Source of the DNA: Virgibacillus doumboii
GTDB taxonomy: Bacteria; Bacillota; Bacilli; Bacillales; Amphibacillaceae
DNA: 64,000 nt
Assembly: GCF_902806455.1 (NCBI RefSeq)
Contig: NZ_CADCWQ010000001.1
Coordinates: 372,001-436,000, forward strand
Reading direction: 5' to 3'
The notes under the pieces were generated by a model that was not told the origin of the DNA, ran no database searches, and worked only from the letters and a program-made list of their open reading frames with translations. Below are positions 1 to 64,000 of this stretch, in pieces. The translations under genes were made by a program, and so were the position numbers. Every line of letters begins with the position of its first letter. The stretch's first letter is position 1.

Positions 1-362
1 ATAAAGCGGACCTGCAGGGAGTCGGAAAACTGAGAGCGCTGCTGAAGGAGCTTGTCATGATGACGTCACACCAGACCCATGAGAAGGCAATCGTCAAAGC
101 CATCACGACGGAAAATAAGGGCATCGATAAGCTCTGGAATAAAATCAGCGAGCATCAGGACTTTTTATACAACACAGAAGAAGGTCAAAAACGCCGCAAA
201 CAGCAGCAGGAGCTTGAAGTGTATGAACTGATTCGCGAAGAAATCTGGCGTGATGTGAAGACATATATAGAAAATAACAACATAACAATCGAAGCGAATA
301 GTGATCCCTATCAGATGGCACAGGATTTATTTAAAAAATGGCAAGAGGAAGGAGGACGCTAA
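1..362 (+). CDS. meaB: MeaB/ArgK-type G-protein chaperone, C-terminal part (5' end outside window)
   Basis: An open frame runs into the window from its left edge (first full codon at base 3) and begins with K-A-D-L, the end of the NKADL guanine-specificity motif of the MeaB/ArgK GTPases. About 120 residues remain, mostly the charged helical C-terminal arm (KRRKQQQELEVYELIREE) used for dimerisation in this family. MeaB loads and protects the adenosylcobalamin cofactor of methylmalonyl-CoA-type mutases. The stop is followed at once by the ATG of a TetR regulator, then icmF, so this is the end of an acyl-CoA mutase operon. The N-terminal GTPase core cannot be seen, so completeness is unknown. 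Confidence 0.8.
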   Translation, partial: KADLQGVGKLRALLKELVMMTSHQTHEKAIVKAITTENKGIDKLWNKISEHQDFLYNTEEGQKRRKQQQELEVYELIREEIWRDVKTYIENNNITIEANSDPYQMAQDLFKKWQEEGGR

Positions 363-992
363 ATGACGCAGGACCAAATCCTTTCTTCTGTAAAAGATGT
401 TCAACTGGTTGAAAAACGCCGCAACCAAATGATCAAAGGCGCAATGAAGCTTTTTAAGGAAAAAGGCTTTCATCGGACAACAACACGGGAAATTGCAAAA
501 GAATCAGGCTTCAGTATCGGAACGCTTTACGAATATATCCGGACAAAAGAAGATGTGCTGTTTCTGGTTTGTGATGCAATATACGTACAAGTCAAAGAGC
601 GTCTGGAAGCATCAATCGATTTGGAGCAGCCTTCTGTTACCAATCTGGCTAAAGTCATTGAATCGTATTTTTACTTAATTGATGAAATGCAGGATGAAAT
701 CGTTATTATGTATCAGGAAGTAAAGTCGCTCAAAAAGGACACGAAAGAGTACGTACTGCAGAAGGAACGTGACATGGTAGGCATGCTTGAAAACGTAATT
801 GCATCCTGCCTTCCGCAAAAAATCTCGAAGCAGGATGCAGCACTTTTGGCAAACAACATTTTCGTTCAAGGACAAATGTGGGGATTCCGTCGCTGGATGC
901 TGCAAAAAGAGTTTACGCTGGAAACTTATATCGAACGCCAGACCCATTTTCTTTTGCAGTCGCTTGCAATTGACAAACAGCAATCTGAATAA
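363..992 (+). CDS. TetR/AcrR family transcriptional regulator
   Basis: The 209-residue protein has a TetR helix-turn-helix at about residues 20-65 (GAMKLFKEKGFHRTTTREIA, then SIGTLYEYIRTKEDVLF), followed by an all-helical ligand-binding and dimerisation domain. The ATG directly abuts the meaB stop and the Shine-Dalgarno (GGAGG) lies inside the end of meaB, so the two are translationally coupled. icmF begins 21 bp downstream. By context it probably controls this B12-dependent fatty or branched-chain acyl-CoA mutase operon, with an acyl-CoA as a plausible ligand. That role is inferred from position only. Confidence 0.88.
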   Translation: MTQDQILSSVKDVQLVEKRRNQMIKGAMKLFKEKGFHRTTTREIAKESGFSIGTLYEYIRTKEDVLFLVCDAIYVQVKERLEASIDLEQPSVTNLAKVIESYFYLIDEMQDEIVIMYQEVKSLKKDTKEYVLQKERDMVGMLENVIASCLPQKISKQDAALLANNIFVQGQMWGFRRWMLQKEFTLETYIERQTHFLLQSLAIDKQQSE

Positions 993-1013
993 TTTTTTTG
1001 AGGAGGATTGACA

Positions 1014-4000
1014 ATGGAACAAGTACAACTGTATAAACCCGTAAATCCTGTCCGTTTCGTCACGGCGTCAAGCCTGTATGACGGACATGATGCATCGATT
1101 AATATTATGCGAAGAATTCTCCAGTCCAGTGGGGCAGAGGTTGTGCACCTGGGACACAACCGGTCAGTGGAAGAAGTGGTCCATGCTGCCATTCAGGAAG
1201 ATGCACAAGGAATTGCCATCTCTTCCTATCAGGGCGGTCACGTGGAATATTTTAAATACATGGTTGATTTATTAAACGAACTCGGAGCAGGCCACATTAA
1301 AGTTTATGGCGGTGGTGGCGGAGTAATTATCCCGCGTGAAATAAAAGAGCTGCATGAATACGGTGTTTCATATATCTTTTCACCGGAAAACGGCCGAGAA
1401 CTTGGGCTCCAGGGGATGATTAACCTGATGCTTGAAGAGTGTGACTGCATTCCGCCGGTCGATTTAAAAAAAGATCGGGATAAACTGGCAGCAGGCGAGC
1501 GTCAGGCAATCGCCAGGTACATCACGTATATGGAAAGCAGCGAAGATCATGATGAGAAAAATGAAATCCTCGAAGCATTAAGGAAAGATTCCAATAATGC
1601 ACCAGTACTCGGGATTACCGGTACCGGCGGGGCAGGAAAAAGTTCGTTGACCGACGAATTAATCCGCCGCTTCATCAACGAAATTCCGGATAAAAAAATC
1701 GCTATTATTTCAATCGACCCGACGAAAAAGAAAACAGGCGGTGCACTGCTTGGTGACAGGATCCGGATGAACGCGATCTTCACGGACCGTGTTTATATGC
1801 GTTCATTGGCAACCCGTGGCTCAAGAACGGAGCTGTCAAAAGATTTGCATGATGTAATCGATGTTGTTCGTGCGTCAGGCTATGATTTTATTATTGTTGA
1901 AACGAGTGGTATCGGTCAGGGTGACGCAGCAATTACCGATATTACCGACCTGTCGATGTATGTGATGACAGCGGAATTCGGTGCACCATCACAGCTTGAA
2001 AAAATCGACATGATTGATTTTGCCGATTTTATCGTTATCAATAAATTTGAACAAAAAGGCTCTGAGGATGCTCTGAATCAGGTGCGCAAACAATATGAAC
2101 GCAGTCATATGTTATTTAAACAGGACAAAACAAAGTTCCCGGTCTTCGGTACAATTGCCAGCCAATTTAATGATGCCGGAACAAATGCATTGTTCGCATC
2201 GATTATTGATACATTGAATGAAAAATATGACTGGGATAACGATGTTGATTTTGAACGAAACGTTATAGCCCAAAAAGACAACATGATAATCACGAATGAA
2301 CGCCGGCATTATTTACGCGAAATTGCTCAACACGTGCGCGGTTATCATGAGCAAGCCGAGAAGCAAAGTGGTATTGCCAGCAAGCTCTATCAGCTCGACG
2401 GGGCAAAGAATGTTCTGGATGATGAGCATGCCCTGGGCGAAATCGACAAAACAATCGAAAGCTATCAGGATGAATTGAATCCGAAAGCACGCAAGCAGCT
2501 CGAAGCTTGGGACGAAACGAAAGAACGCTACGCTCAGGATAAAATGACATTTAAAGTCCGTGATAAAGAAATCGAAATGGATCTTACAACTGAATCACTT
2601 TCAGGCCTGAAAGTACCGAAAGTAGCATTTCCGAAATACACGGACTGGGGCGAGCGTCTGAAATGGCTCCTGAAAGAAAACGTTCCAGGAGCATTTCCAT
2701 TCACGGCAGGGGTTTTCCTATTCAAACGAAAAGGGGAAGACCCAACAAGACAATTCGCCGGTGAGGGCACACCTGAACGGACCAACCGCCGCTTCCATTA
2801 TTTGTCCAAAAATGAAGAGGCAAAACGTCTGTCAACGGCATTTGACTCAGTTACTTTGTACGGTGAAGACCCGGCACCACGACCGGATATTTACGGGAAA
2901 GTCGGGGAGAGCGGTGTCAGCATTTGTACGCTTGACGACATGAAAAAGCTTTATGACGGATTTGACTTAACTGATCCAAAAACTTCGGTATCGATGACGA
3001 TTAATGGACCGGCACCGATTATTCTGGCAATGTATTTCAATACCGCGATCGATCAGCAGGTCGCTAAATTTAAAGAAGAAAATGGCCGTGAACCGAATCG
3101 GGAAGAATATGAAAAACTGCGGGATGATACAGTAGCTGTTGTCCGCGGAACCGTTCAGGCAGATATTTTAAAAGAAGACCAGGGACAGAATACGTGTATC
3201 TTTTCCACTGAATTTGCATTGCGGATGATGGGTGACATCCAGCAATATTTCATCGATAAACAAGTGCGCAATTATTACTCTGTTTCGATTTCTGGCTACC
3301 ATATTGCAGAAGCCGGCGCCAACCCGATTACCCAGCTGGCATTCACATTGGCGAATGGCTTTACCTATGTGGAATACTATTTGAGCCGCGGTATGGACGT
3401 AAATAAATTTGCGAAAAACTTATCATTCTTCTTTTCCAACGGACTTGATCCGGAATACACGGTTATCGGCCGTGTGGCACGCCGTATCTGGGCAATTACG
3501 ATGCGTGATAAATACGGGGCAAATGAACGCAGCCAGAAACTGAAATACCATATTCAGACATCAGGTCGTTCCCTGCACGCACAGGAAATTGATTTCAATG
3601 ACATTCGCACAACATTGCAGGCGCTGATTGCTATTCAGGATAATACGAATTCCCTGCATACAAACGCGTATGACGAGGCAATCACAACACCAACGGAAGA
3701 ATCCGTTCGCCGGGCAATGGCAATTCAGATGATTATTAATAAAGAATTCGGATTGACAAAAAACGAGAATTCGCTGCAAGGTTCGTTCATTGTCGAGGAG
3801 CTGACAGATCTTGTTGAGGAAGCCGTTTTACAGGAATTTGAAAAAATGAATGACCGCGGTGGCGTACTTGGCGCAATGGAACGCCAGTATCAGCGTGGTA
3901 AAATCCAGGAAGAATCACTGTACTATGAAGGTAAAAAACATTCCGGCGAACTGCCGCTTGTTGGGGTGAACACGTACTTGAATCCGAACCCGCCTTCAGA

Positions 4001-4250
4001 GGAACAGATTGATTCGATGGAGCTTGCCCGGGCATCCAAAGAGGAAAAAGAACATCAAATCACTGAACTGCATAAATTCCAGAACACAAATAAAGACCAT
4101 GTTGAGGAAGCACTGAACCAACTGAAAGAAACTGCAGCATCAGGCGGCAATATTTTTGTTGAACTGATGGAAACCGTCAAAGTCGCAAGTCTCGGCCAAA
4201 TCACCAACGCACTTTACGAGGTAGGCGGCCAATACCGCCGTAACATGTAG
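1014..4250 (+). CDS. icmF: Fused isobutyryl-CoA mutase IcmF
   Basis: This 1078-residue protein carries in one chain the cobalamin-binding domain, a MeaB-like GTPase and the acyl-CoA mutase barrel, the hallmark of IcmF. The N-terminal domain (about 1-130) has the B12 signature DGHDAS and SSYQGGH. The G domain follows with the P-loop [12 protein letters not shown] near residue 200 and an NKFE motif near 345. The mutase part occupies about 560-1078. IcmF interconverts isobutyryl-CoA and n-butyryl-CoA (some also pivalyl-CoA) with adenosylcobalamin. I start it at the ATG at 1014, seven bases after AGGAGG; a TTG two codons upstream lacks proper spacing. It is the last gene of the meaB-tetR-icmF unit. 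Its built-in chaperone makes the separate MeaB upstream noteworthy. Confidence 0.95.
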
Positions 4251-4270
4251 GGGTTGAAGCGTAGAGACAT

Positions 4271-4320
4271 AGGGGCAGGTCAGGCGTCTCATCCTGAAAG
4301 AGACAGGCAGCCTGTCCCCT
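4271..4320. repeat. REP-like imperfect palindrome (GGGACAGG family)
   Basis: Downstream of icmF there is an imperfect inverted repeat. The outer arms are GGGGCAGG and CCTGTCCCC; the inner arms are GTCTC and GAGAC. Related GGGACAGG...CCTGTCCC elements occur at 50725-50812 and 59973-60030 in this window. It may act as a transcript 3'-end structure or be a REP-type dispersed element. No T-run follows, so it is not a typical terminator. Confidence 0.5.
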
Positions 4321-4485
4321 CATCTCATTTTTTAGTGGATTCCACTGGCATATTCGGTTAAAATTTGTTTATAATGTATGGTATGGTTTAAAGAAAAGAT
4401 ACAGTATATACTTTGACTAACAATACTTATAAAAAATTAATCAGGCAAATATAGCCTTAATACATGGAAAAGGGAGTGCGGTATC

Positions 4486-5016
4486 GTGAGCTTGAAGAAT
4501 TACAGCCGCGAAGAACTTGAGAAAATAGCAATGATTGAATTGGCACATATGATTTTAACGGATGAAAAAAAGGCCGTTAATTTTCATGAAATCTTCAATA
4601 AAGTTGCTGATTTGAAAGGACTGACAGAAGAACAAAAACAGGAAACCATCGGACAGTTCTATACAGATCTGACAATCGATGGCCGGTTTATAACGGTTGA
4701 TGCAGGTATGTGGGGGCTGAAACGCTGGTATCCGGTTGAAGACATGGATCTGGAAGCTACAGTACCTAAGAAAAAGAAGAAAAAGGCAAAGAAGAAAAAG
4801 GAAGTTAAAAAGAAAGAACCGGAAGAGGAAGAAAAGCAGGATGTTCCTGATGATGACATTGAAGTGCTCACAGGTAATTTTGCTGACGAAGAAATCGATG
4901 AGTCTGATGATGACTTTGATGAAGACTTCGATGATGAAGAAGATGGCTTCGACGATGAAGATGAAGAGGACTATGATCACGAAGATGAGGACGATGACGA
5001 GGACCAAGAAAAATAA
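4486..5016 (+). CDS. rpoE: DNA-directed RNA polymerase subunit delta
   Basis: The 176-residue protein has an N-terminal HARE-HTH globular domain (about 1-95: NYSREELEKIAMIELAHMIL and GMWGLKRWYP). A lysine-rich bridge follows (PKKKKKKAKKKK, about 92-108), then an extremely acidic Asp/Glu tail to the C-terminus. This is the layout of the Gram-positive delta subunit, which speeds RNA polymerase recycling and tunes promoter sensitivity to initiating NTPs. It starts at GTG 4486 after GGGAG. The gene precedes pyrG, as in Bacillus. A possible -10 (TATAAT, 4370-4375) lies upstream without a clear -35. The acidic tail gives long open frames in other phases that are not genes. Confidence 0.96.
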   Translation: MSLKNYSREELEKIAMIELAHMILTDEKKAVNFHEIFNKVADLKGLTEEQKQETIGQFYTDLTIDGRFITVDAGMWGLKRWYPVEDMDLEATVPKKKKKKAKKKKEVKKKEPEEEEKQDVPDDDIEVLTGNFADEEIDESDDDFDEDFDDEEDGFDDEDEEDYDHEDEDDDEDQEK

Positions 5017-5029
5017 ATGGGATGTCCGC

Positions 5030-5126
5030 TTGACTTTTTAGAATCCGATGCGTACAATTTTAATTGGGCTCTTTAAATTCGAAATCATAAAGCGTTTCCC
5101 CTGATCCGGGGGAGGCGCTTTTTTTG
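5030..5126 (+). promoter_or_regulatory. pyrG promoter and CTP-responsive attenuator
   Basis: A sigma-A promoter is plain to see: TTGACT (5030-5035), a 17-bp spacer, TACAAT (5053-5058), then seven bases to GGGCTC at 5066. A stable terminator follows with arms AAAGCGTTTCCCC (5089-5101) and GGGGAGGCGCTTT (5109-5121) plus a T-run. This matches the B. subtilis pyrG mechanism. When CTP is low, polymerase slips at the initial GGG and adds extra G residues. These pair with the pyrimidine-rich ascending arm (TTTCCCC) and prevent termination. Unusually, about 345 bp and a repeat array separate the attenuator from the pyrG start. Confidence 0.85.
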
Positions 5127-5228
5127 TTTTATTGGCTTTGTTAACTGTTCCGGGTGCTCAATTTCCTGCAGGAGTCTGATACCTTCCGCATGGGTAATCA
5201 TAGGTGTCTGTTTAATCCCGCTTTTTGA

Positions 5229-5333
5229 AAAACGCCGGAATTTCATGCGAATTCGCCGAAGTTCAGATCAAAATCGCCGGAGTTTCATGCGAAATCGCCG
5301 GAGTTCAGATCAAAATCGCCGAAGTTCATAATG
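5229..5333. repeat. Tandem array, five 21-bp units (AAATCGCCGGAGTT family)
   Basis: Five head-to-tail 21-bp units begin at 5229, 5250, 5271, 5292 and 5313. Each has an A-rich start and a CGCCGRAGTT core. The last eight or so bases alternate between two versions (TTCATGCG and TTCAGATCA), giving an A-B-A-B pattern. The array lies in the untranslated leader between the pyrG attenuator and pyrG. The core resembles the AAAAACGCTAAAGTT units at 24314-24420 and 39551-39660. Function is unknown. Confidence 0.85.
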
Positions 5334-5346
5334 ACAGCAGCAATAA

Positions 5347-7080
<1,734 letters not shown>

Positions 7081-7097
7081 ACAAGCATTACTTTTGA

Positions 7098-7141
7098 CCT
7101 AAATAAAGAACAGAATACACGTTCTTTATTTAGGACTTTTT
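7098..7141 (+). terminator. Terminator after pyrG
   Basis: A perfect 14-bp inverted repeat (CCTAAATAAAGAAC at 7098-7111 and its complement at 7121-7134) is followed by a T-rich stretch, 18 bp after the pyrG stop. Confidence 0.85.
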
Positions 7142-7207
7142 AAGTAAGGTCGTGTAAATGCGCAATCCAGCTTGAAAAAGAAATAAAAAGAATGTTCTTT
7201 AAAAAGA

Positions 7208-7236
7208 AGGAAATTCGAGTTTAATGTAGAAGTAAT
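7208..7236 (+). promoter_or_regulatory. Possible sigma-H promoter of spo0F
   Basis: AGGAAATT at 7208-7215 matches the sigma-H -35 consensus (RnAGGAWWW). GAAGTAAT at 7229-7236 resembles the -10 (GAATWW) with one mismatch and acceptable spacing. spo0F is driven by sigma-H in B. subtilis, so the site is plausible, but the match is not perfect. Confidence 0.4.
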
Positions 7237-7305
7237 AACATAAGCGGACAAAAAGGGCCAAATAAAGAGAATTTAATAAAGTGGGGATGGGGATGGTTAC
7301 TTTAT

Positions 7306-7665
7306 ATGAAAAAGGAGATTTTGGTGGTTGATGATCAACCGGGTATACGATTACTGTTACAGGAAATATTCACAAATGAAGGTTACCAGGTAACGGCTGT
7401 TGAAACCGGTAAAGAGGCACTTGATACGATATATAACGGTTCATATGATTTGGTCATGCTTGATTATAAGCTGCCTGTTGTCGATGGCATCCAGGTAATT
7501 CAGCAGCTCGAGCATGACAACTTCACAACTCCATTAATTGTAATGAGTGGCCTTGCTGAAGACATCGTAAAGGAATTAAAAGCGTACAGCCTGGTGAAAA
7601 AAGTACTCGCCAAACCATTTAACGTACAGGAAATGTGCACGCTTACCAAAAAATTATTAGCTTAA
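7306..7665 (+). CDS. spo0F: Sporulation initiation phosphotransferase Spo0F
   Basis: This 119-residue stand-alone response-regulator receiver domain has acidic-pocket residues D9 and D10, phosphoacceptor D53, S81 and K103. The DDQPGIR sequence after the acidic pair is typical of Spo0F. Spo0F takes phosphate from sporulation kinases such as KinA and passes it to Spo0B, leading to Spo0A~P. The order pyrG-spo0F-fsa matches Bacillus except that fbaA, normally next, is absent. No DNA-binding output domain is present. The Shine-Dalgarno before ATG 7306 is weak, but the start fits the family N-terminus. Confidence 0.93.
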   Translation: MKKEILVVDDQPGIRLLLQEIFTNEGYQVTAVETGKEALDTIYNGSYDLVMLDYKLPVVDGIQVIQQLEHDNFTTPLIVMSGLAEDIVKELKAYSLVKKVLAKPFNVQEMCTLTKKLLA

Positions 7666-7681
7666 TTAAATGGTCTGGCTA

Positions 7682-7715
7682 GGGCAGCTGAAGTTATTCT
7701 TTGGCTGCTCTTTTT
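7682..7715 (+). terminator. Terminator after spo0F
   Basis: GGGCAGC (7682-7688) pairs with GCTGCTC (7704-7710), extended by AAG/CTT, and is followed by five T residues. It isolates spo0F as a single-gene unit. Confidence 0.8.
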
Positions 7716-7956
7716 AATTGGGATTCTGCCTTATATTCATTTGTGCAGCGTACACTCAGTTATTCCTCCCTGTACTTTTGTTCTTGCGACTTATTGCTCT
7801 TGTTGGTATTCTAATACTATAGATAAAATTAGTTCAGTTTGGCTCCTCCAAACAAGCATAATAGATGAGAATGTTAAATCATAGGATATATAAATGTCCG
7901 GATTGGTGTCACGCACCGTAAGAAACCGGGCTTTTTATAAAGAAAGGATGGAAAAG

Positions 7957-8598
7957 ATGAAGTTTTTTGTTGATACAGCAAATATTGATGAAATCCGTTC
8001 GGCAAATGAACTGGGTATTCTTGCAGGTGTAACCACCAACCCCAGTCTGGTTGCTAAAGAAGGGGTATCCTTCCATGACCGTTTAAAAGAAATCACTAGC
8101 GAAGTAGACGGTTCCGTGAGTGCAGAAGTAATCTCGGAAGATGCTGAAGGTATGATTAAGGAAGGAAAAGAACTTGCGGCAATCGCACCGAATATCACGG
8201 TAAAAGTTCCGATGACACTGGAAGGCCTGAAAGCAGTAAAGGCATTCAGTGATTTAAACATTAAAACAAATGTAACACTTATTTTCAATGCAAATCAGGC
8301 GCTGCTGGCAGCACGTGCCGGAGCATCTTATGTATCCCCATTCCTTGGCCGTCTGGATGATATTGGTCATGATGGGATGGATTTGATTGCAACGATTTCT
8401 CAAATGTTCGATCGTCACGGCATTCAGTCGGAAATCATCGCAGCATCCATCAGACATCCGCTCCATGTAACTGATGCAGCGTTAAATGGCGCACATATCG
8501 CGACGATTCCATATAAAGTGCTCGGACAATTGGTTAAACATCCATTAACAGACCAGGGAATCGAGAAATTCCTGAATGACTGGAACAATCAAAAATAA
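7957..8598 (+). CDS. fsa: Fructose-6-phosphate aldolase / transaldolase-like protein
   Basis: The 213-residue protein belongs to the small transaldolase class (YwjH/TalC/Fsa). It begins [13 protein letters not shown], with [12 protein letters not shown] near residue 25 and the Schiff-base lysine in NITVKVPMT (K83). The family cleaves or transfers three-carbon units from fructose 6-phosphate or sedoheptulose 7-phosphate. Sequence alone does not settle aldolase versus transaldolase activity. The start is ATG 7957 after AAAGGATGG; upstream in-frame sequence is not conserved. It lies in the fsa-murA-glpX run typical of Bacillus. Confidence 0.92.
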
Positions 8599-8777
8599 CT
8601 TACATGATATTGGAAAATTTGTGCAAACTAAGCGAAAAGAATGGATGGAAAGAAAAGGTAAAACAACTTGGGCAAGATTCTTTTCCAGTTGTTGAAAACC
8701 CTAAGCCGTTCAAGTCGCAGTGACAATCATGCGACAGCATCAGTACGCCTTGTACGCGAAAAGTGGGGTGCTTTTAA

Positions 8778-10061
8778 ATGCAAAAGATGTTAGTTGAAGG
8801 CGGGAATCTGTTACACGGGAAAATTCGCATCAACGGAGCAAAAAACAGTGCCGTTGCATTGCTTCCTGCCGCACTATTGGCTGATTCAACCGTTGCAATC
8901 GAAGGATTACCGGAAATTTCCGATGTGTACACGCTCGGTGATTTACTTGAGGAAATAGGCGGTAAAGTAAGCTGGGATGGTCAAACCGTATATATTGATC
9001 CATCAAATATGGTTTCAATGCCATTGCCAAATGGAAAAGTTAAAAAACTGCGGGCGTCCTATTACTTCATGGGTGCCATGCTTGGGAAATTTAATCAGGC
9101 CGTTATCGGGCTGCCTGGTGGCTGTCACCTGGGACCACGGCCAATCGATCAGCACATTAAAGGCTTCGAAGCATTGGGAGCTGAGGTTACCAATGAACAG
9201 GGTGCCATTTATATCCGGGCAAATGAACTGCGCGGTGCACGCATTTACCTGGACGTTGTAAGTGTCGGCGCGACAATCAATATTATGCTGGCAGCGGTCA
9301 AAGCAAAAGGTAAAACGGTTATCGAAAATGCTGCAAAAGAACCGGAAATAATCGATGTTGCAACATTGCTGACAAACATGGGCGCAAAAATTAAAGGAGT
9401 GGGAACGGACGTCATTCGTATTGAAGGTGTACCTTCACTGAATGGATGCCGTCATACCATTATTCCTGATCGAATTGAAGCAGGAACATATGCAATCGCA
9501 GCAGCGGCTCAGGGTAAGGAAGTTATTCTTGATAATGTAATTTCGCTGCACCTTGAATCCGTTCTGGCAAAATTACGCGAAATGGGCGTTACCGTGGAAG
9601 AGCAGGATGAACAGTTGTACATCGCACCAAAAACACCGCTTAAAAGCGTTGATATCAAAACACTTGTTTATCCCGGTTTTCCAACCGATCTGCAGCAGCC
9701 TTTTACAACATTATTAACGAAAGCAGTCAATACAGGTGTTGTCACCGATACTATTTATTCAGCACGACTGAAACATATTGATGAATTACGGCGAATGAAT
9801 GCTATAATAAAAGTGGAAGGTGGCTCCGCAATTGTGTCCGGTCCGGTTCAACTGGAAGGAGCACGGGTTAAAGCCACAGACCTTCGTGCCGGTGCATCAC
9901 TCGTTATCGCAGGCTTAATGGCCAACGGAATTACAGAAATAACCGGCCTTGAGCACATTGACCGGGGTTATGAAAAAATGACAGATAAACTGATTGACCT
10001 CGGTGCAAAAGTCTGGCGGGAAGAAATGACCGACCAGGAGATAGAGCAGTTTCAGAACTAA
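8778..10061 (+). CDS. murA: UDP-N-acetylglucosamine 1-carboxyvinyltransferase (MurAB/MurZ paralog)
   Basis: This 427-residue EPSP-synthase-fold enzyme transfers enolpyruvate from PEP to UDP-GlcNAc, the first committed step of peptidoglycan synthesis. Visible residues are K22 in NGAKNS and the catalytic, fosfomycin-sensitive C116 in [13 protein letters not shown]. It is the second MurA of the window (the other is at 38047-39378), as usual in low-GC Gram-positives. Its position between fsa and glpX identifies it as the MurAB/MurZ-type copy. The ATG follows a GTGGGGTG-type Shine-Dalgarno. Confidence 0.95.
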
Positions 10062-10105
10062 AGAATAAAGGCTTGAAGCTGGACATAAATAAAAAACCGG
10101 CAAAT

Positions 10106-10159
10106 CTCTCCATATTTTAAAATCCTTTTGGGATGAGGATATTTTAATCAAAAGGAGAG
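10106..10159 (+). promoter_or_regulatory. Leader hairpin that can mask the glpX Shine-Dalgarno
   Basis: CTCTCC (10106-10111) is complementary to GGAGAG (10154-10159), the core of the glpX ribosome-binding site. Between them, A/T-rich arms ending in AATCC and starting with GGAT can extend the stem. The 5' half overlaps the end of the murA transcript, so ribosome access to glpX could be modulated. Structural prediction by eye only. Confidence 0.35.
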
Positions 10160-10166
10160 AGGTAAA

Positions 10167-11135
10167 ATGGAAAGAAGTTTAACGATGGAAATCGTTCGCG
10201 TAACAGAAGCTGCCGCCCTTTCATCAGCACGCTGGATGGGCCGGGGAAAAAAAGACGAGGCAGATGATGCAGCGACTTCAGCAATGCGCGACGTTTTTGA
10301 TACAATACCAATGCAGGGGACAGTAGTAATCGGTGAAGGAGAAATGGATGAAGCACCAATGCTTTATATTGGTGAAGAACTCGGCACCGGTTCAGGTCCC
10401 AGCGTTGATATAGCGGTTGACCCGCTGGAAGGGACAAACATTGTCGCTCAGGGTACATGGAACGCACTGGCAGTTATTGCCATTGCGGATCAAAGCAAGC
10501 TGTTGCATGCACCGGATATGTACATGAAAAAGATAGCAGTAGGTCCGGAAGCAGTTGGGAAAGTGGATGTTAACGCATCAACAGAGGAAAACTTAAAGGC
10601 TGTAGCCAAAGCAAAAAATAAAAACGTGGAAGACCTTGTCGTAATTGTGCTGGATCGTCCGCGTCATGCCGAGTTAATTGAGGAAATCCGTGCAACAGGA
10701 GCACGAATTAAATTGATTCCTGACGGCGATGTTGCGGCTGCCATGAATACAGCTTTTGATGATACTGGTGTAGATATATTGCTGGGAATCGGTGGTGCCC
10801 CAGAAGGAGTTCTTTCCGCTGTAGCATTAAAATGCCTTGGCGGTGAAATCCAGGGAAAACTGACCCCTTCAAACGATGAAGAAAGTGAACGCTGTAAGGC
10901 AATGGGCATCGATGATCTCGATAAAGTATTCTATATGGACGACTTTTGTGGCGGTGATGATGCTATTTTTGCTGCAACAGGAGTAACCGATGGCGAACTC
11001 TTACAAGGCGTTCAATTTAAAGGAACAAGCGCAACAACTCAGACCGTAGTAATGCGCGCCAAAAGCGGAACAGTCCGCTTTATTGACGGTACACACAGCT
11101 TAAAGAAAAAACCAAACCTCGTGATGAAACCGTAA
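10167..11135 (+). CDS. glpX: Class II fructose-1,6-bisphosphatase GlpX
   Basis: The 322-residue protein belongs to the GlpX family, which hydrolyses fructose 1,6-bisphosphate in gluconeogenesis. Visible metal and substrate motifs are [10 protein letters not shown] (about 51-60), DPLEGTN (about 85-91) and IPDGD followed by GIGGAPEG. It starts at ATG 10167 after AAAAGGAGAGAGG. It follows murA by about 100 bp and probably shares its transcript. A GC-rich hairpin follows the stop. Confidence 0.95.
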
Positions 11136-11146
11136 GATCTATAAGC

Positions 11147-11180
11147 GAAGGAAGCCATTTTATCTCCGGCTTCCTTCTCT
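11147..11180 (+). terminator. Terminator after glpX
   Basis: GAAGGAAGCC (11147-11156) and GGCTTCCTTC (11168-11177) form a perfect 10-bp stem, followed by a short pyrimidine-rich tail. Confidence 0.7.
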
Positions 11181-11206
11181 ATTAATCAATAAAATTAGAA
11201 ATAGAG

Positions 11207-11235
11207 TTGAATGTTATACTGCAAACGGGTATTAT
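11207..11235 (+). promoter_or_regulatory. Likely rho promoter, with a ~250-nt untranslated leader
   Basis: TTGAAT (11207-11212), a 17-bp spacer and TATTAT (11230-11235) form a reasonable sigma-A promoter. The roughly 250 A/T-rich bases from here to rho hold no gene. A short TTCAC/GTGAA hairpin lies near 11440. A long leader fits rho autoregulation known in other bacteria, but no specific element is evident. Confidence 0.55.
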
Positions 11236-11496
11236 TGTAGATGTTTAATAATAGTAAAGATTGGCTAATATAAATTATAAAACAAAAACTTCTATTCTAG
11301 CTTCCGACAATTCTTCATTTCTCTTAGTACAGACCATTCAATTAAAAAACTGAATAAGAAATTGCACAGTCGGTAACGAGAACAAATAGTTGAATATACA
11401 TATCTTTACAAATCTTATCTAAATAATCGGGTTTTTCACTAGCATAGGTGAAGCCGAATTTTATCTAATTTTTAAATGAATAGGCGTGGTGATTTA

Positions 11497-12777
11497 ATGG
11501 CTGCATTAACAATTTCTCATCTGGAGACATTAACTTTAAAAGAAGTGTATGCTCTCGCACGTGAGTACAAAGTTTCCTATTACGCGAAACTGACAAAAAA
11601 AGAACTTATATTTGCGATTTTAAAGGCACAAGCCGAAAAAGACGGCTACTTATTTATGGACGGCATACTGGAAATCATCCCATCTGAAGGATTCGGTTTT
11701 CTACGACCAATTAATTACTCCCCAAGTGCAGAGGATATTTATATTTCTGCCTCACAAATCCGTCGTTTTGATTTACGAAACGGGGATAAAGTTTCCGGGA
11801 AAGTACGTCCCCCAAAAGAAAATGAACGCTACTACGGGTTGCTGCACGTTGATGCAGTAAATGGTGAGGATCCGGAAACGGCAAAAGAACGTGTGCATTT
11901 TCCTGCATTAACGGCTTTATATCCGGACAGACTCATGTCGCTGGAAAAAGAAACAAAAAACTTGTCAACGCGAATTATTGATATTATGACTCCTGTTGGC
12001 TTTGGTCAGCGCGGATTGATCGTTGCACCACCAAAAGCCGGTAAAACAGTTCTTTTGAAAGAAATCGCCAACAGTATTACGGCTAATCATCCGGAAGCTA
12101 AATTAATTATTTTACTCGTGGACGAGCGACCTGAGGAAGTAACCGACATCGAGCGCTCGGTAAGTGGAGATGTCGATGTTGTCAGCTCAACATTTGACGA
12201 AGTTCCGGAAAGCCATATCAAAGTATCGGAATTGGTGCTGGAGCGCGCAATGCGTCTGGTTGAGCACAAGCGTGATGTCATTGTCTTAATGGACAGCATT
12301 ACCCGGCTTGCCCGTGCATACAACCTTGTTATTCCGCCAAGCGGACGTACCCTTTCAGGTGGTATTGACCCGGCAGCATTCCACCGTCCGAAACGATTCT
12401 TCGGAGCGGCAAGAAATATTGAAGAGGGCGGAAGTTTCACGGTATTGGCAACCGCTTTGGTTGATACCGGTTCACGAATGGACGATGTTATTTATGAAGA
12501 ATTTAAAGGCACAGGCAATATGGAACTGCATCTCGACCGCAGTCTTGCTGAGCGCCGCATCTTCCCTTCAATCGACATATTGAAATCAGGCACCCGAAAA
12601 GAAGAACTGCTCATTTCAAAAAGCCATCTTGATAAAATCTGGGCAATCCGCAAAACGATGCAGGATTCCCATAACTTCCTTGATCGCTTCCTGAAGCGGC
12701 TCAGGGCATCGAAAAATAATGATGAATTCTTCCAGCAAATGGATGAGGAAATGAACCGTCGCGGTATCAAGAAATAG
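11497..12777 (+). CDS. rho: Transcription termination factor Rho
   Basis: The 426-residue hexameric RNA helicase has the N-terminal Rho_N helical domain, a cold-shock-like RNA-binding fold (GFGFLRP near 60), the Walker A loop APPKAGKTVL near residue 170 and Walker B in VIVLMDSITRLARA. It terminates untranslated and antisense transcripts. I start at ATG 11497, whose N-terminus (MAALTISHLETL) aligns with Bacillus Rho. The ATG seven codons upstream has no ribosome-binding site. The start is preceded only by a weak GGCGTGGTG, which may limit translation. rpmE follows from its own promoter. Confidence 0.96.
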   Translation: MAALTISHLETLTLKEVYALAREYKVSYYAKLTKKELIFAILKAQAEKDGYLFMDGILEIIPSEGFGFLRPINYSPSAEDIYISASQIRRFDLRNGDKVSGKVRPPKENERYYGLLHVDAVNGEDPETAKERVHFPALTALYPDRLMSLEKETKNLSTRIIDIMTPVGFGQRGLIVAPPKAGKTVLLKEIANSITANHPEAKLIILLVDERPEEVTDIERSVSGDVDVVSSTFDEVPESHIKVSELVLERAMRLVEHKRDVIVLMDSITRLARAYNLVIPPSGRTLSGGIDPAAFHRPKRFFGAARNIEEGGSFTVLATALVDTGSRMDDVIYEEFKGTGNMELHLDRSLAERRIFPSIDILKSGTRKEELLISKSHLDKIWAIRKTMQDSHNFLDRFLKRLRASKNNDEFFQQMDEEMNRRGIKK

Positions 12778-12794
12778 CCTGTTATGATTTACTA

Positions 12795-12823
12795 TTGCAA
12801 TGAATAGTTCAGACTGTTATAAT
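12795..12823 (+). promoter_or_regulatory. rpmE promoter
   Basis: TTGCAA (12795-12800), 17 bp and a perfect TATAAT (12818-12823) lie about 95 bp upstream of rpmE. This is a strong sigma-A promoter. Confidence 0.75.
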
Positions 12824-12916
12824 CTTTCTATGTGAGTTCAGTAAGGTATCGCACCTATGACGGCTCTTGCAATAACTCTGTCTCGCGAGATTCAGGGCAA
12901 AAAGGAGTGGAAAGAC

Positions 12917-13162
12917 ATGAAAAAAGATATTCATCCAGAATACAGAAAAGTTGTGTTTCTTGATACAAGCTCAGAATTCAAATTTTTGAGTGGATCAACA
13001 CAAGACTCAGAAGAAACAATTGAGTGGGAAGATGGCAACACATACCCATTGATCCGTGTTGAAATCAGCTCAGATTCACACCCGTTCTACACAGGTAAGC
13101 AAAAAGCTGACAAAGTCGGCGGACGTGTAGACCGATTCAAGAAGAAATATAATATGAAATAA
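12917..13162 (+). CDS. rpmE: 50S ribosomal protein L31, type B (zinc-independent)
   Basis: The 81-residue protein starts [20 protein letters not shown] and ends in the conserved [10 protein letters not shown]...RVDRFKKKY block, so it is L31 of the large subunit. It has none of the cysteines that bind zinc in type A L31. It is therefore the type B form, which in B. subtilis (YtiA) replaces the zinc form under zinc limitation. Here the type B gene sits at the normal rho-rpmE-tdk position. The start at ATG 12917 follows AAAGGAG. Whether a zinc-binding copy exists elsewhere cannot be seen. Confidence 0.95.
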
Positions 13163-13181
13163 AAGGCTGAGGTGACTGGTC

Positions 13182-13276
13182 AGAAGCGGACGCATAAGCA
13201 AGGGGCCGGAAAACACCTGGTTTTTGGTGTTTGGAGTGCCCATTGCTTATGACGACAGCTTCTAGGAGCCGAAGCT
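13182..13276 (+). ncRNA. Structured 3' element of unknown function after rpmE
   Basis: About 95 bases after rpmE can fold into a long, interrupted hairpin. The outer stem is AGAAGC/GCTTCT (13182-13187, 13258-13263). The middle stem is CATAAGCAA/TTGCTTATG (13193-13201, 13243-13251) with GGGC/GCCC. The apical stem is AAACACC/GGTGTTT (13211-13217, 13226-13232). AGCTTC (13257-13262) can alternatively pair with GAAGCT (13271-13276), giving two exclusive folds. A canonical terminator follows separately, so this is either a regulatory RNA, a processing element or a dispersed palindromic repeat. Confidence 0.45.
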
Positions 13277-13302
13277 AGATTGAATAAACTGTACTAAATA
13301 TA

Positions 13303-13340
13303 AAACAGGCAAAATGTCTATATACTTTGCCTGTTTTTTT
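13303..13340 (+). terminator. Terminator between rpmE and tdk
   Basis: A perfect 11-bp stem (AAACAGGCAAA at 13303-13313 and TTTGCCTGTTT at 13326-13336) is followed by an uninterrupted T-run. Confidence 0.9.
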
Positions 13341-13464
13341 ACTTCCTTTATTACCGATTTAAAAAAGGAACATAGTATAAAATACCTATCAAAGTATGTC
13401 GAATAAAATGATAAAATAAAATAAATACATATCGAATATTCAATGTTGAAGGGAGATCCCGTAC

Positions 13465-14085
13465 ATGTACGTTATGAAACAAAGTGGTTGGGTGGAAGTT
13501 ATTTGCGGCAGTATGTTTTCCGGAAAGTCAGAAGAGTTGATCCGCCGGGTTCGCCGTGCGACATATGGAAATTTATCTGTACGTGTTTTTAAACCAGCAA
13601 TCGATGACCGTTACGCAGACGACTCAGTCGTATCGCATAACGGCACATCCACAATTGCCCGACCTGTAAAAAACTCCGATGAAATATTGGAATACATGGA
13701 AAGTGATATCGACGTTATCGGGATCGATGAAGTCCAATTTTTTGATGAAAATGTAGTTTCAGTAGCAGATGAATTAGCGAATAAAGGGATTCGCGTCATA
13801 ATCGCCGGGCTCGATACCGATTTTCGCGGCGAACCATTCGGACCAATGCCAAAACTTATGGCACTGGCAGAATCCGTTACTAAACTGAACGCAATTTGCC
13901 CTGTCTGCGGGTCCCCTGCAAGCCGCACACAGCGCCTGATTAACGACAGACCAGCATCATACGACGACCCGATAATCCTGGTTGGCGCATCCGAATCGTA
14001 CGAACCACGCTGCCGCCATCATCACGATGTACCAAATAAACCCAGTAACAGAGTAGTAAATACCCTATCAAAAATGTCAAAATAG
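13465..14085 (+). CDS. tdk: Thymidine kinase
   Basis: The 206-residue type II thymidine kinase phosphorylates thymidine (and deoxyuridine) for nucleotide salvage. The P-loop GSMFSGKS lies at residues 15-22, the Walker B-like [10 protein letters not shown] near 88 and the zinc site starts CPVCG with a second cluster CRHHH near the C-terminus. It starts at ATG 13465 after GAAGGGAGATC; an ATG at codon 4 is possible. The stop overlaps the first base of a terminator stem. tdk before prfA is standard in Bacillus, but here a NERD gene intervenes. Confidence 0.95.
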
Positions 14086-14107
14086 AGTGCTGCGGCGCTC
14101 TTTTTTT
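14085..14107 (+). terminator. Terminator overlapping the tdk stop
   Basis: GAGTGC (14085-14090), a TGCG loop and GCGCTC (14095-14100) are followed by seven T residues. The first base of the stem is the last base of the tdk stop codon. Confidence 0.85.
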
Positions 14108-14285
14108 GGTTGGCTGTGCATACCCGACCACCTTTTATCTGAAAATATCAACCCTTTCTTTTAGATATGCATTAAGTAATACGACACAAATATTCTCTTT
14201 TTCTATTTTTCCAAATACATATTCCAATAAGCGAAACTATTTTATATAATAGATTTAAACTAACAGAAAGGATGTGGACTAGGCT

Positions 14286-15191
14286 GTGTTGTATAAACCG
14301 CGAACAAAGTCAACCGAGTTAAGGATCCTCGAATTATTAAACACCCGAATGAAGTTAACTGACAAGGATAGAGGCCACTACATAAGGTTGAAAAAAGGCT
14401 ACGAGGGAGAAGTTCAATTTGACAACCTGACAGAAAAGCTCCAATGTGAGTGCCTGATATTAAATGATTTGCTGCTTGAAGTAAACAGCACCACCTTCCA
14501 AATAGATTCCCTGATGATCTTCCAACGTCTAATCCGCTTTTATGAAGTGAAGAATCTTGAGGGTGATTACTATTGCGAATCGGATAAAATATATAGGAAA
14601 CCCAGAAAGGAAATTATTAATCCGCTTCACCAGTTGAGCAGAAGCGAATCCTTGCTGCGTCAGTTATTCTCCAGCCTTGGAACGAACCCGTCAATTGAAT
14701 CTTCTGTTGTTTTCATCAATCCGAAATTCACCTTATACCAAGCACCTCTCGACAAACCGATTATTTTCCCGACACAGATTGAACGACATATGAATCAACT
14801 GAATTCCCAAACCTCAAAACTAACGAATAAACATAAAAACCTTGCAGATCAATTAATTGCTTTGAATATAAAAGACTCCCCCTTTAAACAGCTGCCTCCT
14901 TACGATTATGATCAGCTTCGAAAGGGAATCACCTGTCCGAAATGCCATTCATTTTCTGTAACTGTTGATAGCAGAAAATGCGTTTGTCAGTATTGCGGAC
15001 ATGCCGAGTTAGTGGGGGATGCTGTTATGAGAAGTGTTGAGGAATTTAAAATTCTTTTTCCAGATGAAAAGATTACTACGAATGTTATTTATGATTGGTG
15101 TAGTGTGATTGCTTCCAAGGAAAGAATCAGATATATTCTTTTAAACAATTTCACCAGGGTGGGGAGTGGTCGATGGTCTTACTTTGAATAA
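14286..15191 (+). CDS. NERD-domain protein with C-terminal zinc ribbon
   Basis: The 301-residue protein has an N-terminal nuclease-related domain (NERD). Signatures are KKGYEGE near residue 38, FQIDSL near 75 and FYEVKNLEGDY near 90; the D...ExK pattern resembles restriction-endonuclease-like catalytic residues. A zinc ribbon follows near 218 (CPKCHSFSVT, then CQYCGH), and a winged-helix-like region may end it. No function is established for such bacterial proteins; DNA processing is inferred. It starts at GTG 14286 (TTG at the next codon also possible) and is alone between tdk and prfA, followed at 72 bp by a 52-bp repeat array. A divergent relative is at 54736-55764, also beside arrays. Confidence 0.8.
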   Translation: MLYKPRTKSTELRILELLNTRMKLTDKDRGHYIRLKKGYEGEVQFDNLTEKLQCECLILNDLLLEVNSTTFQIDSLMIFQRLIRFYEVKNLEGDYYCESDKIYRKPRKEIINPLHQLSRSESLLRQLFSSLGTNPSIESSVVFINPKFTLYQAPLDKPIIFPTQIERHMNQLNSQTSKLTNKHKNLADQLIALNIKDSPFKQLPPYDYDQLRKGITCPKCHSFSVTVDSRKCVCQYCGHAELVGDAVMRSVEEFKILFPDEKITTNVIYDWCSVIASKERIRYILLNNFTRVGSGRWSYFE

Positions 15192-15262
15192 ATCAATTTA
15201 TAAAGTCCTTATTTTACTAAAAGGGGGTTAATTTATACTTTTTAGTTTGCCTAGAATCCCAT

Positions 15263-15574
15263 CACGAGGATTTCTTGCTAAAATCGAACACCAATTCCTC
15301 GTTACAGCATTCCTCACGAGGATTTCTTGCTAAAATCGAACACCAATTCCTCGTTACAGCATTCCTCACGAGGATTTCTTGCCAGAATCGAACGCCAATT
15401 CCTTGTTACAGCGTCCCTTACGAGGATTTCTCGCCAGAATCGAACACCAATTCCTCGTTACAGCGTCCCTTACGAGGATTTCTCGCCAGAATCGAACACC
15501 AATTCCTCGTTACAGCGTCCCTCACGAGGATTTCTCGCCAGAATCGAACACTAATTCCTCGAGACAACGTTCCA
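15263..15574. repeat. Tandem array, six 52-bp units (CTCACGAGGATTT superfamily)
   Basis: Six head-to-tail units start at 15263, 15315, 15367, 15419, 15471 and 15523, each exactly 52 bp. Each begins CACGAGGATTTC and carries TCCTCGT about 33 bases later, complementary to ACGAGGA, so each unit can form a hairpin. The unit aligns along its whole length with the arrays at 46811-47122 (reverse complement) and 60805-61064. The array fills the space between the NERD gene and the prfA promoter and creates spurious open frames. Confidence 0.92.
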
Positions 15575-15700
15575 TCATGATTTTTAATGCCGTAAACATG
15601 CATGATTCGCTTAAAAAACCTAATAAGCAGAAGGAAATTCCCTTCCTTACCACACAGAAACATACTCGCCCGGCGCCTCCACCGTAATCTCATAATAATT

Positions 15701-15729
15701 TTGACCTCCCACAATGAGTATACTATAAT
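15701..15729 (+). promoter_or_regulatory. prfA promoter
   Basis: TTGACC (15701-15706), a 17-bp spacer and TATAAT (15724-15729) lie 30 bp upstream of prfA. This is a near-consensus sigma-A promoter. Confidence 0.8.
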
Positions 15730-15759
15730 TATACTGTTAATCAGAAAGAGGTGACCGTG

Positions 15760-16830
15760 ATGTTAGAGCGTTTGCAATCATTGGAAGACCGTTATAATAA
15801 ACTGAATGAACTGCTTAGTGATCCGGATGTTATCGGTGATACGAATAAATTGCGCGAGTATTCCAAGGAGCAGGCAGGACTTGAGGATGTCGTCCAGGCA
15901 TATGGTGAATATAAAGATGTAACAACACAATTAGATGATGCGAAAACAATGCTTGATGATAATCTTGATGAAGAAATGCACGAAATGGTAAAAATGGAAA
16001 TTGAAGAGCTGAAGGAAAACAAAGAAAATCTGGAAGAAAGATTGAAAGTTCTTCTTCTGCCGAAAGATCCGAACGACGATAAAAACGTTATTATGGAAAT
16101 TCGCGGAGCGGCTGGCGGTGATGAGGCTGCACTGTTTGCCGGTGATCTTTACCGGATGTATTCCAAATATGCCGAGACACAGGGATGGAAAACCGAAGTA
16201 ATCGAAGCAAGCTCAACTGGTGTCGGCGGGTATAAAGAAATTATTTTTATGATCAATGGTGATGCAGCCTATTCCAAATTTAAATACGAAAATGGTGCAC
16301 ACCGCGTGCAGCGTGTTCCAGAAACAGAATCTGGCGGCCGTATTCATACCTCGACTGCAACGGTTGCTGTGTTACCGGAGACCGAAGAAGTGGAAGTTGA
16401 AGTTCATGACAAAGATATTCGCGTGGACACATTTGCATCAAGTGGTCCCGGAGGTCAGAGCGTTAACACGACAATGTCCGCTGTTCGCCTGACTCACGAA
16501 CCGACTGGAATTGTGGTTTCCATCCAGGATGAAAAATCACAGATTAAAAATAAGGAAAAAGCGATGAAAGTTCTGCGTGCGCGTATTTATGATAAGTACC
16601 AGCAGGAAGCACAGGCGGAGTATGATGAGAACCGGAAATCCGCGGTTGGTACCGGTGACCGTTCCGAGCGAATCCGTACGTACAATTTTCCGCAGAACCG
16701 TGTGACGGATCATCGTATCGGCCTGACCATTCAAAAGCTTGACCAGATTCTTGAAGGAAAACTGGATGAGTTCATTGACGCACTTCTTCTTGAAGAACAA
16801 ACGAAAAAACTTGAAGAACTTGGAGACTAA
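15760..16830 (+). CDS. prfA: Peptide chain release factor 1
   Basis: The 356-residue RF1 releases finished chains at UAA and UAG. It has the long helical N-terminal domain, the GGQ catalytic tripeptide in [11 protein letters not shown] near residue 230, and an RF1-type codon-recognition region upstream. I start at ATG 15760 ([12 protein letters not shown], as in Bacillus), after AAGAGGTG; the GTG three codons upstream overlaps the Shine-Dalgarno. prmC, which methylates the GGQ glutamine, starts 2 bp after the stop. Confidence 0.97.
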
Positions 16831-16831
16831 A

Positions 16832-17689
16832 ATGGAAAAAGAATCCAAAATCTATGAAGTCCTGCGCTGGGCTTCTCTTTTTTTAGAAAAAAATAACCGC
16901 GAAACAAGGGTGGCCGAACTGCTGCTCCAGCATTATCTCGGCGTGTTCAAAACTGAATTTATTACAATGATGCGCGACCCGGTTCCGGAAAATATCCACA
17001 AGCAATTTCAGCGGGCAATTGAAAAACACGCTGAAACCGGGGTGCCTATCCAGCATATCATCGGACACGAAACATTTTACGGCAGGACATTCCATGTAAA
17101 TGAACATACACTTATTCCAAGGCCGGAAACCGAGGAGCTTGTCCAGCAGGTGATTGAAGCGGCACCAGACAAGCCGCTCACGATTATCGATATCGGAACA
17201 GGCAGCGGGATAATCGCTATAACCATTGCCCTGGAGCTTCCAAACGCCACCGTTTATGCAACTGATATTTCGGAGGAAGCACTGGCAATTGCTCAAAAAA
17301 ACGCCAAGAAACTGAATGCAGAAGTAACTTTCCTTCAAGGCGATTTTCTAAAGCCGTTCATCGATGAAGGAAAACTGGCCGACATCATCGTATCCAATCC
17401 ACCTTACATTGCACGGTCTGAAGCAGCGAGCCTGTCTGATACGGTAAAAAACTTCGATCCGGAACTCGCCCTTTTTGCCGAGGCGAATGGCCTGGCCGCC
17501 TACAAAAATATCATCACAGACCTCCCGCAGGCTATCACCGATGAAGCACAAGTTTTTTTCGAAATCGGCCATGACCAGGGAAAGGCAGTCAGCGGTATGC
17601 TCTACAGCAAATTCCCATCAGCCAGTATTGAAATCATCAAAGACATCAACAAAAAGAACCGAATTGTTAAAACATATATAAAAAACTAG
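16832..17689 (+). CDS. prmC: Release factor glutamine methyltransferase PrmC
   Basis: The 285-residue SAM-dependent methyltransferase N5-methylates the GGQ glutamine of release factors. A helical N-terminal domain is followed by the Rossmann core with IDIGTGSG near residue 115 and the family motif NPPY near 190. It is coupled to prfA: the Shine-Dalgarno (TTGGAGA) lies within the end of prfA and the ATG is two bases beyond its stop. Confidence 0.96.
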   Translation: MEKESKIYEVLRWASLFLEKNNRETRVAELLLQHYLGVFKTEFITMMRDPVPENIHKQFQRAIEKHAETGVPIQHIIGHETFYGRTFHVNEHTLIPRPETEELVQQVIEAAPDKPLTIIDIGTGSGIIAITIALELPNATVYATDISEEALAIAQKNAKKLNAEVTFLQGDFLKPFIDEGKLADIIVSNPPYIARSEAASLSDTVKNFDPELALFAEANGLAAYKNIITDLPQAITDEAQVFFEIGHDQGKAVSGMLYSKFPSASIEIIKDINKKNRIVKTYIKN

Positions 17690-17805
17690 ATGATTGTTAT
17701 TTTTGAATGATATGTGCTCTTTTTCATAGGCGTTATGCCAAAGTTGGCGCAGATGCTGGCTATTCCCTGTAAGTTTGTCGTTTTTCAAAAACAATTAAGC
17801 TAACT

Positions 17806-17834
17806 GCAAGCACCTCAAATTGCTGGTGAAAATA
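17806..17834 (+). promoter_or_regulatory. Possible sigma-F promoter of spoIIR
   Basis: GGTGAAAATA at 17825-17834 fits the sigma-F -10 pattern (GGnRAnAnTW) exactly. The -35 (GCAAG at 17806-17810, spacer 14) is only a partial match. spoIIR is the classic early forespore sigma-F gene, which supports the call. The rest of 17690-17927 shows no gene. Confidence 0.45.
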
Positions 17835-17868
17835 ATAGCCTGTCAAAAAATAATAGATTCCTAGTTTA

Positions 17869-17922
17869 AAAAAACTCCCCCCTGCCCATACTGTTTGTAA
17901 ATCAGTTGGAGAGGGGTTTTTT
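17869..17922 (+). promoter_or_regulatory. Terminator-like hairpin overlapping the spoIIR ribosome-binding site
   Basis: AAAAAACTCCCC on the left and GAGAGGGGTTTTTT on the right pair with some internal mismatches, with an ACTG/CAGT stem inside. The T-run ends six bases before the spoIIR ATG, and the purine-rich descending arm is the only Shine-Dalgarno candidate. It may be a terminator for prmC or a translational control element for spoIIR. Confidence 0.5.
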
Positions 17923-17927
17923 AAACG

Positions 17928-18551
17928 ATGAAGAAATTGGTAGTTTCAGCAATTATATTTTTAATTATTATATTCGCAATGCCAATTCAAGGTACAAGTG
18001 AGGAGAACAGCTCACAAACAGATATTAAAGTAATTCCTGACGAGGCAATCCGTTTACGCATTCTTGCAAACAGTAACCAGAAAGACGATCAGCAATTGAA
18101 GCGGATGGTTCGTGATGAGGTAAATGCAGTTATTTCCGATTGGGTGAAGGACATTACAGACATCAATAAAGCACGAAAAATGATTGATGCGCGCATACCG
18201 GAAATTAAGGAAATTGTTGGTGAAGTTCTGAAACGTGAGAATAAAGAACAAACCTTTGATGTAAAATATGGAACAAACATAACATTTCCAGCGAAACTGT
18301 ATGGATCATTTTTATATCCTGCAGGTGAGTATGAAGCAGTTCTGATTACACTTGGAGAAGGAAAAGGCGATAATTGGTGGTGTGTTCTGTTTCCTCCATT
18401 ATGCTTTTTGGACTTTGGCAATGGGGCAAGTGTTGCAGAAGCAAGCGCCGCCAGTGATAAGGAATTGAAAGAACAAAAGCAAGATCAGAAAAAGGAAAAA
18501 GAAGAGGCTGAGGTTAAATTTTTTCTTTTTGAATGGTTTGGCTGGTCATAG
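17928..18551 (+). CDS. spoIIR: Stage II sporulation protein R
   Basis: The 207-residue secreted signalling protein is made in the forespore under sigma-F and triggers SpoIIGA to process pro-sigma-E in the mother cell. It has an N-terminal signal segment (about 1-23), the conserved IRLRILANSN near residue 42 and GDNWWCVLFPPLCFLDF near 150. The charged C-terminus (KEQKQDQKKEKEE) varies in the family. A terminator-like hairpin lies between its probable sigma-F promoter and the ATG. Confidence 0.95.
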   Translation: MKKLVVSAIIFLIIIFAMPIQGTSEENSSQTDIKVIPDEAIRLRILANSNQKDDQQLKRMVRDEVNAVISDWVKDITDINKARKMIDARIPEIKEIVGEVLKRENKEQTFDVKYGTNITFPAKLYGSFLYPAGEYEAVLITLGEGKGDNWWCVLFPPLCFLDFGNGASVAEASAASDKELKEQKQDQKKEKEEAEVKFFLFEWFGWS

Positions 18552-18612
18552 TTTTTCTAGTTTCTGCATAGAATACTAGAAATGCCATCAAAAATCATAG
18601 AGGTGAAAAAAA

Positions 18613-19020
18613 ATGAAACTAATCGCAGCGAAAAATGCACCCGTAGAGAAGCTCAAAAACTTTTTGGAAAGTAACGAGAATGTGGATAAGAATCTGTTGT
18701 TGGAAAAAGGATACGTTGTGGAAATTAAGGATACCATTGAGGGATGTTTTGTAATGGATTTAGTTGATAATCACCAGGATAAATATTGGCTGAAGCAGCT
18801 ATACATTACTCCAGGCGCTGCCGCATCATTACCGGTTTTACTGGAAACTATTCTGGCTTTGGCAAAAGAAAAGCAGGCAAAACAGGTTTTTGTCCACAGT
18901 CATCAGCCAATGGTCGATGTTTTGCTTGAAGCATTACAGTTTCATCCACAAAAGAACGACTTGCTAGAGGATAAATACCCGGTTGATAAAGGCAGCTGGT
19001 GGACATATAACGTGTCATAA
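18613..19020 (+). CDS. Small GNAT-like N-acetyltransferase (YwlB position)
   Basis: This 135-residue protein looks like a degenerate GNAT acetyltransferase: a central beta strand (LKQLYITPGAAASLPVLLETILAL) resembles the acetyl-CoA loop and helix, and a late strand reads QVFVHSHQP. Its place between spoIIR and ywlC is that of ywlB in B. subtilis. Substrate unknown. RBS GAGGTGAAAAAAA precedes ATG 18613. The region after its stop holds DnaA boxes and lacks an obvious terminator. Confidence 0.6.
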   Translation: MKLIAAKNAPVEKLKNFLESNENVDKNLLLEKGYVVEIKDTIEGCFVMDLVDNHQDKYWLKQLYITPGAAASLPVLLETILALAKEKQAKQVFVHSHQPMVDVLLEALQFHPQKNDLLEDKYPVDKGSWWTYNVS

Positions 19021-19024
19021 GCAG

Positions 19025-19144
19025 TTATTAACACTTATTCACAAATGTCTGTGGATAACATGTTCAAAAACTGTGAATTCTATTTGAAAGTTATCAACAT
19101 GCCCCTGAAATAATAACAATTTATTGTGGATAGCCTGTGGAAAA
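19025..19144. promoter_or_regulatory. DnaA-box cluster upstream of ywlC
   Basis: Six DnaA-box-like 9-mers fall within 120 bp. TTATTCACA (19035-19043) and TGTGGATAA (19050-19058) match TTATNCACA perfectly. TTATTAACA (19025-19033), TTATCAACA (19091-19099), TGTGGATAG (19125-19133) and TGTGGAAAA (19136-19144) have one mismatch. The ywlB-ywlC gap is one of the known DnaA-binding clusters of B. subtilis, which titrate DnaA and limit initiation; the same role is inferred here. Confidence 0.75.
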
Positions 19145-19217
19145 CCATCTTCAGGCTTCTTTTTTTGCGAAAAAAAATCCCATCGACTAAAATAAACGAT
19201 AGAAAAGAGGTACAACG

Positions 19218-20243
19218 ATGATGCAAACAAACCGATGGGACTTGCAAACGGAACAACCGAATAAACAGGTAATCGAGGAAGCCGCTCATCTTTTAAAAAG
19301 TGGACAAACGGTGGCTTTTCCGACTGAGACCGTCTATGGACTCGGCGCAGACGCAACGAGTGCGACTGCGGTATCAGGTGTTTTCCAGGCGAAGGGGCGT
19401 CCCGAAGATAATCCGCTCATTGCGCATGTAGCGACAAAAGAGCAGCTCAGCCGATTAGTAACTGAATTGCCGGCTATTGCTGAAAAGCTGATTGATGAAT
19501 TCACACCCGGGCCATTAACACTCGTATTGCCCAGCAATGGTGCCTGTGCCAAAAATGTAACAGCCGGGTTATCCACAATCGGCGTCCGGATCCCGAGTCA
19601 CCCAATTGCCCAACAGCTGCTGAAAACATGTGATATCCCGATTGCTGCTCCCAGTGCCAATATTTCCGGAAAACCAAGTCCGACAACAGCGGATCACGTA
19701 TGGTCGGATTTGAATGGTAAAATTGCCGGACTGATAGATGGCGGGCCGACCGGTGTTGGTGTTGAATCAACCGTAATTGACTGTACACAGCAAATCCCGG
19801 TCATCCTGAGACCAGGCGGGGTAACCAAAGAACAGCTTGAGCAGGTGGCCGGGACCGTAATGACAGATCCCGCGCTGGCAAACAAATCCGGGCAGCCGAA
19901 AGCACCAGGCATGAAATATACCCACTATGCACCGGAAGTACCAATGTGGCTTGTAGCGGGATCGGCTGAGGATATTCAGGTGGTAATTGATACGGAACGC
20001 ATTCAGCAAAAGCGAGTCGGCGTGATGGCAAGTACCGAAACAGCTGGTAAATTACAGGCAAACCGAGTTATTCCGCTCGGGACAAGTTTGGAGGAAGTTG
20101 CTGCCGGACTTTACGATGCGTTACGTGAATTCAAAAATGGCGATGTCGATCTGATTTTATGTGAAACATTCCCATCAACAAACATCGGACAGGCAATCAT
20201 GAACCGTCTGGAAAAAGCAGCAACAGCATACATTAAAGATTAA
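19218..20243 (+). CDS. ywlC: L-threonylcarbamoyladenylate synthase (Sua5/YwlC)
   Basis: The 341-residue protein has the YrdC/TsaC domain (about 15-205; PTETVYGLGADA and SANISGKPSPT) and the extra C-terminal Sua5 domain. It makes threonylcarbamoyl-AMP from threonine, bicarbonate and ATP for t6A37 in ANN-decoding tRNAs. It starts at ATG 19218 after AAAGAGGTA; a second ATG is the next codon. A DnaA-box cluster lies directly upstream and mntP starts 62 bp downstream. Confidence 0.95.
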   Translation: MMQTNRWDLQTEQPNKQVIEEAAHLLKSGQTVAFPTETVYGLGADATSATAVSGVFQAKGRPEDNPLIAHVATKEQLSRLVTELPAIAEKLIDEFTPGPLTLVLPSNGACAKNVTAGLSTIGVRIPSHPIAQQLLKTCDIPIAAPSANISGKPSPTTADHVWSDLNGKIAGLIDGGPTGVGVESTVIDCTQQIPVILRPGGVTKEQLEQVAGTVMTDPALANKSGQPKAPGMKYTHYAPEVPMWLVAGSAEDIQVVIDTERIQQKRVGVMASTETAGKLQANRVIPLGTSLEEVAAGLYDALREFKNGDVDLILCETFPSTNIGQAIMNRLEKAATAYIKD

Positions 20244-20251
20244 CTTCTCAT

Positions 20252-20300
20252 AATCCCCCTTGGACATGCATATAGTGTAATAGCATGTCCGAGGGGGATT
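20252..20300 (+). promoter_or_regulatory. 18-bp hairpin sequestering the mntP Shine-Dalgarno
   Basis: AATCCCCCT...GGACATGC (20252-20269) pairs with GCATGTCC...AGGGGGATT (20283-20300). All 18 positions pair, with one G-U. The 3' arm contains GGGGGA, the only ribosome-binding site of mntP, four bases before the ATG. No T-run follows, so it is not an ordinary terminator. I see no yybP-ykoY (Mn) riboswitch sequence. Confidence 0.7.
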
Positions 20301-20304
20301 GTGG

Positions 20305-20859
20305 ATGTCGGTATATCAGATAGGCGAAATTGTATCACTTGTATTTATGGCCGCAGCACTGGGTATGGATGCATTCTCCGTCAGCTTGGGGATGGGAATG
20401 CAGGAAATCAGGTTAAAGCGTATTGCAGTAGTCGGATTCGTGATCGGAACAGCTCACATAATCATGCCGTTTATCGGTATTGTACTGGGACAAGCAATCT
20501 CCAAACAGATCGGTGAATACGCTATATTGACAGGCGGGCTGCTCCTTGTTGGGATCGGTGCACAAATGGTTTTTTCATCATTTAATCACGGCACAAAAAA
20601 AATCGTGCAGCCGGTTGGCATCGGCCTCATCTTTTTTGCAATAAGTGTCAGCCTTGACAGTTTTTCAGTCGGACTCAGCCTGGGGATGTCGGAAGTTAAA
20701 ACAGTAATCGCCCTGATACTATTCGGCGCAGCAAGCACCGTCATGACATGGGCCGGAATGATTCTGGGTCGAAAAGTGCACGGACTGCTCGGCGTCTACA
20801 GTGAGTTACTAGGCGGCAGCATCCTGTGCGGCTTTGGGTTGAATATATTGTTTGGTTAA
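20305..20859 (+). CDS. mntP: Manganese efflux pump MntP (YwlD)
   Basis: The 184-residue integral membrane protein has six predicted hydrophobic segments and the two MntP signature repeats: AALGMDAFSVSLGMG near residue 17 and SVSLDSFSVGLSLGMS near 115, each with the metal-handling Asp. It exports Mn2+. ATG 20305 is the start, seven bases from GGGGG; a TTG two codons upstream lies inside the hairpin arm. Translation is likely restrained by the leader hairpin at 20252-20300. A perfect terminator follows. Confidence 0.92.
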   Translation: MSVYQIGEIVSLVFMAAALGMDAFSVSLGMGMQEIRLKRIAVVGFVIGTAHIIMPFIGIVLGQAISKQIGEYAILTGGLLLVGIGAQMVFSSFNHGTKKIVQPVGIGLIFFAISVSLDSFSVGLSLGMSEVKTVIALILFGAASTVMTWAGMILGRKVHGLLGVYSELLGGSILCGFGLNILFG

Positions 20860-20877
20860 GATGGATTGGACTAATTT

Positions 20878-20910
20878 AAGATTTTCTGCTGTCTGCAGAA
20901 AATCTTTTTA
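20878..20910 (+). terminator. Terminator after mntP
   Basis: AAGATTTTCTGC (20878-20889) and GCAGAAAATCTT (20895-20906) form a perfect 12-bp stem with a five-base loop and a T-run. Confidence 0.92.
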
Positions 20911-20931
20911 AATTCGTGAGCCGTGCGATCG

Positions 20932-21127
20932 ACTCGCGCGGTAACTGCTCGAACTCGCGCGACAATCCCCGAACTCGCGCAACAACCACTCAATATCGCG
21001 CGACAGCCGTCCAAACTTGCGCGAAAGCAGACTGAACTCGCGCAACCACAGCTTGTACTCGCGCGGCAACAGTCTCAACTCGCGCAACAATCACCAGCAC
21101 CCGCGCAAGAACGGTTCAAACTTGTAC
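20932..21127. repeat. Tandem array, nine-plus 21-bp units (ACTCGCGCGACAA family)
   Basis: Units with the core ACTCGCGCRACAA followed by about eight variable bases repeat every 21 bp (one unit is 20 bp) from 20932, with a final partial unit at 21120. The same core forms the array at 45422-45586. It lies between the mntP terminator and the ywlE promoter, and is followed by a run of ten C residues. Function unknown. Confidence 0.9.
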
Positions 21128-21177
21128 GCCCCCCCCCCTTAACAAAAAGATAACATCACAAACCATGTCATTTTCCT

Positions 21178-21207
21178 CTGACATCCCGGTCTGTTCTATG
21201 GTATAGT
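21178..21207 (+). promoter_or_regulatory. Likely promoter of ywlE-rpiB-ywlG-glyA
   Basis: CTGACA (21178-21183), an 18-bp spacer and TATAGT (21202-21207) lie 36 bp upstream of the ywlE ATG. Confidence 0.55.
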
Positions 21208-21243
21208 TTGAGTGAGTGGATTTATTTTATCGGAGGTTCGCAA

Positions 21244-21864
21244 ATGAAAATTTTATTCGTTTGTACAGGAAATACATGCCGAAGTCCAATGGCGGAAGCG
21301 CTGATTAAACATAAAATGCCTGAAGTTGAAGTACAATCAGCGGGTATTTTTGCCGGTCGGAATGAGCGCCCGAACAGTAAAGCGATGGAAGCATTAAAAC
21401 AGCAGGGTATTACATTGGATTCCAAATCACAGCCGGTAACAGACAACCTGTTGTACTGGTCGGATCTGGTTATCACAATGACTACCCAGCATAAACAATC
21501 ACTGATTATGCAGTACCCCAACTTTCAGGATAAATATTTCACATTAAAAGAATATGTGTCGGAAGCGGATAAAAAAATCTGGAATGAATTGAAGAAAGCA
21601 TATGCTGATTATGAGGAAAAGCGTTCACAGTTCATCCAGGAAAATGAACGTGAGCTTGATAATCCAAGTCTTCAGGACAAAATTTCAAGCTATTTGCATG
21701 ATGATATTGAACACATTAAGAGCCTCGAAGCGAATCTGATTAACTATGATATTTCCGATCCGTTCGGCGGTGATTTACCAACATATCAAAAAACGCTGAC
21801 AGAATTGGAAAAATATATCGATCTACTCCGCGAAAAAATAGCAAAAGACAATCCAAATACTTAA
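21244..21864 (+). CDS. ywlE: Protein-arginine phosphatase YwlE (with insertion)
   Basis: This low-molecular-weight phosphatase family member starts MKILFVCTGNTCRSP. Its P-loop nucleophile is C7, and T11 is the residue that gives YwlE preference for phospho-arginine. It ends with the general-acid loop DISDPFGG (Asp near 172). YwlE removes the pArg mark set by McsB, linking to CtsR and ClpCP control. At 206 residues it is about 55 longer than B. subtilis YwlE. The excess is a charged, probably helical insertion at about 107-168, between TLKEYV and the DPFGG loop. ATG 21244 follows CGGAGGTT. Confidence 0.9.
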   Translation: MKILFVCTGNTCRSPMAEALIKHKMPEVEVQSAGIFAGRNERPNSKAMEALKQQGITLDSKSQPVTDNLLYWSDLVITMTTQHKQSLIMQYPNFQDKYFTLKEYVSEADKKIWNELKKAYADYEEKRSQFIQENERELDNPSLQDKISSYLHDDIEHIKSLEANLINYDISDPFGGDLPTYQKTLTELEKYIDLLREKIAKDNPNT

Positions 21865-21931
21865 AAAATGAGCAAAAATGATGCATAATGAAACTATGAA
21901 GAACAAACATCATGACAAGGAGTGACATAAG

Positions 21932-22375
21932 ATGAAAGTTATTTTAACAGCAGACCATGCGGGCATGACCATTCGTAATGAAGTGAAAAATCTGCTCGAT
22001 GAGATGAATATTGAATATGAAGATACAGGCTGTTCATGTGAGACATCAGTGGATTACCCGGACTATGCACTGCCGGCAGCCGAACGTGTCGCCAATGGTG
22101 AGTTCAACCGCGGCATCTTTATTTGCGGTACGGGAATCGGCATGTCCATTTCTGCAAATAAGGTAAAGGGTGTCCGTTGTGCGCTCGTCCATGATGTTTA
22201 CAGCGCGCAATTAACCCGTCAGCATAACGATTCCAACGTATTGGCCATGGGTGAACGTGTAATCGGACCGGGCCCGGCACGCGAAATTGCCAAAGCATGG
22301 CTTGAAACTGAATTTGATGGCGGCCGTCATGCAAACCGGATAGGCAAAGTTACCGAATACGAAAGTAAGGAATAG
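21932..22375 (+). CDS. rpiB: Ribose-5-phosphate isomerase B
   Basis: The 147-residue RpiB/LacAB-fold enzyme interconverts ribulose 5-phosphate and ribose 5-phosphate. Visible residues are D8-H9 in TADHAG, catalytic C65 in FICGTGIGMS, and the histidines near 90-100. RBS AAGGAGTGA precedes the ATG. It is the YwlF equivalent; ywlG follows after 15 bp in the same unit. Confidence 0.95.
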   Translation: MKVILTADHAGMTIRNEVKNLLDEMNIEYEDTGCSCETSVDYPDYALPAAERVANGEFNRGIFICGTGIGMSISANKVKGVRCALVHDVYSAQLTRQHNDSNVLAMGERVIGPGPAREIAKAWLETEFDGGRHANRIGKVTEYESKE

Positions 22376-22390
22376 GACAGGTGACCAATT

Positions 22391-22966
22391 ATGGCAGATT
22401 TATTGAATCAGGTCCACCAAGATATGGAAGCTATTCATTCGGAATGGGTTGCCAGCGGACATCTTGGCAAGGAAGTCATTTTTGTCATTGGCTGTTCAAC
22501 GAGTGAAGTCGCCGGAAAGCATATTGGTACATCAGGCAGCGAGGAGGTTGCTGCAGTTATTTTTAAAGCGCTGTCAAACCTCAAAGAAGAAACCGGCATC
22601 CGGCTTGCATTTCAGTGCTGTGAACACCTGAATCGGGCAATTGTCGTGGAAAAAGAAACGATGCAACTGCACCGGCTTGAGCAGGTTTCCGCCATCCCGG
22701 TTCCTAAAGCAGGCGGTTCGATGGCTTCTTTTGCCTATAAAAATATGGACAATCCGGTCGTAGTGGAAACTATTCAGGCCGATGCCGGAATGGACATCGG
22801 CGAAACAATGATTGGCATGCATCTGAAGCGTGTCGCTGTTCCGCTCCGATTTGACCAGCGCATGATCGGCAACGCCCGGGTAACCGCTGCACGAACCCGG
22901 CCGAAACTGATTGGCGGCAAGCGCGCTGTATATGAGAATATCGCAGCAAACAATCAATGCACTTAA
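22391..22966 (+). CDS. ywlG: UPF0340 / TIGR01440 family protein YwlG
   Basis: The 191-residue conserved protein begins with HLGKEVIFVIGCSTSEVAG near residue 24 and has LAFQCCEHLNRA near 76. The family is found across Bacilli between rpiB and glyA and has no established activity. A paired Cys-Cys-Glu-His motif suggests metal or catalytic use, which is speculation. It is embedded in the ywlE-rpiB-ywlG-glyA unit. Confidence 0.9.
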   Translation: MADLLNQVHQDMEAIHSEWVASGHLGKEVIFVIGCSTSEVAGKHIGTSGSEEVAAVIFKALSNLKEETGIRLAFQCCEHLNRAIVVEKETMQLHRLEQVSAIPVPKAGGSMASFAYKNMDNPVVVETIQADAGMDIGETMIGMHLKRVAVPLRFDQRMIGNARVTAARTRPKLIGGKRAVYENIAANNQCT

Positions 22967-22987
22967 CTAACTCAAGGGGGAATACAA

Positions 22988-24223
22988 ATGGATCAGGTAA
23001 AAAAAGTAGATCACGAACTATATGAAGCAATGCATGCTGAAAAAACAAGGCAGCAGGAGAAAATAGAACTCATCGCATCGGAAAACTTTGTATCAGTTGC
23101 AGTTATGGATGCAATGGGTTCCGTACTGACAAATAAATATGCTGAAGGGTACCCGGGCAAACGCTATTATGGCGGCTGTGAACATGTCGATGTTGTGGAA
23201 AATCTTGCACGCGATCGGGCAAAAGAACTGTTTGGTGCTGACCATGCCAATGTACAGCCACACTCTGGAGCTCAAGCAAATATGGCAGTTTATTTTTCGG
23301 TATTGGATCCAGGTGACACGGTGCTTGGAATGAACCTGAACCATGGCGGTCACTTGACCCACGGCAGCCCGGTGAACTTCAGCGGTAAATTATACAATGT
23401 CGTTGACTACGGTGTTGATCAGGAAACGGAGCAGCTTGATTATGCTGCTGTTTTGGAAAAAGCAAAAGAAGTAAAACCGAAGCTGATCGTTGCAGGTGCC
23501 AGCGCATATTCACGAGAAATCGATTTTGCCAAATTCCGTGAAATTGCTGACGCTGTTGATGCGTATTTGATGGTTGATATGGCGCACATTGCCGGACTTG
23601 TTGCAGCAGGATTACATGACAATCCGGTTCCACATGCTGATTTTGTTACAACAACAACACACAAAACATTGCGCGGACCACGCGGCGGCATGATTCTTTG
23701 CAAAGAAGAATTTGCGAAAAAAATCGATAAATCCGTGTTCCCGGGTATGCAGGGCGGACCATTGATGCACGTTATTGCAGCAAAAGCAGTTTCATTTAAA
23801 GAGGCGCTGTCCAATGATTTCAAGGAATACTCCAAACAAATCATCGCCAACGCAAAAGCACTCAGCGAAGCACTGACAAAAGAAGGAATCCGCATCGTTT
23901 CAGGCGGAACTGACAACCATTTGCTGCTGCTTGACGTTACACCGCTTGAATTAACCGGTAAAGCAGCCGAAAAAGTGCTCGACGACATCGGTATTACCGC
24001 AAATAAAAATACGATTCCTTTTGATACCGAAAGCCCATTTGTAACAAGCGGTGTCCGCATGGGGACCGCAGCTGTCACAACCCGCGGCTTCAAAGAACCG
24101 GAAATGGAAGAAATCGCTTCAATCATTTCTTTCACATTGAAAAACCATGAAGACGAAGCAGCATTGCGTGAAGCGGAAAAGCGCGTTGAGAATTTAACCG
24201 GTAAATTTCCGCTGTACGCTTAA
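22988..24223 (+). CDS. glyA: Serine hydroxymethyltransferase
   Basis: The 411-residue PLP enzyme converts serine and tetrahydrofolate to glycine and methylene-THF. The N-terminal [19 protein letters not shown] and the PLP-lysine segment [14 protein letters not shown] (Lys near 225) are clear. RBS AAGGGGG precedes ATG 22988. It ends the ywlE-glyA unit and is followed by a strong terminator. Confidence 0.97.
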
Positions 24224-24230
24224 ATTGAGG

Positions 24231-24261
24231 AGGATGTTCCCCTGGGGGAGCGTCCTTTTTT
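24231..24261 (+). terminator. Terminator after glyA
   Basis: AGGATGTTCCC (24231-24241) pairs with GGGAGCGTCCT (24246-24256) across a short loop, followed by six T residues. Confidence 0.85.
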
Positions 24262-24313
24262 GTAGTTAGCGAAGGTCAAGCTGTCGATTAAGCGTCGGGA
24301 ATGGGTAATTCTA

Positions 24314-24420
24314 AAAAACGCTAAAGTTTGAACCAAAAACGCTAAAGTTCACAAAGAAATAGCTAAAGATTAAGTCAAAAACGCTAAAGTTCCGTTTGAA
24401 ATCGCTAAAGTCACTGTAAA
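24314..24420. repeat. Tandem array, five ~21-bp units (AAAAACGCTAAAGTT family)
   Basis: Five A-rich units with the core AAAAACGCTAAAG repeat at about 21-bp spacing (one is 22). The same core recurs at 39551-39660. The array occupies the gap between the glyA terminator and the upp promoter; nothing else is visible there. Confidence 0.85.
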
Positions 24421-24484
24421 AAAAACAATACCCGGGGTTCAAACAATGACCCTAACCGGAGAACCCATTTTCACAGGCCATCAC

Positions 24485-24513
24485 TTGAAAGCTCATCCAT
24501 TTTTCAGTACAAT
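24485..24513 (+). promoter_or_regulatory. upp promoter
   Basis: TTGAAA (24485-24490), 17 bp and TACAAT (24508-24513) lie about 39 bp upstream of upp. Confidence 0.75.
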
Positions 24514-24551
24514 TTGTAAGATGCAATTAATAATAAGGAGTGATCGGCGAA

Positions 24552-25181
24552 ATGGGAAAAGTGCATGTACTGGATCATCCGTTAATTCAGCATAAGCTAA
24601 CCTACATAAGGGAAAAAGACACAGGTACCAAAGAGTTTCGTGAGCTTGTTGACGAAGTTGCCATGTTAATGGCTTTTGAAATTACAAGAAATCTGCCGCT
24701 TCAGGATAAAACAATCAACACCCCGGTAATGGAAGCACAAACACAAGTGCTCGCCGGTAAAAAAATCGGCCTCGTACCGATTCTTCGTGCCGGACTTGGC
24801 ATGGTTGACGGCATGCTCAAGCTGATTCCGGCAGCAAAGGTCGGACATGTTGGCTTGTACCGTGATCCGGAAACATTAAAGCCGGTGGAGTATTATATAA
24901 AACTGCCTTCAGACATTGAAGAACGTGAACTGATCGTAATCGACCCGATGCTTGCGACAGGCGGATCAGCGAATGACGCAATTCATTCCTTGAAAAAACG
25001 CGGGGCAAAACAGATTCGCCTGATGTGCCTGGTTGCTGCACCAGAAGGCGTGAAAGTAATCCAGGAAGAACATCCTGATGTTGACATTTATTTAGCCGCT
25101 TTGGATGAAAAGCTGGACGAAAAAGGCTATATCGTTCCAGGCCTTGGTGACGCTGGAGATCGTTTATTTGGAACAAAATAA
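24552..25181 (+). CDS. upp: Uracil phosphoribosyltransferase
   Basis: The 209-residue salvage enzyme makes UMP from uracil and PRPP. The PRPP loop [13 protein letters not shown] is near residue 130 and the uracil-binding [12 protein letters not shown] near 195. I start at ATG 24552 ([16 protein letters not shown], the family N-terminus). The spacing from AAGGAG is rather long, and a GTG at 24540 is unlikely. wecB/mnaA follows after 18 bp and is probably co-transcribed. Confidence 0.96.
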
Positions 25182-25199
25182 TGCTAAGGTGGAAGTATA

Positions 25200-26315
25200 A
25201 TGAGTAAACGTATTAAAGTGATGACAATATTTGGGACGAGACCGGAAGCGATTAAAATGGCACCGCTTGTTTTGGAACTGAAAAAACGACCGGATGTGTT
25301 TGAACCAATCGTGACCGTTACCGCACAGCATCGTGAAATGCTCGATCAGGTCCTGGCTATTTTTGGAATCACCCCGGACTTCGATTTAAACATTATGAAG
25401 AAAAAACAGTCGCTGGCGCAGATTACGACTCGCGCGCTCGAAGGACTTGACGAAGTGATGAAGGAAACCGAGCCGGATATTGTCCTAGTGCACGGTGACA
25501 CGACAACAACCTTTGCCGCATCTCTCGCCGCCTACTACAACCAGATTGCAGTAGGTCATGTCGAGGCAGGCCTGCGAACATGGGACAAGTATTCACCATA
25601 TCCGGAAGAAATGAATCGTCAGCTGACTGGTGTAATGGCTGATCTGCATTTTGCACCGACAGATAAATCGATGCACAATCTTTTGGAAGAAAACAAACAA
25701 GCCGACCGTATTTTTGTAACAGGAAATACAGCAATTGATGCATTGAAGACAACTGTCGATAAGGATTATTCCAGTCCGATAATTGATGCACTCGGGGATA
25801 AACGTCTGGTACTTATGACTGCACATCGCCGGGAAAATCTGGGGAGCAATATGCAGCAAATGTTCCGGGCAATCAAGCGCCTTGTTGAAACACATGATGA
25901 TGTACAGGTTATTTACCCGGTCCATCTCAACCCGGTTGTACAGCAGACAGCAAACGAAATCTTGGGTGATGACGACCGCATTCAATTGATTGAACCGCTC
26001 GGTGTAGTAGATTTTCATAATTTCGCAGCCCGCTCCCATTTAATTATGACTGATTCAGGCGGGGTGCAGGAAGAAGCGCCATCACTTGGTGTGCCGGTGC
26101 TTGTTCTGCGTGATACGACCGAACGCCCGGAAGGAATTGACGCGGGTACATTGAAACTGGCCGGAACTGACGAGGATACAATATTTGATCTTGCCAATGA
26201 ATTGCTGAGCGATGATGAAGCACACGAGCAAATGGCAAGAGCTTCCAACCCGTATGGTGACGGTGAAGCTTCAAGAAGAATTGCCGACGCAATAGAAGAA
26301 TATTTTAATGAATAA
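25200..26315 (+). CDS. wecB: UDP-N-acetylglucosamine 2-epimerase (non-hydrolysing)
   Basis: The 371-residue GT-B-fold enzyme (MnaA/YvyH family) interconverts UDP-GlcNAc and UDP-ManNAc, the precursor of teichoic-acid linkage units and other surface polymers. IFGTRPEAIKMAPL opens the protein, HGDTTTTFA and VGHVEAGLRT follow near 100-125, and DSGGVQEEAPSLGVP near 285. RBS AAGGTGGAAGT precedes ATG 25200. In Bacillus this gene often sits beside upp and the atp operon. A terminator lies 7 bp after the stop. Confidence 0.95.
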   Translation: MSKRIKVMTIFGTRPEAIKMAPLVLELKKRPDVFEPIVTVTAQHREMLDQVLAIFGITPDFDLNIMKKKQSLAQITTRALEGLDEVMKETEPDIVLVHGDTTTTFAASLAAYYNQIAVGHVEAGLRTWDKYSPYPEEMNRQLTGVMADLHFAPTDKSMHNLLEENKQADRIFVTGNTAIDALKTTVDKDYSSPIIDALGDKRLVLMTAHRRENLGSNMQQMFRAIKRLVETHDDVQVIYPVHLNPVVQQTANEILGDDDRIQLIEPLGVVDFHNFAARSHLIMTDSGGVQEEAPSLGVPVLVLRDTTERPEGIDAGTLKLAGTDEDTIFDLANELLSDDEAHEQMARASNPYGDGEASRRIADAIEEYFNE

Positions 26316-26322
26316 GAAGGTG

Positions 26323-26350
26323 GGATTCAGCTGGTCGCTGAATCCTTTAT
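26323..26350 (+). terminator. Terminator after wecB
   Basis: GGATTCAGC (26323-26331) and GCTGAATCC (26337-26345) form a perfect stem followed by TTTATTT. Confidence 0.75.
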
Positions 26351-26366
26351 TTGATTGGAGAGCGGG

Positions 26367-26500
26367 AACATCAGCAGAAAAGGAAAAGTATCGGCAGAGA
26401 ACAGAAACAACGGTTGAAGAGCGAAAACATCAGCCCGAGAGGAAAAACATCAGCCCGACAGCGAAAACATCAACCCCACAGCAAAAATATCAACCCGACC
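26367..26500. repeat. Degenerate 20-bp array (CATCAGCCCGACAGCGAAAA family)
   Basis: Imperfect units starting with YATCAGCCCGA or YATCARCC repeat at about 20-bp steps, clearest from 26428. They belong to the same family as the arrays at 36416-36690, 54519-54678 and 55871-56050. They lie between wecB and the subtilase; the rest of that gap has no gene. Confidence 0.75.
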
Positions 26501-26631
26501 CCCCTCAACACCGCCAATTCAGCGCACCCAATGCAACCCCATATCATCACGCTTCACATAAATAGTATGATTTCCCGCTTTTTTACAAAGGATAATAAGT
26601 ATACAATCCATGCAAAAAGGGGACCTTCACG

Positions 26632-28821
26632 ATGCGTTATTTCCTGGCTATACTCATACTATTACTCACAATTACCATCTTGCCAACAGCAATATCCGCC
26701 ACTCCATCCGTTGCGAATCCCGCAGCTAATGATAAAAAAGCATCCATCATCATCGAAGTGGAAGGTGACCCGGCTGAACATAAAAAGCATCTTGAAGCAT
26801 ATTACCCGTACGTTGATGTGGTTGCTGTATATAACACGCTTTTTAATGGGCTCGCGCTCCAGGCTGCTCCTGAAAGACTGGAAAAAATGGAGTCGCTTGA
26901 ATTTATCAAAGCTGTCCATCCCGTTACCACATATAAAACTCAACTCGAACCTGCGCTGAAGACAAGCAAAAATTCAGTCATTCCGGCTGCGCTTAACAAT
27001 ACTACATATACCGGAAAAGGGGTACAGGTTGCTGTTATCGATACAGGAATTGACTACAACCATCCGGACCTCATTGAAAGTTACGTCGCCGGCTTCGATT
27101 TGGTTGATCTTGATGATGATCCGATGGAAACGACCAAAACACAAGGTATTCCAACCATGCACGGGACACATGTGGCTGGAATAATTGCTGCTGACGGCAA
27201 GCTGAAAGGCGTTGCTCCGGATGCGGATATTTATGCGTATCGTGCGCTCGGTCCCGGTGGAACGGGTACGTCTGTCCAGGTGGTTGCCGCATTGGAGCAG
27301 GCGGTGGACGATGGTGCGGATATCATTAATCTTTCGCTCGGTAATACGGTGAACGGACCGGATTTTCCGACAAGTGTTGCTGTTAACCGTGCCGTCGAGC
27401 TAGGTGTGGCAGTTGTCATCGCGAATGGCAACAATGGTCCGGGGAAATGGACGGTTGGTTCACCGGCAACGGCAACAAATGCCCTTTCCGTCGGTGCATC
27501 AGCAAATCCGCAAACAATTCCCTTTCTGTATCATTCACTGGAGGATAAAAAAATCCCGCTTGCATTAATGGCAGGTTCAGAGCCGTGGGACTTTACACGG
27601 GATCAGCAAGTTGTCCCGATCGGCAGTGAAAATGTTCGTGGGAAAATTGCACTAATGAAGCGGGGTAAAACTCCCTTTTACGAGAAAGCCAAACGGGCAC
27701 AGGATGCCGGGGCAGAGGCAGTTCTTATTTATAACAATAAGCCGGGTAATTTTCAGGGTTCCATTGCCAATGGAAAAGAGCCAATCACGATACCTGTTGC
27801 CGGTATATCAAAACAATCTGGCGGGTGGCTGGTCCAAAACGCTCAAAACAATACCATCTATATGGAAACAAAGCATCAAAAGACTAAACAAACAATTGCC
27901 GATTTCAGCTCGCGTGGTCCTGTCACAGTCAACTGGGATTTGAAACCGGAAGTTACCGCACCGGGCGCGAATATTTTGAGTACTGTTCCGGCCGGTTATC
28001 AGGAGCTTCAGGGAACAAGCATGGCCGCTCCGCACGTCACCGGGGCAATGGCGTTGCTCAAAGAGGCGCATCCAGATTGGACAATCGGGCAGCTTACCGG
28101 TGCATTAAAAACGACCGCTGCCCGAGTAAATAACCAACAAGGAAAGCCATTTGCTCCAATCGTCCAGGGAATGGGTGAAATTCAGCCAAAAAAAGCAATC
28201 CAAACGCCAACAATCATCCAAAACCCATTACTGTCATACGGCAAAATAACTGATTACCGGGAAACGAAAACAATCGAATTAAAAGTTAAAAATACTTCCA
28301 CCGAAGCCCAAACATACCGCTTCGATATCCCGAAAAAACAAAAGGGGCTTGGCTGGAACCTGCCAATGGAATTTACCATTCCAAAGGGTGAAACAAAAAA
28401 AGTCCCTATCGAACTGAGCGTAAACAGTACACTATTAAAGAAAGGAATTCATCAGGGCTGGCTGGCTTTGACTCAGGATAATAAGCGGTACCATCTGCCA
28501 TATTTGTTTGTTAATGAGTCTGCCAACTATCCAAAAGCGATGGGATTTGAATTTTCCTTAAAGCCTTTTTCCAATGACAATTATGTCTATCATCTCTATT
28601 TGACTGATCCAGCAGAACGTGTTGAAGTCAGACTTTATAACCCTGACACACTTATGTATGAACGGACATTTTTAAAAACGGAGGATGTCCAGGTGGGCAT
28701 GAATGAAGGTTATTTTAAAAAGTCGGAACTTGGCGAACCGGGTAAATATATGGCAATAATTACTGTTTATCTGGAAAATGATACGATTGAAAGCTACCAG
28801 ACCGAGGTTTATATTCCTTAA
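26632..28821 (+). CDS. Secreted S8 subtilisin-like serine protease (Vpr-like)
   Basis: The 729-residue exported protease has a signal peptide (about 1-23, cut near ISA), an I9-type inhibitory propeptide (about 35-105) and a subtilase domain with catalytic D137 (VAVIDTGID), H177 (MHGTHVAG) and S463 (GTSMAAPHV). A PA insert lies between His and Ser (about 300-400). The architecture is that of B. subtilis Vpr, an extracellular protease that can process lantibiotic or signal peptides, but this protein is shorter at the C-terminus. RBS AAAAAGGGGA precedes ATG 26632. It stands alone between wecB and the atp operon. No clear terminator is seen. Confidence 0.9.
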   Translation: MRYFLAILILLLTITILPTAISATPSVANPAANDKKASIIIEVEGDPAEHKKHLEAYYPYVDVVAVYNTLFNGLALQAAPERLEKMESLEFIKAVHPVTTYKTQLEPALKTSKNSVIPAALNNTTYTGKGVQVAVIDTGIDYNHPDLIESYVAGFDLVDLDDDPMETTKTQGIPTMHGTHVAGIIAADGKLKGVAPDADIYAYRALGPGGTGTSVQVVAALEQAVDDGADIINLSLGNTVNGPDFPTSVAVNRAVELGVAVVIANGNNGPGKWTVGSPATATNALSVGASANPQTIPFLYHSLEDKKIPLALMAGSEPWDFTRDQQVVPIGSENVRGKIALMKRGKTPFYEKAKRAQDAGAEAVLIYNNKPGNFQGSIANGKEPITIPVAGISKQSGGWLVQNAQNNTIYMETKHQKTKQTIADFSSRGPVTVNWDLKPEVTAPGANILSTVPAGYQELQGTSMAAPHVTGAMALLKEAHPDWTIGQLTGALKTTAARVNNQQGKPFAPIVQGMGEIQPKKAIQTPTIIQNPLLSYGKITDYRETKTIELKVKNTSTEAQTYRFDIPKKQKGLGWNLPMEFTIPKGETKKVPIELSVNSTLLKKGIHQGWLALTQDNKRYHLPYLFVNESANYPKAMGFEFSLKPFSNDNYVYHLYLTDPAERVEVRLYNPDTLMYERTFLKTEDVQVGMNEGYFKKSELGEPGKYMAIITVYLENDTIESYQTEVYIP

Positions 28822-29003
28822 ATAATTTGTCAAATTTCCGTTCACAGAATCGTCATTAAATAAGGAGGTAATTTCATTTATAATACAATATAGAAACACC
28901 TCAATTTCAATATGTCAGCAATCCGATAAAACTACCGAAAATGCTTTCTGAAATCTGTGTAAAATTGCCAGCAGATGGAATTGTATTTTAACTCGCGTAC
29001 TAA

Positions 29004-29032
29004 TTGACAATGGGGTATGGCTAATGTAAACT
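29004..29032 (+). promoter_or_regulatory. Likely atp operon promoter
   Basis: TTGACA (29004-29009), a 17-bp spacer and TAAACT (29027-29032) give a perfect -35 and a fair -10. The gap 28822-29228 holds no other recognisable gene. The untranslated leader would be about 190 nt, and a second TATAAT near 29071 lacks a good -35. Confidence 0.5.
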
Positions 29033-29228
29033 TGCTTAGTGTGGAATGATAAGGTTTTCAGTATATACTGATATAATTATGTTCTTTAGTAGAAAACTCC
29101 TTATTTATATCAAAATTATTTTACACCAGCAGTGATTTTCCTCACTTCCATTTTTGGCAAAGAATTGGTTTGCCATGAGGACATATCCGACAGATCAAAG
29201 CTCTTTTCCACTGAAGGAGCTGCTATTT

Positions 29229-29274
29229 ATGAAAGAACCTAATATGCTCAAAATTACAGGGGAAGAGTCAAATC

Positions 29275-29288
<14 letters not shown>
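29229..29288 (+). CDS. Possible 19-codon leader peptide overlapping atpI
   Basis: A short frame (MKEPNMLKITGEESNHVEL) starts at ATG 29229 behind a good Shine-Dalgarno (GAAGGAG, spacing about 10). It stops at 29288, overlapping the first codons of atpI (ATG 29275) in another frame. atpI has only a modest ribosome-binding site within this frame, so translational coupling is plausible. No homolog is recognised. Confidence 0.35.
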
Positions 29289-30388
<1,100 letters not shown>

Positions 30389-30437
30389 TTATTTTCATCG
30401 GGAATTAACCTGTTAAAACAGGATTTCAATTTAGTAA

Positions 30438-30686
<249 letters not shown>

Positions 30687-30798
30687 AAAACTCGAAAAAG
30701 TGGCGGAGAATAACTTCGCCGTTGTTTATGCGGAAAAAGACGTACAAGTCACAAAATAGTTTTAAAACCCATTTATAAATGTGAAAGGAGTGAATTCT

Positions 30799-31314
30799 GT
30801 GCAAGCATTCACTATATATGCTTCAATCGGCGGACTCAACGTTGGAGATATGCTGGTCCAACTGATAACTTTCATCATTTTACTTGTTTTGCTGCGTAAA
30901 TTTGCATGGGGCCCATTAATGGGAATGATGCAAAAACGTGAAGAATATGTTGCCAGTGAAATTGAAGCAGCTGAGAAAAGCCGTGAAGAAGCTGAACGTG
31001 CCTCACAGGAAGCCACAGCTCAATTAAAACAGACAAAACAAGATGCACAAAAGATTATAGAAGATGCAAAGAATGCTGGCGTGAAGCAGCAGGAGGAAAT
31101 TATCAAATCTGCGCGTAACGAAGCAGAACGCATTAAAGAATCAGCACAAGATGAGATTCAAAACGAAAAAGAAAAAGCAATCCAGGCACTGCAGGATAAA
31201 GTGGCATCATTATCCGTGCTGATTGCAAGCAAAGTTATTGAAAAAGAAATCAGTGAACAGGATCAGGAAAAACTGATCGACGAATATATTAAAGAGGTAG
31301 GAGAAGAGCGATGA
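30799..31314 (+). CDS. atpF: F0F1 ATP synthase subunit b
   Basis: The 171-residue peripheral-stalk subunit has one N-terminal membrane helix ([19 protein letters not shown]) and a long charged coiled coil. I start at GTG 30799 ([12 protein letters not shown]), eight bases after AAAGGAG; GTG 30781 lies before that site. Its last four bases overlap the start of atpH (ATGA). Confidence 0.94.
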
Positions 31315-31853
31315 GTGCAGAAGTAGTAGCTAAACGTTATGCAGATGCTCTTTTCCAGCTTGGAAATGAACAGGGAAAAACGGAACAGCTCGCTGAAGAA
31401 TTCCGCGTTCTGGCAGAAGTTTTTAAGAATGACGATAAATTGATTACATTCCTGAAGCATCCTCGTGTTAATAATGAGAAAAAGAAACAGTTGATTAACG
31501 AAGCATTCAAAAGCTTCTCAAATGATGTTGTAAACACATTGAAAATTCTCTTGGATCGTCATCGCATTGATAGCGTTCCATCCATTATTGACCATTTTAT
31601 CTACTTAATAAATGATGCGAAAGGAATTGCAGAAGCAACCGTATATTCTGTTCGCCAGCTTTCCGACAATGAAATTGAAAAGCTCGAGAAAACATTTGCA
31701 AAGCGTTTGAACAAACAATCGATCAAGCTTGAAAATGTTGTCGACCCATCCGTGATTGGTGGCGTTAAACTGCGGGTTGGTAACACAATTTTTGATGGAA
31801 CTGTTCAAGGAAAACTGCAACGAATCGAACGGAATATCGTAACTGCAAACTAA
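31311..31853 (+). CDS. atpH: F0F1 ATP synthase subunit delta
   Basis: The 180-residue subunit links the b stalk to F1. It starts [14 protein letters not shown] and ends with [20 protein letters not shown], both family hallmarks. It overlaps atpF by four bases, showing translational coupling. Confidence 0.96.
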
Positions 31854-31868
31854 TGAAGATAGGGGTGA

Positions 31869-33383
<1,515 letters not shown>

Positions 33384-33439
33384 ATAATCAGATTTAAACA
33401 GAGTTCTTAAAGGTATATTGGTTGGAACGATTCCGACCT

Positions 33440-33463
33440 CCGACTTCTTACCTCCGACCTCTG
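33440..33463. repeat. 24-bp dispersed repeat, copy 1 (atpA-atpG gap)
   Basis: CCGACTTCTTACCTCCGACC plus CTCTG-type end at 33440-33463 matches 40715-40738 at 21 of 24 positions. It lies inside the atp operon between atpA and atpG. Too short to classify. Confidence 0.5.
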
Positions 33464-33480
33464 TTACGAAAGGGTGGTGA

Positions 33481-35793
<2,313 letters not shown>

Positions 35794-35809
35794 TAACGAG
35801 GACATAATA

Positions 35810-36300
<491 letters not shown>

Positions 36301-36315
36301 TATATAATGAATGAA

Positions 36316-36341
36316 AGCGCCCTGGTTTTGTTGTGGGCGCT
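36316..36341 (+). terminator. Hairpin after atpC
   Basis: AGCGCCC (36316-36322) and GGGCGCT (36335-36341) pair perfectly, but only scattered T residues follow. A weak terminator or 3' stabiliser. Confidence 0.5.
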
Positions 36342-36415
36342 GGTTCTTGCTGAAAAATCTCTTGTAACGGTATGTTATGAGGGGTTTTTTTGTATGGACA
36401 TGCCTGGCGACGTGG

Positions 36416-36690
36416 ATATCGGCAGAAGAGGGAAAACATCGGCAGAAGAAGGAAAATATCGGCAGAAGAGGGAAAACATCGGCAGAAGAAGGAAAATATC
36501 GGCAGAAGAGGGAAAACATCGGCAGAAGAAGGAAAATATCGGCAGAAGAGGGAAAATATCGGCAGAAGAAGGAAAATATCAGCAGAAGAGGGGAAACATC
36601 GACAGAAGAGGGAAAATATCGGCAAAAGAGCAAAAACATCGGCAAAAGAGCAAAAACGTCCGCCCCACAGCACAAACATCAGTCCGGCCC
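36416..36690. repeat. Tandem array, about thirteen 20-bp units (ATCGGCAGAAGAGGGAAAAC family)
   Basis: Strict 20-bp units alternate between GGCAGAAGAGGGAAAACATC and GGCAGAAGAAGGAAAATATC, degenerating at the 3' end to units ending in AAAACATC. The YATCRGC start relates it to the arrays at 26367, 54519 and 55871. It fills most of the atpC-ywzB gap and, having a 20-bp period, leaves all three frames open on both strands. The resulting Arg/Lys/Glu-rich and Phe/Ser-rich frames are artefacts. Confidence 0.92.
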
Positions 36691-36923
36691 CAAAATCATC
36701 CCACTCCACAACAATTATTTTGTCGATATTGCCCGGGAAATGAAAATAATGACCGACATCAAGCAAAGGTGAATCGACATCAACGGTACTTATATTTACA
36801 CTAGTGTACGCCAGCCCCTCATAGCTCGAAACTATTGACAACAGCCCGCTTACATGGCAAAGTAACAATTAGCGTTTAAGTAAAAACGGTCGCGAAAAAA
36901 TCACAAAGCAAGGTGTGGAAAAC

Positions 36924-37157
36924 ATGACTTCATCAATTGGAATTACAGCACTAATAAGTATGATATCGCATTTAATCTTTATTTATATTACGTGGAGAGT
37001 CGTTACAACCGTAAATTTCGATCCGTTAATTAGAAAAGGCCGGGAAACGGAAGCACGCATATTGATTATGTTCATCACAATTGCAATTGGAACCGGCGTC
37101 AGCAGATTTTTTCTCGAGTTCCTGCAATGGTCACAGGATCTGATGTTTCTTTTCTAA
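36924..37157 (+). CDS. ywzB: DUF1146 small membrane protein (YwzB)
   Basis: The 77-residue protein has two hydrophobic segments and the family sequence ALISMISHLIFIYITWRVV, with AIGTGVSRFFLEFLQW near the end. It matches B. subtilis YwzB between atpC and ywmB. Function unknown. ATG 36924 is nine bases after AAGGTG; GTG 36915 is possible. Confidence 0.85.
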   Translation: MTSSIGITALISMISHLIFIYITWRVVTTVNFDPLIRKGRETEARILIMFITIAIGTGVSRFFLEFLQWSQDLMFLF

Positions 37158-37244
37158 GCATCAGGAACGCACAGCCTGCAATCCTATAAATCTATCATAA
37201 AAATCATGTCGATAAATTAATAGATTTTTACCGTATGATACACG

Positions 37245-37292
37245 ATCTCCCTGTTCATACTATTTATATAGTTGAGCAAGGGGGATTTTTTT
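37245..37292 (+). promoter_or_regulatory. Terminator-like hairpin masking the ywmB Shine-Dalgarno
   Basis: A roughly 17-bp stem with two single-base bulges runs from ATCTCCCT (37245) to AAGGGGGAT (37286), closed by ACTAT/ATAGT, and is followed by seven T residues that end at the ywmB ATG. The descending arm AGGGGGA is also the only ribosome-binding site of ywmB. Confidence 0.6.
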
Positions 37293-38012
37293 ATGAGAAG
37301 AATTGTACTAATACTTATAATTATTATATTGACTGCAACCAGCACGGCGGCTGGCATAACCAAGAATGAAGAGATGACAGACCTGGCTGCAATGGTAACA
37401 GAACACAATCTGGCTATCGACGGATGGCAGGTGACCATCAAAGAACAGATGACTGCAGAAAAAGTTAAGCAGCTGATGGATATTCTCCGGGAAAAAAATA
37501 GTCATTTGGTCTCTAGCACAGAAGATGAAAATACTATAAAATATTCTTTTAGTTACGCTCATAAAACGAATGATATGAGCGAAAACTATAATGTTGTCAT
37601 TCCGAAGAACAAGGCGTATGATGCACAATTTATTGCCGTGATGAAAGGTAATTCCTGGAACGATTCCATTGAAAAAACGTATTTTACCAGGCTCAATTCA
37701 ATAAAAAGTGCGTTTTTTGGTGAAAATTCTACAAAATTCGCTTGTCTAACAACAACATTAAGTGATAAAATTAAAAGTGTTTATTTTTTTAATAGAGTAA
37801 AAGAATTATTGAACTTGAAAAATATACGATCGCAAAATGATACATTGAAACAATCTATGATTAAAGAGATAAAATACGGGTATACACCCATGTGGAATCA
37901 AAAATTGAAAATCGGGGATAAGCCCATGAATTTCCAAATGGCAATTAAAAAAAGCCAAAGCGGGAATACAAAACTGACGATAGGAACACCTATCCTGATT
38001 ACTGAATATTAA
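37293..38012 (+). CDS. ywmB: YwmB family secreted protein (TATA-box-binding-like fold)
   Basis: The 239-residue protein has an N-terminal signal or anchor segment (about 1-22) followed by a soluble domain with YSFSYAHKT and NVVIPKN, as in the YwmB/DUF1779 family. These are extracytoplasmic proteins of unknown role, always near murAA and spoIID in bacilli. ATG 37293 is chosen; a TTG seven codons upstream lies inside the leader hairpin. Confidence 0.82.
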   Translation: MRRIVLILIIIILTATSTAAGITKNEEMTDLAAMVTEHNLAIDGWQVTIKEQMTAEKVKQLMDILREKNSHLVSSTEDENTIKYSFSYAHKTNDMSENYNVVIPKNKAYDAQFIAVMKGNSWNDSIEKTYFTRLNSIKSAFFGENSTKFACLTTTLSDKIKSVYFFNRVKELLNLKNIRSQNDTLKQSMIKEIKYGYTPMWNQKLKIGDKPMNFQMAIKKSQSGNTKLTIGTPILITEY

Positions 38013-38046
38013 TATAGTGAAATTGGATTATAAGGAGATTTGAAAT

Positions 38047-39378
38047 ATGGAAAAAATCATCGTACGAGGCGGGAACCAGCTTAATGGTACTGTCAAAGTG
38101 GAAGGTGCCAAAAATGCAGTGCTGCCGGTTATCACTGCAAGCATTCTCGCAAGCGAAGGTGAAAGTGTCATTACCGACGTTCCTGTCCTTGCTGATGTGT
38201 ATACAATCAATGAAGTACTACGAAATATGAATGCAGAAGTAAATTTTGAAAATAATACCGTAACAGTTGATGCATCAATGCCAATAAAAACAGAAGCTCC
38301 TTTTGAATATGTGCGTAAAATGCGCGCATCTGTACTTGTGTTGGGACCGCTTTTGGCTCGCTATGGGCATGCAAAAGTCGCCATGCCGGGCGGATGTGCT
38401 ATTGGATCGCGCCCAATCGATTTACATTTAAAAGGTTTCGAAGCGATGGGCGCACGTGTACACGTTGGCAACGGATTTGTGGAAGCAGAAGTAGATGGGC
38501 GTCTCCAGGGTGCCAAGATCTATTTGGATATGCCGAGTGTGGGTGCAACAGAAAATATCATGATGGCTGCTGCACTCGCTGAAGGCAAAACCATTATTGA
38601 AAACTGTGCAAAAGAGCCTGAAATTGTTGATTTAGCTAATTTCCTTAATAAAATGGGAGCAAAAGTAGTCGGTGCCGGAACCGAAACAATCCGCATTGAA
38701 GGTGTCGAAAAGCTTCAAGGCACAGACCATACGATTATTCCGGACCGTGTGGAAACCGGAACATTCATGGTAGCAGCCGCAATAACCGGAGGAAATATTC
38801 TGCTTGAAAATGCAGTGAGCGAACATTTACGCTCCGTTATTTCCAAACTGGAAGAAATGGGCGTCACCTTTATTGAAGAAAACAACGGCATTCGTGTGAT
38901 TGGACCTGATAAATTACAGGCCACCGACATTAAAACCCTCCCACATCCAGGGTTTCCGACCGATATGCAATCACAAATGATGTCATTAATGCTTTGCGCA
39001 TATGGCACAAGTGTTATAACAGAAACGGTATTCGAAAACCGCTTTATGCATGTCGAAGAATTCCGCCGGATGAATGCCAAAATGAAAATCGAGGGTCGCA
39101 GTGTAATCATTGAAGGCCCAACAGACTTGCAGGGAGCTGAAGTCGCTGCAACTGATTTGCGCGCAGCTGCCGCACTTATCCTCGCAGGACTGCGGGCAGA
39201 AGGATTCACCCGTGTAACTGATTTAAAACATCTTGACCGCGGATATGTAGACTTTGCCGGCAAATTAGCTGCATTAGGTGCCGACATCGAACGCGTCGAT
39301 GAAAACGGCGATCCCGTAAATCCATTCGCACAGGAAGTCGCCCTCGAGGACGACAGCATCATCGCCGAACTTTCCTGA
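38047..39378 (+). CDS. murA: UDP-N-acetylglucosamine 1-carboxyvinyltransferase (MurAA paralog)
   Basis: The 443-residue second MurA has K22 in EGAKNA and catalytic C117 in [13 protein letters not shown]. By position after ywmB it is the main MurAA, essential for peptidoglycan synthesis in Bacillus. It is about 16 residues longer than the paralog at 8778 because of an acidic C-terminal tail. RBS AAGGAGATT precedes the ATG; a strong terminator follows. Confidence 0.96.
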
Positions 39379-39407
39379 CAAGTGGATTAATAGTATATGA
39401 AACATAC

Positions 39408-39437
39408 AAAACAGGTGTTCCACAGCACCTGTTTTTT
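39408..39437 (+). terminator. Terminator after murAA
   Basis: AAAACAGGTG (39408-39417) and CACCTGTTTT (39426-39435) form a perfect 10-bp stem followed by T residues. Confidence 0.9.
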
Positions 39438-39550
39438 GTTTTGGAAAAAAATACGGGTACCATATGCCGGAACACGCCCCCACAAATAGACTGCCGGCTG
39501 GTTCTTTTTTCGAAAATGAAGTGCTGGTAATAAATGATGTGATATATCCT

Positions 39551-39660
39551 GCAAAATGGTAAACGTCAAAGATGAATGCAAAAACGCTAAAGATAAACGC
39601 AAAAACGCTAAAGATAAACGCAAAAACGCTAAAGTTTAAAGCAAAATAGTCAAAGTCAAC
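39551..39660. repeat. Tandem array, about four-five 21-bp units (AAAAACGCTAAAGAT family)
   Basis: Units AAAAACGCTAAAGATAAACG repeat at 21 bp, flanked by decayed copies on both sides. Same family as 24314-24420. Located in the murAA-dppA gap; the remainder (39661-39818) shows only the dppA ribosome-binding site. Confidence 0.85.
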
Positions 39661-39818
39661 TTAAACATCCGCAATTATATCAATCTATTCCTCTCAACAA
39701 ACCCAACTAGATGGTCAGGCAAAAACCCCGACAATATCCTACTAATGTATCATTGAATTTCAGATTTCTTATGTTAGAATTGAAAGAAAATTACAAAATT
39801 CCGAAAAGGGGACACACT

Positions 39819-40646
39819 GTGAAACTTTATTTATCTGTAGACATGGAAGGCATAACAGGACTTCCGGACTATACCTATGTCGATTATAAACAACATAACT
39901 ATGAACGCGCACGGAAAATTATGACCGATGAAACGAATTACGTGATCGATGCCGCGTACAAATCCGGCTGTACGGAAATTCTAGTAAATGACAGCCATTC
40001 CAAAATGAATAATATTTTAATAGACCGGCTGCACCCTGATGCACATTTAATTACCGGTGAAGTGAAACCGCTTTCAATGATGCAGGGATTGGACGACACA
40101 TATGCGGGGGCGATGTTTGTCGGATACCATGCCCGTGCAGGCCAATTTGGCGTGATGTCGCACGCGATGATACATGCGGTAAGGAATTTTTACATAAATG
40201 ATAATCCAATCGGGGAACTCGGGTTCAACGCGTATGTTGCCGGGCATTTTGGGGTGCCAATTTTAATGGTTGCAGGCGATGATCAGGCGGCAAAAGAAGC
40301 TGAGGAGCTGATTCCTAATGTCACGACGGCAGCGGTAAAAGAAACGATTTCCCGCTCATCGGTGAAAAGTCTGACGCCGAAAAATGCAGGAGAACTTCTG
40401 ACCGAAAAAGTAACGCAGGCGCTGGAGAACCGCTACCATGTAAAACCGCTGACACCGCCTGTGACTCCGACACTTGGAATCGAGTTTAATAATCACGGTC
40501 AGGCCGAATGGGCAAACCTCATGCCGGGAACAGAATTAAGACCGGGCACAACAGTAGTGGAATTCAAGGCAAAAGATATTCTCGAAGCCTATCAGGCTAT
40601 GCTGGTGATGACCGAGCTTGCGATGAATACAACCTTTTCTTCATAG
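39819..40646 (+). CDS. dppA: D-aminopeptidase DppA (M55 family)
   Basis: The 275-residue cytoplasmic metallopeptidase starts KLYLSVDMEGITG, whose D8 and E10 are zinc ligands; further ligands lie in FVGYHA and the EFNNHGQAE region. In B. subtilis DppA forms a decamer and cleaves D-amino acids from D-Ala-D-Ala-type peptides. GTG 39819 follows AAAAGGGGA with good spacing; longer starts lack homology. It opens a dpp-ykf type cluster for uptake and recycling of murein peptides. Confidence 0.93.
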   Translation: MKLYLSVDMEGITGLPDYTYVDYKQHNYERARKIMTDETNYVIDAAYKSGCTEILVNDSHSKMNNILIDRLHPDAHLITGEVKPLSMMQGLDDTYAGAMFVGYHARAGQFGVMSHAMIHAVRNFYINDNPIGELGFNAYVAGHFGVPILMVAGDDQAAKEAEELIPNVTTAAVKETISRSSVKSLTPKNAGELLTEKVTQALENRYHVKPLTPPVTPTLGIEFNNHGQAEWANLMPGTELRPGTTVVEFKAKDILEAYQAMLVMTELAMNTTFSS

Positions 40647-40714
40647 GGTAAGAAAGTATAAATTGTGGCGATATTTAAATGCTGAAAACGGCTCATTCGC
40701 CGATTTCTACCAAA

Positions 40715-40738
40715 CCGACTTCTGGCCTCTGACCTCTG
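40715..40738. repeat. 24-bp dispersed repeat, copy 2 (upstream of dppB)
   Basis: Matches 33440-33463 at 21 of 24 positions (CCGACTTCT and CTCTG ends shared). It lies between dppA and dppB. Confidence 0.5.
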
Positions 40739-40785
40739 GAAAGACGAGGCGGATGCCGAGTTTTTCTTAAAGGAGTGGGGAAGAC

Positions 40786-41718
40786 ATGTTTCGATATATT
40801 TTAAAACGGTTCACTATTATGGCAGTGACACTATGGATCATCGTTACGCTTACCTTTATTTTGATGGTCACCTTACCAGGATCACCATTGAACGAGGAAC
40901 GTACGACAACCGAAGCCGTCCAGGAGAACCTGATGGAGCATTATAATTTGGATGAACCGATGTATGTACAATATCTGCTTTATCTTAAATCCGTCGTAAC
41001 GCTTGATTTTGGTCCGTCGATTAAGCAGCCCAATGATACGGTAAACGACCTGCTTGGCCGGGGCTTCCCGGTTTCATTTGAGCTCGGTATTTATACAATA
41101 CTCGCTGCTGTCATCTCCGGAATAATTCTTGGTGTGCTGGCAGCATTACGGCATAACGGTTTCATTGATTATTTTGCCATGAGTGTTGCCGTCCTTGGCA
41201 TATCGATACCCAACTTCGTGTTGGCGACATTATTTATTCAGTCGTTCGCGGTCTGGTTGGATATTCTACCGGCGGCAACGTGGGCGAGTCCAAAACATAT
41301 GATCATGCCGATTGTGGCACTCGCAACCGGGCCAATGGCAATCATCGCCCGTCTGACTCGGTCGACAATGCTTGAGGTGCTGACCCAGGACTATATAAAA
41401 ATGGCGCGTGCCAAAGGACTTTCTCCGTGGAAGATCGTTATTAAGCATGCGTTAAAAAATGCGTTAATGCCTGTGGTGACAATTATGGGGACATTACTCG
41501 CTGGTATTTTAACCGGAACGTTTGTAATTGAAAAAATCTTTGCCATCCCTGGAATGGGTCAATATTTTATCGAAAGCATCAACCAGCGGGACTACCCGGT
41601 CATTATGGGGACAACGGTGTTTTACAGTGCATTTCTCATTGTTACATTGTTTCTGGTCGATATCGCCTATGGAATCCTTGATCCCCGCATCAAAATTCAT
41701 AAAAAGGGAGGAGAATAA
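40786..41718 (+). CDS. dppB: Dipeptide/oligopeptide ABC transporter permease DppB
   Basis: The 310-residue permease has six predicted membrane helices; the cytoplasmic EAA loop is visible as MARAKGLSPWKIVIKHALKN near residue 208. It begins MFRYILKRFTIMAVTLWI. Pairs with DppC to form the channel. RBS AAAGGAGTGGGG. Confidence 0.94.
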   Translation: MFRYILKRFTIMAVTLWIIVTLTFILMVTLPGSPLNEERTTTEAVQENLMEHYNLDEPMYVQYLLYLKSVVTLDFGPSIKQPNDTVNDLLGRGFPVSFELGIYTILAAVISGIILGVLAALRHNGFIDYFAMSVAVLGISIPNFVLATLFIQSFAVWLDILPAATWASPKHMIMPIVALATGPMAIIARLTRSTMLEVLTQDYIKMARAKGLSPWKIVIKHALKNALMPVVTIMGTLLAGILTGTFVIEKIFAIPGMGQYFIESINQRDYPVIMGTTVFYSAFLIVTLFLVDIAYGILDPRIKIHKKGGE

Positions 41719-41720
41719 CG

Positions 41721-42677
41721 ATGAACCAAACGAACGAATCTCGTGCAGTCTACTCTCCGACCAATGTACCTGATGAATGGTTTAAATGGAAGGAAAAAGA
41801 ACGTGGGGCAGCGGAAACCGTAGCAAGACCATCCCTTTCCTACTGGCAGGACGCGTGGAAGCGCCTCAGGAAAAACAAAATAGCGATGTCAGGGCTGATT
41901 TTTTTAATTTTGTTAGGCGTTATGGCGATTATCGGCCCAATGCTGTCACCGTACTCTGTAGGGGCACAGGATAGACCAAACCAGTTTCTGCCCCCATCAG
42001 CAGCACATTGGTTTGGCACTGATTCGCTTGGGCGCGATGTGTTTACCAGGACATGGTACGGTGCACGAATTTCGCTGACCGTCGGGCTGGTGGCTGCGTT
42101 AATCGATTTTTTTATCGGGGTTATTTATGGCGGCATTTCCGGTTATAAAGGCGGTCGAACGGATGAAATTATGATGCGCATTATTGAAGTGTTGTATGGG
42201 CTGCCATATTTGCTCGTTGTTATTTTACTGCTCGTTGTCCTGGGACCGAGCCTGTTTACCATTATTCTTGCGCTCTCCGTGACAGGGTGGGTCGGCATGG
42301 CCAGGATAGTCCGCGGCCAGGTTCTGCAAATTAAAAACTTTGAATTTGTTCTTGCATCCAAATCATTTGGGACAAAAACATGGCGGATTATCCGTAAAAA
42401 TTTGCTGCCAAACACAATGGGTCCGATTATTGTTCAGATGACGTTAACGGTACCGACTGCTATCTTCGCGGAGGCGTTTCTGAGCTTTCTTGGGCTAGGA
42501 ATCCAATCACCATACGCAAGCTGGGGTGTTATGGCAGATGATGCATTGGGGGCAATTTTATCCGGCTACTGGTGGACATTATTTTTCCCGGCTTTCTTTA
42601 TTTCGTTTACGATGTTTGCTTTTAACGTACTAGGTGACGGGCTTCAGGATGCACTTGATCCGAAGCTGAGGAAGTAG
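41721..42677 (+). CDS. dppC: Dipeptide/oligopeptide ABC transporter permease DppC
   Basis: The 318-residue permease has the DppC-type N-terminal extension with YWQDAWKRLRKNKIAMSGLI, HWFGTDSLGRDVFTR near 95 and the EAA loop LASKSFGTKTWRIIRKNLLP near 213. It starts two bases after dppB. Confidence 0.95.
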   Translation: MNQTNESRAVYSPTNVPDEWFKWKEKERGAAETVARPSLSYWQDAWKRLRKNKIAMSGLIFLILLGVMAIIGPMLSPYSVGAQDRPNQFLPPSAAHWFGTDSLGRDVFTRTWYGARISLTVGLVAALIDFFIGVIYGGISGYKGGRTDEIMMRIIEVLYGLPYLLVVILLLVVLGPSLFTIILALSVTGWVGMARIVRGQVLQIKNFEFVLASKSFGTKTWRIIRKNLLPNTMGPIIVQMTLTVPTAIFAEAFLSFLGLGIQSPYASWGVMADDALGAILSGYWWTLFFPAFFISFTMFAFNVLGDGLQDALDPKLRK

Positions 42678-42686
42678 GTGACATAG

Positions 42687-43691
42687 ATGGAAAAAATTCT
42701 CGATGTTCGAGATCTGCACGTTACATTTTCTACATATGGCGGAACGGTCAAAGCGGTACGAGGGGTGAATTTTCATGTAAATAAAGGAGAAACCCTCGCG
42801 ATTGTCGGTGAATCCGGATGCGGGAAAAGTGTTACATCCAACGCGATTATGCGTCTGATTCCCGATCCGCCTGGCAAAATTTCGAATGGAACGATCGAAT
42901 TTAATGGAAAAGAACTGACCCGCCTTCCGGAAAAAGAAATGCGGTCGATCCGCGGCGTTGATATCTCCATGATTTTCCAGGATCCGATGACCGCATTAAA
43001 TCCGACACTGACGATTGGAACTCAGTTAATTGAAGGACTGCAGCAGCATCATAAAACCTCACATGCTGACGCAAAAGAAAAAGCACTTGAAATGATGAAG
43101 CTGGTAGGTATTCCAAATCCCGAGGAACGATTTAAGCAATACCCACACCAGTTCAGCGGCGGGATGCGGCAGCGGATCGTCATTGCGATTGCATTAATTT
43201 GTGAGCCGGAACTGCTCATTGCCGACGAACCGACAACCGCGCTTGATGTAACGATCCAGGCACAAATCCTTGAGCTGTTTGGCAAAATTCAGGAACAAAC
43301 GGGGGTATCGATTATTTTGATTACACACGATTTGGGGGTGGTTGCCAAAATTGCCAATCGGATTGCCGTCATGTATGCAGGAAAGATTGTTGAAGTTGGC
43401 ACAAGAAGGGAGATTTTTTACAATCCGGAACACCCCTATACAAAAGGGTTATTAAAATCGGTTCCGCGCCTCGATGTGAAAGGGGAAAAATTAACCCCGA
43501 TTGCCGGAACACCACCAGATTTATTCTCACCTCCACAGGGTTGTCCTTTTGCAGCAAGATGCCCATTTGTCATGGAGGTGTGTGATAAAGTTTACCCTGC
43601 TCATACCGAGCTCAGTGAGTCCCATCAAGTGGATTGCTGGCTGCAGGATGAACGGGCAAAACAGCTTTTGAAAAGCACAACAGCAAACTAA
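42687..43691 (+). CDS. dppD: Peptide ABC transporter ATP-binding protein DppD
   Basis: The 334-residue ATPase has Walker A GESGCGKSVTSN near residue 40, signature FSGGMRQRIV near 155, Walker B LLIADEPTTALD, and the C-terminal cysteine-rich oligopeptide/dipeptide transporter domain (CPFAARCPF). This tail binds an iron-sulphur cluster in some relatives. Partner ATPase DppF is at 48398. Confidence 0.95.
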   Translation: MEKILDVRDLHVTFSTYGGTVKAVRGVNFHVNKGETLAIVGESGCGKSVTSNAIMRLIPDPPGKISNGTIEFNGKELTRLPEKEMRSIRGVDISMIFQDPMTALNPTLTIGTQLIEGLQQHHKTSHADAKEKALEMMKLVGIPNPEERFKQYPHQFSGGMRQRIVIAIALICEPELLIADEPTTALDVTIQAQILELFGKIQEQTGVSIILITHDLGVVAKIANRIAVMYAGKIVEVGTRREIFYNPEHPYTKGLLKSVPRLDVKGEKLTPIAGTPPDLFSPPQGCPFAARCPFVMEVCDKVYPAHTELSESHQVDCWLQDERAKQLLKSTTAN

Positions 43692-43712
43692 TGACAAGGG
43701 GGAAGTAAAAGA

Positions 43713-45344
43713 ATGAAGAAATGGCTTTTGTTACTCATTTCTATTTTAACCATCATTGCGCTGGCAGCATGTACAACGACCGGTGGCGGTGAAGAGGGCA
43801 GTGAAGATGGAAAAAACTCAGGATCAGACAATACGGAAGAAAAGGTATTACGCATGAACAATGGGGAAGAACCGACGTCACTAAACCCGCCGATTGGGTT
43901 TGATACGGTCTCATGGAATGCCCTGAACAACCTGATGGAAGGTCTCACACGTTTAGGAAAAAATGATAAGCCACAGCCGGCAATCGCCGAAGACTGGGAC
44001 ATTTCCGAGGATGGGAAAACATACACATTCTATCTTCGGGATAATGCAAACTGGTCAAACGGTGATCCGGTAACCGCCCAGGACTTTGTGTACGCCTGGA
44101 AACAGCTTTTGAATCCTGAAACAGGGGCAGCACCAGCATTTTTAGGTTATTTTATTGAAGGCGGCGAAGCGTATAACACCGGTGAAGGTTCAGCAGATGA
44201 TGTAGCGGTAAAAGCAGTGGACGACAAAACATTTGAAGTAACACTTAAAGCACCGACAGGATTTTTCCTGCACGTAATCACAAACCCGGCATTTTTCCCG
44301 GTTAACGCAGAAGTTGCCAAGGAAAATCCGGAATGGCATACCGAAGCAGATACGTTTGTTGCCAACGGTCCATTCAAACTCGAATCGTGGAAGCATGAAA
44401 GTGAAATGGTCATGGTGAAGAATGATCAATACTGGGATAAAGATGCAGTAAATCTTGATAAAATTCACTGGGCAATGGTCAATGATCCAAACACGGAATA
44501 CCAGATGTTTGAAAGCGGCGAGCTTGATATGACCGGAATCCCGTCTGACATGGCTGATCAGCTGATTGATGGGGAGAATGTCGTAATCGAAGAACAGGCG
44601 GGATTATATTTTTACCGCTTTAATGTAAACAAAGAACCATTCACGAATAAGAAAATCCGCAAAGCATTCGCACTGGCAATCAACCAGCAGGATATCGTTG
44701 ATTACGTAACGAAGAATAAAGAAGAGGCAGCAAAAGGGTTTGTATCACCAGGTTTTGTCGGACCGAATGGCAAGGACTTCCGCGAAGTAAATGGCGACCT
44801 TGTGCAGTTCGATCCGGAGAAGGCAAAAAAATTACTGGAAGAAGGTATGGCCGAAGAAGGCTATGATAAGCTGCCGGAAGTGACCCTGTCATATAATACA
44901 AGTGAATCACACAAAGCAATCGCCGAAACGATGCAGGATATGTACAAAACAAACCTCGGTGTTGATGTGACACTGGAAAATACTGAATGGAACGTCTTCC
45001 TGGAAGCACAAAAAGGTCTTGAGCACCAGCTTTCACGAAGCTCATTTATCTTTGACTACGGCGACCCGGTCAACTTCCTGGAAAGCTTTATCACAGGCTC
45101 CACCATGAACCGCACCGGATGGTCAAACGAGGAATACGACAAACTGATTTCCCAGGCCAAACAGGAAACAGACGAACAAAAACGCTGGGAAATGATGTAT
45201 GAAGCTGAAAAACTGCTGGCTGAAGAAATGCCTATATTCCCGATTCATTATTATAACCAGGTCTTCATATATAAGGATTATGTGAAGGGTGTTGTGCGCC
45301 ACCCGGTTGGGTATGTTGAGCTGAAGTGGGCGGATGTGGAGTAG
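43713..45344 (+). CDS. dppE: Peptide-binding lipoprotein DppE (SBP family 5)
   Basis: The 543-residue extracellular receptor has a lipoprotein signal (LAAC, cysteine at 20), a Gly/Ser/Glu linker and the family-5 solute-binding fold (LNPPIGFDTVSWN, PQPAIAEDW, and W/Y-rich C-terminus). By context it binds murein tripeptides or dipeptides for DppBCDF. RBS AAGGGGGAAGT. Confidence 0.94.
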   Translation: MKKWLLLLISILTIIALAACTTTGGGEEGSEDGKNSGSDNTEEKVLRMNNGEEPTSLNPPIGFDTVSWNALNNLMEGLTRLGKNDKPQPAIAEDWDISEDGKTYTFYLRDNANWSNGDPVTAQDFVYAWKQLLNPETGAAPAFLGYFIEGGEAYNTGEGSADDVAVKAVDDKTFEVTLKAPTGFFLHVITNPAFFPVNAEVAKENPEWHTEADTFVANGPFKLESWKHESEMVMVKNDQYWDKDAVNLDKIHWAMVNDPNTEYQMFESGELDMTGIPSDMADQLIDGENVVIEEQAGLYFYRFNVNKEPFTNKKIRKAFALAINQQDIVDYVTKNKEEAAKGFVSPGFVGPNGKDFREVNGDLVQFDPEKAKKLLEEGMAEEGYDKLPEVTLSYNTSESHKAIAETMQDMYKTNLGVDVTLENTEWNVFLEAQKGLEHQLSRSSFIFDYGDPVNFLESFITGSTMNRTGWSNEEYDKLISQAKQETDEQKRWEMMYEAEKLLAEEMPIFPIHYYNQVFIYKDYVKGVVRHPVGYVELKWADVE

Positions 45345-45421
45345 CGGGATTTAGGAGCCCGGTGCGGAAGCGCATTAAAATTCATGTGCGGATTAGCATC
45401 AAAACGAGCGAGATTGCACCC

Positions 45422-45586
45422 ACTTGCGCGACAATACGCCCAACTCGCGCAATAACCGGGCCAACTCGCGCGACAACACACACACTTGCGCAATAACCGG
45501 GTTTACTCGCGCGACACACGCACCCACTCGCGCGACACCGCACCCACTCGCGCGACACCGCACAAACTCGCGCGACACCGCATCCA
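45422..45586. repeat. Tandem array, eight 20-21-bp units (ACTCGCGCGACAA family)
   Basis: Eight units with the core ACTYGCGCRACA repeat every 20-21 bp; the last three are almost identical (GCGCGACACCGCA). Same family as 20932-21127. Located between dppE and the terminator-like hairpin before ldcA; no gene in 45345-45664. Confidence 0.9.
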
Positions 45587-45591
45587 TTTAT

Positions 45592-45637
45592 AAAGAAGGA
45601 ATGGCTCACGACAAGGCCAGTCCTTCTTTCCACATTT
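45592..45637 (+). terminator. Terminator after dppE and repeat array
   Basis: AAAGAAGGA (45592-45600) pairs with TCCTTCTTT (45621-45629), extended by TGGC/GCCA, followed by a loose T-rich tail. ldcA starts 28 bp further. Confidence 0.65.
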
Positions 45638-45664
45638 TTATCAATATAGAAAAGAGGGTTAGTC

Positions 45665-46585
45665 ATGATGAAACCGCAACACCTGAAGACTGGCGATACG
45701 ATTGGGATTATTGCTCCGGCAAGCCCTATCAGGATGGAACGCCTTAATCGCGCCATTCCTTTTTTTAAAAACATGGGACTAAATATAAAGCTCGGCAGAC
45801 ACATTAATCAAGTCCACGGTTATTTAGCAGGAACAGATGAACAGCGCCTGGCCGATTTTCATTATATGGTTGCCGATCCCAATATTAAGGCGATTTTTTT
45901 CGCCCGGGGTGGTTATGGCACAGGGAGAATTGCTGATGATATTGATTACCATCTGATCAGACAGAACCCTAAAATTATGTGGGGGTACAGCGACATTACT
46001 TATTTACATACAGCAATACGGCAGGAAACAGGCCTCATCACTTTCCATGGGCCAATGCCTGCATCCGATATTGCGGATGATGATTTCGATCAGTTATCCG
46101 CCCAATTATTTCAGCAGCTGTTCAGACCCGCTAAACTAACCTACACCGAAGCTATTTCGCCGCTAAACGAGATAAATTCAGGCGAAGCGGCAGGGGAGTT
46201 GGTTGGCGGCAACTTGTCATTACTGGTCAGCACACTTGGCACCGACTACGAGCTGGATACAAACGGAAAACTTCTTTTACTGGAGGATATTGGCGAGGAG
46301 CCTTACCGGGTCGATGCAATGCTCAATCAACTGAAGCTAGCTGGTAAGTTACATGAAGCAACAGGCATTATTGTCGGTGATTTTGCCAAGGCCGAACCGA
46401 TAAAAGAAAAGCCGTCCCTGACATTGGAACAGGTTTTTCATCATTATTTTGCCGACTTGCCGTGTCCAGTTCTGTCAGGATTTAAAATTGGCCACTGCTT
46501 CCCGCATTTTTGCGTGCCCCTCGGTGCAGCGGCTGAATTGTCTTCGGTAAATAAATCATTGACTATCGAAGCGGGAGTGAAGTAA
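45665..46585 (+). CDS. ldcA: Muramoyltetrapeptide LD-carboxypeptidase (S66 family, LdcA/YkfA)
   Basis: The 306-residue serine peptidase has nucleophile S109 in GYSDIT, a downstream Glu in LLLEDIGEEPYRVD near 220 and a His in GHCFPHFCVPLG near 280. It removes the terminal D-Ala from murein tetrapeptides during recycling. It is the YkfA counterpart in this dpp-ykf cluster. AAAGAGGG precedes ATG 45665; the next codon is also ATG. Confidence 0.93.
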   Translation: MMKPQHLKTGDTIGIIAPASPIRMERLNRAIPFFKNMGLNIKLGRHINQVHGYLAGTDEQRLADFHYMVADPNIKAIFFARGGYGTGRIADDIDYHLIRQNPKIMWGYSDITYLHTAIRQETGLITFHGPMPASDIADDDFDQLSAQLFQQLFRPAKLTYTEAISPLNEINSGEAAGELVGGNLSLLVSTLGTDYELDTNGKLLLLEDIGEEPYRVDAMLNQLKLAGKLHEATGIIVGDFAKAEPIKEKPSLTLEQVFHHYFADLPCPVLSGFKIGHCFPHFCVPLGAAAELSSVNKSLTIEAGVK

Positions 46586-46810
46586 CCAGATTGCTAAGCT
46601 TATTTTTATAATGCATAAAAGATATAACCTGCTTAACTACTATGAAAAAGTTTCATGCTCCCAGAAAAGATTGCTATCGGGCTGCAGGGTCTCACCGATG
46701 TCTTAGCTACCATTAGAAGGAAGGCCGACTAAAAGCGGGCATCAGCATACCCTAATTAAGGTGTATGTATTCCTCTCTGCTTAAATTTGCTATTGTTGGA
46801 TTAGAGATTA

Positions 46811-47122
46811 TCGTGAAGAACCCTCTCACGAAGAAAAGGAGACCGAATTAAGCTAGGAATCCTCGTGAGGAACGCTCTCACGAAGAAAAGAAGACCGATT
46901 TAAGCTGGGAATCCTCGTGAGGAACGCTCTCACGAAGAAAAGAAGACCGAATTAAGCTAGGAATCCTCGTGAAGAACCCTCTCACGAAGAAAAGGAGACC
47001 GAATTAAGCTAGGAATCCTCGTGAGGAACGCTCTCACGAAGAAAAGGAGTCCAATTTAAACTAGAAATCCCCATGAGGAGCGTTCCCTCTATGAAAAAGA
47101 GATTGATTTAGGCTAGCCATAG
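46811..47122. repeat. Tandem array, six 52-bp units (CTCACGA superfamily, reverse orientation)
   Basis: Units start at 46811, 46863, 46915, 46967, 47019 and 47071 (the last decayed), each 52 bp. The inverted pair TCGTGAG...CTCACGA inside each unit can form a hairpin. The reverse complement aligns with the 15263 and 60805 arrays. It sits in an 857-bp gene-free stretch (46586-47442) between ldcA and the NlpC/P60 gene, where ykfB would be expected. Outside the array I see no convincing gene or element; a 23-codon frame at 47287 is not supported. Confidence 0.92.
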
Positions 47123-47442
47123 TATCATTCTGCTATAGATACCCCGAAATAATGTAAAGGGTGCGTGTTCTTAGTATGAATAGGATAAACGAAAATCGAA
47201 ATAGGCTTATATAAGGTTGCAGTGACCAAATAAGAAATGAAAATCCCGGTACAAAATTGCTTTTTTCAGGAGGTCATACAGAAACTATGGCTAGGAAAGC
47301 TTTCCAGTTGCGTGGTCAGAGAGTCTCGCCAACTGTTACTAATCAGATTTATTTTTAGTTCGTATTTAGTGTCAACTACGAAGTGAAAAGAGCATCAAAA
47401 CTTACAAAAAGAAACTTCTACAACCATAAGGGGGAACATAAC

Positions 47443-48405
47443 ATGACTGAACAAACGTTTGAACAATTTTCCGATGAACTGTGGGTTGCCGCCGTACAGG
47501 TCGCGACAGTGTGGACATCGCCATCATCTGCCCGTGAACTGGATACCCCAAGCCTAACCAACCCAACAGACATCGATAAATGGATTGCAGGTCTCACATA
47601 CGAAACAAATGTGGCGCTGTGTGATGAAAACCGTGTGCAGACGCAACTACTGTACGGTGAGCCGGTAATCGTAACCGACATAAAAGATGACTGGGCACAC
47701 GTTGTCATTCCATCACAGCCTTCCAAAAAGGATGGGCGCGGGTATCCGGGCTGGGTTCCATTAAGGCAGCTTAAAAAAGAACGCACACAGGACTGGCTCA
47801 CGGATTACGCAGCTGCAGTAACCAGTGACAAAACATGGCTCCAGACAGAATCCGGTGACAACGTTATCAAACTGAGCTACATGTCGACGTTGCCGGTAAT
47901 CGCGGAGCATCCTGATCAAATAGAAGTCCACACCCCGGACGGCGCACTTTTTTTACCAAAATCAGCAGCGATGACCTACCAGACCGACAAAGGACCCGCC
48001 AAGCATCCCGGCACCAAAATCGTCAACGATGCCGAACAATTCCTCGGACTCGATTATTTCTGGGGCGGCATGAGTGCGTTCGGATATGATTGTTCCGGAT
48101 TCGTCTACAACATGCATAAAGCTAACGGATACGTGATTCCGCGTGACGCCGGTGACCAGGCACAATCTGGCAAAAAAATCCCCTACGACCAGCTCGAACC
48201 GGGCGACTTGATTTTTTTTGCCTATGAAGAGGGGAAAGGCAGACTGCACCATGTCGGATTCTATTATGGTAACGGAAAAATGCTCCACTCCCCGCAAACA
48301 GGAAAAGGAATTGAAATGATCGACATAAAAGGAACCAAGTACGAAAAAGAGCTTTGTGCGGCCACACGCTACTGGCAGCAAATGGGGGAAAAAAACAATG
48401 GATGA
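47443..48405 (+). CDS. ykfC: NlpC/P60 gamma-D-glutamyl-L-diamino acid endopeptidase (YkfC-like)
   Basis: The 320-residue cysteine peptidase has two SH3b-like regions (about 10-185) and a C-terminal NlpC/P60 domain with nucleophile C217 (YDCSGFVY) and histidine in RLHHVGFYYGNGKMLHS. B. subtilis YkfC cleaves L-Ala-gamma-D-Glu peptides in the cytoplasm. No signal peptide is seen, consistent with that. ATG 47443 follows AAGGGGGAAC. Its end overlaps dppF by eight bases. Confidence 0.92.
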   Translation: MTEQTFEQFSDELWVAAVQVATVWTSPSSARELDTPSLTNPTDIDKWIAGLTYETNVALCDENRVQTQLLYGEPVIVTDIKDDWAHVVIPSQPSKKDGRGYPGWVPLRQLKKERTQDWLTDYAAAVTSDKTWLQTESGDNVIKLSYMSTLPVIAEHPDQIEVHTPDGALFLPKSAAMTYQTDKGPAKHPGTKIVNDAEQFLGLDYFWGGMSAFGYDCSGFVYNMHKANGYVIPRDAGDQAQSGKKIPYDQLEPGDLIFFAYEEGKGRLHHVGFYYGNGKMLHSPQTGKGIEMIDIKGTKYEKELCAATRYWQQMGEKNNG

Positions 48406-49426
48406 TAAAATTTTGCAAATCAGCGGGCTTCGCAAATATTTTAATATGGGAAAAGGTCGAACCCTTCAGGCTGTCAATGATGTCACGTTTCATGTCAATA
48501 AAGGGGAAACATTCGGTCTTGTCGGCGAATCTGGCTGCGGGAAAACGACGATTGGCCGCACAATTATGGGACTTTATGACAAAACAGCTGGCGATGTTAT
48601 TTACGACGGCAGGAACGTTCATGACCTTGATGACAAGGAGCGGTTTAAATTCTACCGCAGCATGCAAATGATTTTTCAGGACCCGTATGCGTCGCTGAAT
48701 CCACGGTCAACGGTTAAAGAAGTTATCGCCGAGCCGATGGAAGTCCATGGCATGTTTCCAAAAAAGAAGGAGCAGCTTGACCGCGTTTATCAGTTGTTGG
48801 AGGAAGTTGGTTTAAACCGGGAGCACGCCAATCGTTATCCACACGAATTCAGCGGTGGACAGCGTCAGCGGATCGGCATCGCCCGTGCGTTGGCACTCGA
48901 CCCGGATTTCATCATTGCCGATGAACCAATCTCAGCACTGGATGTGTCCGTCCAGGCCCAGGTCGTCAATTTATTAAAAGAATTACAGGATGAAAAGGGA
49001 CTGACCTTCTTATTTATCGCCCATGATCTGTCAATGGTCAAGCAGATTTCCGACCGGATTGGTGTCATGTATTTGGGAAACATGGCCGAACTGACGACGA
49101 GCGACGCACTCTATGAAAACCCGCTCCATCCATATACACAAGCTCTATTATCCGCGATTCCGATTCCCGACCCGGATATCGAGGATTCAAGAGAGCGGAT
49201 AATTCTCGATGGCGATTTGCCGAGTCCAGTCAATCCGCCAAGCGGGTGCGTGTTCCGTACCCGCTGTCCAATGGCAATGGAAGTTTGTTCAGTAAAGACA
49301 CCCCAATGGCAGGAAGTTGAAAAAGATCATTACGTTGCCTGTCACCTGTACGATGAGACATTGGAGGAGAGTGAGCGCCAGTCCGTTAAAAATAATAGAG
49401 TCATCGAGGAACCTGTGCACGAATAA
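48398..49426 (+). CDS. dppF: Peptide ABC transporter ATP-binding protein DppF (YkfD)
   Basis: The 342-residue ATPase has Walker A GESGCGKTTIGR near residue 46, signature FSGGQRQRIG near 155, Walker B FIIADEPISALD, and the C-terminal CVFRTRCPMAMEVC. It is the second ATPase for DppBC, placed last as in the B. subtilis dpp-ykf operon (ykfD). ATG 48398 lies inside the end of ykfC after GGGGGA. A terminator overlaps the stop. Confidence 0.95.
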   Translation: MDDKILQISGLRKYFNMGKGRTLQAVNDVTFHVNKGETFGLVGESGCGKTTIGRTIMGLYDKTAGDVIYDGRNVHDLDDKERFKFYRSMQMIFQDPYASLNPRSTVKEVIAEPMEVHGMFPKKKEQLDRVYQLLEEVGLNREHANRYPHEFSGGQRQRIGIARALALDPDFIIADEPISALDVSVQAQVVNLLKELQDEKGLTFLFIAHDLSMVKQISDRIGVMYLGNMAELTTSDALYENPLHPYTQALLSAIPIPDPDIEDSRERIILDGDLPSPVNPPSGCVFRTRCPMAMEVCSVKTPQWQEVEKDHYVACHLYDETLEESERQSVKNNRVIEEPVHE

Positions 49427-49444
49427 TACTGCACAGGTTTTTTA
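49410..49444 (+). terminator. Terminator after dppF
   Basis: AACCTGTGCA (49410-49419) and TGCACAGGTT (49430-49439) form a perfect stem with a T-run; the stem includes the last codons and the stop lies in the loop. Confidence 0.9.
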
Positions 49445-49540
49445 AATCTCTGGTTCTATTGTTTTCATTACCATAATAAATTTAATAGTAGGAATGCTAG
49501 AAAGGCTCACAACATAAACATGATGGTAAGGAGGCAGGTA

Positions 49541-50665
49541 ATGAATAACAATAAAAATCTACCCAAAGCATGGAAAAAGAAAAAGCAGTCAAAAGGCGAA
49601 AAAATGCACTTACTCCAAAAAAATAAACGACCAGTCAACCTTAATAGCTCATCCGCATCATGGAAAATACTGGGGATTGTATTTCTGGCAAGCTTAATAA
49701 CAATCATTCTAGTCATTCCGTCAGTAATCGTTGTCCCGTATGTTTCGGATGATAAACAGCAGGATGTGACAGAGGAAAAAGAATCCGGCAGTCAAGTCGA
49801 GATTGCTATGGGGGATTCACCGTTTTCTGTCGCGGTAATGCGGTCGGACACCGAAAAAGTCGAAAATGTTCCCCTTGAAACGTATGTCGCACGGGTTGTA
49901 GCCTCTGAAACACCGGCAGAGTTTGAAATGGAAGCACTAAAAGCCCAGGCGCTTGCTGCCAGAACATATATTGTCAACCGCATGCTGCATCAGGGTGATT
50001 CAAAAAAACCGGATGTGGGGGATACCATATATGACCAGGTCTACCACAATAAACAGGAACTGCAGGAAATAAAGGGTGATAAATACGAAGAGGAAATGAG
50101 CAAAATCAAAAAGGCAGTCGCTGCAACTAAAGGAGAAATAGTAACCTATGAAAGTGCACCAATCACGCCGGCATTTTTTTCAACAAGTAACGGATACACC
50201 GAAAACTCGGAGGATTACTGGAAAAACAAGGTCCCTTATTTGCGCAGTGTGAAAAGCCCCTGGGATGTTGATACACCAAAATACCTTGACCAGAAAATAT
50301 TCACAATCGGGGAAGTGGAGGAAAAGCTTCAGGTTGACCTGCCAAATCAGAAAACACTTGCAATGGAAATTACACGGACAGAAGGGAAACGGGTGGATCA
50401 ATTAAAAGTAGCTGACAAAACATATTCAGGCCGAAAAGTGCGTGAGAAGCTGAAACTGCGTTCAAGTGATTTCACCATTGAACAGAAAAACAACCATCTG
50501 ATTTTTACAACAGAAGGCTACGGCCATGGAATCGGCATGAGTCAATATGGCGCAAACGGCATGGCGAAAGCAGGAAAAAGTTATAAGGATATTGTTAAGC
50601 ATTATTATCAAGGTGTGGAAGTCAGCACCTTGAATGATACCGCACCGACACTGGTTGCAAAATAA
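49541..50665 (+). CDS. spoIID: Stage II sporulation protein D
   Basis: The 374-residue lytic transglycosylase of the engulfment machine (with SpoIIM and SpoIIP) is membrane-anchored by one helix (about 45-68). The catalytic Glu lies in ARVVASETPAEF near 130. The SpoIID signature HGIGMSQYGANGMA is near the C-terminus. I start at ATG 49541, six bases after AGGAGG. A perfect 15-bp terminator follows. The longer basic N-terminus than in B. subtilis is unremarkable. Confidence 0.95.
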   Translation: MNNNKNLPKAWKKKKQSKGEKMHLLQKNKRPVNLNSSSASWKILGIVFLASLITIILVIPSVIVVPYVSDDKQQDVTEEKESGSQVEIAMGDSPFSVAVMRSDTEKVENVPLETYVARVVASETPAEFEMEALKAQALAARTYIVNRMLHQGDSKKPDVGDTIYDQVYHNKQELQEIKGDKYEEEMSKIKKAVAATKGEIVTYESAPITPAFFSTSNGYTENSEDYWKNKVPYLRSVKSPWDVDTPKYLDQKIFTIGEVEEKLQVDLPNQKTLAMEITRTEGKRVDQLKVADKTYSGRKVREKLKLRSSDFTIEQKNNHLIFTTEGYGHGIGMSQYGANGMAKAGKSYKDIVKHYYQGVEVSTLNDTAPTLVAK

Positions 50666-50667
50666 AT

Positions 50668-50704
50668 GCAAAAGCCCTGAGCTTATTTCGCTCAGGGCTT
50701 TTGC
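50668..50704 (+). terminator. Terminator after spoIID
   Basis: GCAAAAGCCCTGAGC (50668-50682) and GCTCAGGGCTTTTGC (50690-50704) form a perfect 15-bp stem; the T-run is inside the 3' arm. Confidence 0.92.
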
Positions 50705-50724
50705 CGGTTCATGGATGCGGTTCA

Positions 50725-50812
50725 TGGGGACAGGCACCGCGGTCCAGCCTGCAAATCTGTCAGCCAGCCTAACCGTTTCTCCAGTTGCCAACATCCCTGT
50801 CCTCTTGGTCCA
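50725..50812. repeat. REP-like GGGACAGG element between spoIID and spoIIQ
   Basis: GGGGACAGGCACCGCGGTCC at 50726 and an inverted CATCCCTGTCCTCTTGGTCC at 50792 form two opposed half-elements about 45 bp apart. They resemble the elements at 4271-4320 and 59973-60030. Confidence 0.5.
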
Positions 50813-50876
50813 AATGCTTAATTTTCCCTCTATCAGCCAAAAAATACATAAAAAGTGGAAATTTTTTTTATAAAAT

Positions 50877-50905
50877 GTATATATTTTGACTTTTCTGCTC
50901 AGAAT
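50877..50905 (+). promoter_or_regulatory. Sigma-F-type promoter of spoIIQ
   Basis: GTATA (50877-50881), exactly 15 bp, then GCTCAGAAT (50897-50905) matches the sigma-F pattern GYWTA-N15-GGnRAnAnT with one mismatch. spoIIQ is a sigma-F gene in B. subtilis. Confidence 0.6.
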
Positions 50906-50926
50906 GGTTGTTGAGGTGATGACATT

Positions 50927-51883
50927 ATGAAAGAAGAAAACAATGGTACTCCAAAAAATAAGTGGAGTCGCATTTTCCGCAAGAAGTGGTTTTTTCCAGC
51001 AGTGTACCTGACGATTGCTGCGCTTCTTCTATCGGTGGTGATTTGGTATCAGAACCTGGACAACCAGATTCAGGAAACAGGTGATGAGCCAGTTTCAGAT
51101 AACTACTCACCAGAAGAGTTCGATCAAGATGCGCAACCCGTTATGGACCAGCAGGAAGTCATTAAGATGCCTGTCGTTGATCAGGAACAAGCAGAAATCG
51201 TAACTAAATTTTATGATTACAACGCAGATCAGAAGGATAAAGAAAGTGCATTGATCCTTTATAACAACCGATTCTATCAAAGTACAGGTATTGACATCGC
51301 ACATGCTGATGGTGAAACGTTTGATGTATTGGCATCGCTGAGCGGAACCGTTGAAGAGGTAAAAGAAGATCCGCTGTACGGCAATGTCGTTACATTATCA
51401 CACGGAAACGATGTGGTAACGTACTACGCAAGCATGGGAGAAGTTAATGTCAAAGATGGTGACAAGGTTCAGCAAGGCGACGTTCTTGGTACTGCCGGCG
51501 AAAGCATCTTTGGCAAGGATAACGGTACACACGTCCATTTCGAAATCAGGAAAAATGGTGACGAAGTAAATCCGGAAGAATTTTTCAATCAGCCGGTAAG
51601 CGCACTTGGTGAAGCATCTTCAGAAAGTGAAAGCACTGAATCTGAAAGCACTGAGTCTGAAGGTACCGAATCTGAAGGCACTGAAGAAGGAAACACAGAC
51701 GAATCCAGTGATGCGGAAAGTGAAGATGCAAACTCGGATCAATCCGGCAATACAACAGAAGATCCAAACCAGCAACAAGAGAGCGATGACACAAGTCAGG
51801 ACGACACAAGTCAGGATGAGCAATCAGATGAAAATTCAGACGGTGGCACAACCGATTCATCTGACACATCCGGAAATGCATAA
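50927..51883 (+). CDS. spoIIQ: Stage II sporulation protein Q
   Basis: The 318-residue forespore membrane protein has one transmembrane helix (about 24-42) and a LytM/M23 domain (about 105-222, ending THVHFEIRKNG). The first zinc histidine of active LytM enzymes is replaced (STGID in place of HxGxD), as in catalytically dead bacillar SpoIIQ. It pairs with SpoIIIAH across the intermembrane space. Residues about 225-318 form a very Ser/Glu/Asp/Gln/Asn-rich tail. RBS TTGAGGTGA; sigma-F promoter upstream; terminator downstream. Confidence 0.94.
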   Translation: MKEENNGTPKNKWSRIFRKKWFFPAVYLTIAALLLSVVIWYQNLDNQIQETGDEPVSDNYSPEEFDQDAQPVMDQQEVIKMPVVDQEQAEIVTKFYDYNADQKDKESALILYNNRFYQSTGIDIAHADGETFDVLASLSGTVEEVKEDPLYGNVVTLSHGNDVVTYYASMGEVNVKDGDKVQQGDVLGTAGESIFGKDNGTHVHFEIRKNGDEVNPEEFFNQPVSALGEASSESESTESESTESEGTESEGTEEGNTDESSDAESEDANSDQSGNTTEDPNQQQESDDTSQDDTSQDEQSDENSDGGTTDSSDTSGNA

Positions 51884-51898
51884 TCTGCTGGTATAACG

Positions 51899-51929
51899 CC
51901 CTAGTAATTTTACTAGGGTTATTTTTTTT
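51899..51929 (+). terminator. Terminator after spoIIQ
   Basis: CCCTAGTAA (51899-51907) and TTACTAGGG (51910-51918) are followed by TTATTTTTTTT. Confidence 0.9.
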
Positions 51930-51999
51930 GCATTTAAACCATTGCATCGGACATATGTCCTCGTACAACTTCAGAAACGGTGGTATGTTGGAAAATACA

Positions 52000-52168
52000 G
52001 ATTGTTAGGAATTCAATGCCATTTTTTAACTTTATGCAGAAATTGTCGAACGATTAAGGTTTTTTTTTCTGAAATGTATGGTAATATATCAAGTAATAGT
52101 TAATTTTGTTGAAAAATGACGGGAATTGTAGGAAAAAAGTCCTAGATTCCTAACAATCGGTGGCATTG
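52000..52168. promoter_or_regulatory. Regulatory region of the AimR-like gene (Spo0A boxes, inverted repeats)
   Basis: TGTCGAA at 52044-52050 matches the Spo0A box core exactly, and TTTGTTGAA at 52105-52113 has one mismatch. An extended -10 (TGG-TAATAT, 52079-52087) lies between them. GATTGTTAGGAA (52000-52011) is the exact reverse complement of TTCCTAACAATC (52147-52158). Likewise CAATGCC (52014-52020) pairs with GGCATTG (52162-52168). These two dyads flank the promoter and are candidate operators. Binding is inferred from sequence only. Confidence 0.5.
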
Positions 52169-52197
52169 CTTAATAGTAGAAAGGAGCGGCGACATCA

Positions 52198-53235
52198 ATG
52201 CACTTTTCAAAAGCAGATTTAATGCCCGATTCGATGATTACAATCTCAAATAACGACAGACTGACACTGGGACAGGTTGCACAAATGCTTTCCTATGAAC
52301 ATGAGGTACAGACCGCTAAAGAGTTGACGCGGAAATTTTGCCTGCAATCAAGTTCCGATGAAGTCCAAAAAACAGGCATGGAATTTTTGTACATGAATGG
52401 GTATTACGAGGATCTGGAACTGTTAATTAAAAAGAATAAGGAATCGATCAATCGCTCTAACCAGAAGTGGGCGAAGGTTTATCAGGTGACAATGGACCGA
52501 AAGCTTAATCGGTATCCACTTAACGAGTTGTTAATGCGAGCGGAAAGAATCAAAACGGATGACCCCGCACTGAAAATCGTCATTGAATTTATTAAAATAT
52601 CAATTTATTACAGTCTGAGCGAATATGGCAAACTCGGTAATTTTCTGGAAAAACAGCAAAGACTTTTCGAAAAGGTGGAAGATCAATATCTTCTGTCGTT
52701 TTACAATTTGCGTTTATATCAAAACTTATTTATGTACTATTTGGTCCGAAATGAAGTGATTATGGCGAGAAAGTATGCATTTCGTATGTTAAACCAATCG
52801 ACTAACCCGGATACAATATCCAGGACGCATATAAATCTTGGGTTATCCTACTTGTTTGATACGTATTATCAGGCGATGTATCACATGACCGAAGCTCTGA
52901 AAATATCCGAAAAATTTAATTTACATCGTAGGATGAAATGTATGAAGCAAAATAATATCCCTTTTATATCGGCCCATTTCAAAAATGTCGATGGCATAAC
53001 TTCAACAGATAAAAGTGAACAGGCACATCTTGAAATCGCAAAAGGGAATTTTCGGCAAGCGGAGGCCATTCTGGATGAAATACCGATCAACAGTCCATAT
53101 CGAATCTATTATTTGGGAATGGCCAAACAGGATAAAAGCATACTACTGCAAGCTTATAACAATTTCATCGAACAGCGAAGCGATTACTTCTTCAGCAGAC
53201 TGCCACTTAATGCACTTAAACAATTAGGTGCCTGA
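52198..53235 (+). CDS. AimR-family (arbitrium-like) peptide receptor, apparently without HTH
   Basis: The 345-residue all-helical protein resembles AimR, the arbitrium receptor of SPbeta-group phages. Shared features are QKWAKVYQVTMDRKLN near 85, THINLGLSYLFDTYYQAMYH near 205 (TPR-like), LEIAKGNFRQAEAILDEIPI near 280 and the ending YFFSRLPLNALKQLGA. AimR is an RRNPP-type TPR protein that binds a secreted peptide. Aligned by eye, the usual ~35-residue N-terminal helix-turn-helix is missing, so this may act on a protein rather than DNA. A secreted pre-peptide gene follows, as aimP follows aimR. No phage genes surround it; neighbours are spoIIQ and spoIIID. RBS AAAGGAG is 11 bases from the ATG. 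Confidence 0.75.
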   Translation: MHFSKADLMPDSMITISNNDRLTLGQVAQMLSYEHEVQTAKELTRKFCLQSSSDEVQKTGMEFLYMNGYYEDLELLIKKNKESINRSNQKWAKVYQVTMDRKLNRYPLNELLMRAERIKTDDPALKIVIEFIKISIYYSLSEYGKLGNFLEKQQRLFEKVEDQYLLSFYNLRLYQNLFMYYLVRNEVIMARKYAFRMLNQSTNPDTISRTHINLGLSYLFDTYYQAMYHMTEALKISEKFNLHRRMKCMKQNNIPFISAHFKNVDGITSTDKSEQAHLEIAKGNFRQAEAILDEIPINSPYRIYYLGMAKQDKSILLQAYNNFIEQRSDYFFSRLPLNALKQLGA

Positions 53236-53306
53236 CCTCGTGAAAACGGGACGAGTGATAAGTCCCTTTCCAATATTTGTATAAAATAGGGTTGTACTTT
53301 CTGAAC

Positions 53307-53320
53307 TTTTACATGTAAAA
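53307..53320. promoter_or_regulatory. 14-bp palindrome before the pre-peptide gene
   Basis: TTTTACATGTAAAA is a perfect palindrome ending seven bases before the AAAGGAGG ribosome-binding site. A candidate operator or part of the promoter of the peptide gene. Confidence 0.45.
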
Positions 53321-53340
53321 ATGTGGAAAGGAGGTATAAT

Positions 53341-53466
53341 ATGAAAAAATTAATGGCTGTATTAGGCATCACCGCGCTATTGATGATGGGCTCCATAACT
53401 GTGTCAGCAGAAACAGAGGGGCCATTGCTGCAAGTACTAGATCCAATACCAGGTGAACCAGATTAA
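53341..53466 (+). CDS. Secreted signalling pre-peptide (AimP/Phr-like), 41 aa
   Basis: A 41-codon frame starts at ATG 53341 behind AAAGGAGGT at ideal spacing. It has a lysine pair, a hydrophobic core (LMAVLGITALLMMGSI) and a signal-peptidase site after TVSA. The exported part is ETEGPLLQVLDPIPGEPD. Size, layout and position 105 bp after the receptor match AimR-AimP and Rap-Phr pairs, in which the C-terminal 5-8 residues are cut out, re-imported by an oligopeptide permease and bound by the receptor. The mature form is unknown; something within LDPIPGEPD is likely. Confidence 0.7.
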   Translation: MKKLMAVLGITALLMMGSITVSAETEGPLLQVLDPIPGEPD

Positions 53467-54007
53467 TACAGAACTTTTGTAGCGAAATTTTTTCAAATTA
53501 TCCTAGATAAAGAAGCAATTACCGAAGAAACATTTTTACTTCTATTTAATAAGTGAAGTTCAACCCTATTTTTTCTTTTTTATCTTAATGCAAGGTTCAC
53601 TACCAGTACAAATGACAGGCAAACGACGCGACTGTCAAATAATACTTCCCGCACTTTATATACAAGTTCACTTCCAATTCAAATACCAGACTACCCCTAT
53701 CCAAGAAAAATACTTCTTGTCCCTATTTCCTAAAGATGTAATTTTAATCATAATCATCTCAGTAAAGTAATAAAATGTTACAAACCAAGCAAACAGAAAA
53801 GTCTGAGGTGAGAGCTTGTGTAGCTTTCCATCCATCCATTTCACCCGTAACCCGTTTACATACAAAAAAACCATATGTTTCAATCAACCAAAATGACTGC
53901 CAGGCTGCACAGCATGAAATGACCAGTAGATAAGTGAGCAGCACTGTAAATGTATCACCTTGTCTCTAACCGCACCTCGGAAATACCAACATAGGGAGGC
54001 GAACGGT
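53467..54007. other. 540-bp A/T-rich gap between peptide gene and spoIIID
   Basis: No gene with a credible start or homology is visible. Short open frames lack ribosome-binding sites. A sigma-E promoter for spoIIID is expected near the right end, but I could not identify a convincing -35/-10 pair. Confidence 0.5.
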
Positions 54008-54289
54008 GTGCACGATTACATCAAAGAAAGGACTATCAGGATAGGTAAATATGTCATTGAGACGAGGAAAACCGTCCGAGTGATAGCAAAGGAATTTGGT
54101 GTTTCCAAAAGCACAGTCCACAAAGATTTAACAGAACGCTTACCAGAAATAAATCCGGAGCTCTACAACGAGGTGAAAAACGTACTCGAACACCACAAAT
54201 CAATCCGCCATCTTCGCGGAGGCGAAGCAACCCGCAAAAAATACAGAATCGATCCAAAAGAAGACACAACAGCCAAACCAGTCGGATAA
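54008..54289 (+). CDS. spoIIID: Sporulation transcriptional regulator SpoIIID
   Basis: The 93-residue mother-cell regulator has a helix-turn-helix at about 23-43 (VRVIAKEFGVSKSTVHKDLT) and the basic tail HHKSIRHLRGGEATRKKY that also contacts DNA. It represses or activates many sigma-E genes. Start is GTG 54008 (MHDYIKERTI), nine bases after GGGAGG. The residues after 80 differ from B. subtilis. A GC-rich terminator lies 150 bp downstream; a single perfect DnaA box (54418-54426) lies between. Confidence 0.95.
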   Translation: MHDYIKERTIRIGKYVIETRKTVRVIAKEFGVSKSTVHKDLTERLPEINPELYNEVKNVLEHHKSIRHLRGGEATRKKYRIDPKEDTTAKPVG

Positions 54290-54440
54290 CCAACCCTTGG
54301 AAGAAACGCAATTCTTATTTTTCTGCAGGGGAGGTGAGGAATGGAGTCTTACTGTTGGCCAAACTTCCCAACATAAAGGAGGTGGTGGCACGACCAACTG
54401 ATATTCCCCAGCAACAATTATCCACATTGTGTCATTTCCA

Positions 54441-54469
54441 AAAACCCGGCTTATGTTGCCGGGTTTTTT
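54441..54469 (+). terminator. Terminator after spoIIID
   Basis: AAAACCCGGC (54441-54450) and GCCGGGTTTT (54458-54467) form a perfect 10-bp stem with T residues. Confidence 0.9.
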
Positions 54470-54518
54470 GGTGTGGTGAGGTGGTGAACTAGCAATATTG
54501 TATGCCTAGGATAGTGGA

Positions 54519-54678
54519 TATCAACCCGTAAGCGAATATATCGACCGGACAGCGAGGATATCAACCGGACGCCATATATATCAACCGGACAGCAAGGAAA
54601 TCAACCCGTGAGTGAATATATCAACCGGATAGCGAGAATATCAACCCGACAGCAATTATATCGCCCCGAGACGATATG
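54519..54678. repeat. Tandem array, eight 20-bp units (TATCAACCCGACAGCGAATA family)
   Basis: Eight units of exactly 20 bp begin with WATCRACCSG at 54519 and every 20 bp after. The family recurs on the other side of the NERD gene (55871-56050), in the same orientation, and in degenerate form at 26367 and 36416. Confidence 0.92.
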
Positions 54679-54735
54679 ATTCAGCAGTAAAAATATAAGC
54701 ATGAACGAAGAACTGTCTAAAGGGCAAAGTCATTC

Positions 54736-55764
54736 CTAGTCAATCTCTTTAGTGATATTTTTTATATATGGAAAAACAGAATCCTGAGGAAAATCACTTA
54801 TTCTTGGGGAATGATATTTTCGCCCCTTGTTATCGCCTGTCACACTAAGGTCCATAGAATTCAAGCATACATTAGCTGTCCTCCCCGAACCAATCTGCAA
54901 GAGTTCTCTGCACTGGCGGTTCGTAATAGTGGTTCCATGAATAAGAAAATAATCGAGAATTTTCCGCACGTGAGCATCGAAGGAAATATGTTTGCACCGT
55001 GGACAGAGCCATTTTTTATATACACGCTGTAAGGGATAATGATTGCACACCGAACAGGCGATACCTTTGATGAAGTGCTTATCTTCTAAATTAAAGTTAT
55101 TGAGCGGGTTTGAGCGAAGCGGTGTATTCGCCCTTAGAAGGGAACTTTGGATTTTTTTCAGAGCTGGAAACGTAAGATGTTCCCTAGTGTATTTATTGTT
55201 CAGTTTATCCAAATGCTGGTGCAAACTTTCGGTGTGAATAATCTTTTCGTAGACATATGGATCTTGATGGAAATTTTCGAAAATAGTTGTGGGGTAAGCG
55301 ATCACGACAACGGTTTCAATCGGTATGCCATATATACCTTTACTCTCCAGCAACATCTGCAGGTGACTTTTTTGAGCTTCAGCTTGCAATATAGGATCTT
55401 TGTAAGCAGTTGTTTCCCCCTTATATTCCTGAGTAAATTGATGCTGTTTTGAATCATATGTTACTTTTCCTTTGAGATTTTTGATTTCAAAAATGGAGAA
55501 GAACTTTCTTGTCGGTAGCAACGTGTCGGTTTGGAAATGAAACGGTGGATTTTCCAGGCGGATACCCTTTATAGGGAAGAAGTCCTTTTTATGAGGGTAG
55601 GTAGCAAGTTTGTAGTCAACATTGCATTCACCGTCATATCCGGCTTTTTCTTTTTTGTAACCGGAAATGATCGCGTTATTTTCGCGGTATTGTTCCTTGA
55701 GGTTCCTGAATAAAGCTTCATAAAATAGAAGCGCGTACGGTTTTTTTCTATTGTTGATGAACAG
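54736..55764 (-). CDS. NERD-domain protein with C-terminal zinc ribbon (second copy)
   Basis: Divergent relative of the gene at 14286. The NERD core has EKAGYDGE, FQTDTLLPTRKFFSIFEIKN (D...ExK) and VVVIAYPTT. A zinc ribbon follows (CSVCNHYPLQ and CPRCKH), then a helical tail that may be winged-helix-like. The best ribosome-binding site (AGAAGGAG) is eight bases before CTG 55764, giving 342 residues (FINNRKKPYALL...), which fits NERD N-termini. A longer frame to ATG 55839 has no ribosome-binding site and adds atypical residues. One of only two minus-strand genes; flanked on both sides by 20-bp arrays of one family. Activity unknown; nuclease-like by fold. Confidence 0.78.
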   Translation of the reverse strand: MFINNRKKPYALLFYEALFRNLKEQYRENNAIISGYKKEKAGYDGECNVDYKLATYPHKKDFFPIKGIRLENPPFHFQTDTLLPTRKFFSIFEIKNLKGKVTYDSKQHQFTQEYKGETTAYKDPILQAEAQKSHLQMLLESKGIYGIPIETVVVIAYPTTIFENFHQDPYVYEKIIHTESLHQHLDKLNNKYTREHLTFPALKKIQSSLLRANTPLRSNPLNNFNLEDKHFIKGIACSVCNHYPLQRVYKKWLCPRCKHISFDAHVRKILDYFLIHGTTITNRQCRELLQIGSGRTANVCLNSMDLSVTGDNKGRKYHSPRISDFPQDSVFPYIKNITKEID

Positions 55765-55870
55765 TGGAATCACTCCTTCTATGTATTTAATAATAATTTC
55801 GGCAAAAAAAGAGTAATTCCTGCATATAGATTTGAACATTCTGTGAACACCATAAACTTGGCAGGTTACA

Positions 55871-56050
55871 TATCAACCCCATAACCGATATATCGACCCG
55901 AGGAGAAAAAAATCAACCCGACAGTGAATATATCAACCCGACAGTGACCATATCAACCGGACAGCGAAAAAATCAACCCGACGAAAGATATATCAACCCG
56001 AAAACAAATATATCAACCCGAGGAAAGAAGTATCAGCATCCCGACAGCAC
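55871..56050. repeat. Tandem array, nine 20-bp units (TATCAACCCGACAGTGAATA family)
   Basis: Nine 20-bp units with WATCRACCCGA starts run from 55871 to 56050, the mirror partner in position of the 54519 array but in the same orientation. The remaining bases to mbl (56051-56226) are A/T rich with a TATAAT at 56157-56162 lacking a clear -35. Confidence 0.92.
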
Positions 56051-56226
56051 AACAAGACCTTGCCGATCAAAATCGAGTGGCCCCCACCCCCACCCCAAAA
56101 ATTCCCGCTCACTTTTTTTCAAAATTTGCAGTTATATGTTGCATTTTGTGGTAAAATATAATATTAGTAGCATTGTGTTCTCTTACAGATGCGAGAAAGT
56201 TATTGTAGCAGGGAGGATCTTATTTC

Positions 56227-57228
56227 ATGTTTTCTAGGGACATCGGAATCGACCTTGGAACCGCCAATGTGTTGATTCATGTAAAAGGAAAAGGAATTGT
56301 TTTGAATGAACCATCTGTTGTCGCAATGGATCGCAACACTGGCCGGGTGCTTGAGGTTGGCGAGGCTGCGCGGCGCATGGTTGGGCGTACACCAGGAAAT
56401 ATTGAGGCCATTCGCCCATTGAAAGATGGCGTGATTGCTGACTTTGATGTGACAGAAGCGATGTTAAAACACTTTATAAATAAAATTAATGTGAAAGGGT
56501 TTCTTTCCAAGCCGAGAATGCTGATTTGCTGCCCGACGAATATTACAAAAGTCGAGCAAAAAGCGATTAAGGAAGCGGCGGAGAAATCCGGCGGTAAGCG
56601 GGTTTATCTGGAAGAGGAGCCAAAAGTTGCGGCAGTTGGAGCCGGAATGGAAATTTATCAGCCGAGCGGTAATATGGTTGTTGATATCGGCGGTGGAACG
56701 ACAGACGTAGCGGTTCTATCAATGGGGGATATCGTTACAGCCGAATCCGTCAAAATGGCCGGGGACAAATTTGATGTGGAAATTCTTCAATACATAAAGA
56801 AAGAATATAAACTGCTTATTGGAGAGCGTACGGCTGAGGATATCAAAATTAATGTAGCGACTGTATTCCCAAATTCGCGCAAGGAACAAATGGATATCCG
56901 CGGCCGTGACATGGTATCAGGCCTGCCGCGCACAATCACAGTTTACTCAGACGAGATTGAAAAAGCGCTGAGAGAGCCTGTATCCATGATTACGCAAGGT
57001 GCCAAGCAGGTTCTTGAGCGCACACCTCCAGAATTATCCGCAGACATTATTGACCGCGGGGTTATTTTGACAGGCGGCGGTGCAATGATTCATGGCATCG
57101 ATCAGCTTCTGGCCGAAGAGCTGAAGGTACCTGTATTTCTGTCAGAGGAACCGATGAATTGTGTTGCTAAAGGTACAGGCATCATGCTGGAGAACATCGA
57201 TAAAATTGAACGGAAAAAAATTGTCTAA
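56227..57228 (+). CDS. mbl: MreB-family rod-shape protein Mbl
   Basis: The 333-residue actin-like ATPase guides lateral cell-wall synthesis. Phosphate and adenosine motifs are visible: IGIDLGTANVLIH near residue 6, DIGGGTTDVAVLS near 158 and LTGGGAMIHGID near 285. Location after spoIIID identifies Mbl rather than MreB or MreBH. RBS GGGAGGAT precedes ATG 56227. Confidence 0.96.
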   Translation: MFSRDIGIDLGTANVLIHVKGKGIVLNEPSVVAMDRNTGRVLEVGEAARRMVGRTPGNIEAIRPLKDGVIADFDVTEAMLKHFINKINVKGFLSKPRMLICCPTNITKVEQKAIKEAAEKSGGKRVYLEEEPKVAAVGAGMEIYQPSGNMVVDIGGGTTDVAVLSMGDIVTAESVKMAGDKFDVEILQYIKKEYKLLIGERTAEDIKINVATVFPNSRKEQMDIRGRDMVSGLPRTITVYSDEIEKALREPVSMITQGAKQVLERTPPELSADIIDRGVILTGGGAMIHGIDQLLAEELKVPVFLSEEPMNCVAKGTGIMLENIDKIERKKIV

Positions 57229-57312
57229 CTAAGAAATACCCTTATTTTTAAAAATAAAACATAACACTATATAACTTCTTGAGAAAATCACCTTTTAAGG
57301 GGGTTGAACGTC

Positions 57313-58116
57313 TTGCTAAGAGGTTTTTATACGGCAGCGAGCGGGATGGTTGCCCAGCAGCGCCGGCAGGAAGCTTTATCCAACAATATTGCCAACGCAA
57401 ATACACCCGGCTATAAAGCGGATCAGCCGACATTGCGTGCATTTCCCGAGCTACTCATGTATCAGATGGGTGAAAAAAATATACCGACCACACGCGGGCT
57501 GAATTTACCAATCCAGGATCCGGTCGGGAGTCTGAATACCGGTGTTTATGTCCATGAAAACGTGCCGAATTACAGCCAAGGTGATGTCCGGCAAACAGGT
57601 ATGCAAACTGATTTGGCACTTATAAATGGTGAGCTTCCGGATGAAACGGGTAGTCTTTTTTTCACGGTGCAAAGTGAAGCAGGTGAAGAACGTTATACAC
57701 GAAACGGGAATTTTACCGTTGATGGACAGGGTTTTCTCGTAACGACGCAAGGGTATTACGTGCTTGACGCGGCAGGGAACCCGATTCAGACGAACGGAAT
57801 GGAGTTCAATGTAACCGAAAACGGCATCTTACAGGCTGGCGGTGAGAATATCCAGCTTGGCATTGCATATACTGAAAATGCCAATCAACTTGAAAAAGAA
57901 GGAAATGGACTTTTCAATGGTGATGCCGGCGCTGTACCGGCCGGAGCAACGTTTTCCGTCAAACAAGGGGCGCTTGAGCGTTCCAACGTTGATGCCATCC
58001 AGTCCATGACACAAATGATGGAGTCATACCGGCTGTTTGAAACGAACCAGCGTGTATTGAAAGCATATGACGAAAGTTTGGGCAAAGCAGTCAATCAAAT
58101 CGCCCGTCTGCGCTAG
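57313..58116 (+). CDS. flhO: Flagellar hook-basal body rod protein FlhO (FlgF-like)
   Basis: The 267-residue axial-family protein has the N-terminal LSNNIANANTPGYKAD motif and a C-terminal helix ending YRLFETNQRVLKAYDESL. It forms part of the distal rod. I start at TTG 57313 (MLRGFYTAASGM, as in Bacillus FlhO), nine bases after AAGGGGG; the TTG three codons earlier abuts that site. Confidence 0.94.
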   Translation: MLRGFYTAASGMVAQQRRQEALSNNIANANTPGYKADQPTLRAFPELLMYQMGEKNIPTTRGLNLPIQDPVGSLNTGVYVHENVPNYSQGDVRQTGMQTDLALINGELPDETGSLFFTVQSEAGEERYTRNGNFTVDGQGFLVTTQGYYVLDAAGNPIQTNGMEFNVTENGILQAGGENIQLGIAYTENANQLEKEGNGLFNGDAGAVPAGATFSVKQGALERSNVDAIQSMTQMMESYRLFETNQRVLKAYDESLGKAVNQIARLR

Positions 58117-58127
58117 GAGGGATAACA

Positions 58128-58957
58128 TGTCACGAACGATGATTCAAGCGGCAGTAACAATGAATCAGCTGCAAAATAAACTTGATGTGATTGGCAATAA
58201 CATGGCAAACAGCCAAACGACCGGGTATAAAACACGTCAGGCGGATTTTGCTTCATTATTATTTCAGCAAATCGACAACATGACACATCCTGCCAATGCC
58301 GAGGGGCGCCTTACCCCTGATGGCGTGCGCGTTGGTTCAGGTGCCAAACTGGGATCCATCAACATTGACTTGACACCGGGGACGATTAAGGAAACAGACC
58401 GTACACTTGACACTGCCTTACTTGAAAAAAATCACCTGTTCCAGGTCCAGGTGACTGGAAATGGTGTTACGGAAACAAGGTACACCCGCGATGGTGCTTT
58501 TTATCTGAGCCCGATTAACAATAATCAGGACGTTATGCTGACAACAAAGGACGGCAATCCGGTAATCGGTGAAAACGGTCCGATTGTTATTGCGGAAGGA
58601 TTTGATTCCATAAATATCAATCCAGATGGGCAAATAACCGTTACCCGTGGAAATGTAACCGAAGAATCTGGTAATCTAGCAATAGTAGAAGCGGTCCGTC
58701 CAAGATTATTGGAAGCGACAGGGGAAAATAACTTCCGTCTGCCAAACCTTGACGAGCTGGGATTCGAATTTGCCGAGATCATTCAGGGTGTGAATCCGAA
58801 TGCAGATGTGTTGAAAAGTGGTGCGTTGGAACAGTCGAATGTTGATCTTGCCCAGCAAATGACGGACCTGATTAAAACACAGCGTTCGTATCAGTTCAAT
58901 GCGCGAACCATTTCCATGAGCGATCAGATGGCGGGCCTCGTCAACCAGCTCAGGTAA
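58128..58957 (+). CDS. flhP: Flagellar hook-basal body rod protein FlhP (FlgG-like)
   Basis: The 276-residue axial protein carries LDVIGNNMANSQTTGYKTRQ and a C-terminal QRSYQFNARTISMSDQMAGL. It pairs with FlhO at the rod. ATG 58128 follows TAGGAGGGAT, which overlaps the flhO stop. Confidence 0.94.
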
Positions 58958-58987
58958 GTAACAAAAGGATGTAAGGAGTAACATACC

Positions 58988-59473
58988 ATGCCAACAAAAA
59001 CGGATAAACCTGTTGAAGAAAAACAGACCAGAAACCAGGCTGCTGAAAAGAAAGAAAAGCAGACTGGAGGCGAGCAGACTGCTGTAAAAGAAAAAGAGCA
59101 AACTGCTAAGCCAAAGAAGCAGACCAGAAGCAAGAAAACTGCGGATCAGGATAAAGACTCCAGAAGCAAAAAGCAGGCTGCCGATCAGAAGAAAGAACTT
59201 CAACAGCAGAAAGAAAATGAACAAACAGATAAAGCAACCCGAAAAGAACAGAAGCGGAAGCGGAAAGAAGAAAAGCGAAAAAATAAAAAACCCCGTCGCC
59301 GCATCTTCCCGATATGGGCGCGAATCATTGTCGTTCTTGTCCTGTGCGTTGTTGCTTTGGCAGCCGGATTGATGGTTGGTTATGGCGTAATTGGTGAGGG
59401 CACCCCAAGTGACGCATTGGAGAAAGAAACATGGCAGCACATTATCGATATCGTAATCAAACGCGAACAATAA
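58988..59473 (+). CDS. EpuA-family single-pass membrane protein (annotated elsewhere as RNA polymerase subunit beta-like)
   Basis: The 161-residue protein has about 100 N-terminal residues rich in Lys/Glu/Gln with low complexity, then RRRIFPIWARIIVVLVLCVV, one membrane helix (about 108-132) and the conserved end GVIGEGTPSDAL...TWQHIID. This is the EpuA (PF11772) pattern, often found before fabZ in bacilli. The long charged extension is larger than in many relatives. Function unknown. Confidence 0.78.
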   Translation: MPTKTDKPVEEKQTRNQAAEKKEKQTGGEQTAVKEKEQTAKPKKQTRSKKTADQDKDSRSKKQAADQKKELQQQKENEQTDKATRKEQKRKRKEEKRKNKKPRRRIFPIWARIIVVLVLCVVALAAGLMVGYGVIGEGTPSDALEKETWQHIIDIVIKREQ

Positions 59474-59506
59474 GCATGTCCCACTCGTGATGGGCGTGCT
59501 TTTTTT
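59474..59506 (+). terminator. Terminator after the EpuA-like gene
   Basis: GCATGTCCCA (59474-59483) and TGGGCGTGC (59491-59499) pair with one bulge, followed by seven T residues. Confidence 0.85.
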
Positions 59507-59548
59507 GCTATAATGATCATAAATGAATCGAACGAAGGAGAGATATGC

Positions 59549-59968
59549 ATGGAAATCGAACAAATTAAAGAAACAATTCCACACCGCTACCCATTTTTAC
59601 TCGTCGACAAAGTGACGGAAATAGAAGAAGGAAAACGAGTTGTTGCACTGAAAAATGTGACAGCGAATGAACCTTTTTTTCAGGGACATTTCCCGGATTA
59701 TCCGGTTATGCCCGGCGTGCTGATTGTTGAAGCACTTGCACAAACGGGAGCAATTGCAGTTCTTGGTATTGAAGAAAATAAAGGTAAAATCGGTTTTCTG
59801 GCCGGATTGGATAAGTGCCGCTTTAAACGTCAGGTAAAGCCAGGCGATCAGCTCAAATTGGAAGTTGAAATAATCCGCATCAAAGGACCTGTCGGCAAAG
59901 GAAAAGGCGTTGCAACAGTTGATGGTGAAGTTGTCTGTGAAGGTGAAATCACATTTGCGATCAAATGA
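59549..59968 (+). CDS. fabZ: 3-hydroxyacyl-ACP dehydratase FabZ
   Basis: The 139-residue hot-dog-fold enzyme dehydrates 3-hydroxyacyl-ACP in fatty-acid elongation. Catalytic H47 is in [14 protein letters not shown] and E61 in [12 protein letters not shown] 59549 ([16 protein letters not shown]) follows GAAGGAGAGA. Confidence 0.97.
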
Positions 59969-59972
59969 GCCA

Positions 59973-60030
59973 GAGGGACAGGGACGCTGGTTCACTCGTT
60001 TTAACGGCGATGAGACAAGGAGCCTGTCCC
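59973..60030. repeat. REP-like GGGACAGG...CCTGTCCC element after fabZ
   Basis: GAGGGACAGGGACGCTGG (about 59973) and GGAGCCTGTCCCC (60019-60031) form an imperfect dyad with a ~30-base loop. Third member of the family in this window. Confidence 0.5.
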
Positions 60031-60049
60031 CGCGACTCAGACTCAAAGG

Positions 60050-60083
60050 ATTCTCCGCACTTAGTATGTGGAGAATTTTTTTA
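60050..60083 (+). terminator. Terminator after fabZ
   Basis: ATTCTCC(G)CAC and GTGGAGAAT pair across a short loop and are followed by seven T residues. Confidence 0.75.
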
Positions 60084-60192
60084 TGTATACCGCGAGCTTT
60101 TCGTCCGTTATTTTTTTCGAAAAAATAAGTATCACATTTCCAATTATGGTTAAGCTATGAGCGATAGTGAACTACTAAAGGAGGATATCTTC

Positions 60193-60552
60193 ATGAAAAG
60201 AAGGAAAATGTTAATAAAATTCGGTGCGCCGGTTTTGGCACTGTCACTTGTAGCCGCATGCGGAAATGATGACCAGCAGGATCCGGTGGAAGAGGAAGCT
60301 CCGGCTGATGAACAAGCCCCTACGGAGGAAGATGCTCCGCTAAATCAGGAAGAGGATAATGGTGATATGAATGGCGGCGAGAATAATCAGGATGGAGACA
60401 TGAACGACGGAAATGGCGACATGAATAATGATGATGGCACGAATGGCGGCAACGGTGAAAACGGCGGCAATCAGGATCAAAGCGGCAACGGTGGAACGGG
60501 CACCGATAATAACAATGACGAGGTCCTGGATGAAGAAAACAATAACCAATAG
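60193..60552 (+). CDS. Putative lipoprotein with acidic Asn/Gly/Asp-rich tail
   Basis: The 119-residue protein has a lipoprotein signal (KRRKMLIKFG..., lipobox VAAC with Cys at 24) and then almost only Asp, Glu, Asn, Gly, Gln and Pro in short imperfect repeats (GDMNG, NQDGDMND, GGNGE). No domain is recognised; probably a disordered cell-surface protein. ATG 60193 follows GGAGGATA; a terminator follows the stop. Confidence 0.72.
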   Translation: MKRRKMLIKFGAPVLALSLVAACGNDDQQDPVEEEAPADEQAPTEEDAPLNQEEDNGDMNGGENNQDGDMNDGNGDMNNDDGTNGGNGENGGNQDQSGNGGTGTDNNNDEVLDEENNNQ

Positions 60553-60566
60553 TTCACATCAACAGC

Positions 60567-60598
60567 AAAATCCCCTTAATCGTGAGGGGATTTTCGTT
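60567..60598 (+). terminator. Terminator after the lipoprotein gene
   Basis: AAAATCCCCT (60567-60576) and AGGGGATTTT (60585-60594) form a perfect stem. Confidence 0.85.
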
Positions 60599-60804
60599 TC
60601 GCGTTTTTTTTGGAGTGGCTTTTTGTTCTTTTTAAAAGGCTCTTTTCGCAAAGGCTGTTGCTGTTATTCCACAGTTGACATAAACTGCGAACTAAAAATA
60701 ATTCTGATTCGTTACAGTCAGCGGGAATCTCTGAACGCGCCTATAGCAACATGAAAGACTTGGGATATCCTAAGTCATCACCATTTTTAATCATGTAAGA
60801 GCAC

Positions 60805-61064
60805 CTCACGATGATTACTCGGCCAAATGGTGCCCCTTTTCATCGATAGCGCTCGTCTCACGATGATTTCATGGTCAATTCGAGTCCTTTTTCATCGATA
60901 GAGTGCGTCTCACGATGATTTCATGGTCAATTCGAGTCCTTTTTCATCGATAGAGTGCGTCTCACGATGATTTCATGGTCAATTCGAGTCCTTTTTCATC
61001 GATAGCGCTCGTCTCACGATGGTTTCATAGCCAACTCGAGACCTTTTTCATCGTGAGAGCTTGT
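60805..61064. repeat. Tandem array, five 52-bp units (CTCACGATGATTT superfamily)
   Basis: Units start at 60805, 60857, 60909, 60961 and 61013, each 52 bp. They begin CTCACGATGATTTCATGG and contain CTTTTTCATCG near base 30, complementary to CGATGA. Aligns with the 15263 array and the reverse complement of the 46811 array. The rest of 60599-61210 shows no gene. Confidence 0.92.
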
Positions 61065-61210
61065 TCTTCTAGCTAGTTTGCAGTTTATAAAGATTGTTGA
61101 GTAAGGTTCCATTCTCTGAATGACACAAATAGCAACAATCATTTAGAAAACAGCTTTTTAAAAAAATCCCCTTTGAATTGCTCATTATTTCACAATCCAT
61201 AAAGAACAGC

Positions 61211-61239
61211 AAAAATCCCCTGCCACAACAGAGGATTTT
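61211..61239 (-). terminator. Terminator after yjfB (minus strand)
   Basis: On the minus strand AAAATCCTCTG and CAGGGGATTTTT pair around TTGTGG, just after the yjfB stop. Confidence 0.8.
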
Positions 61240-61246
61240 CAACCTA

Positions 61247-61438
61247 CTATACTTTCATATCTACTGACCCACCAAGTGATGGGTGCGGTGCGGAAGCTGC
61301 TTGAGGCTGCTGCAGCATTTCGATTAACTGCTGGCCTTGCTGCTCCATGACACCTTTTACATTTTTCATGACGGCCAAGCTCGCATCAGCGCGAACCTGG
61401 CTTTGCGCCATGACCACAGACGCCGCTGCTACATCCAT
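61247..61438 (-). CDS. YjfB family protein
   Basis: The 63-residue protein begins MDVAAASVVMAQSQVRADAS, has an amphipathic SLAVMKNVKGVMEQQGQQL helix and ends HPSLGGSVDMKV, the YjfB family pattern of Bacillota, reported near motility genes. Start is ATG 61438, nine bases after AGGAGG; an ATG two codons upstream is too close. Divergent from comK, with which it shares a roughly 130-bp intergenic region. Confidence 0.8.
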   Translation of the reverse strand: MDVAAASVVMAQSQVRADASLAVMKNVKGVMEQQGQQLIEMLQQPQAASAPHPSLGGSVDMKV

Positions 61439-61572
61439 ACACATGAGCCTCCTAATTCATAAGTATAGCCATTCATTTCTTTTATCGACAAAAATCGGCG
61501 AAATGTAAAACAGAATAGCTAATCCGCCCGAAACATAGTAAAATAGTCTTATACTTGACGGGGGGAAAGTTG

Positions 61573-62067
61573 ATGGGGGATGGAAGGTCAGCAATATACA
61601 TAATTACACAGCAAACGAAAGCAATTTTATCGAAGGACTCACCGTATTACCGGTCACTTATTATCGAAGGCCAGCGCGAACGGCATTCGACATACCGCCC
61701 GGAGCAAATTATTGACCATTCATGTATTCTTTACGGATCGACACTGGAAGGTCGCAGGAACGCGGTCAAAAGCACGTTAAAAATCTGCAGCAAGGTGCCG
61801 GTCCCGGTAATACCCGATAAAGGCGTCTACATGCTGCCAACATCGTCGACAAAAAATAAAGATTGCGTCTGGATTTCCTATTACCATATCGAGGACTACG
61901 AACAGCGTGATGACAAAACATATGTCACATTCGGCGATGGTACTGGCCTGTATGTAAACACATCCGAAAGTTCTTTTGATTTGCAGTACAAGCGGACAAG
62001 CCAGCTTATCGCCAGGCTGAACCGCTCCGCTTTTTTTCCAAAAAGAGAACCATGGAATTTGCTTTGA
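61573..62067 (+). CDS. comK: ComK family competence transcription factor
   Basis: The 164-residue protein matches ComK. An HSCILYGSTLEGRRNAV block near 50 corresponds to the CRFFGSSYAGRK block of B. subtilis. PVPVIPDKGVYMLPTSSTKN and DCVWISYYHIEDY follow, and FDLQYKRTSQLIARL ends the conserved part. ComK binds AT-box pairs in the minor groove to activate DNA-uptake genes. It is shorter than B. subtilis ComK (192), lacking part of the C-terminus. ATG 61573 follows GGGGGAAAG; a TTG directly before is possible. Whether it works as a competence master regulator here is unknown. Confidence 0.85.
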   Translation: MGDGRSAIYIITQQTKAILSKDSPYYRSLIIEGQRERHSTYRPEQIIDHSCILYGSTLEGRRNAVKSTLKICSKVPVPVIPDKGVYMLPTSSTKNKDCVWISYYHIEDYEQRDDKTYVTFGDGTGLYVNTSESSFDLQYKRTSQLIARLNRSAFFPKREPWNLL

Positions 62068-62075
62068 AATTGATT

Positions 62076-62114
62076 GTGACCACGGTGCTGAGGTGCTGTG
62101 GTTACAGTTTTTTT
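62076..62114 (+). terminator. Terminator after comK
   Basis: GTGACCAC (62076-62083) and GTGGTTAC (62098-62105) pair with one G-U, followed by seven T residues. Confidence 0.85.
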
Positions 62115-62191
62115 GGGGGAGGATAACGGTGAAGAGGCGCAACATCGGCAGAACAAGCAAACTCATCAATTACATCCTCGTAACCAACTCC

Positions 62192-62244
62192 TTGCCAAAT
62201 TCCCCCCTCCCCATGTAAAATAGAAAAATGACTGACTGGTTAGT
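62192..62244 (+). promoter_or_regulatory. Promoter and TetR-type operator before the efflux regulator
   Basis: TTGCCA (62192-62197), 18 bp and TAAAAT (62216-62221) form a promoter. ACTGACTGGTTAGT (62231-62244), a dyad of ACTnAC/GTnAGT type, overlaps the probable transcription start. Such operators are typical for TetR regulators of efflux genes, which suggests autorepression by the next gene. Confidence 0.6.
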
Positions 62245-62306
62245 ACACCACAAAAAATACATGAAACCCATCACCGATTAAGTCGTAATACAAAGCGGGT
62301 GTTTAA

Positions 62307-63170
62307 ATGAATGAAAAAAAATTAAGGCTCATCGAAGCGGGGATGAAGTTGTTTGCCGAAAAGGGCTACCACAGCACGTCCATTCAGGAAATTGCTTCTG
62401 AAGCGGGTGTTTCCAAAGGGGCATTCTACTTACATTTCCTGTCAAAAGAAGATTTTATCACGACGGCGTTTTACTATTATCATCAGCAAATCGCCGATCA
62501 CATCGAAAAAGTGAGCACGCAACATCAGGATCCACGGGAAAGCCTGGCGAAGCAGATAGATGTTGTCATTTCGTACCTTTATGAGTTCAAGGACTTCCTT
62601 ACGATGCAGGTACGGGAAAATATTTCGGCCGGGGAAAATACCGATATGATTCTGCAGCAAATGAAAATGCAAAATTTTCGCTGGCTGCGGCAAAATATTA
62701 CTGACATTTATGGTGAAAAAATTGAGCCGTATGCAGTTGATATTGTCATCCAGCTGGAAGGGATCATGAGTGGTTATTTTAAATGGATTGTAATTGATGA
62801 CATCGAGATTGACCGAACGCAAATAGGCGCATATCTGACAAGGCGCATCGATGATATTGTTAATGGCATGCTGGAGCGGCGTGAAACCCCATTAATTATG
62901 GAAAAAAACATTCCGGAGCTTTATAAGCAAAATCAGCAGGTAACTGAAATTCTGCTCAAAACCAAGGAAAAAATCAGCACAATCGAATTGCCAAAGGAAA
63001 AAACAGAGCAGCTCAATGAGGTCACGGAAATTCTTTTAAAAGAAGTGACTGCCGAAGAACCGAAATACACGATGATTCAGGGGCTGCTGGTACATTTCCA
63101 GCGGATTCCTGAACTGGAAAAAGAATGTGAGCAAATCGCACAGTTATTACATATCGATTTGCTGGACTAA
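62307..63170 (+). CDS. TetR/AcrR family transcriptional regulator (efflux operon)
   Basis: The 287-residue protein has a TetR helix-turn-helix at about 8-55 (GMKLFAEKGYHSTSIQEIAS, then SKGAFYLHFLSKEDF). An unusually long C-terminal region (about 195-287) is charged and helical (VTEILLKTKEKISTIELPKE). It resembles YerO-type regulators of SwrC/YerP RND pumps. An MFP adaptor gene starts 26 bp downstream and a TetR-type operator lies upstream. Confidence 0.88.
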   Translation: MNEKKLRLIEAGMKLFAEKGYHSTSIQEIASEAGVSKGAFYLHFLSKEDFITTAFYYYHQQIADHIEKVSTQHQDPRESLAKQIDVVISYLYEFKDFLTMQVRENISAGENTDMILQQMKMQNFRWLRQNITDIYGEKIEPYAVDIVIQLEGIMSGYFKWIVIDDIEIDRTQIGAYLTRRIDDIVNGMLERRETPLIMEKNIPELYKQNQQVTEILLKTKEKISTIELPKEKTEQLNEVTEILLKEVTAEEPKYTMIQGLLVHFQRIPELEKECEQIAQLLHIDLLD

Positions 63171-63196
63171 ATTATAAATGAAGAGGAGTAACATCA

Positions 63197-64000
63197 ATGC
63201 GAAAATTGCTTTTAATGTTGGCAGCAATAGCTTTAGTCAGCGTCCTTGCTGCATGTAATCAGAATGAAGAATCAAGCGGGGATAATCAGGAGGAGACGGC
63301 TACACCGGTTGAAACGGTTAAAGCGGAAAAAGGAAACCTCGTGATTGAAAAACAACTTTACGGACGGACGGCACCGGCGAGCACCACGCCGATAACCCTT
63401 CAAAATCCCGGGGAAATCACCGAACTGGAAGTGGAAAACGGCGAAATGGTTGAAGAGGATGACCTGATCGCAACCATCCAAACAGCACGGGGCAACCAGA
63501 ATATTTACGCCTCGACGGACGGGGAAATCGCACAATTAAATGGGCAAGAAGGCGCGATGGCATCCAACTCCGAGCCGCTTGCGGTAATTGCCGATTTCAA
63601 CGACATGAAACTCAATTTCACCGTAACTGCTGACACACTGGATCTTTTTGAAAAAGAAGACACATTCACCGCAACAATAGATGACAAAAAATACGACGCG
63701 GAAATCACTTCCATCAGCACGATGCCAAACGACACGGGGCTCTATCCGGTAGAGGCAACGGTTGAGAATAAAGATGACGCCATTTTAGCCGGAATGGTTG
63801 CCATCATGAACGTTCCGGAAAACCGCATTAAAGACACGATTATTTTACCAACGGAAGCGATTGTCGAGGAGAGCAGTGAAACGTTTGTTTATGTAATTGA
63901 AGATAACAAAGCTGTCAAAAAAACAGTAACCGTAAAAGAAACCCAATCGGCTGAATCGGCGATTGAAGGAGAAGTAAAAGCGGGTGATCAGGTTGTTACA
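63197..64000 (+). CDS. Efflux RND transporter periplasmic adaptor subunit, lipoprotein (3' end outside window)
   Basis: The frame starts at ATG 63197 after GAGGAG and stays open to the window edge (268 codons). It has a lipoprotein signal (VLAAC), a split biotinyl-lipoyl domain (PGEITELEVENGEMVEEDDL and ASTDGEIAQLNGQEGA) and a beta-barrel region, as in HlyD/MFP adaptors. In Gram-positives such adaptors serve RND (SwrC-like) or ABC efflux pumps. The transporter should lie just beyond the window. Confidence 0.88.
   Translation, partial: MRKLLLMLAAIALVSVLAACNQNEESSGDNQEETATPVETVKAEKGNLVIEKQLYGRTAPASTTPITLQNPGEITELEVENGEMVEEDDLIATIQTARGNQNIYASTDGEIAQLNGQEGAMASNSEPLAVIADFNDMKLNFTVTADTLDLFEKEDTFTATIDDKKYDAEITSISTMPNDTGLYPVEATVENKDDAILAGMVAIMNVPENRIKDTIILPTEAIVEESSETFVYVIEDNKAVKKTVTVKETQSAESAIEGEVKAGDQVVT

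Follow-up and report, generated by a model that had tools for sequence, protein, structure and literature searches.

AimR is known as the lysis-lysogeny receptor of phages. The C-terminal helix alpha22 of AimR is described as its dimer helix (PMC6458997), and repeated pheromone units are reported from the propeptides of Rap and other RRNPPA members (PMC9765709). Previous work describes the loss of the HTH in Rap and in one further subfamily, as well as a related Paenibacillaceae subfamily that has a DPG peptide motif in common with AimR systems (both PMC12700828). Among bacterial systems, the peptide AloP13 is reported to lower expression of a spo0E-like gene (PMC7425212).

We compared with these systems a window of 64,000 nucleotides from the halophilic spore-former Virgibacillus doumboii, in which a receptor and a pre-peptide gene form a cassette between spoIIQ and spoIIID; the coordinates in the initial annotation were correct, and all features given here lie on the forward strand. 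The upstream flank, spoIIQ (50927..51883), matched NF053738 at 327.5 bits (cut-off 250) and is set apart from the cassette by a terminator-like hairpin with a T run (51898..51919), while the downstream flank, spoIIID (54008..54289), matched TIGR02844 at 143.8 bits (cut-off 111.5). Between them lie a putative Spo0A box, TTGTCGAA (52043..52050), an extended -10-like element, TGG-TAATAT (52079..52087), 31 nt past the box, an ATG-initiated receptor gene of 345 aa (52198..53235), and an ATG-initiated pre-peptide gene of 41 aa (53341..53466) with its ribosome binding site, AAAGGAGG (53327..53334). Residues 1-23 of the pre-peptide resemble, by eye, a Sec signal peptide, and its last eight residues, DPIPGEPD (53440..53463), are the predicted mature pheromone, a prediction based on repeats and exact eight-residue C-termini in relatives.

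The identification of the receptor as an AimR-family TPR protein was borne out by scores far above cut-offs for NF038310 (192.7 bits, cut-off 70) and PF22871 (270.6 bits, cut-off 26.7), and by a match to phrog_1728 (E 3.6e-56); AimR, and not an unrelated TPR family, was the best profile match. The nearest solved structures are those of SPbeta YopK/AimR (E ~4e-10), and the named nearest relatives belong to Virgibacillus, Lentibacillus, Oceanobacillus and Ornithinibacillus. Among the ten neighbouring proteins (43.7-58.1 kb), a PHROGs scan turned up no match to an integrase or repressor family. SpoIIQ and the product of 47383-48405, both encoded by host genes, did match phage families for tail, head or lysis proteins; cell-wall hydrolase domains are the probable cause. 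The same scan related OppF to phage ABC-transporter families, SpoIIID to a phage-borne SpoIIID family and, weakly, an MreB-type gene to a partition family. Rfam gave no match across 48-60 kb, and neither the receptor nor the NERD protein was hit in PADLOC. In the window's own genome (G000), RNPP_C matched once, barely above cut-off and with internal stops.

An AimR copy was identified at the spoIIQ-spoIIID site in 48 of the 60 sampled family genomes. At 46 of the 49 loci of this site, spoIIQ and spoIIID are both encoded on the same strand no more than 3 kb away, such that orthologs are surrounded by core genes rather than phage genes. Receptor distances track those of SpoIIQ (Spearman 0.76, 47 of 48 rows), SpoIID (0.56, 47 rows), Mbl (0.44, 45 of 48 rows) and FabZ (0.40, 40 rows), with 0 of 999 permutations in each test. 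From 98 AimR matches, 86 were aligned. The 12 left out comprise copies that are broken or partial (G022, G041 and G044) together with seven further distant ones from G082 and G091; a plasmid row of 184 aa (Bacillaceae C02) was also removed ahead of tree construction. In the resulting tree, 69 of 90 AimRs form one clade (support 100/100) that includes all 49 site copies and no phage AimR, and which we refer to as the host clade; many of its proteins are named 'AimR family lysis-lysogeny pheromone receptor' by source databases. The phage relatives found share 22-24% identity with the receptor, and no close relative was found among phage records or, using short patterns, among viral contigs. Single-protein scans of genome and viral contigs for close relatives likewise gave none; the whole-genome search did. 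Core-gene synteny and the vertical signal ruled out a phage remnant. On these sequence comparisons, the receptor cassette is a possession of the host, as initially proposed, kept by descent in most sampled family genomes.

Closer inspection of receptor architecture revealed a loss absent from the initial annotation. The NF038310 match of the window receptor begins at profile position 42 of 365, and the HTH is therefore missing; in four further proteins of the host clade the match begins at 30-53, and in five HTH-type AimRs, including those of SPbeta and phi3T, at 1-15. In the alignment, 25 residues precede SPbeta position 50 in the window receptor, against 49 in SPbeta, and no more than 37 do so in 67 of 69 host-clade rows, the exceptions being L054 (42 residues) and L076 (43, with a profile start of 33). 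Since short N-termini also occur in 3 of 21 rows outside the host clade, HTH loss alone is no marker of it. The C-terminal dimer helix is missing as well: in the host clade, 68 of 69 rows have at most seven residues past SPbeta 375, whereas 17 of 21 rows outside the clade keep at least nine. With no HTH and almost always no dimer helix, AimR-type DNA binding by host-clade receptors is unlikely, and they are not arbitrium-type transcription factors. Of the peptide-contact residues of AimR, N202 and R228 are not conserved in the alignment, the E300 equivalent is mostly kept, and the N273 equivalent is kept in most rows from the spoIIQ-spoIIID site. No other AimR was found in G000, which ruled out a heterodimer with an intact AimR in that genome.

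Downstream of the receptor, we identified a DPxxG(xxx) unit in 37 of the 49 site loci (33 in an automated DPxxG search, against a shuffle mean of 0.01), and in the remaining 12 no peptide was detected downstream; both the receptor-then-peptide order, as in aimR-aimP, and the conservation of the small gene were thus corroborated. Counted from D, the DPxxGxxx unit is exactly the C-terminal eight residues in 33 of 36 ORFs, and six of the 36 hold 2 to 15 motif copies. Tandem octapeptide units occur in L031 (five), L088 (four) and L064 (at least six). The shuffle control and these repeats ruled out a chance ORF. DPIPGEPD is itself an outlier at positions 3, 4 and 7. Little else than the DP..G end and the type of leader is conserved among the pre-peptides. 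The AimP model NF033802 did not match the window pre-peptide and, in a scan of 30 pre-peptides (L050, L124 and 28 of the site's 37), gave one match (E 0.14), against E 1e-19 to 1e-23 for three true AimPs; a Phr leader model gave weak matches in four of the 30 (best E 0.033). The 150 bp that follow the receptor gene showed no pre-peptide promoter by the sigma-H, F, E, A and cre patterns. The locus has the RRNPPA arrangement of a TPR receptor with an adjoining propeptide gene of secreted type, as judged by sequence.

The initial annotation had also noted a Spo0A box upstream of the receptor. Within the window alone, box-like matches with at most one mismatch show no excess over chance (84 against 78 expected), yet across genomes 41 of 49 loci have the TGTCGAA core, on either strand, within the 300 bp that precede the receptor, where shuffled sequence gave a mean of 1.5. 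It was found upstream of spoIIID in 0 of 47 cases, spoIID in 0 of 48, spoIIQ in 9 of 48, mbl in 9 of 46 and oppF in 3 of 30. By this comparative measure, the box is a real phylogenetic footprint; given the extended -10-like element, it would sit at about -51 to -44. Upstream of the receptor, counts for the sigma-H, F, E, A and cre patterns stayed close to those in shuffled sequence, except for strict sigma-H (2 of 49 loci; 0.1 expected from shuffling) and sigma-E (6 of 49; 2.6 expected, with up to 8 in a shuffle). Spo0A is encoded in the window's own genome.

Gains and losses link these elements further. G017 holds a further copy elsewhere (L050) that carries both box and peptide, and its copy at the spoIIQ-spoIIID site has neither. 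In six receptor-less genomes, the gap between spoIIQ and spoIIID holds neither box nor DP..G peptide, and G047, without a receptor there, retains the box and an orphan pre-peptide. G018 and G019 lack both spoIIID and the receptor. Seven family relatives with spoIIID gave no AimR match, and the receptor is therefore dispensable for sporulation as such. A second receptor home in related genomes was identified at speB-ywiB. Comparison across loci shows receptor, secreted-type pre-peptide and Spo0A box to be one conserved unit between spoIIQ and spoIIID.

From location, box, co-loss and co-movement, we infer signalling and an action on sporulation. We consider it probable that the cassette encodes a host-owned peptide pheromone system for sporulation, a Spo0A-controlled, Rap-like checkpoint built from AimR. 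Spo0A~P would act at the box upstream of the receptor; the position just ahead of the -35 region makes activation its likeliest effect. The pre-peptide would be exported by Sec, trimmed to its C-terminal octapeptide, here DPIPGEPD, re-imported through an oligopeptide permease and bound in the TPR groove of the receptor. Given the loss of DNA-binding domain and dimer helix, the receptor may work through a protein partner, in the manner of Rap, rather than DNA, the likeliest partner being a member of the Spo0A phosphorelay or an early sporulation regulator. Such a density checkpoint would have Spo0A~P raise receptor levels, the receptor restrain commitment, and accumulated peptide relieve the restraint. 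A bolder reading, which may be correct but towards which we lean slightly less than not, is that AimR has become a DNA-independent sporulation regulator in Rap's place, wired to Spo0A, with a new DPxxGxxx octapeptide pheromone family, and that some genomes use two receptors, the second at speB-ywiB, to sense one peptide made at the spoIIQ-spoIIID site. It would add a further RRNPPA transcription factor turned protein-binding switch by HTH loss, here in the AimR branch, and arbitrium would represent the phage side of a family that also serves bacteria in deciding on their own dormancy.

Alternatively, the receptor could be a peptide-sensitive transcription co-regulator acting via a DNA-binding partner, e.g. 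SpoIIID, Spo0A or AbrB. Phage AimR controls its adjacent gene, AloP is described as lowering an adjacent spo0E-like gene (PMC7425212), and the host receptor lies directly upstream of the regulator gene spoIIID. We nevertheless regard this as unlikely: host-clade copies also occur away from spoIIID, at speB-ywiB and L050, so no fixed neighbour can be the target, and the sequence points to no partner. We hold it improbable that the receptor dephosphorylates Spo0F as a true Rap-like phosphatase, even though it is an HTH-less TPR protein in a family almost devoid of RapH_N (2 of 59 relatives), and a spo0F-like gene, named by eye, lies near the speB-ywiB home of L071. A Pfam scan to E 10 found no RapH_N (PF18801) three-helix bundle in the window receptor, and its first 30 residues are its least conserved stretch. 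Lack of RapH_N ruled out membership of the Rap family; the search for Rap, made with this one model, found none in G000, and G026 carries a Rap plus the AimR-family receptor.

Quite improbable is a third alternative, in which the receptor, devoid of an HTH, serves against arbitrium phages as a decoy or eavesdropper, soaking up AimP or pairing with phage AimR, with a secondary link to sporulation. Almost 90% of chromosomal AimRs outside prophages are described as being without a recognised propeptide and called putative eavesdroppers (PMC9765709), speB-ywiB receptors lack a peptide of their own (0 of 11), and G039 additionally holds an HTH-type AimR (L084). Against this stand the receptor's own pre-peptide and Spo0A box at most site loci, the low identity of the phage relatives found, the missing dimer helix that pairing would be expected to need, and the lack of another AimR in G000. 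A last alternative, in which the small gene encodes an ordinary microprotein, secreted or in the membrane, and the receptor senses something else, would fit the slight conservation of the pre-peptides beyond end and leader and a search with the window pre-peptide alone that returned only itself, but is very improbable given tandem octapeptide units built like the multi-copy pheromone precursors described in PMC9765709 and DP-G type ends at further AimR loci.

If the sporulation checkpoint is real, the 'lysis-lysogeny' name is misleading for a large part of a bacterial family, and branches of one receptor family run phage and bacterial dormancy, which makes the direction of exchange testable. 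Halophilic Bacillaceae, in which Rap is scarce, would have a peptide input to sporulation, HTH loss would be demonstrated in the AimR branch, and the view of chromosomal AimRs as mostly peptide-less eavesdroppers would be weakened. Octapeptide sequences are predicted for 37 genomes.

The host system resembles arbitrium AimR-AimP of SPbeta-group phages in receptor family, gene order, the expected TPR groove and the E300 equivalent. Unlike arbitrium, it is chromosomal and kept by descent, lacks HTH and C-terminal dimer helix, has a Spo0A box upstream of a receptor only 22-24% identical to phage relatives, and encodes a pre-peptide that fails the AimP model, with a predicted octapeptide, DPxxGxxx, in place of a hexapeptide. 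With Rap-Phr of Bacillus it shares an HTH-less TPR receptor, a secreted-type pre-peptide just downstream and a link to Spo0A; it differs in having an AimR profile and no RapH_N, and its HTH loss falls on the AimR branch, distinct from that of Rap. AloR-AloP of Paenibacillus is similarly a bacterial rather than phage system linked to sporulation control, but AloR keeps its HTH, affects the neighbouring gene, and belongs to another bacterial family and genome site. Chromosomal AimR-type proteins outside prophages are also described as putative eavesdroppers (PMC9765709) and, in Alkalihalobacilli, as chromosomal subfamily 21 (PMC12700828); for both, the accessible text of these papers describes no spoIIQ-spoIIID site, AimR HTH loss, Spo0A box or octapeptide. 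A propeptide is reported for 11% of the chromosomal AimRs in PMC9765709, compared with 37 of 49 loci at the spoIIQ-spoIIID site.

Comparison across related genomes shows a conserved host unit made up of a Spo0A box (TGTCGAA core), an HTH-less AimR receptor and an octapeptide precursor. In the window, the receptor gene (52198-53235, 345 aa) scored 192.7 bits against NF038310 (cut-off 70) and 270.6 bits against PF22871 (cut-off 26.7), with E 3.6e-56 against phrog_1728; by all profile libraries tried, its predicted product is a member of the AimR family. By sequence, the solved structures nearest to it belong to SPbeta YopK/AimR (E about 4e-10). The downstream pre-peptide ORF (53341-53466, 41 aa) begins in signal-type fashion and is preceded by a strong ribosome binding site. 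The receptor is bordered on one side by spoIID and spoIIQ, and on the other by spoIIID, an MreB-type gene (here named mbl), flagellar rod genes (taken to include flhO) and fabZ. No second AimR was counted in this genome (G000; total of one).

Several further features were observed around the unit. A NERD-domain gene (54736-55839, minus strand) lies between spoIIID and mbl, and is equally placed in 12 of 80 loci compared. Directly upstream of spoIID, 43713-49426 encodes OppA-like and muramoyltetrapeptide carboxypeptidase-like proteins, a protein that is probably a cell-wall hydrolase (judged by eye to be of NlpC/P60 type, with no NCBIfam match) and an OppF-like ATPase, a set resembling a murein-peptide recycling operon adjoining sporulation genes, with NCBIfam scores under curated cut-offs. 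About 50 nt 5' of the pre-peptide start, AAATAGGG (53284-53292) recurs in 8 of 9 same-genus loci, with a variant in the ninth (G008), and is a possible promoter or operator. Just 5' of the pre-peptide ribosome binding site, the window carries a perfect 14-bp palindrome, TTTTACATGTAAAA (53307-53320), and short direct repeats of ATATCAACCGGAC type were seen by eye downstream of spoIIID (about 54510-54600).

Among 50,697 phage records, the receptor matched 13 SPbeta-group phages at 22-24% identity, and no close relative was found in viral contigs. Phylogenetic reconstruction of 90 AimRs placed 69 in one clade (support 100/100), hereafter the host clade, comprising 49 receptors from the spoIIQ-spoIIID site, 11 from a second site (speB-ywiB) and nine from elsewhere, with SPbeta, phi3T and the other sampled HTH-type AimRs outside. 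A subclade (100/98) contained 48 of the 49 spoIIQ-spoIIID rows together with five others, L079 of genome G094 falling outside it. The tree is rooted at its midpoint, so either phage or host may have been the donor.

Closer examination of the alignments revealed truncation at both ends of host-clade proteins. The NF038310 alignment begins at profile position 42 of 365 for the window receptor and at 30-53 in four further host-clade proteins (L031, L071, L085, L076), versus 1-15 in five HTH-type AimRs. Ahead of SPbeta position 50 the window receptor has 25 residues and SPbeta itself 49; 67 of 69 host-clade rows have at most 37, and 18 of 21 other rows at least 43. Short N-termini also occur in L098 (profile start 34), L099 and an AimR carried on a plasmid of B. 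velezensis, so this feature is not exclusive to the host clade. At the opposite end, proteins terminate no more than 7 residues past SPbeta 375 in 68/69 host rows and at least 9 residues past it in 17/21 of the other rows; PMC6458997 describes helix alpha22, at the C-terminal end of SPbeta AimR, as its dimerisation element. From these shortened termini we infer that the DNA-binding and constant dimer elements are absent from host-clade receptors. Among the peptide-contact residues listed in PMC9232636, the E300 equivalent is mostly kept and the N273 equivalent is present in most spoIIQ-spoIIID rows; equivalents of N202 and R228 are not conserved in the alignment. Also identified, in a single genome from this order, were seven tandem AimR genes with HTH-length N-termini (L093; G064:C7:86000-105900).

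AimR matches were found in 62 of 100 sampled relatives (61 above cut-off). In the window's family, 48 of 60 genomes (G000 and 47 of 59 relatives) carry an uninterrupted copy between spoIIQ and spoIIID; the 49th row is G094, from a different family. In 46 of the 49 rows both flanks share one strand and lie no more than 3 kb away, the remainder being accounted for by contig ends (L051, L086) or a spoIIID about 10 kb off (L092). Receptor distances correlated with those of SpoIIQ (Spearman 0.76, 47 of 48 rows), SpoIID (0.56, 47), Mbl (0.44, 45) and FabZ (0.40, 40), with 0/999 permutations each, as would be expected of a receptor passed on by descent. An order-wide search identified host-clade-like receptors in 23 of 199 genomes, including G094 and G164, which belong to another family and have the receptor at both homes.

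TGTCGAA, on either strand, was present in the 300 bp preceding the receptor in 41 of 49 loci, compared with a mean of 1.5 and a maximum of 5 in 40 shuffled sets. At the same loci it was absent upstream of spoIID (0/48), spoIIID (0/47), flhO (0/42), fabZ (0/41) and the NERD gene (0/14), and was found upstream of oppF (3/30), spoIIQ (9/48) and mbl (9/46). It occurred at 4 of 11 speB-ywiB receptors, three of nine other host-clade copies (L050, L094, L097) and one of 17 remaining rows checked (L099). An alignment of ten loci revealed a conserved TGTGnTATTATA-like -10 after the box, which would put the window's box at roughly -51 to -44, a position that suggests activation; G000 encodes Spo0A.

An automated search, fitted to the DP..G motif once this had been seen, recovered a signal-type ORF with DP..G near its C-terminus within 450 bp in 33 of 49 loci (shuffled-DNA control: mean 0.01, maximum 1), with signal peptides assessed from charge and hydrophobicity instead of SignalP and start codons of relatives assigned by a simple rule. 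A wider search (36 loci) and reading (L064, with at least six units) raised this to 37 of 49, the same procedure finding no DP..G pre-peptide in L048, L049, L057, L060, L063, L070, L072, L074, L078, L079, L089 or L103. In 33/36 the D opens a C-terminus of exactly eight residues (exceptions L040, L062, L081), and six of the 36 carry repeats: DPVMGDLD five times in L031, DPEHGEIF four times in L088, and otherwise two units (L043), three motif copies (L044), four (L085) or 15 copies falling into two kinds (L045). The window unit, DPIPGEPD, stands apart at positions 3, 4 and 7. When 30 pre-peptides (28 of the 37, L050 and L124) were scanned, one matched the AimP model at E 0.14, compared with 1e-19 to 1e-23 for three true AimPs, and four gave weak matches to the Phr leader model (best E 0.033); database relatives, if named, are hypothetical or uncharacterized. 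PMC12700828 reports a DPG motif in AimR-type and Paenibacillaceae peptides, and the DP-G theme is therefore shared. The ORF is apparently leaderless in G014, G057 and G179. Short leaderless-looking ORFs ending DPDYGDIG or DPDFGDIG follow the receptor in three genomes of one genus (L086, L090, L161), as if the pheromone used another export route or acted intracellularly. Host-clade-like receptors followed by pre-peptides with DPGDPGMG-type units, several repeated, were also seen in another family (f7), at L147, L149, L151, L152 and L153.

Six genomes (G001, G011, G021, G036, G037, G059) retain spoIIQ and spoIIID without a receptor, and their gaps contain no coding-strand TGTCGAA and no DP..G peptide. 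The G023 gap holds about 4 kb of transporter-like genes (by eye) and one TGTCGAA, with no DP..G peptide; in G017, box and peptide accompany a copy elsewhere, the spoIIQ-spoIIID copy having neither; and G018 and G019 lack both spoIIID and receptor. Taken together, these patterns suggest that receptor, box and peptide tend to be lost and relocated jointly. In G044, the spoIIQ-spoIIID receptor (L110) is broken by TGA, its downstream small ORF ends DPAYEDVG, without the motif G, and the speB-ywiB copy (L077) is open.

At the second home, a sister receptor adjoins speB in eleven loci, with ywiB and argS opposite in ten and a contig end in L075; rpoE, pyrG and spo0F lie further along in L071 (all six names assigned by eye from sequences). 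None of the 11 has its own peptide. Where such a receptor coexists with a readable spoIIQ-spoIIID peptide, the octapeptide ends in G in 8/8 genomes (G027, G044 and G094, with no motif-readable peptide, being left out), compared with D 22, M 2, F 2, V 2, L 1 and G 1 in 30 genomes lacking the second receptor; the eight may represent one event through common descent. In G047 the sole AimR is at speB-ywiB; at the spoIIQ-spoIIID site (L124) the box persists together with an orphan pre-peptide, and none of 60 host AimRs used as query detects a receptor trace. A database relative of this orphan pre-peptide (P0133) differs at two residues, both outside the octapeptide. The simplest reading is that one peptide serves two receptors.

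In the proposed scheme for the unit, the octapeptide would be secreted, re-imported and bound by the receptor, which would then affect a protein partner. Among the titles and abstracts listed on AimR with Virgibacillus, Oceanobacillus, spoIIID and related subjects, in a library covering few subscription papers, none describes the spoIIQ-spoIIID site, AimR HTH loss, the unit's Spo0A box or the octapeptide. PMC10075063 attributes its three AimR clusters to B. cereus-group and B. subtilis-group phages; PMC9765709 gives a propeptide for only 11% of chromosomal AimRs outside prophages and treats Rap as the sole HTH-less RRNPPA member; and PMC12700828 infers HTH loss for Rap and one further subfamily and reports an AimR-like chromosomal subfamily in Alkalihalobacilli. 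A Rap search with the RapH_N model gave a hit in two of the 59 relatives from the family, G026 (alongside the receptor) and G041 (AimR match partial only), and none in G000; the same model matched the control B. subtilis and also M. jannaschii. Because the receptor lacks the RapH_N bundle that Rap possesses, direct phosphatase action is not supported; a Rap-like position in the phosphorelay is nonetheless the natural guess.
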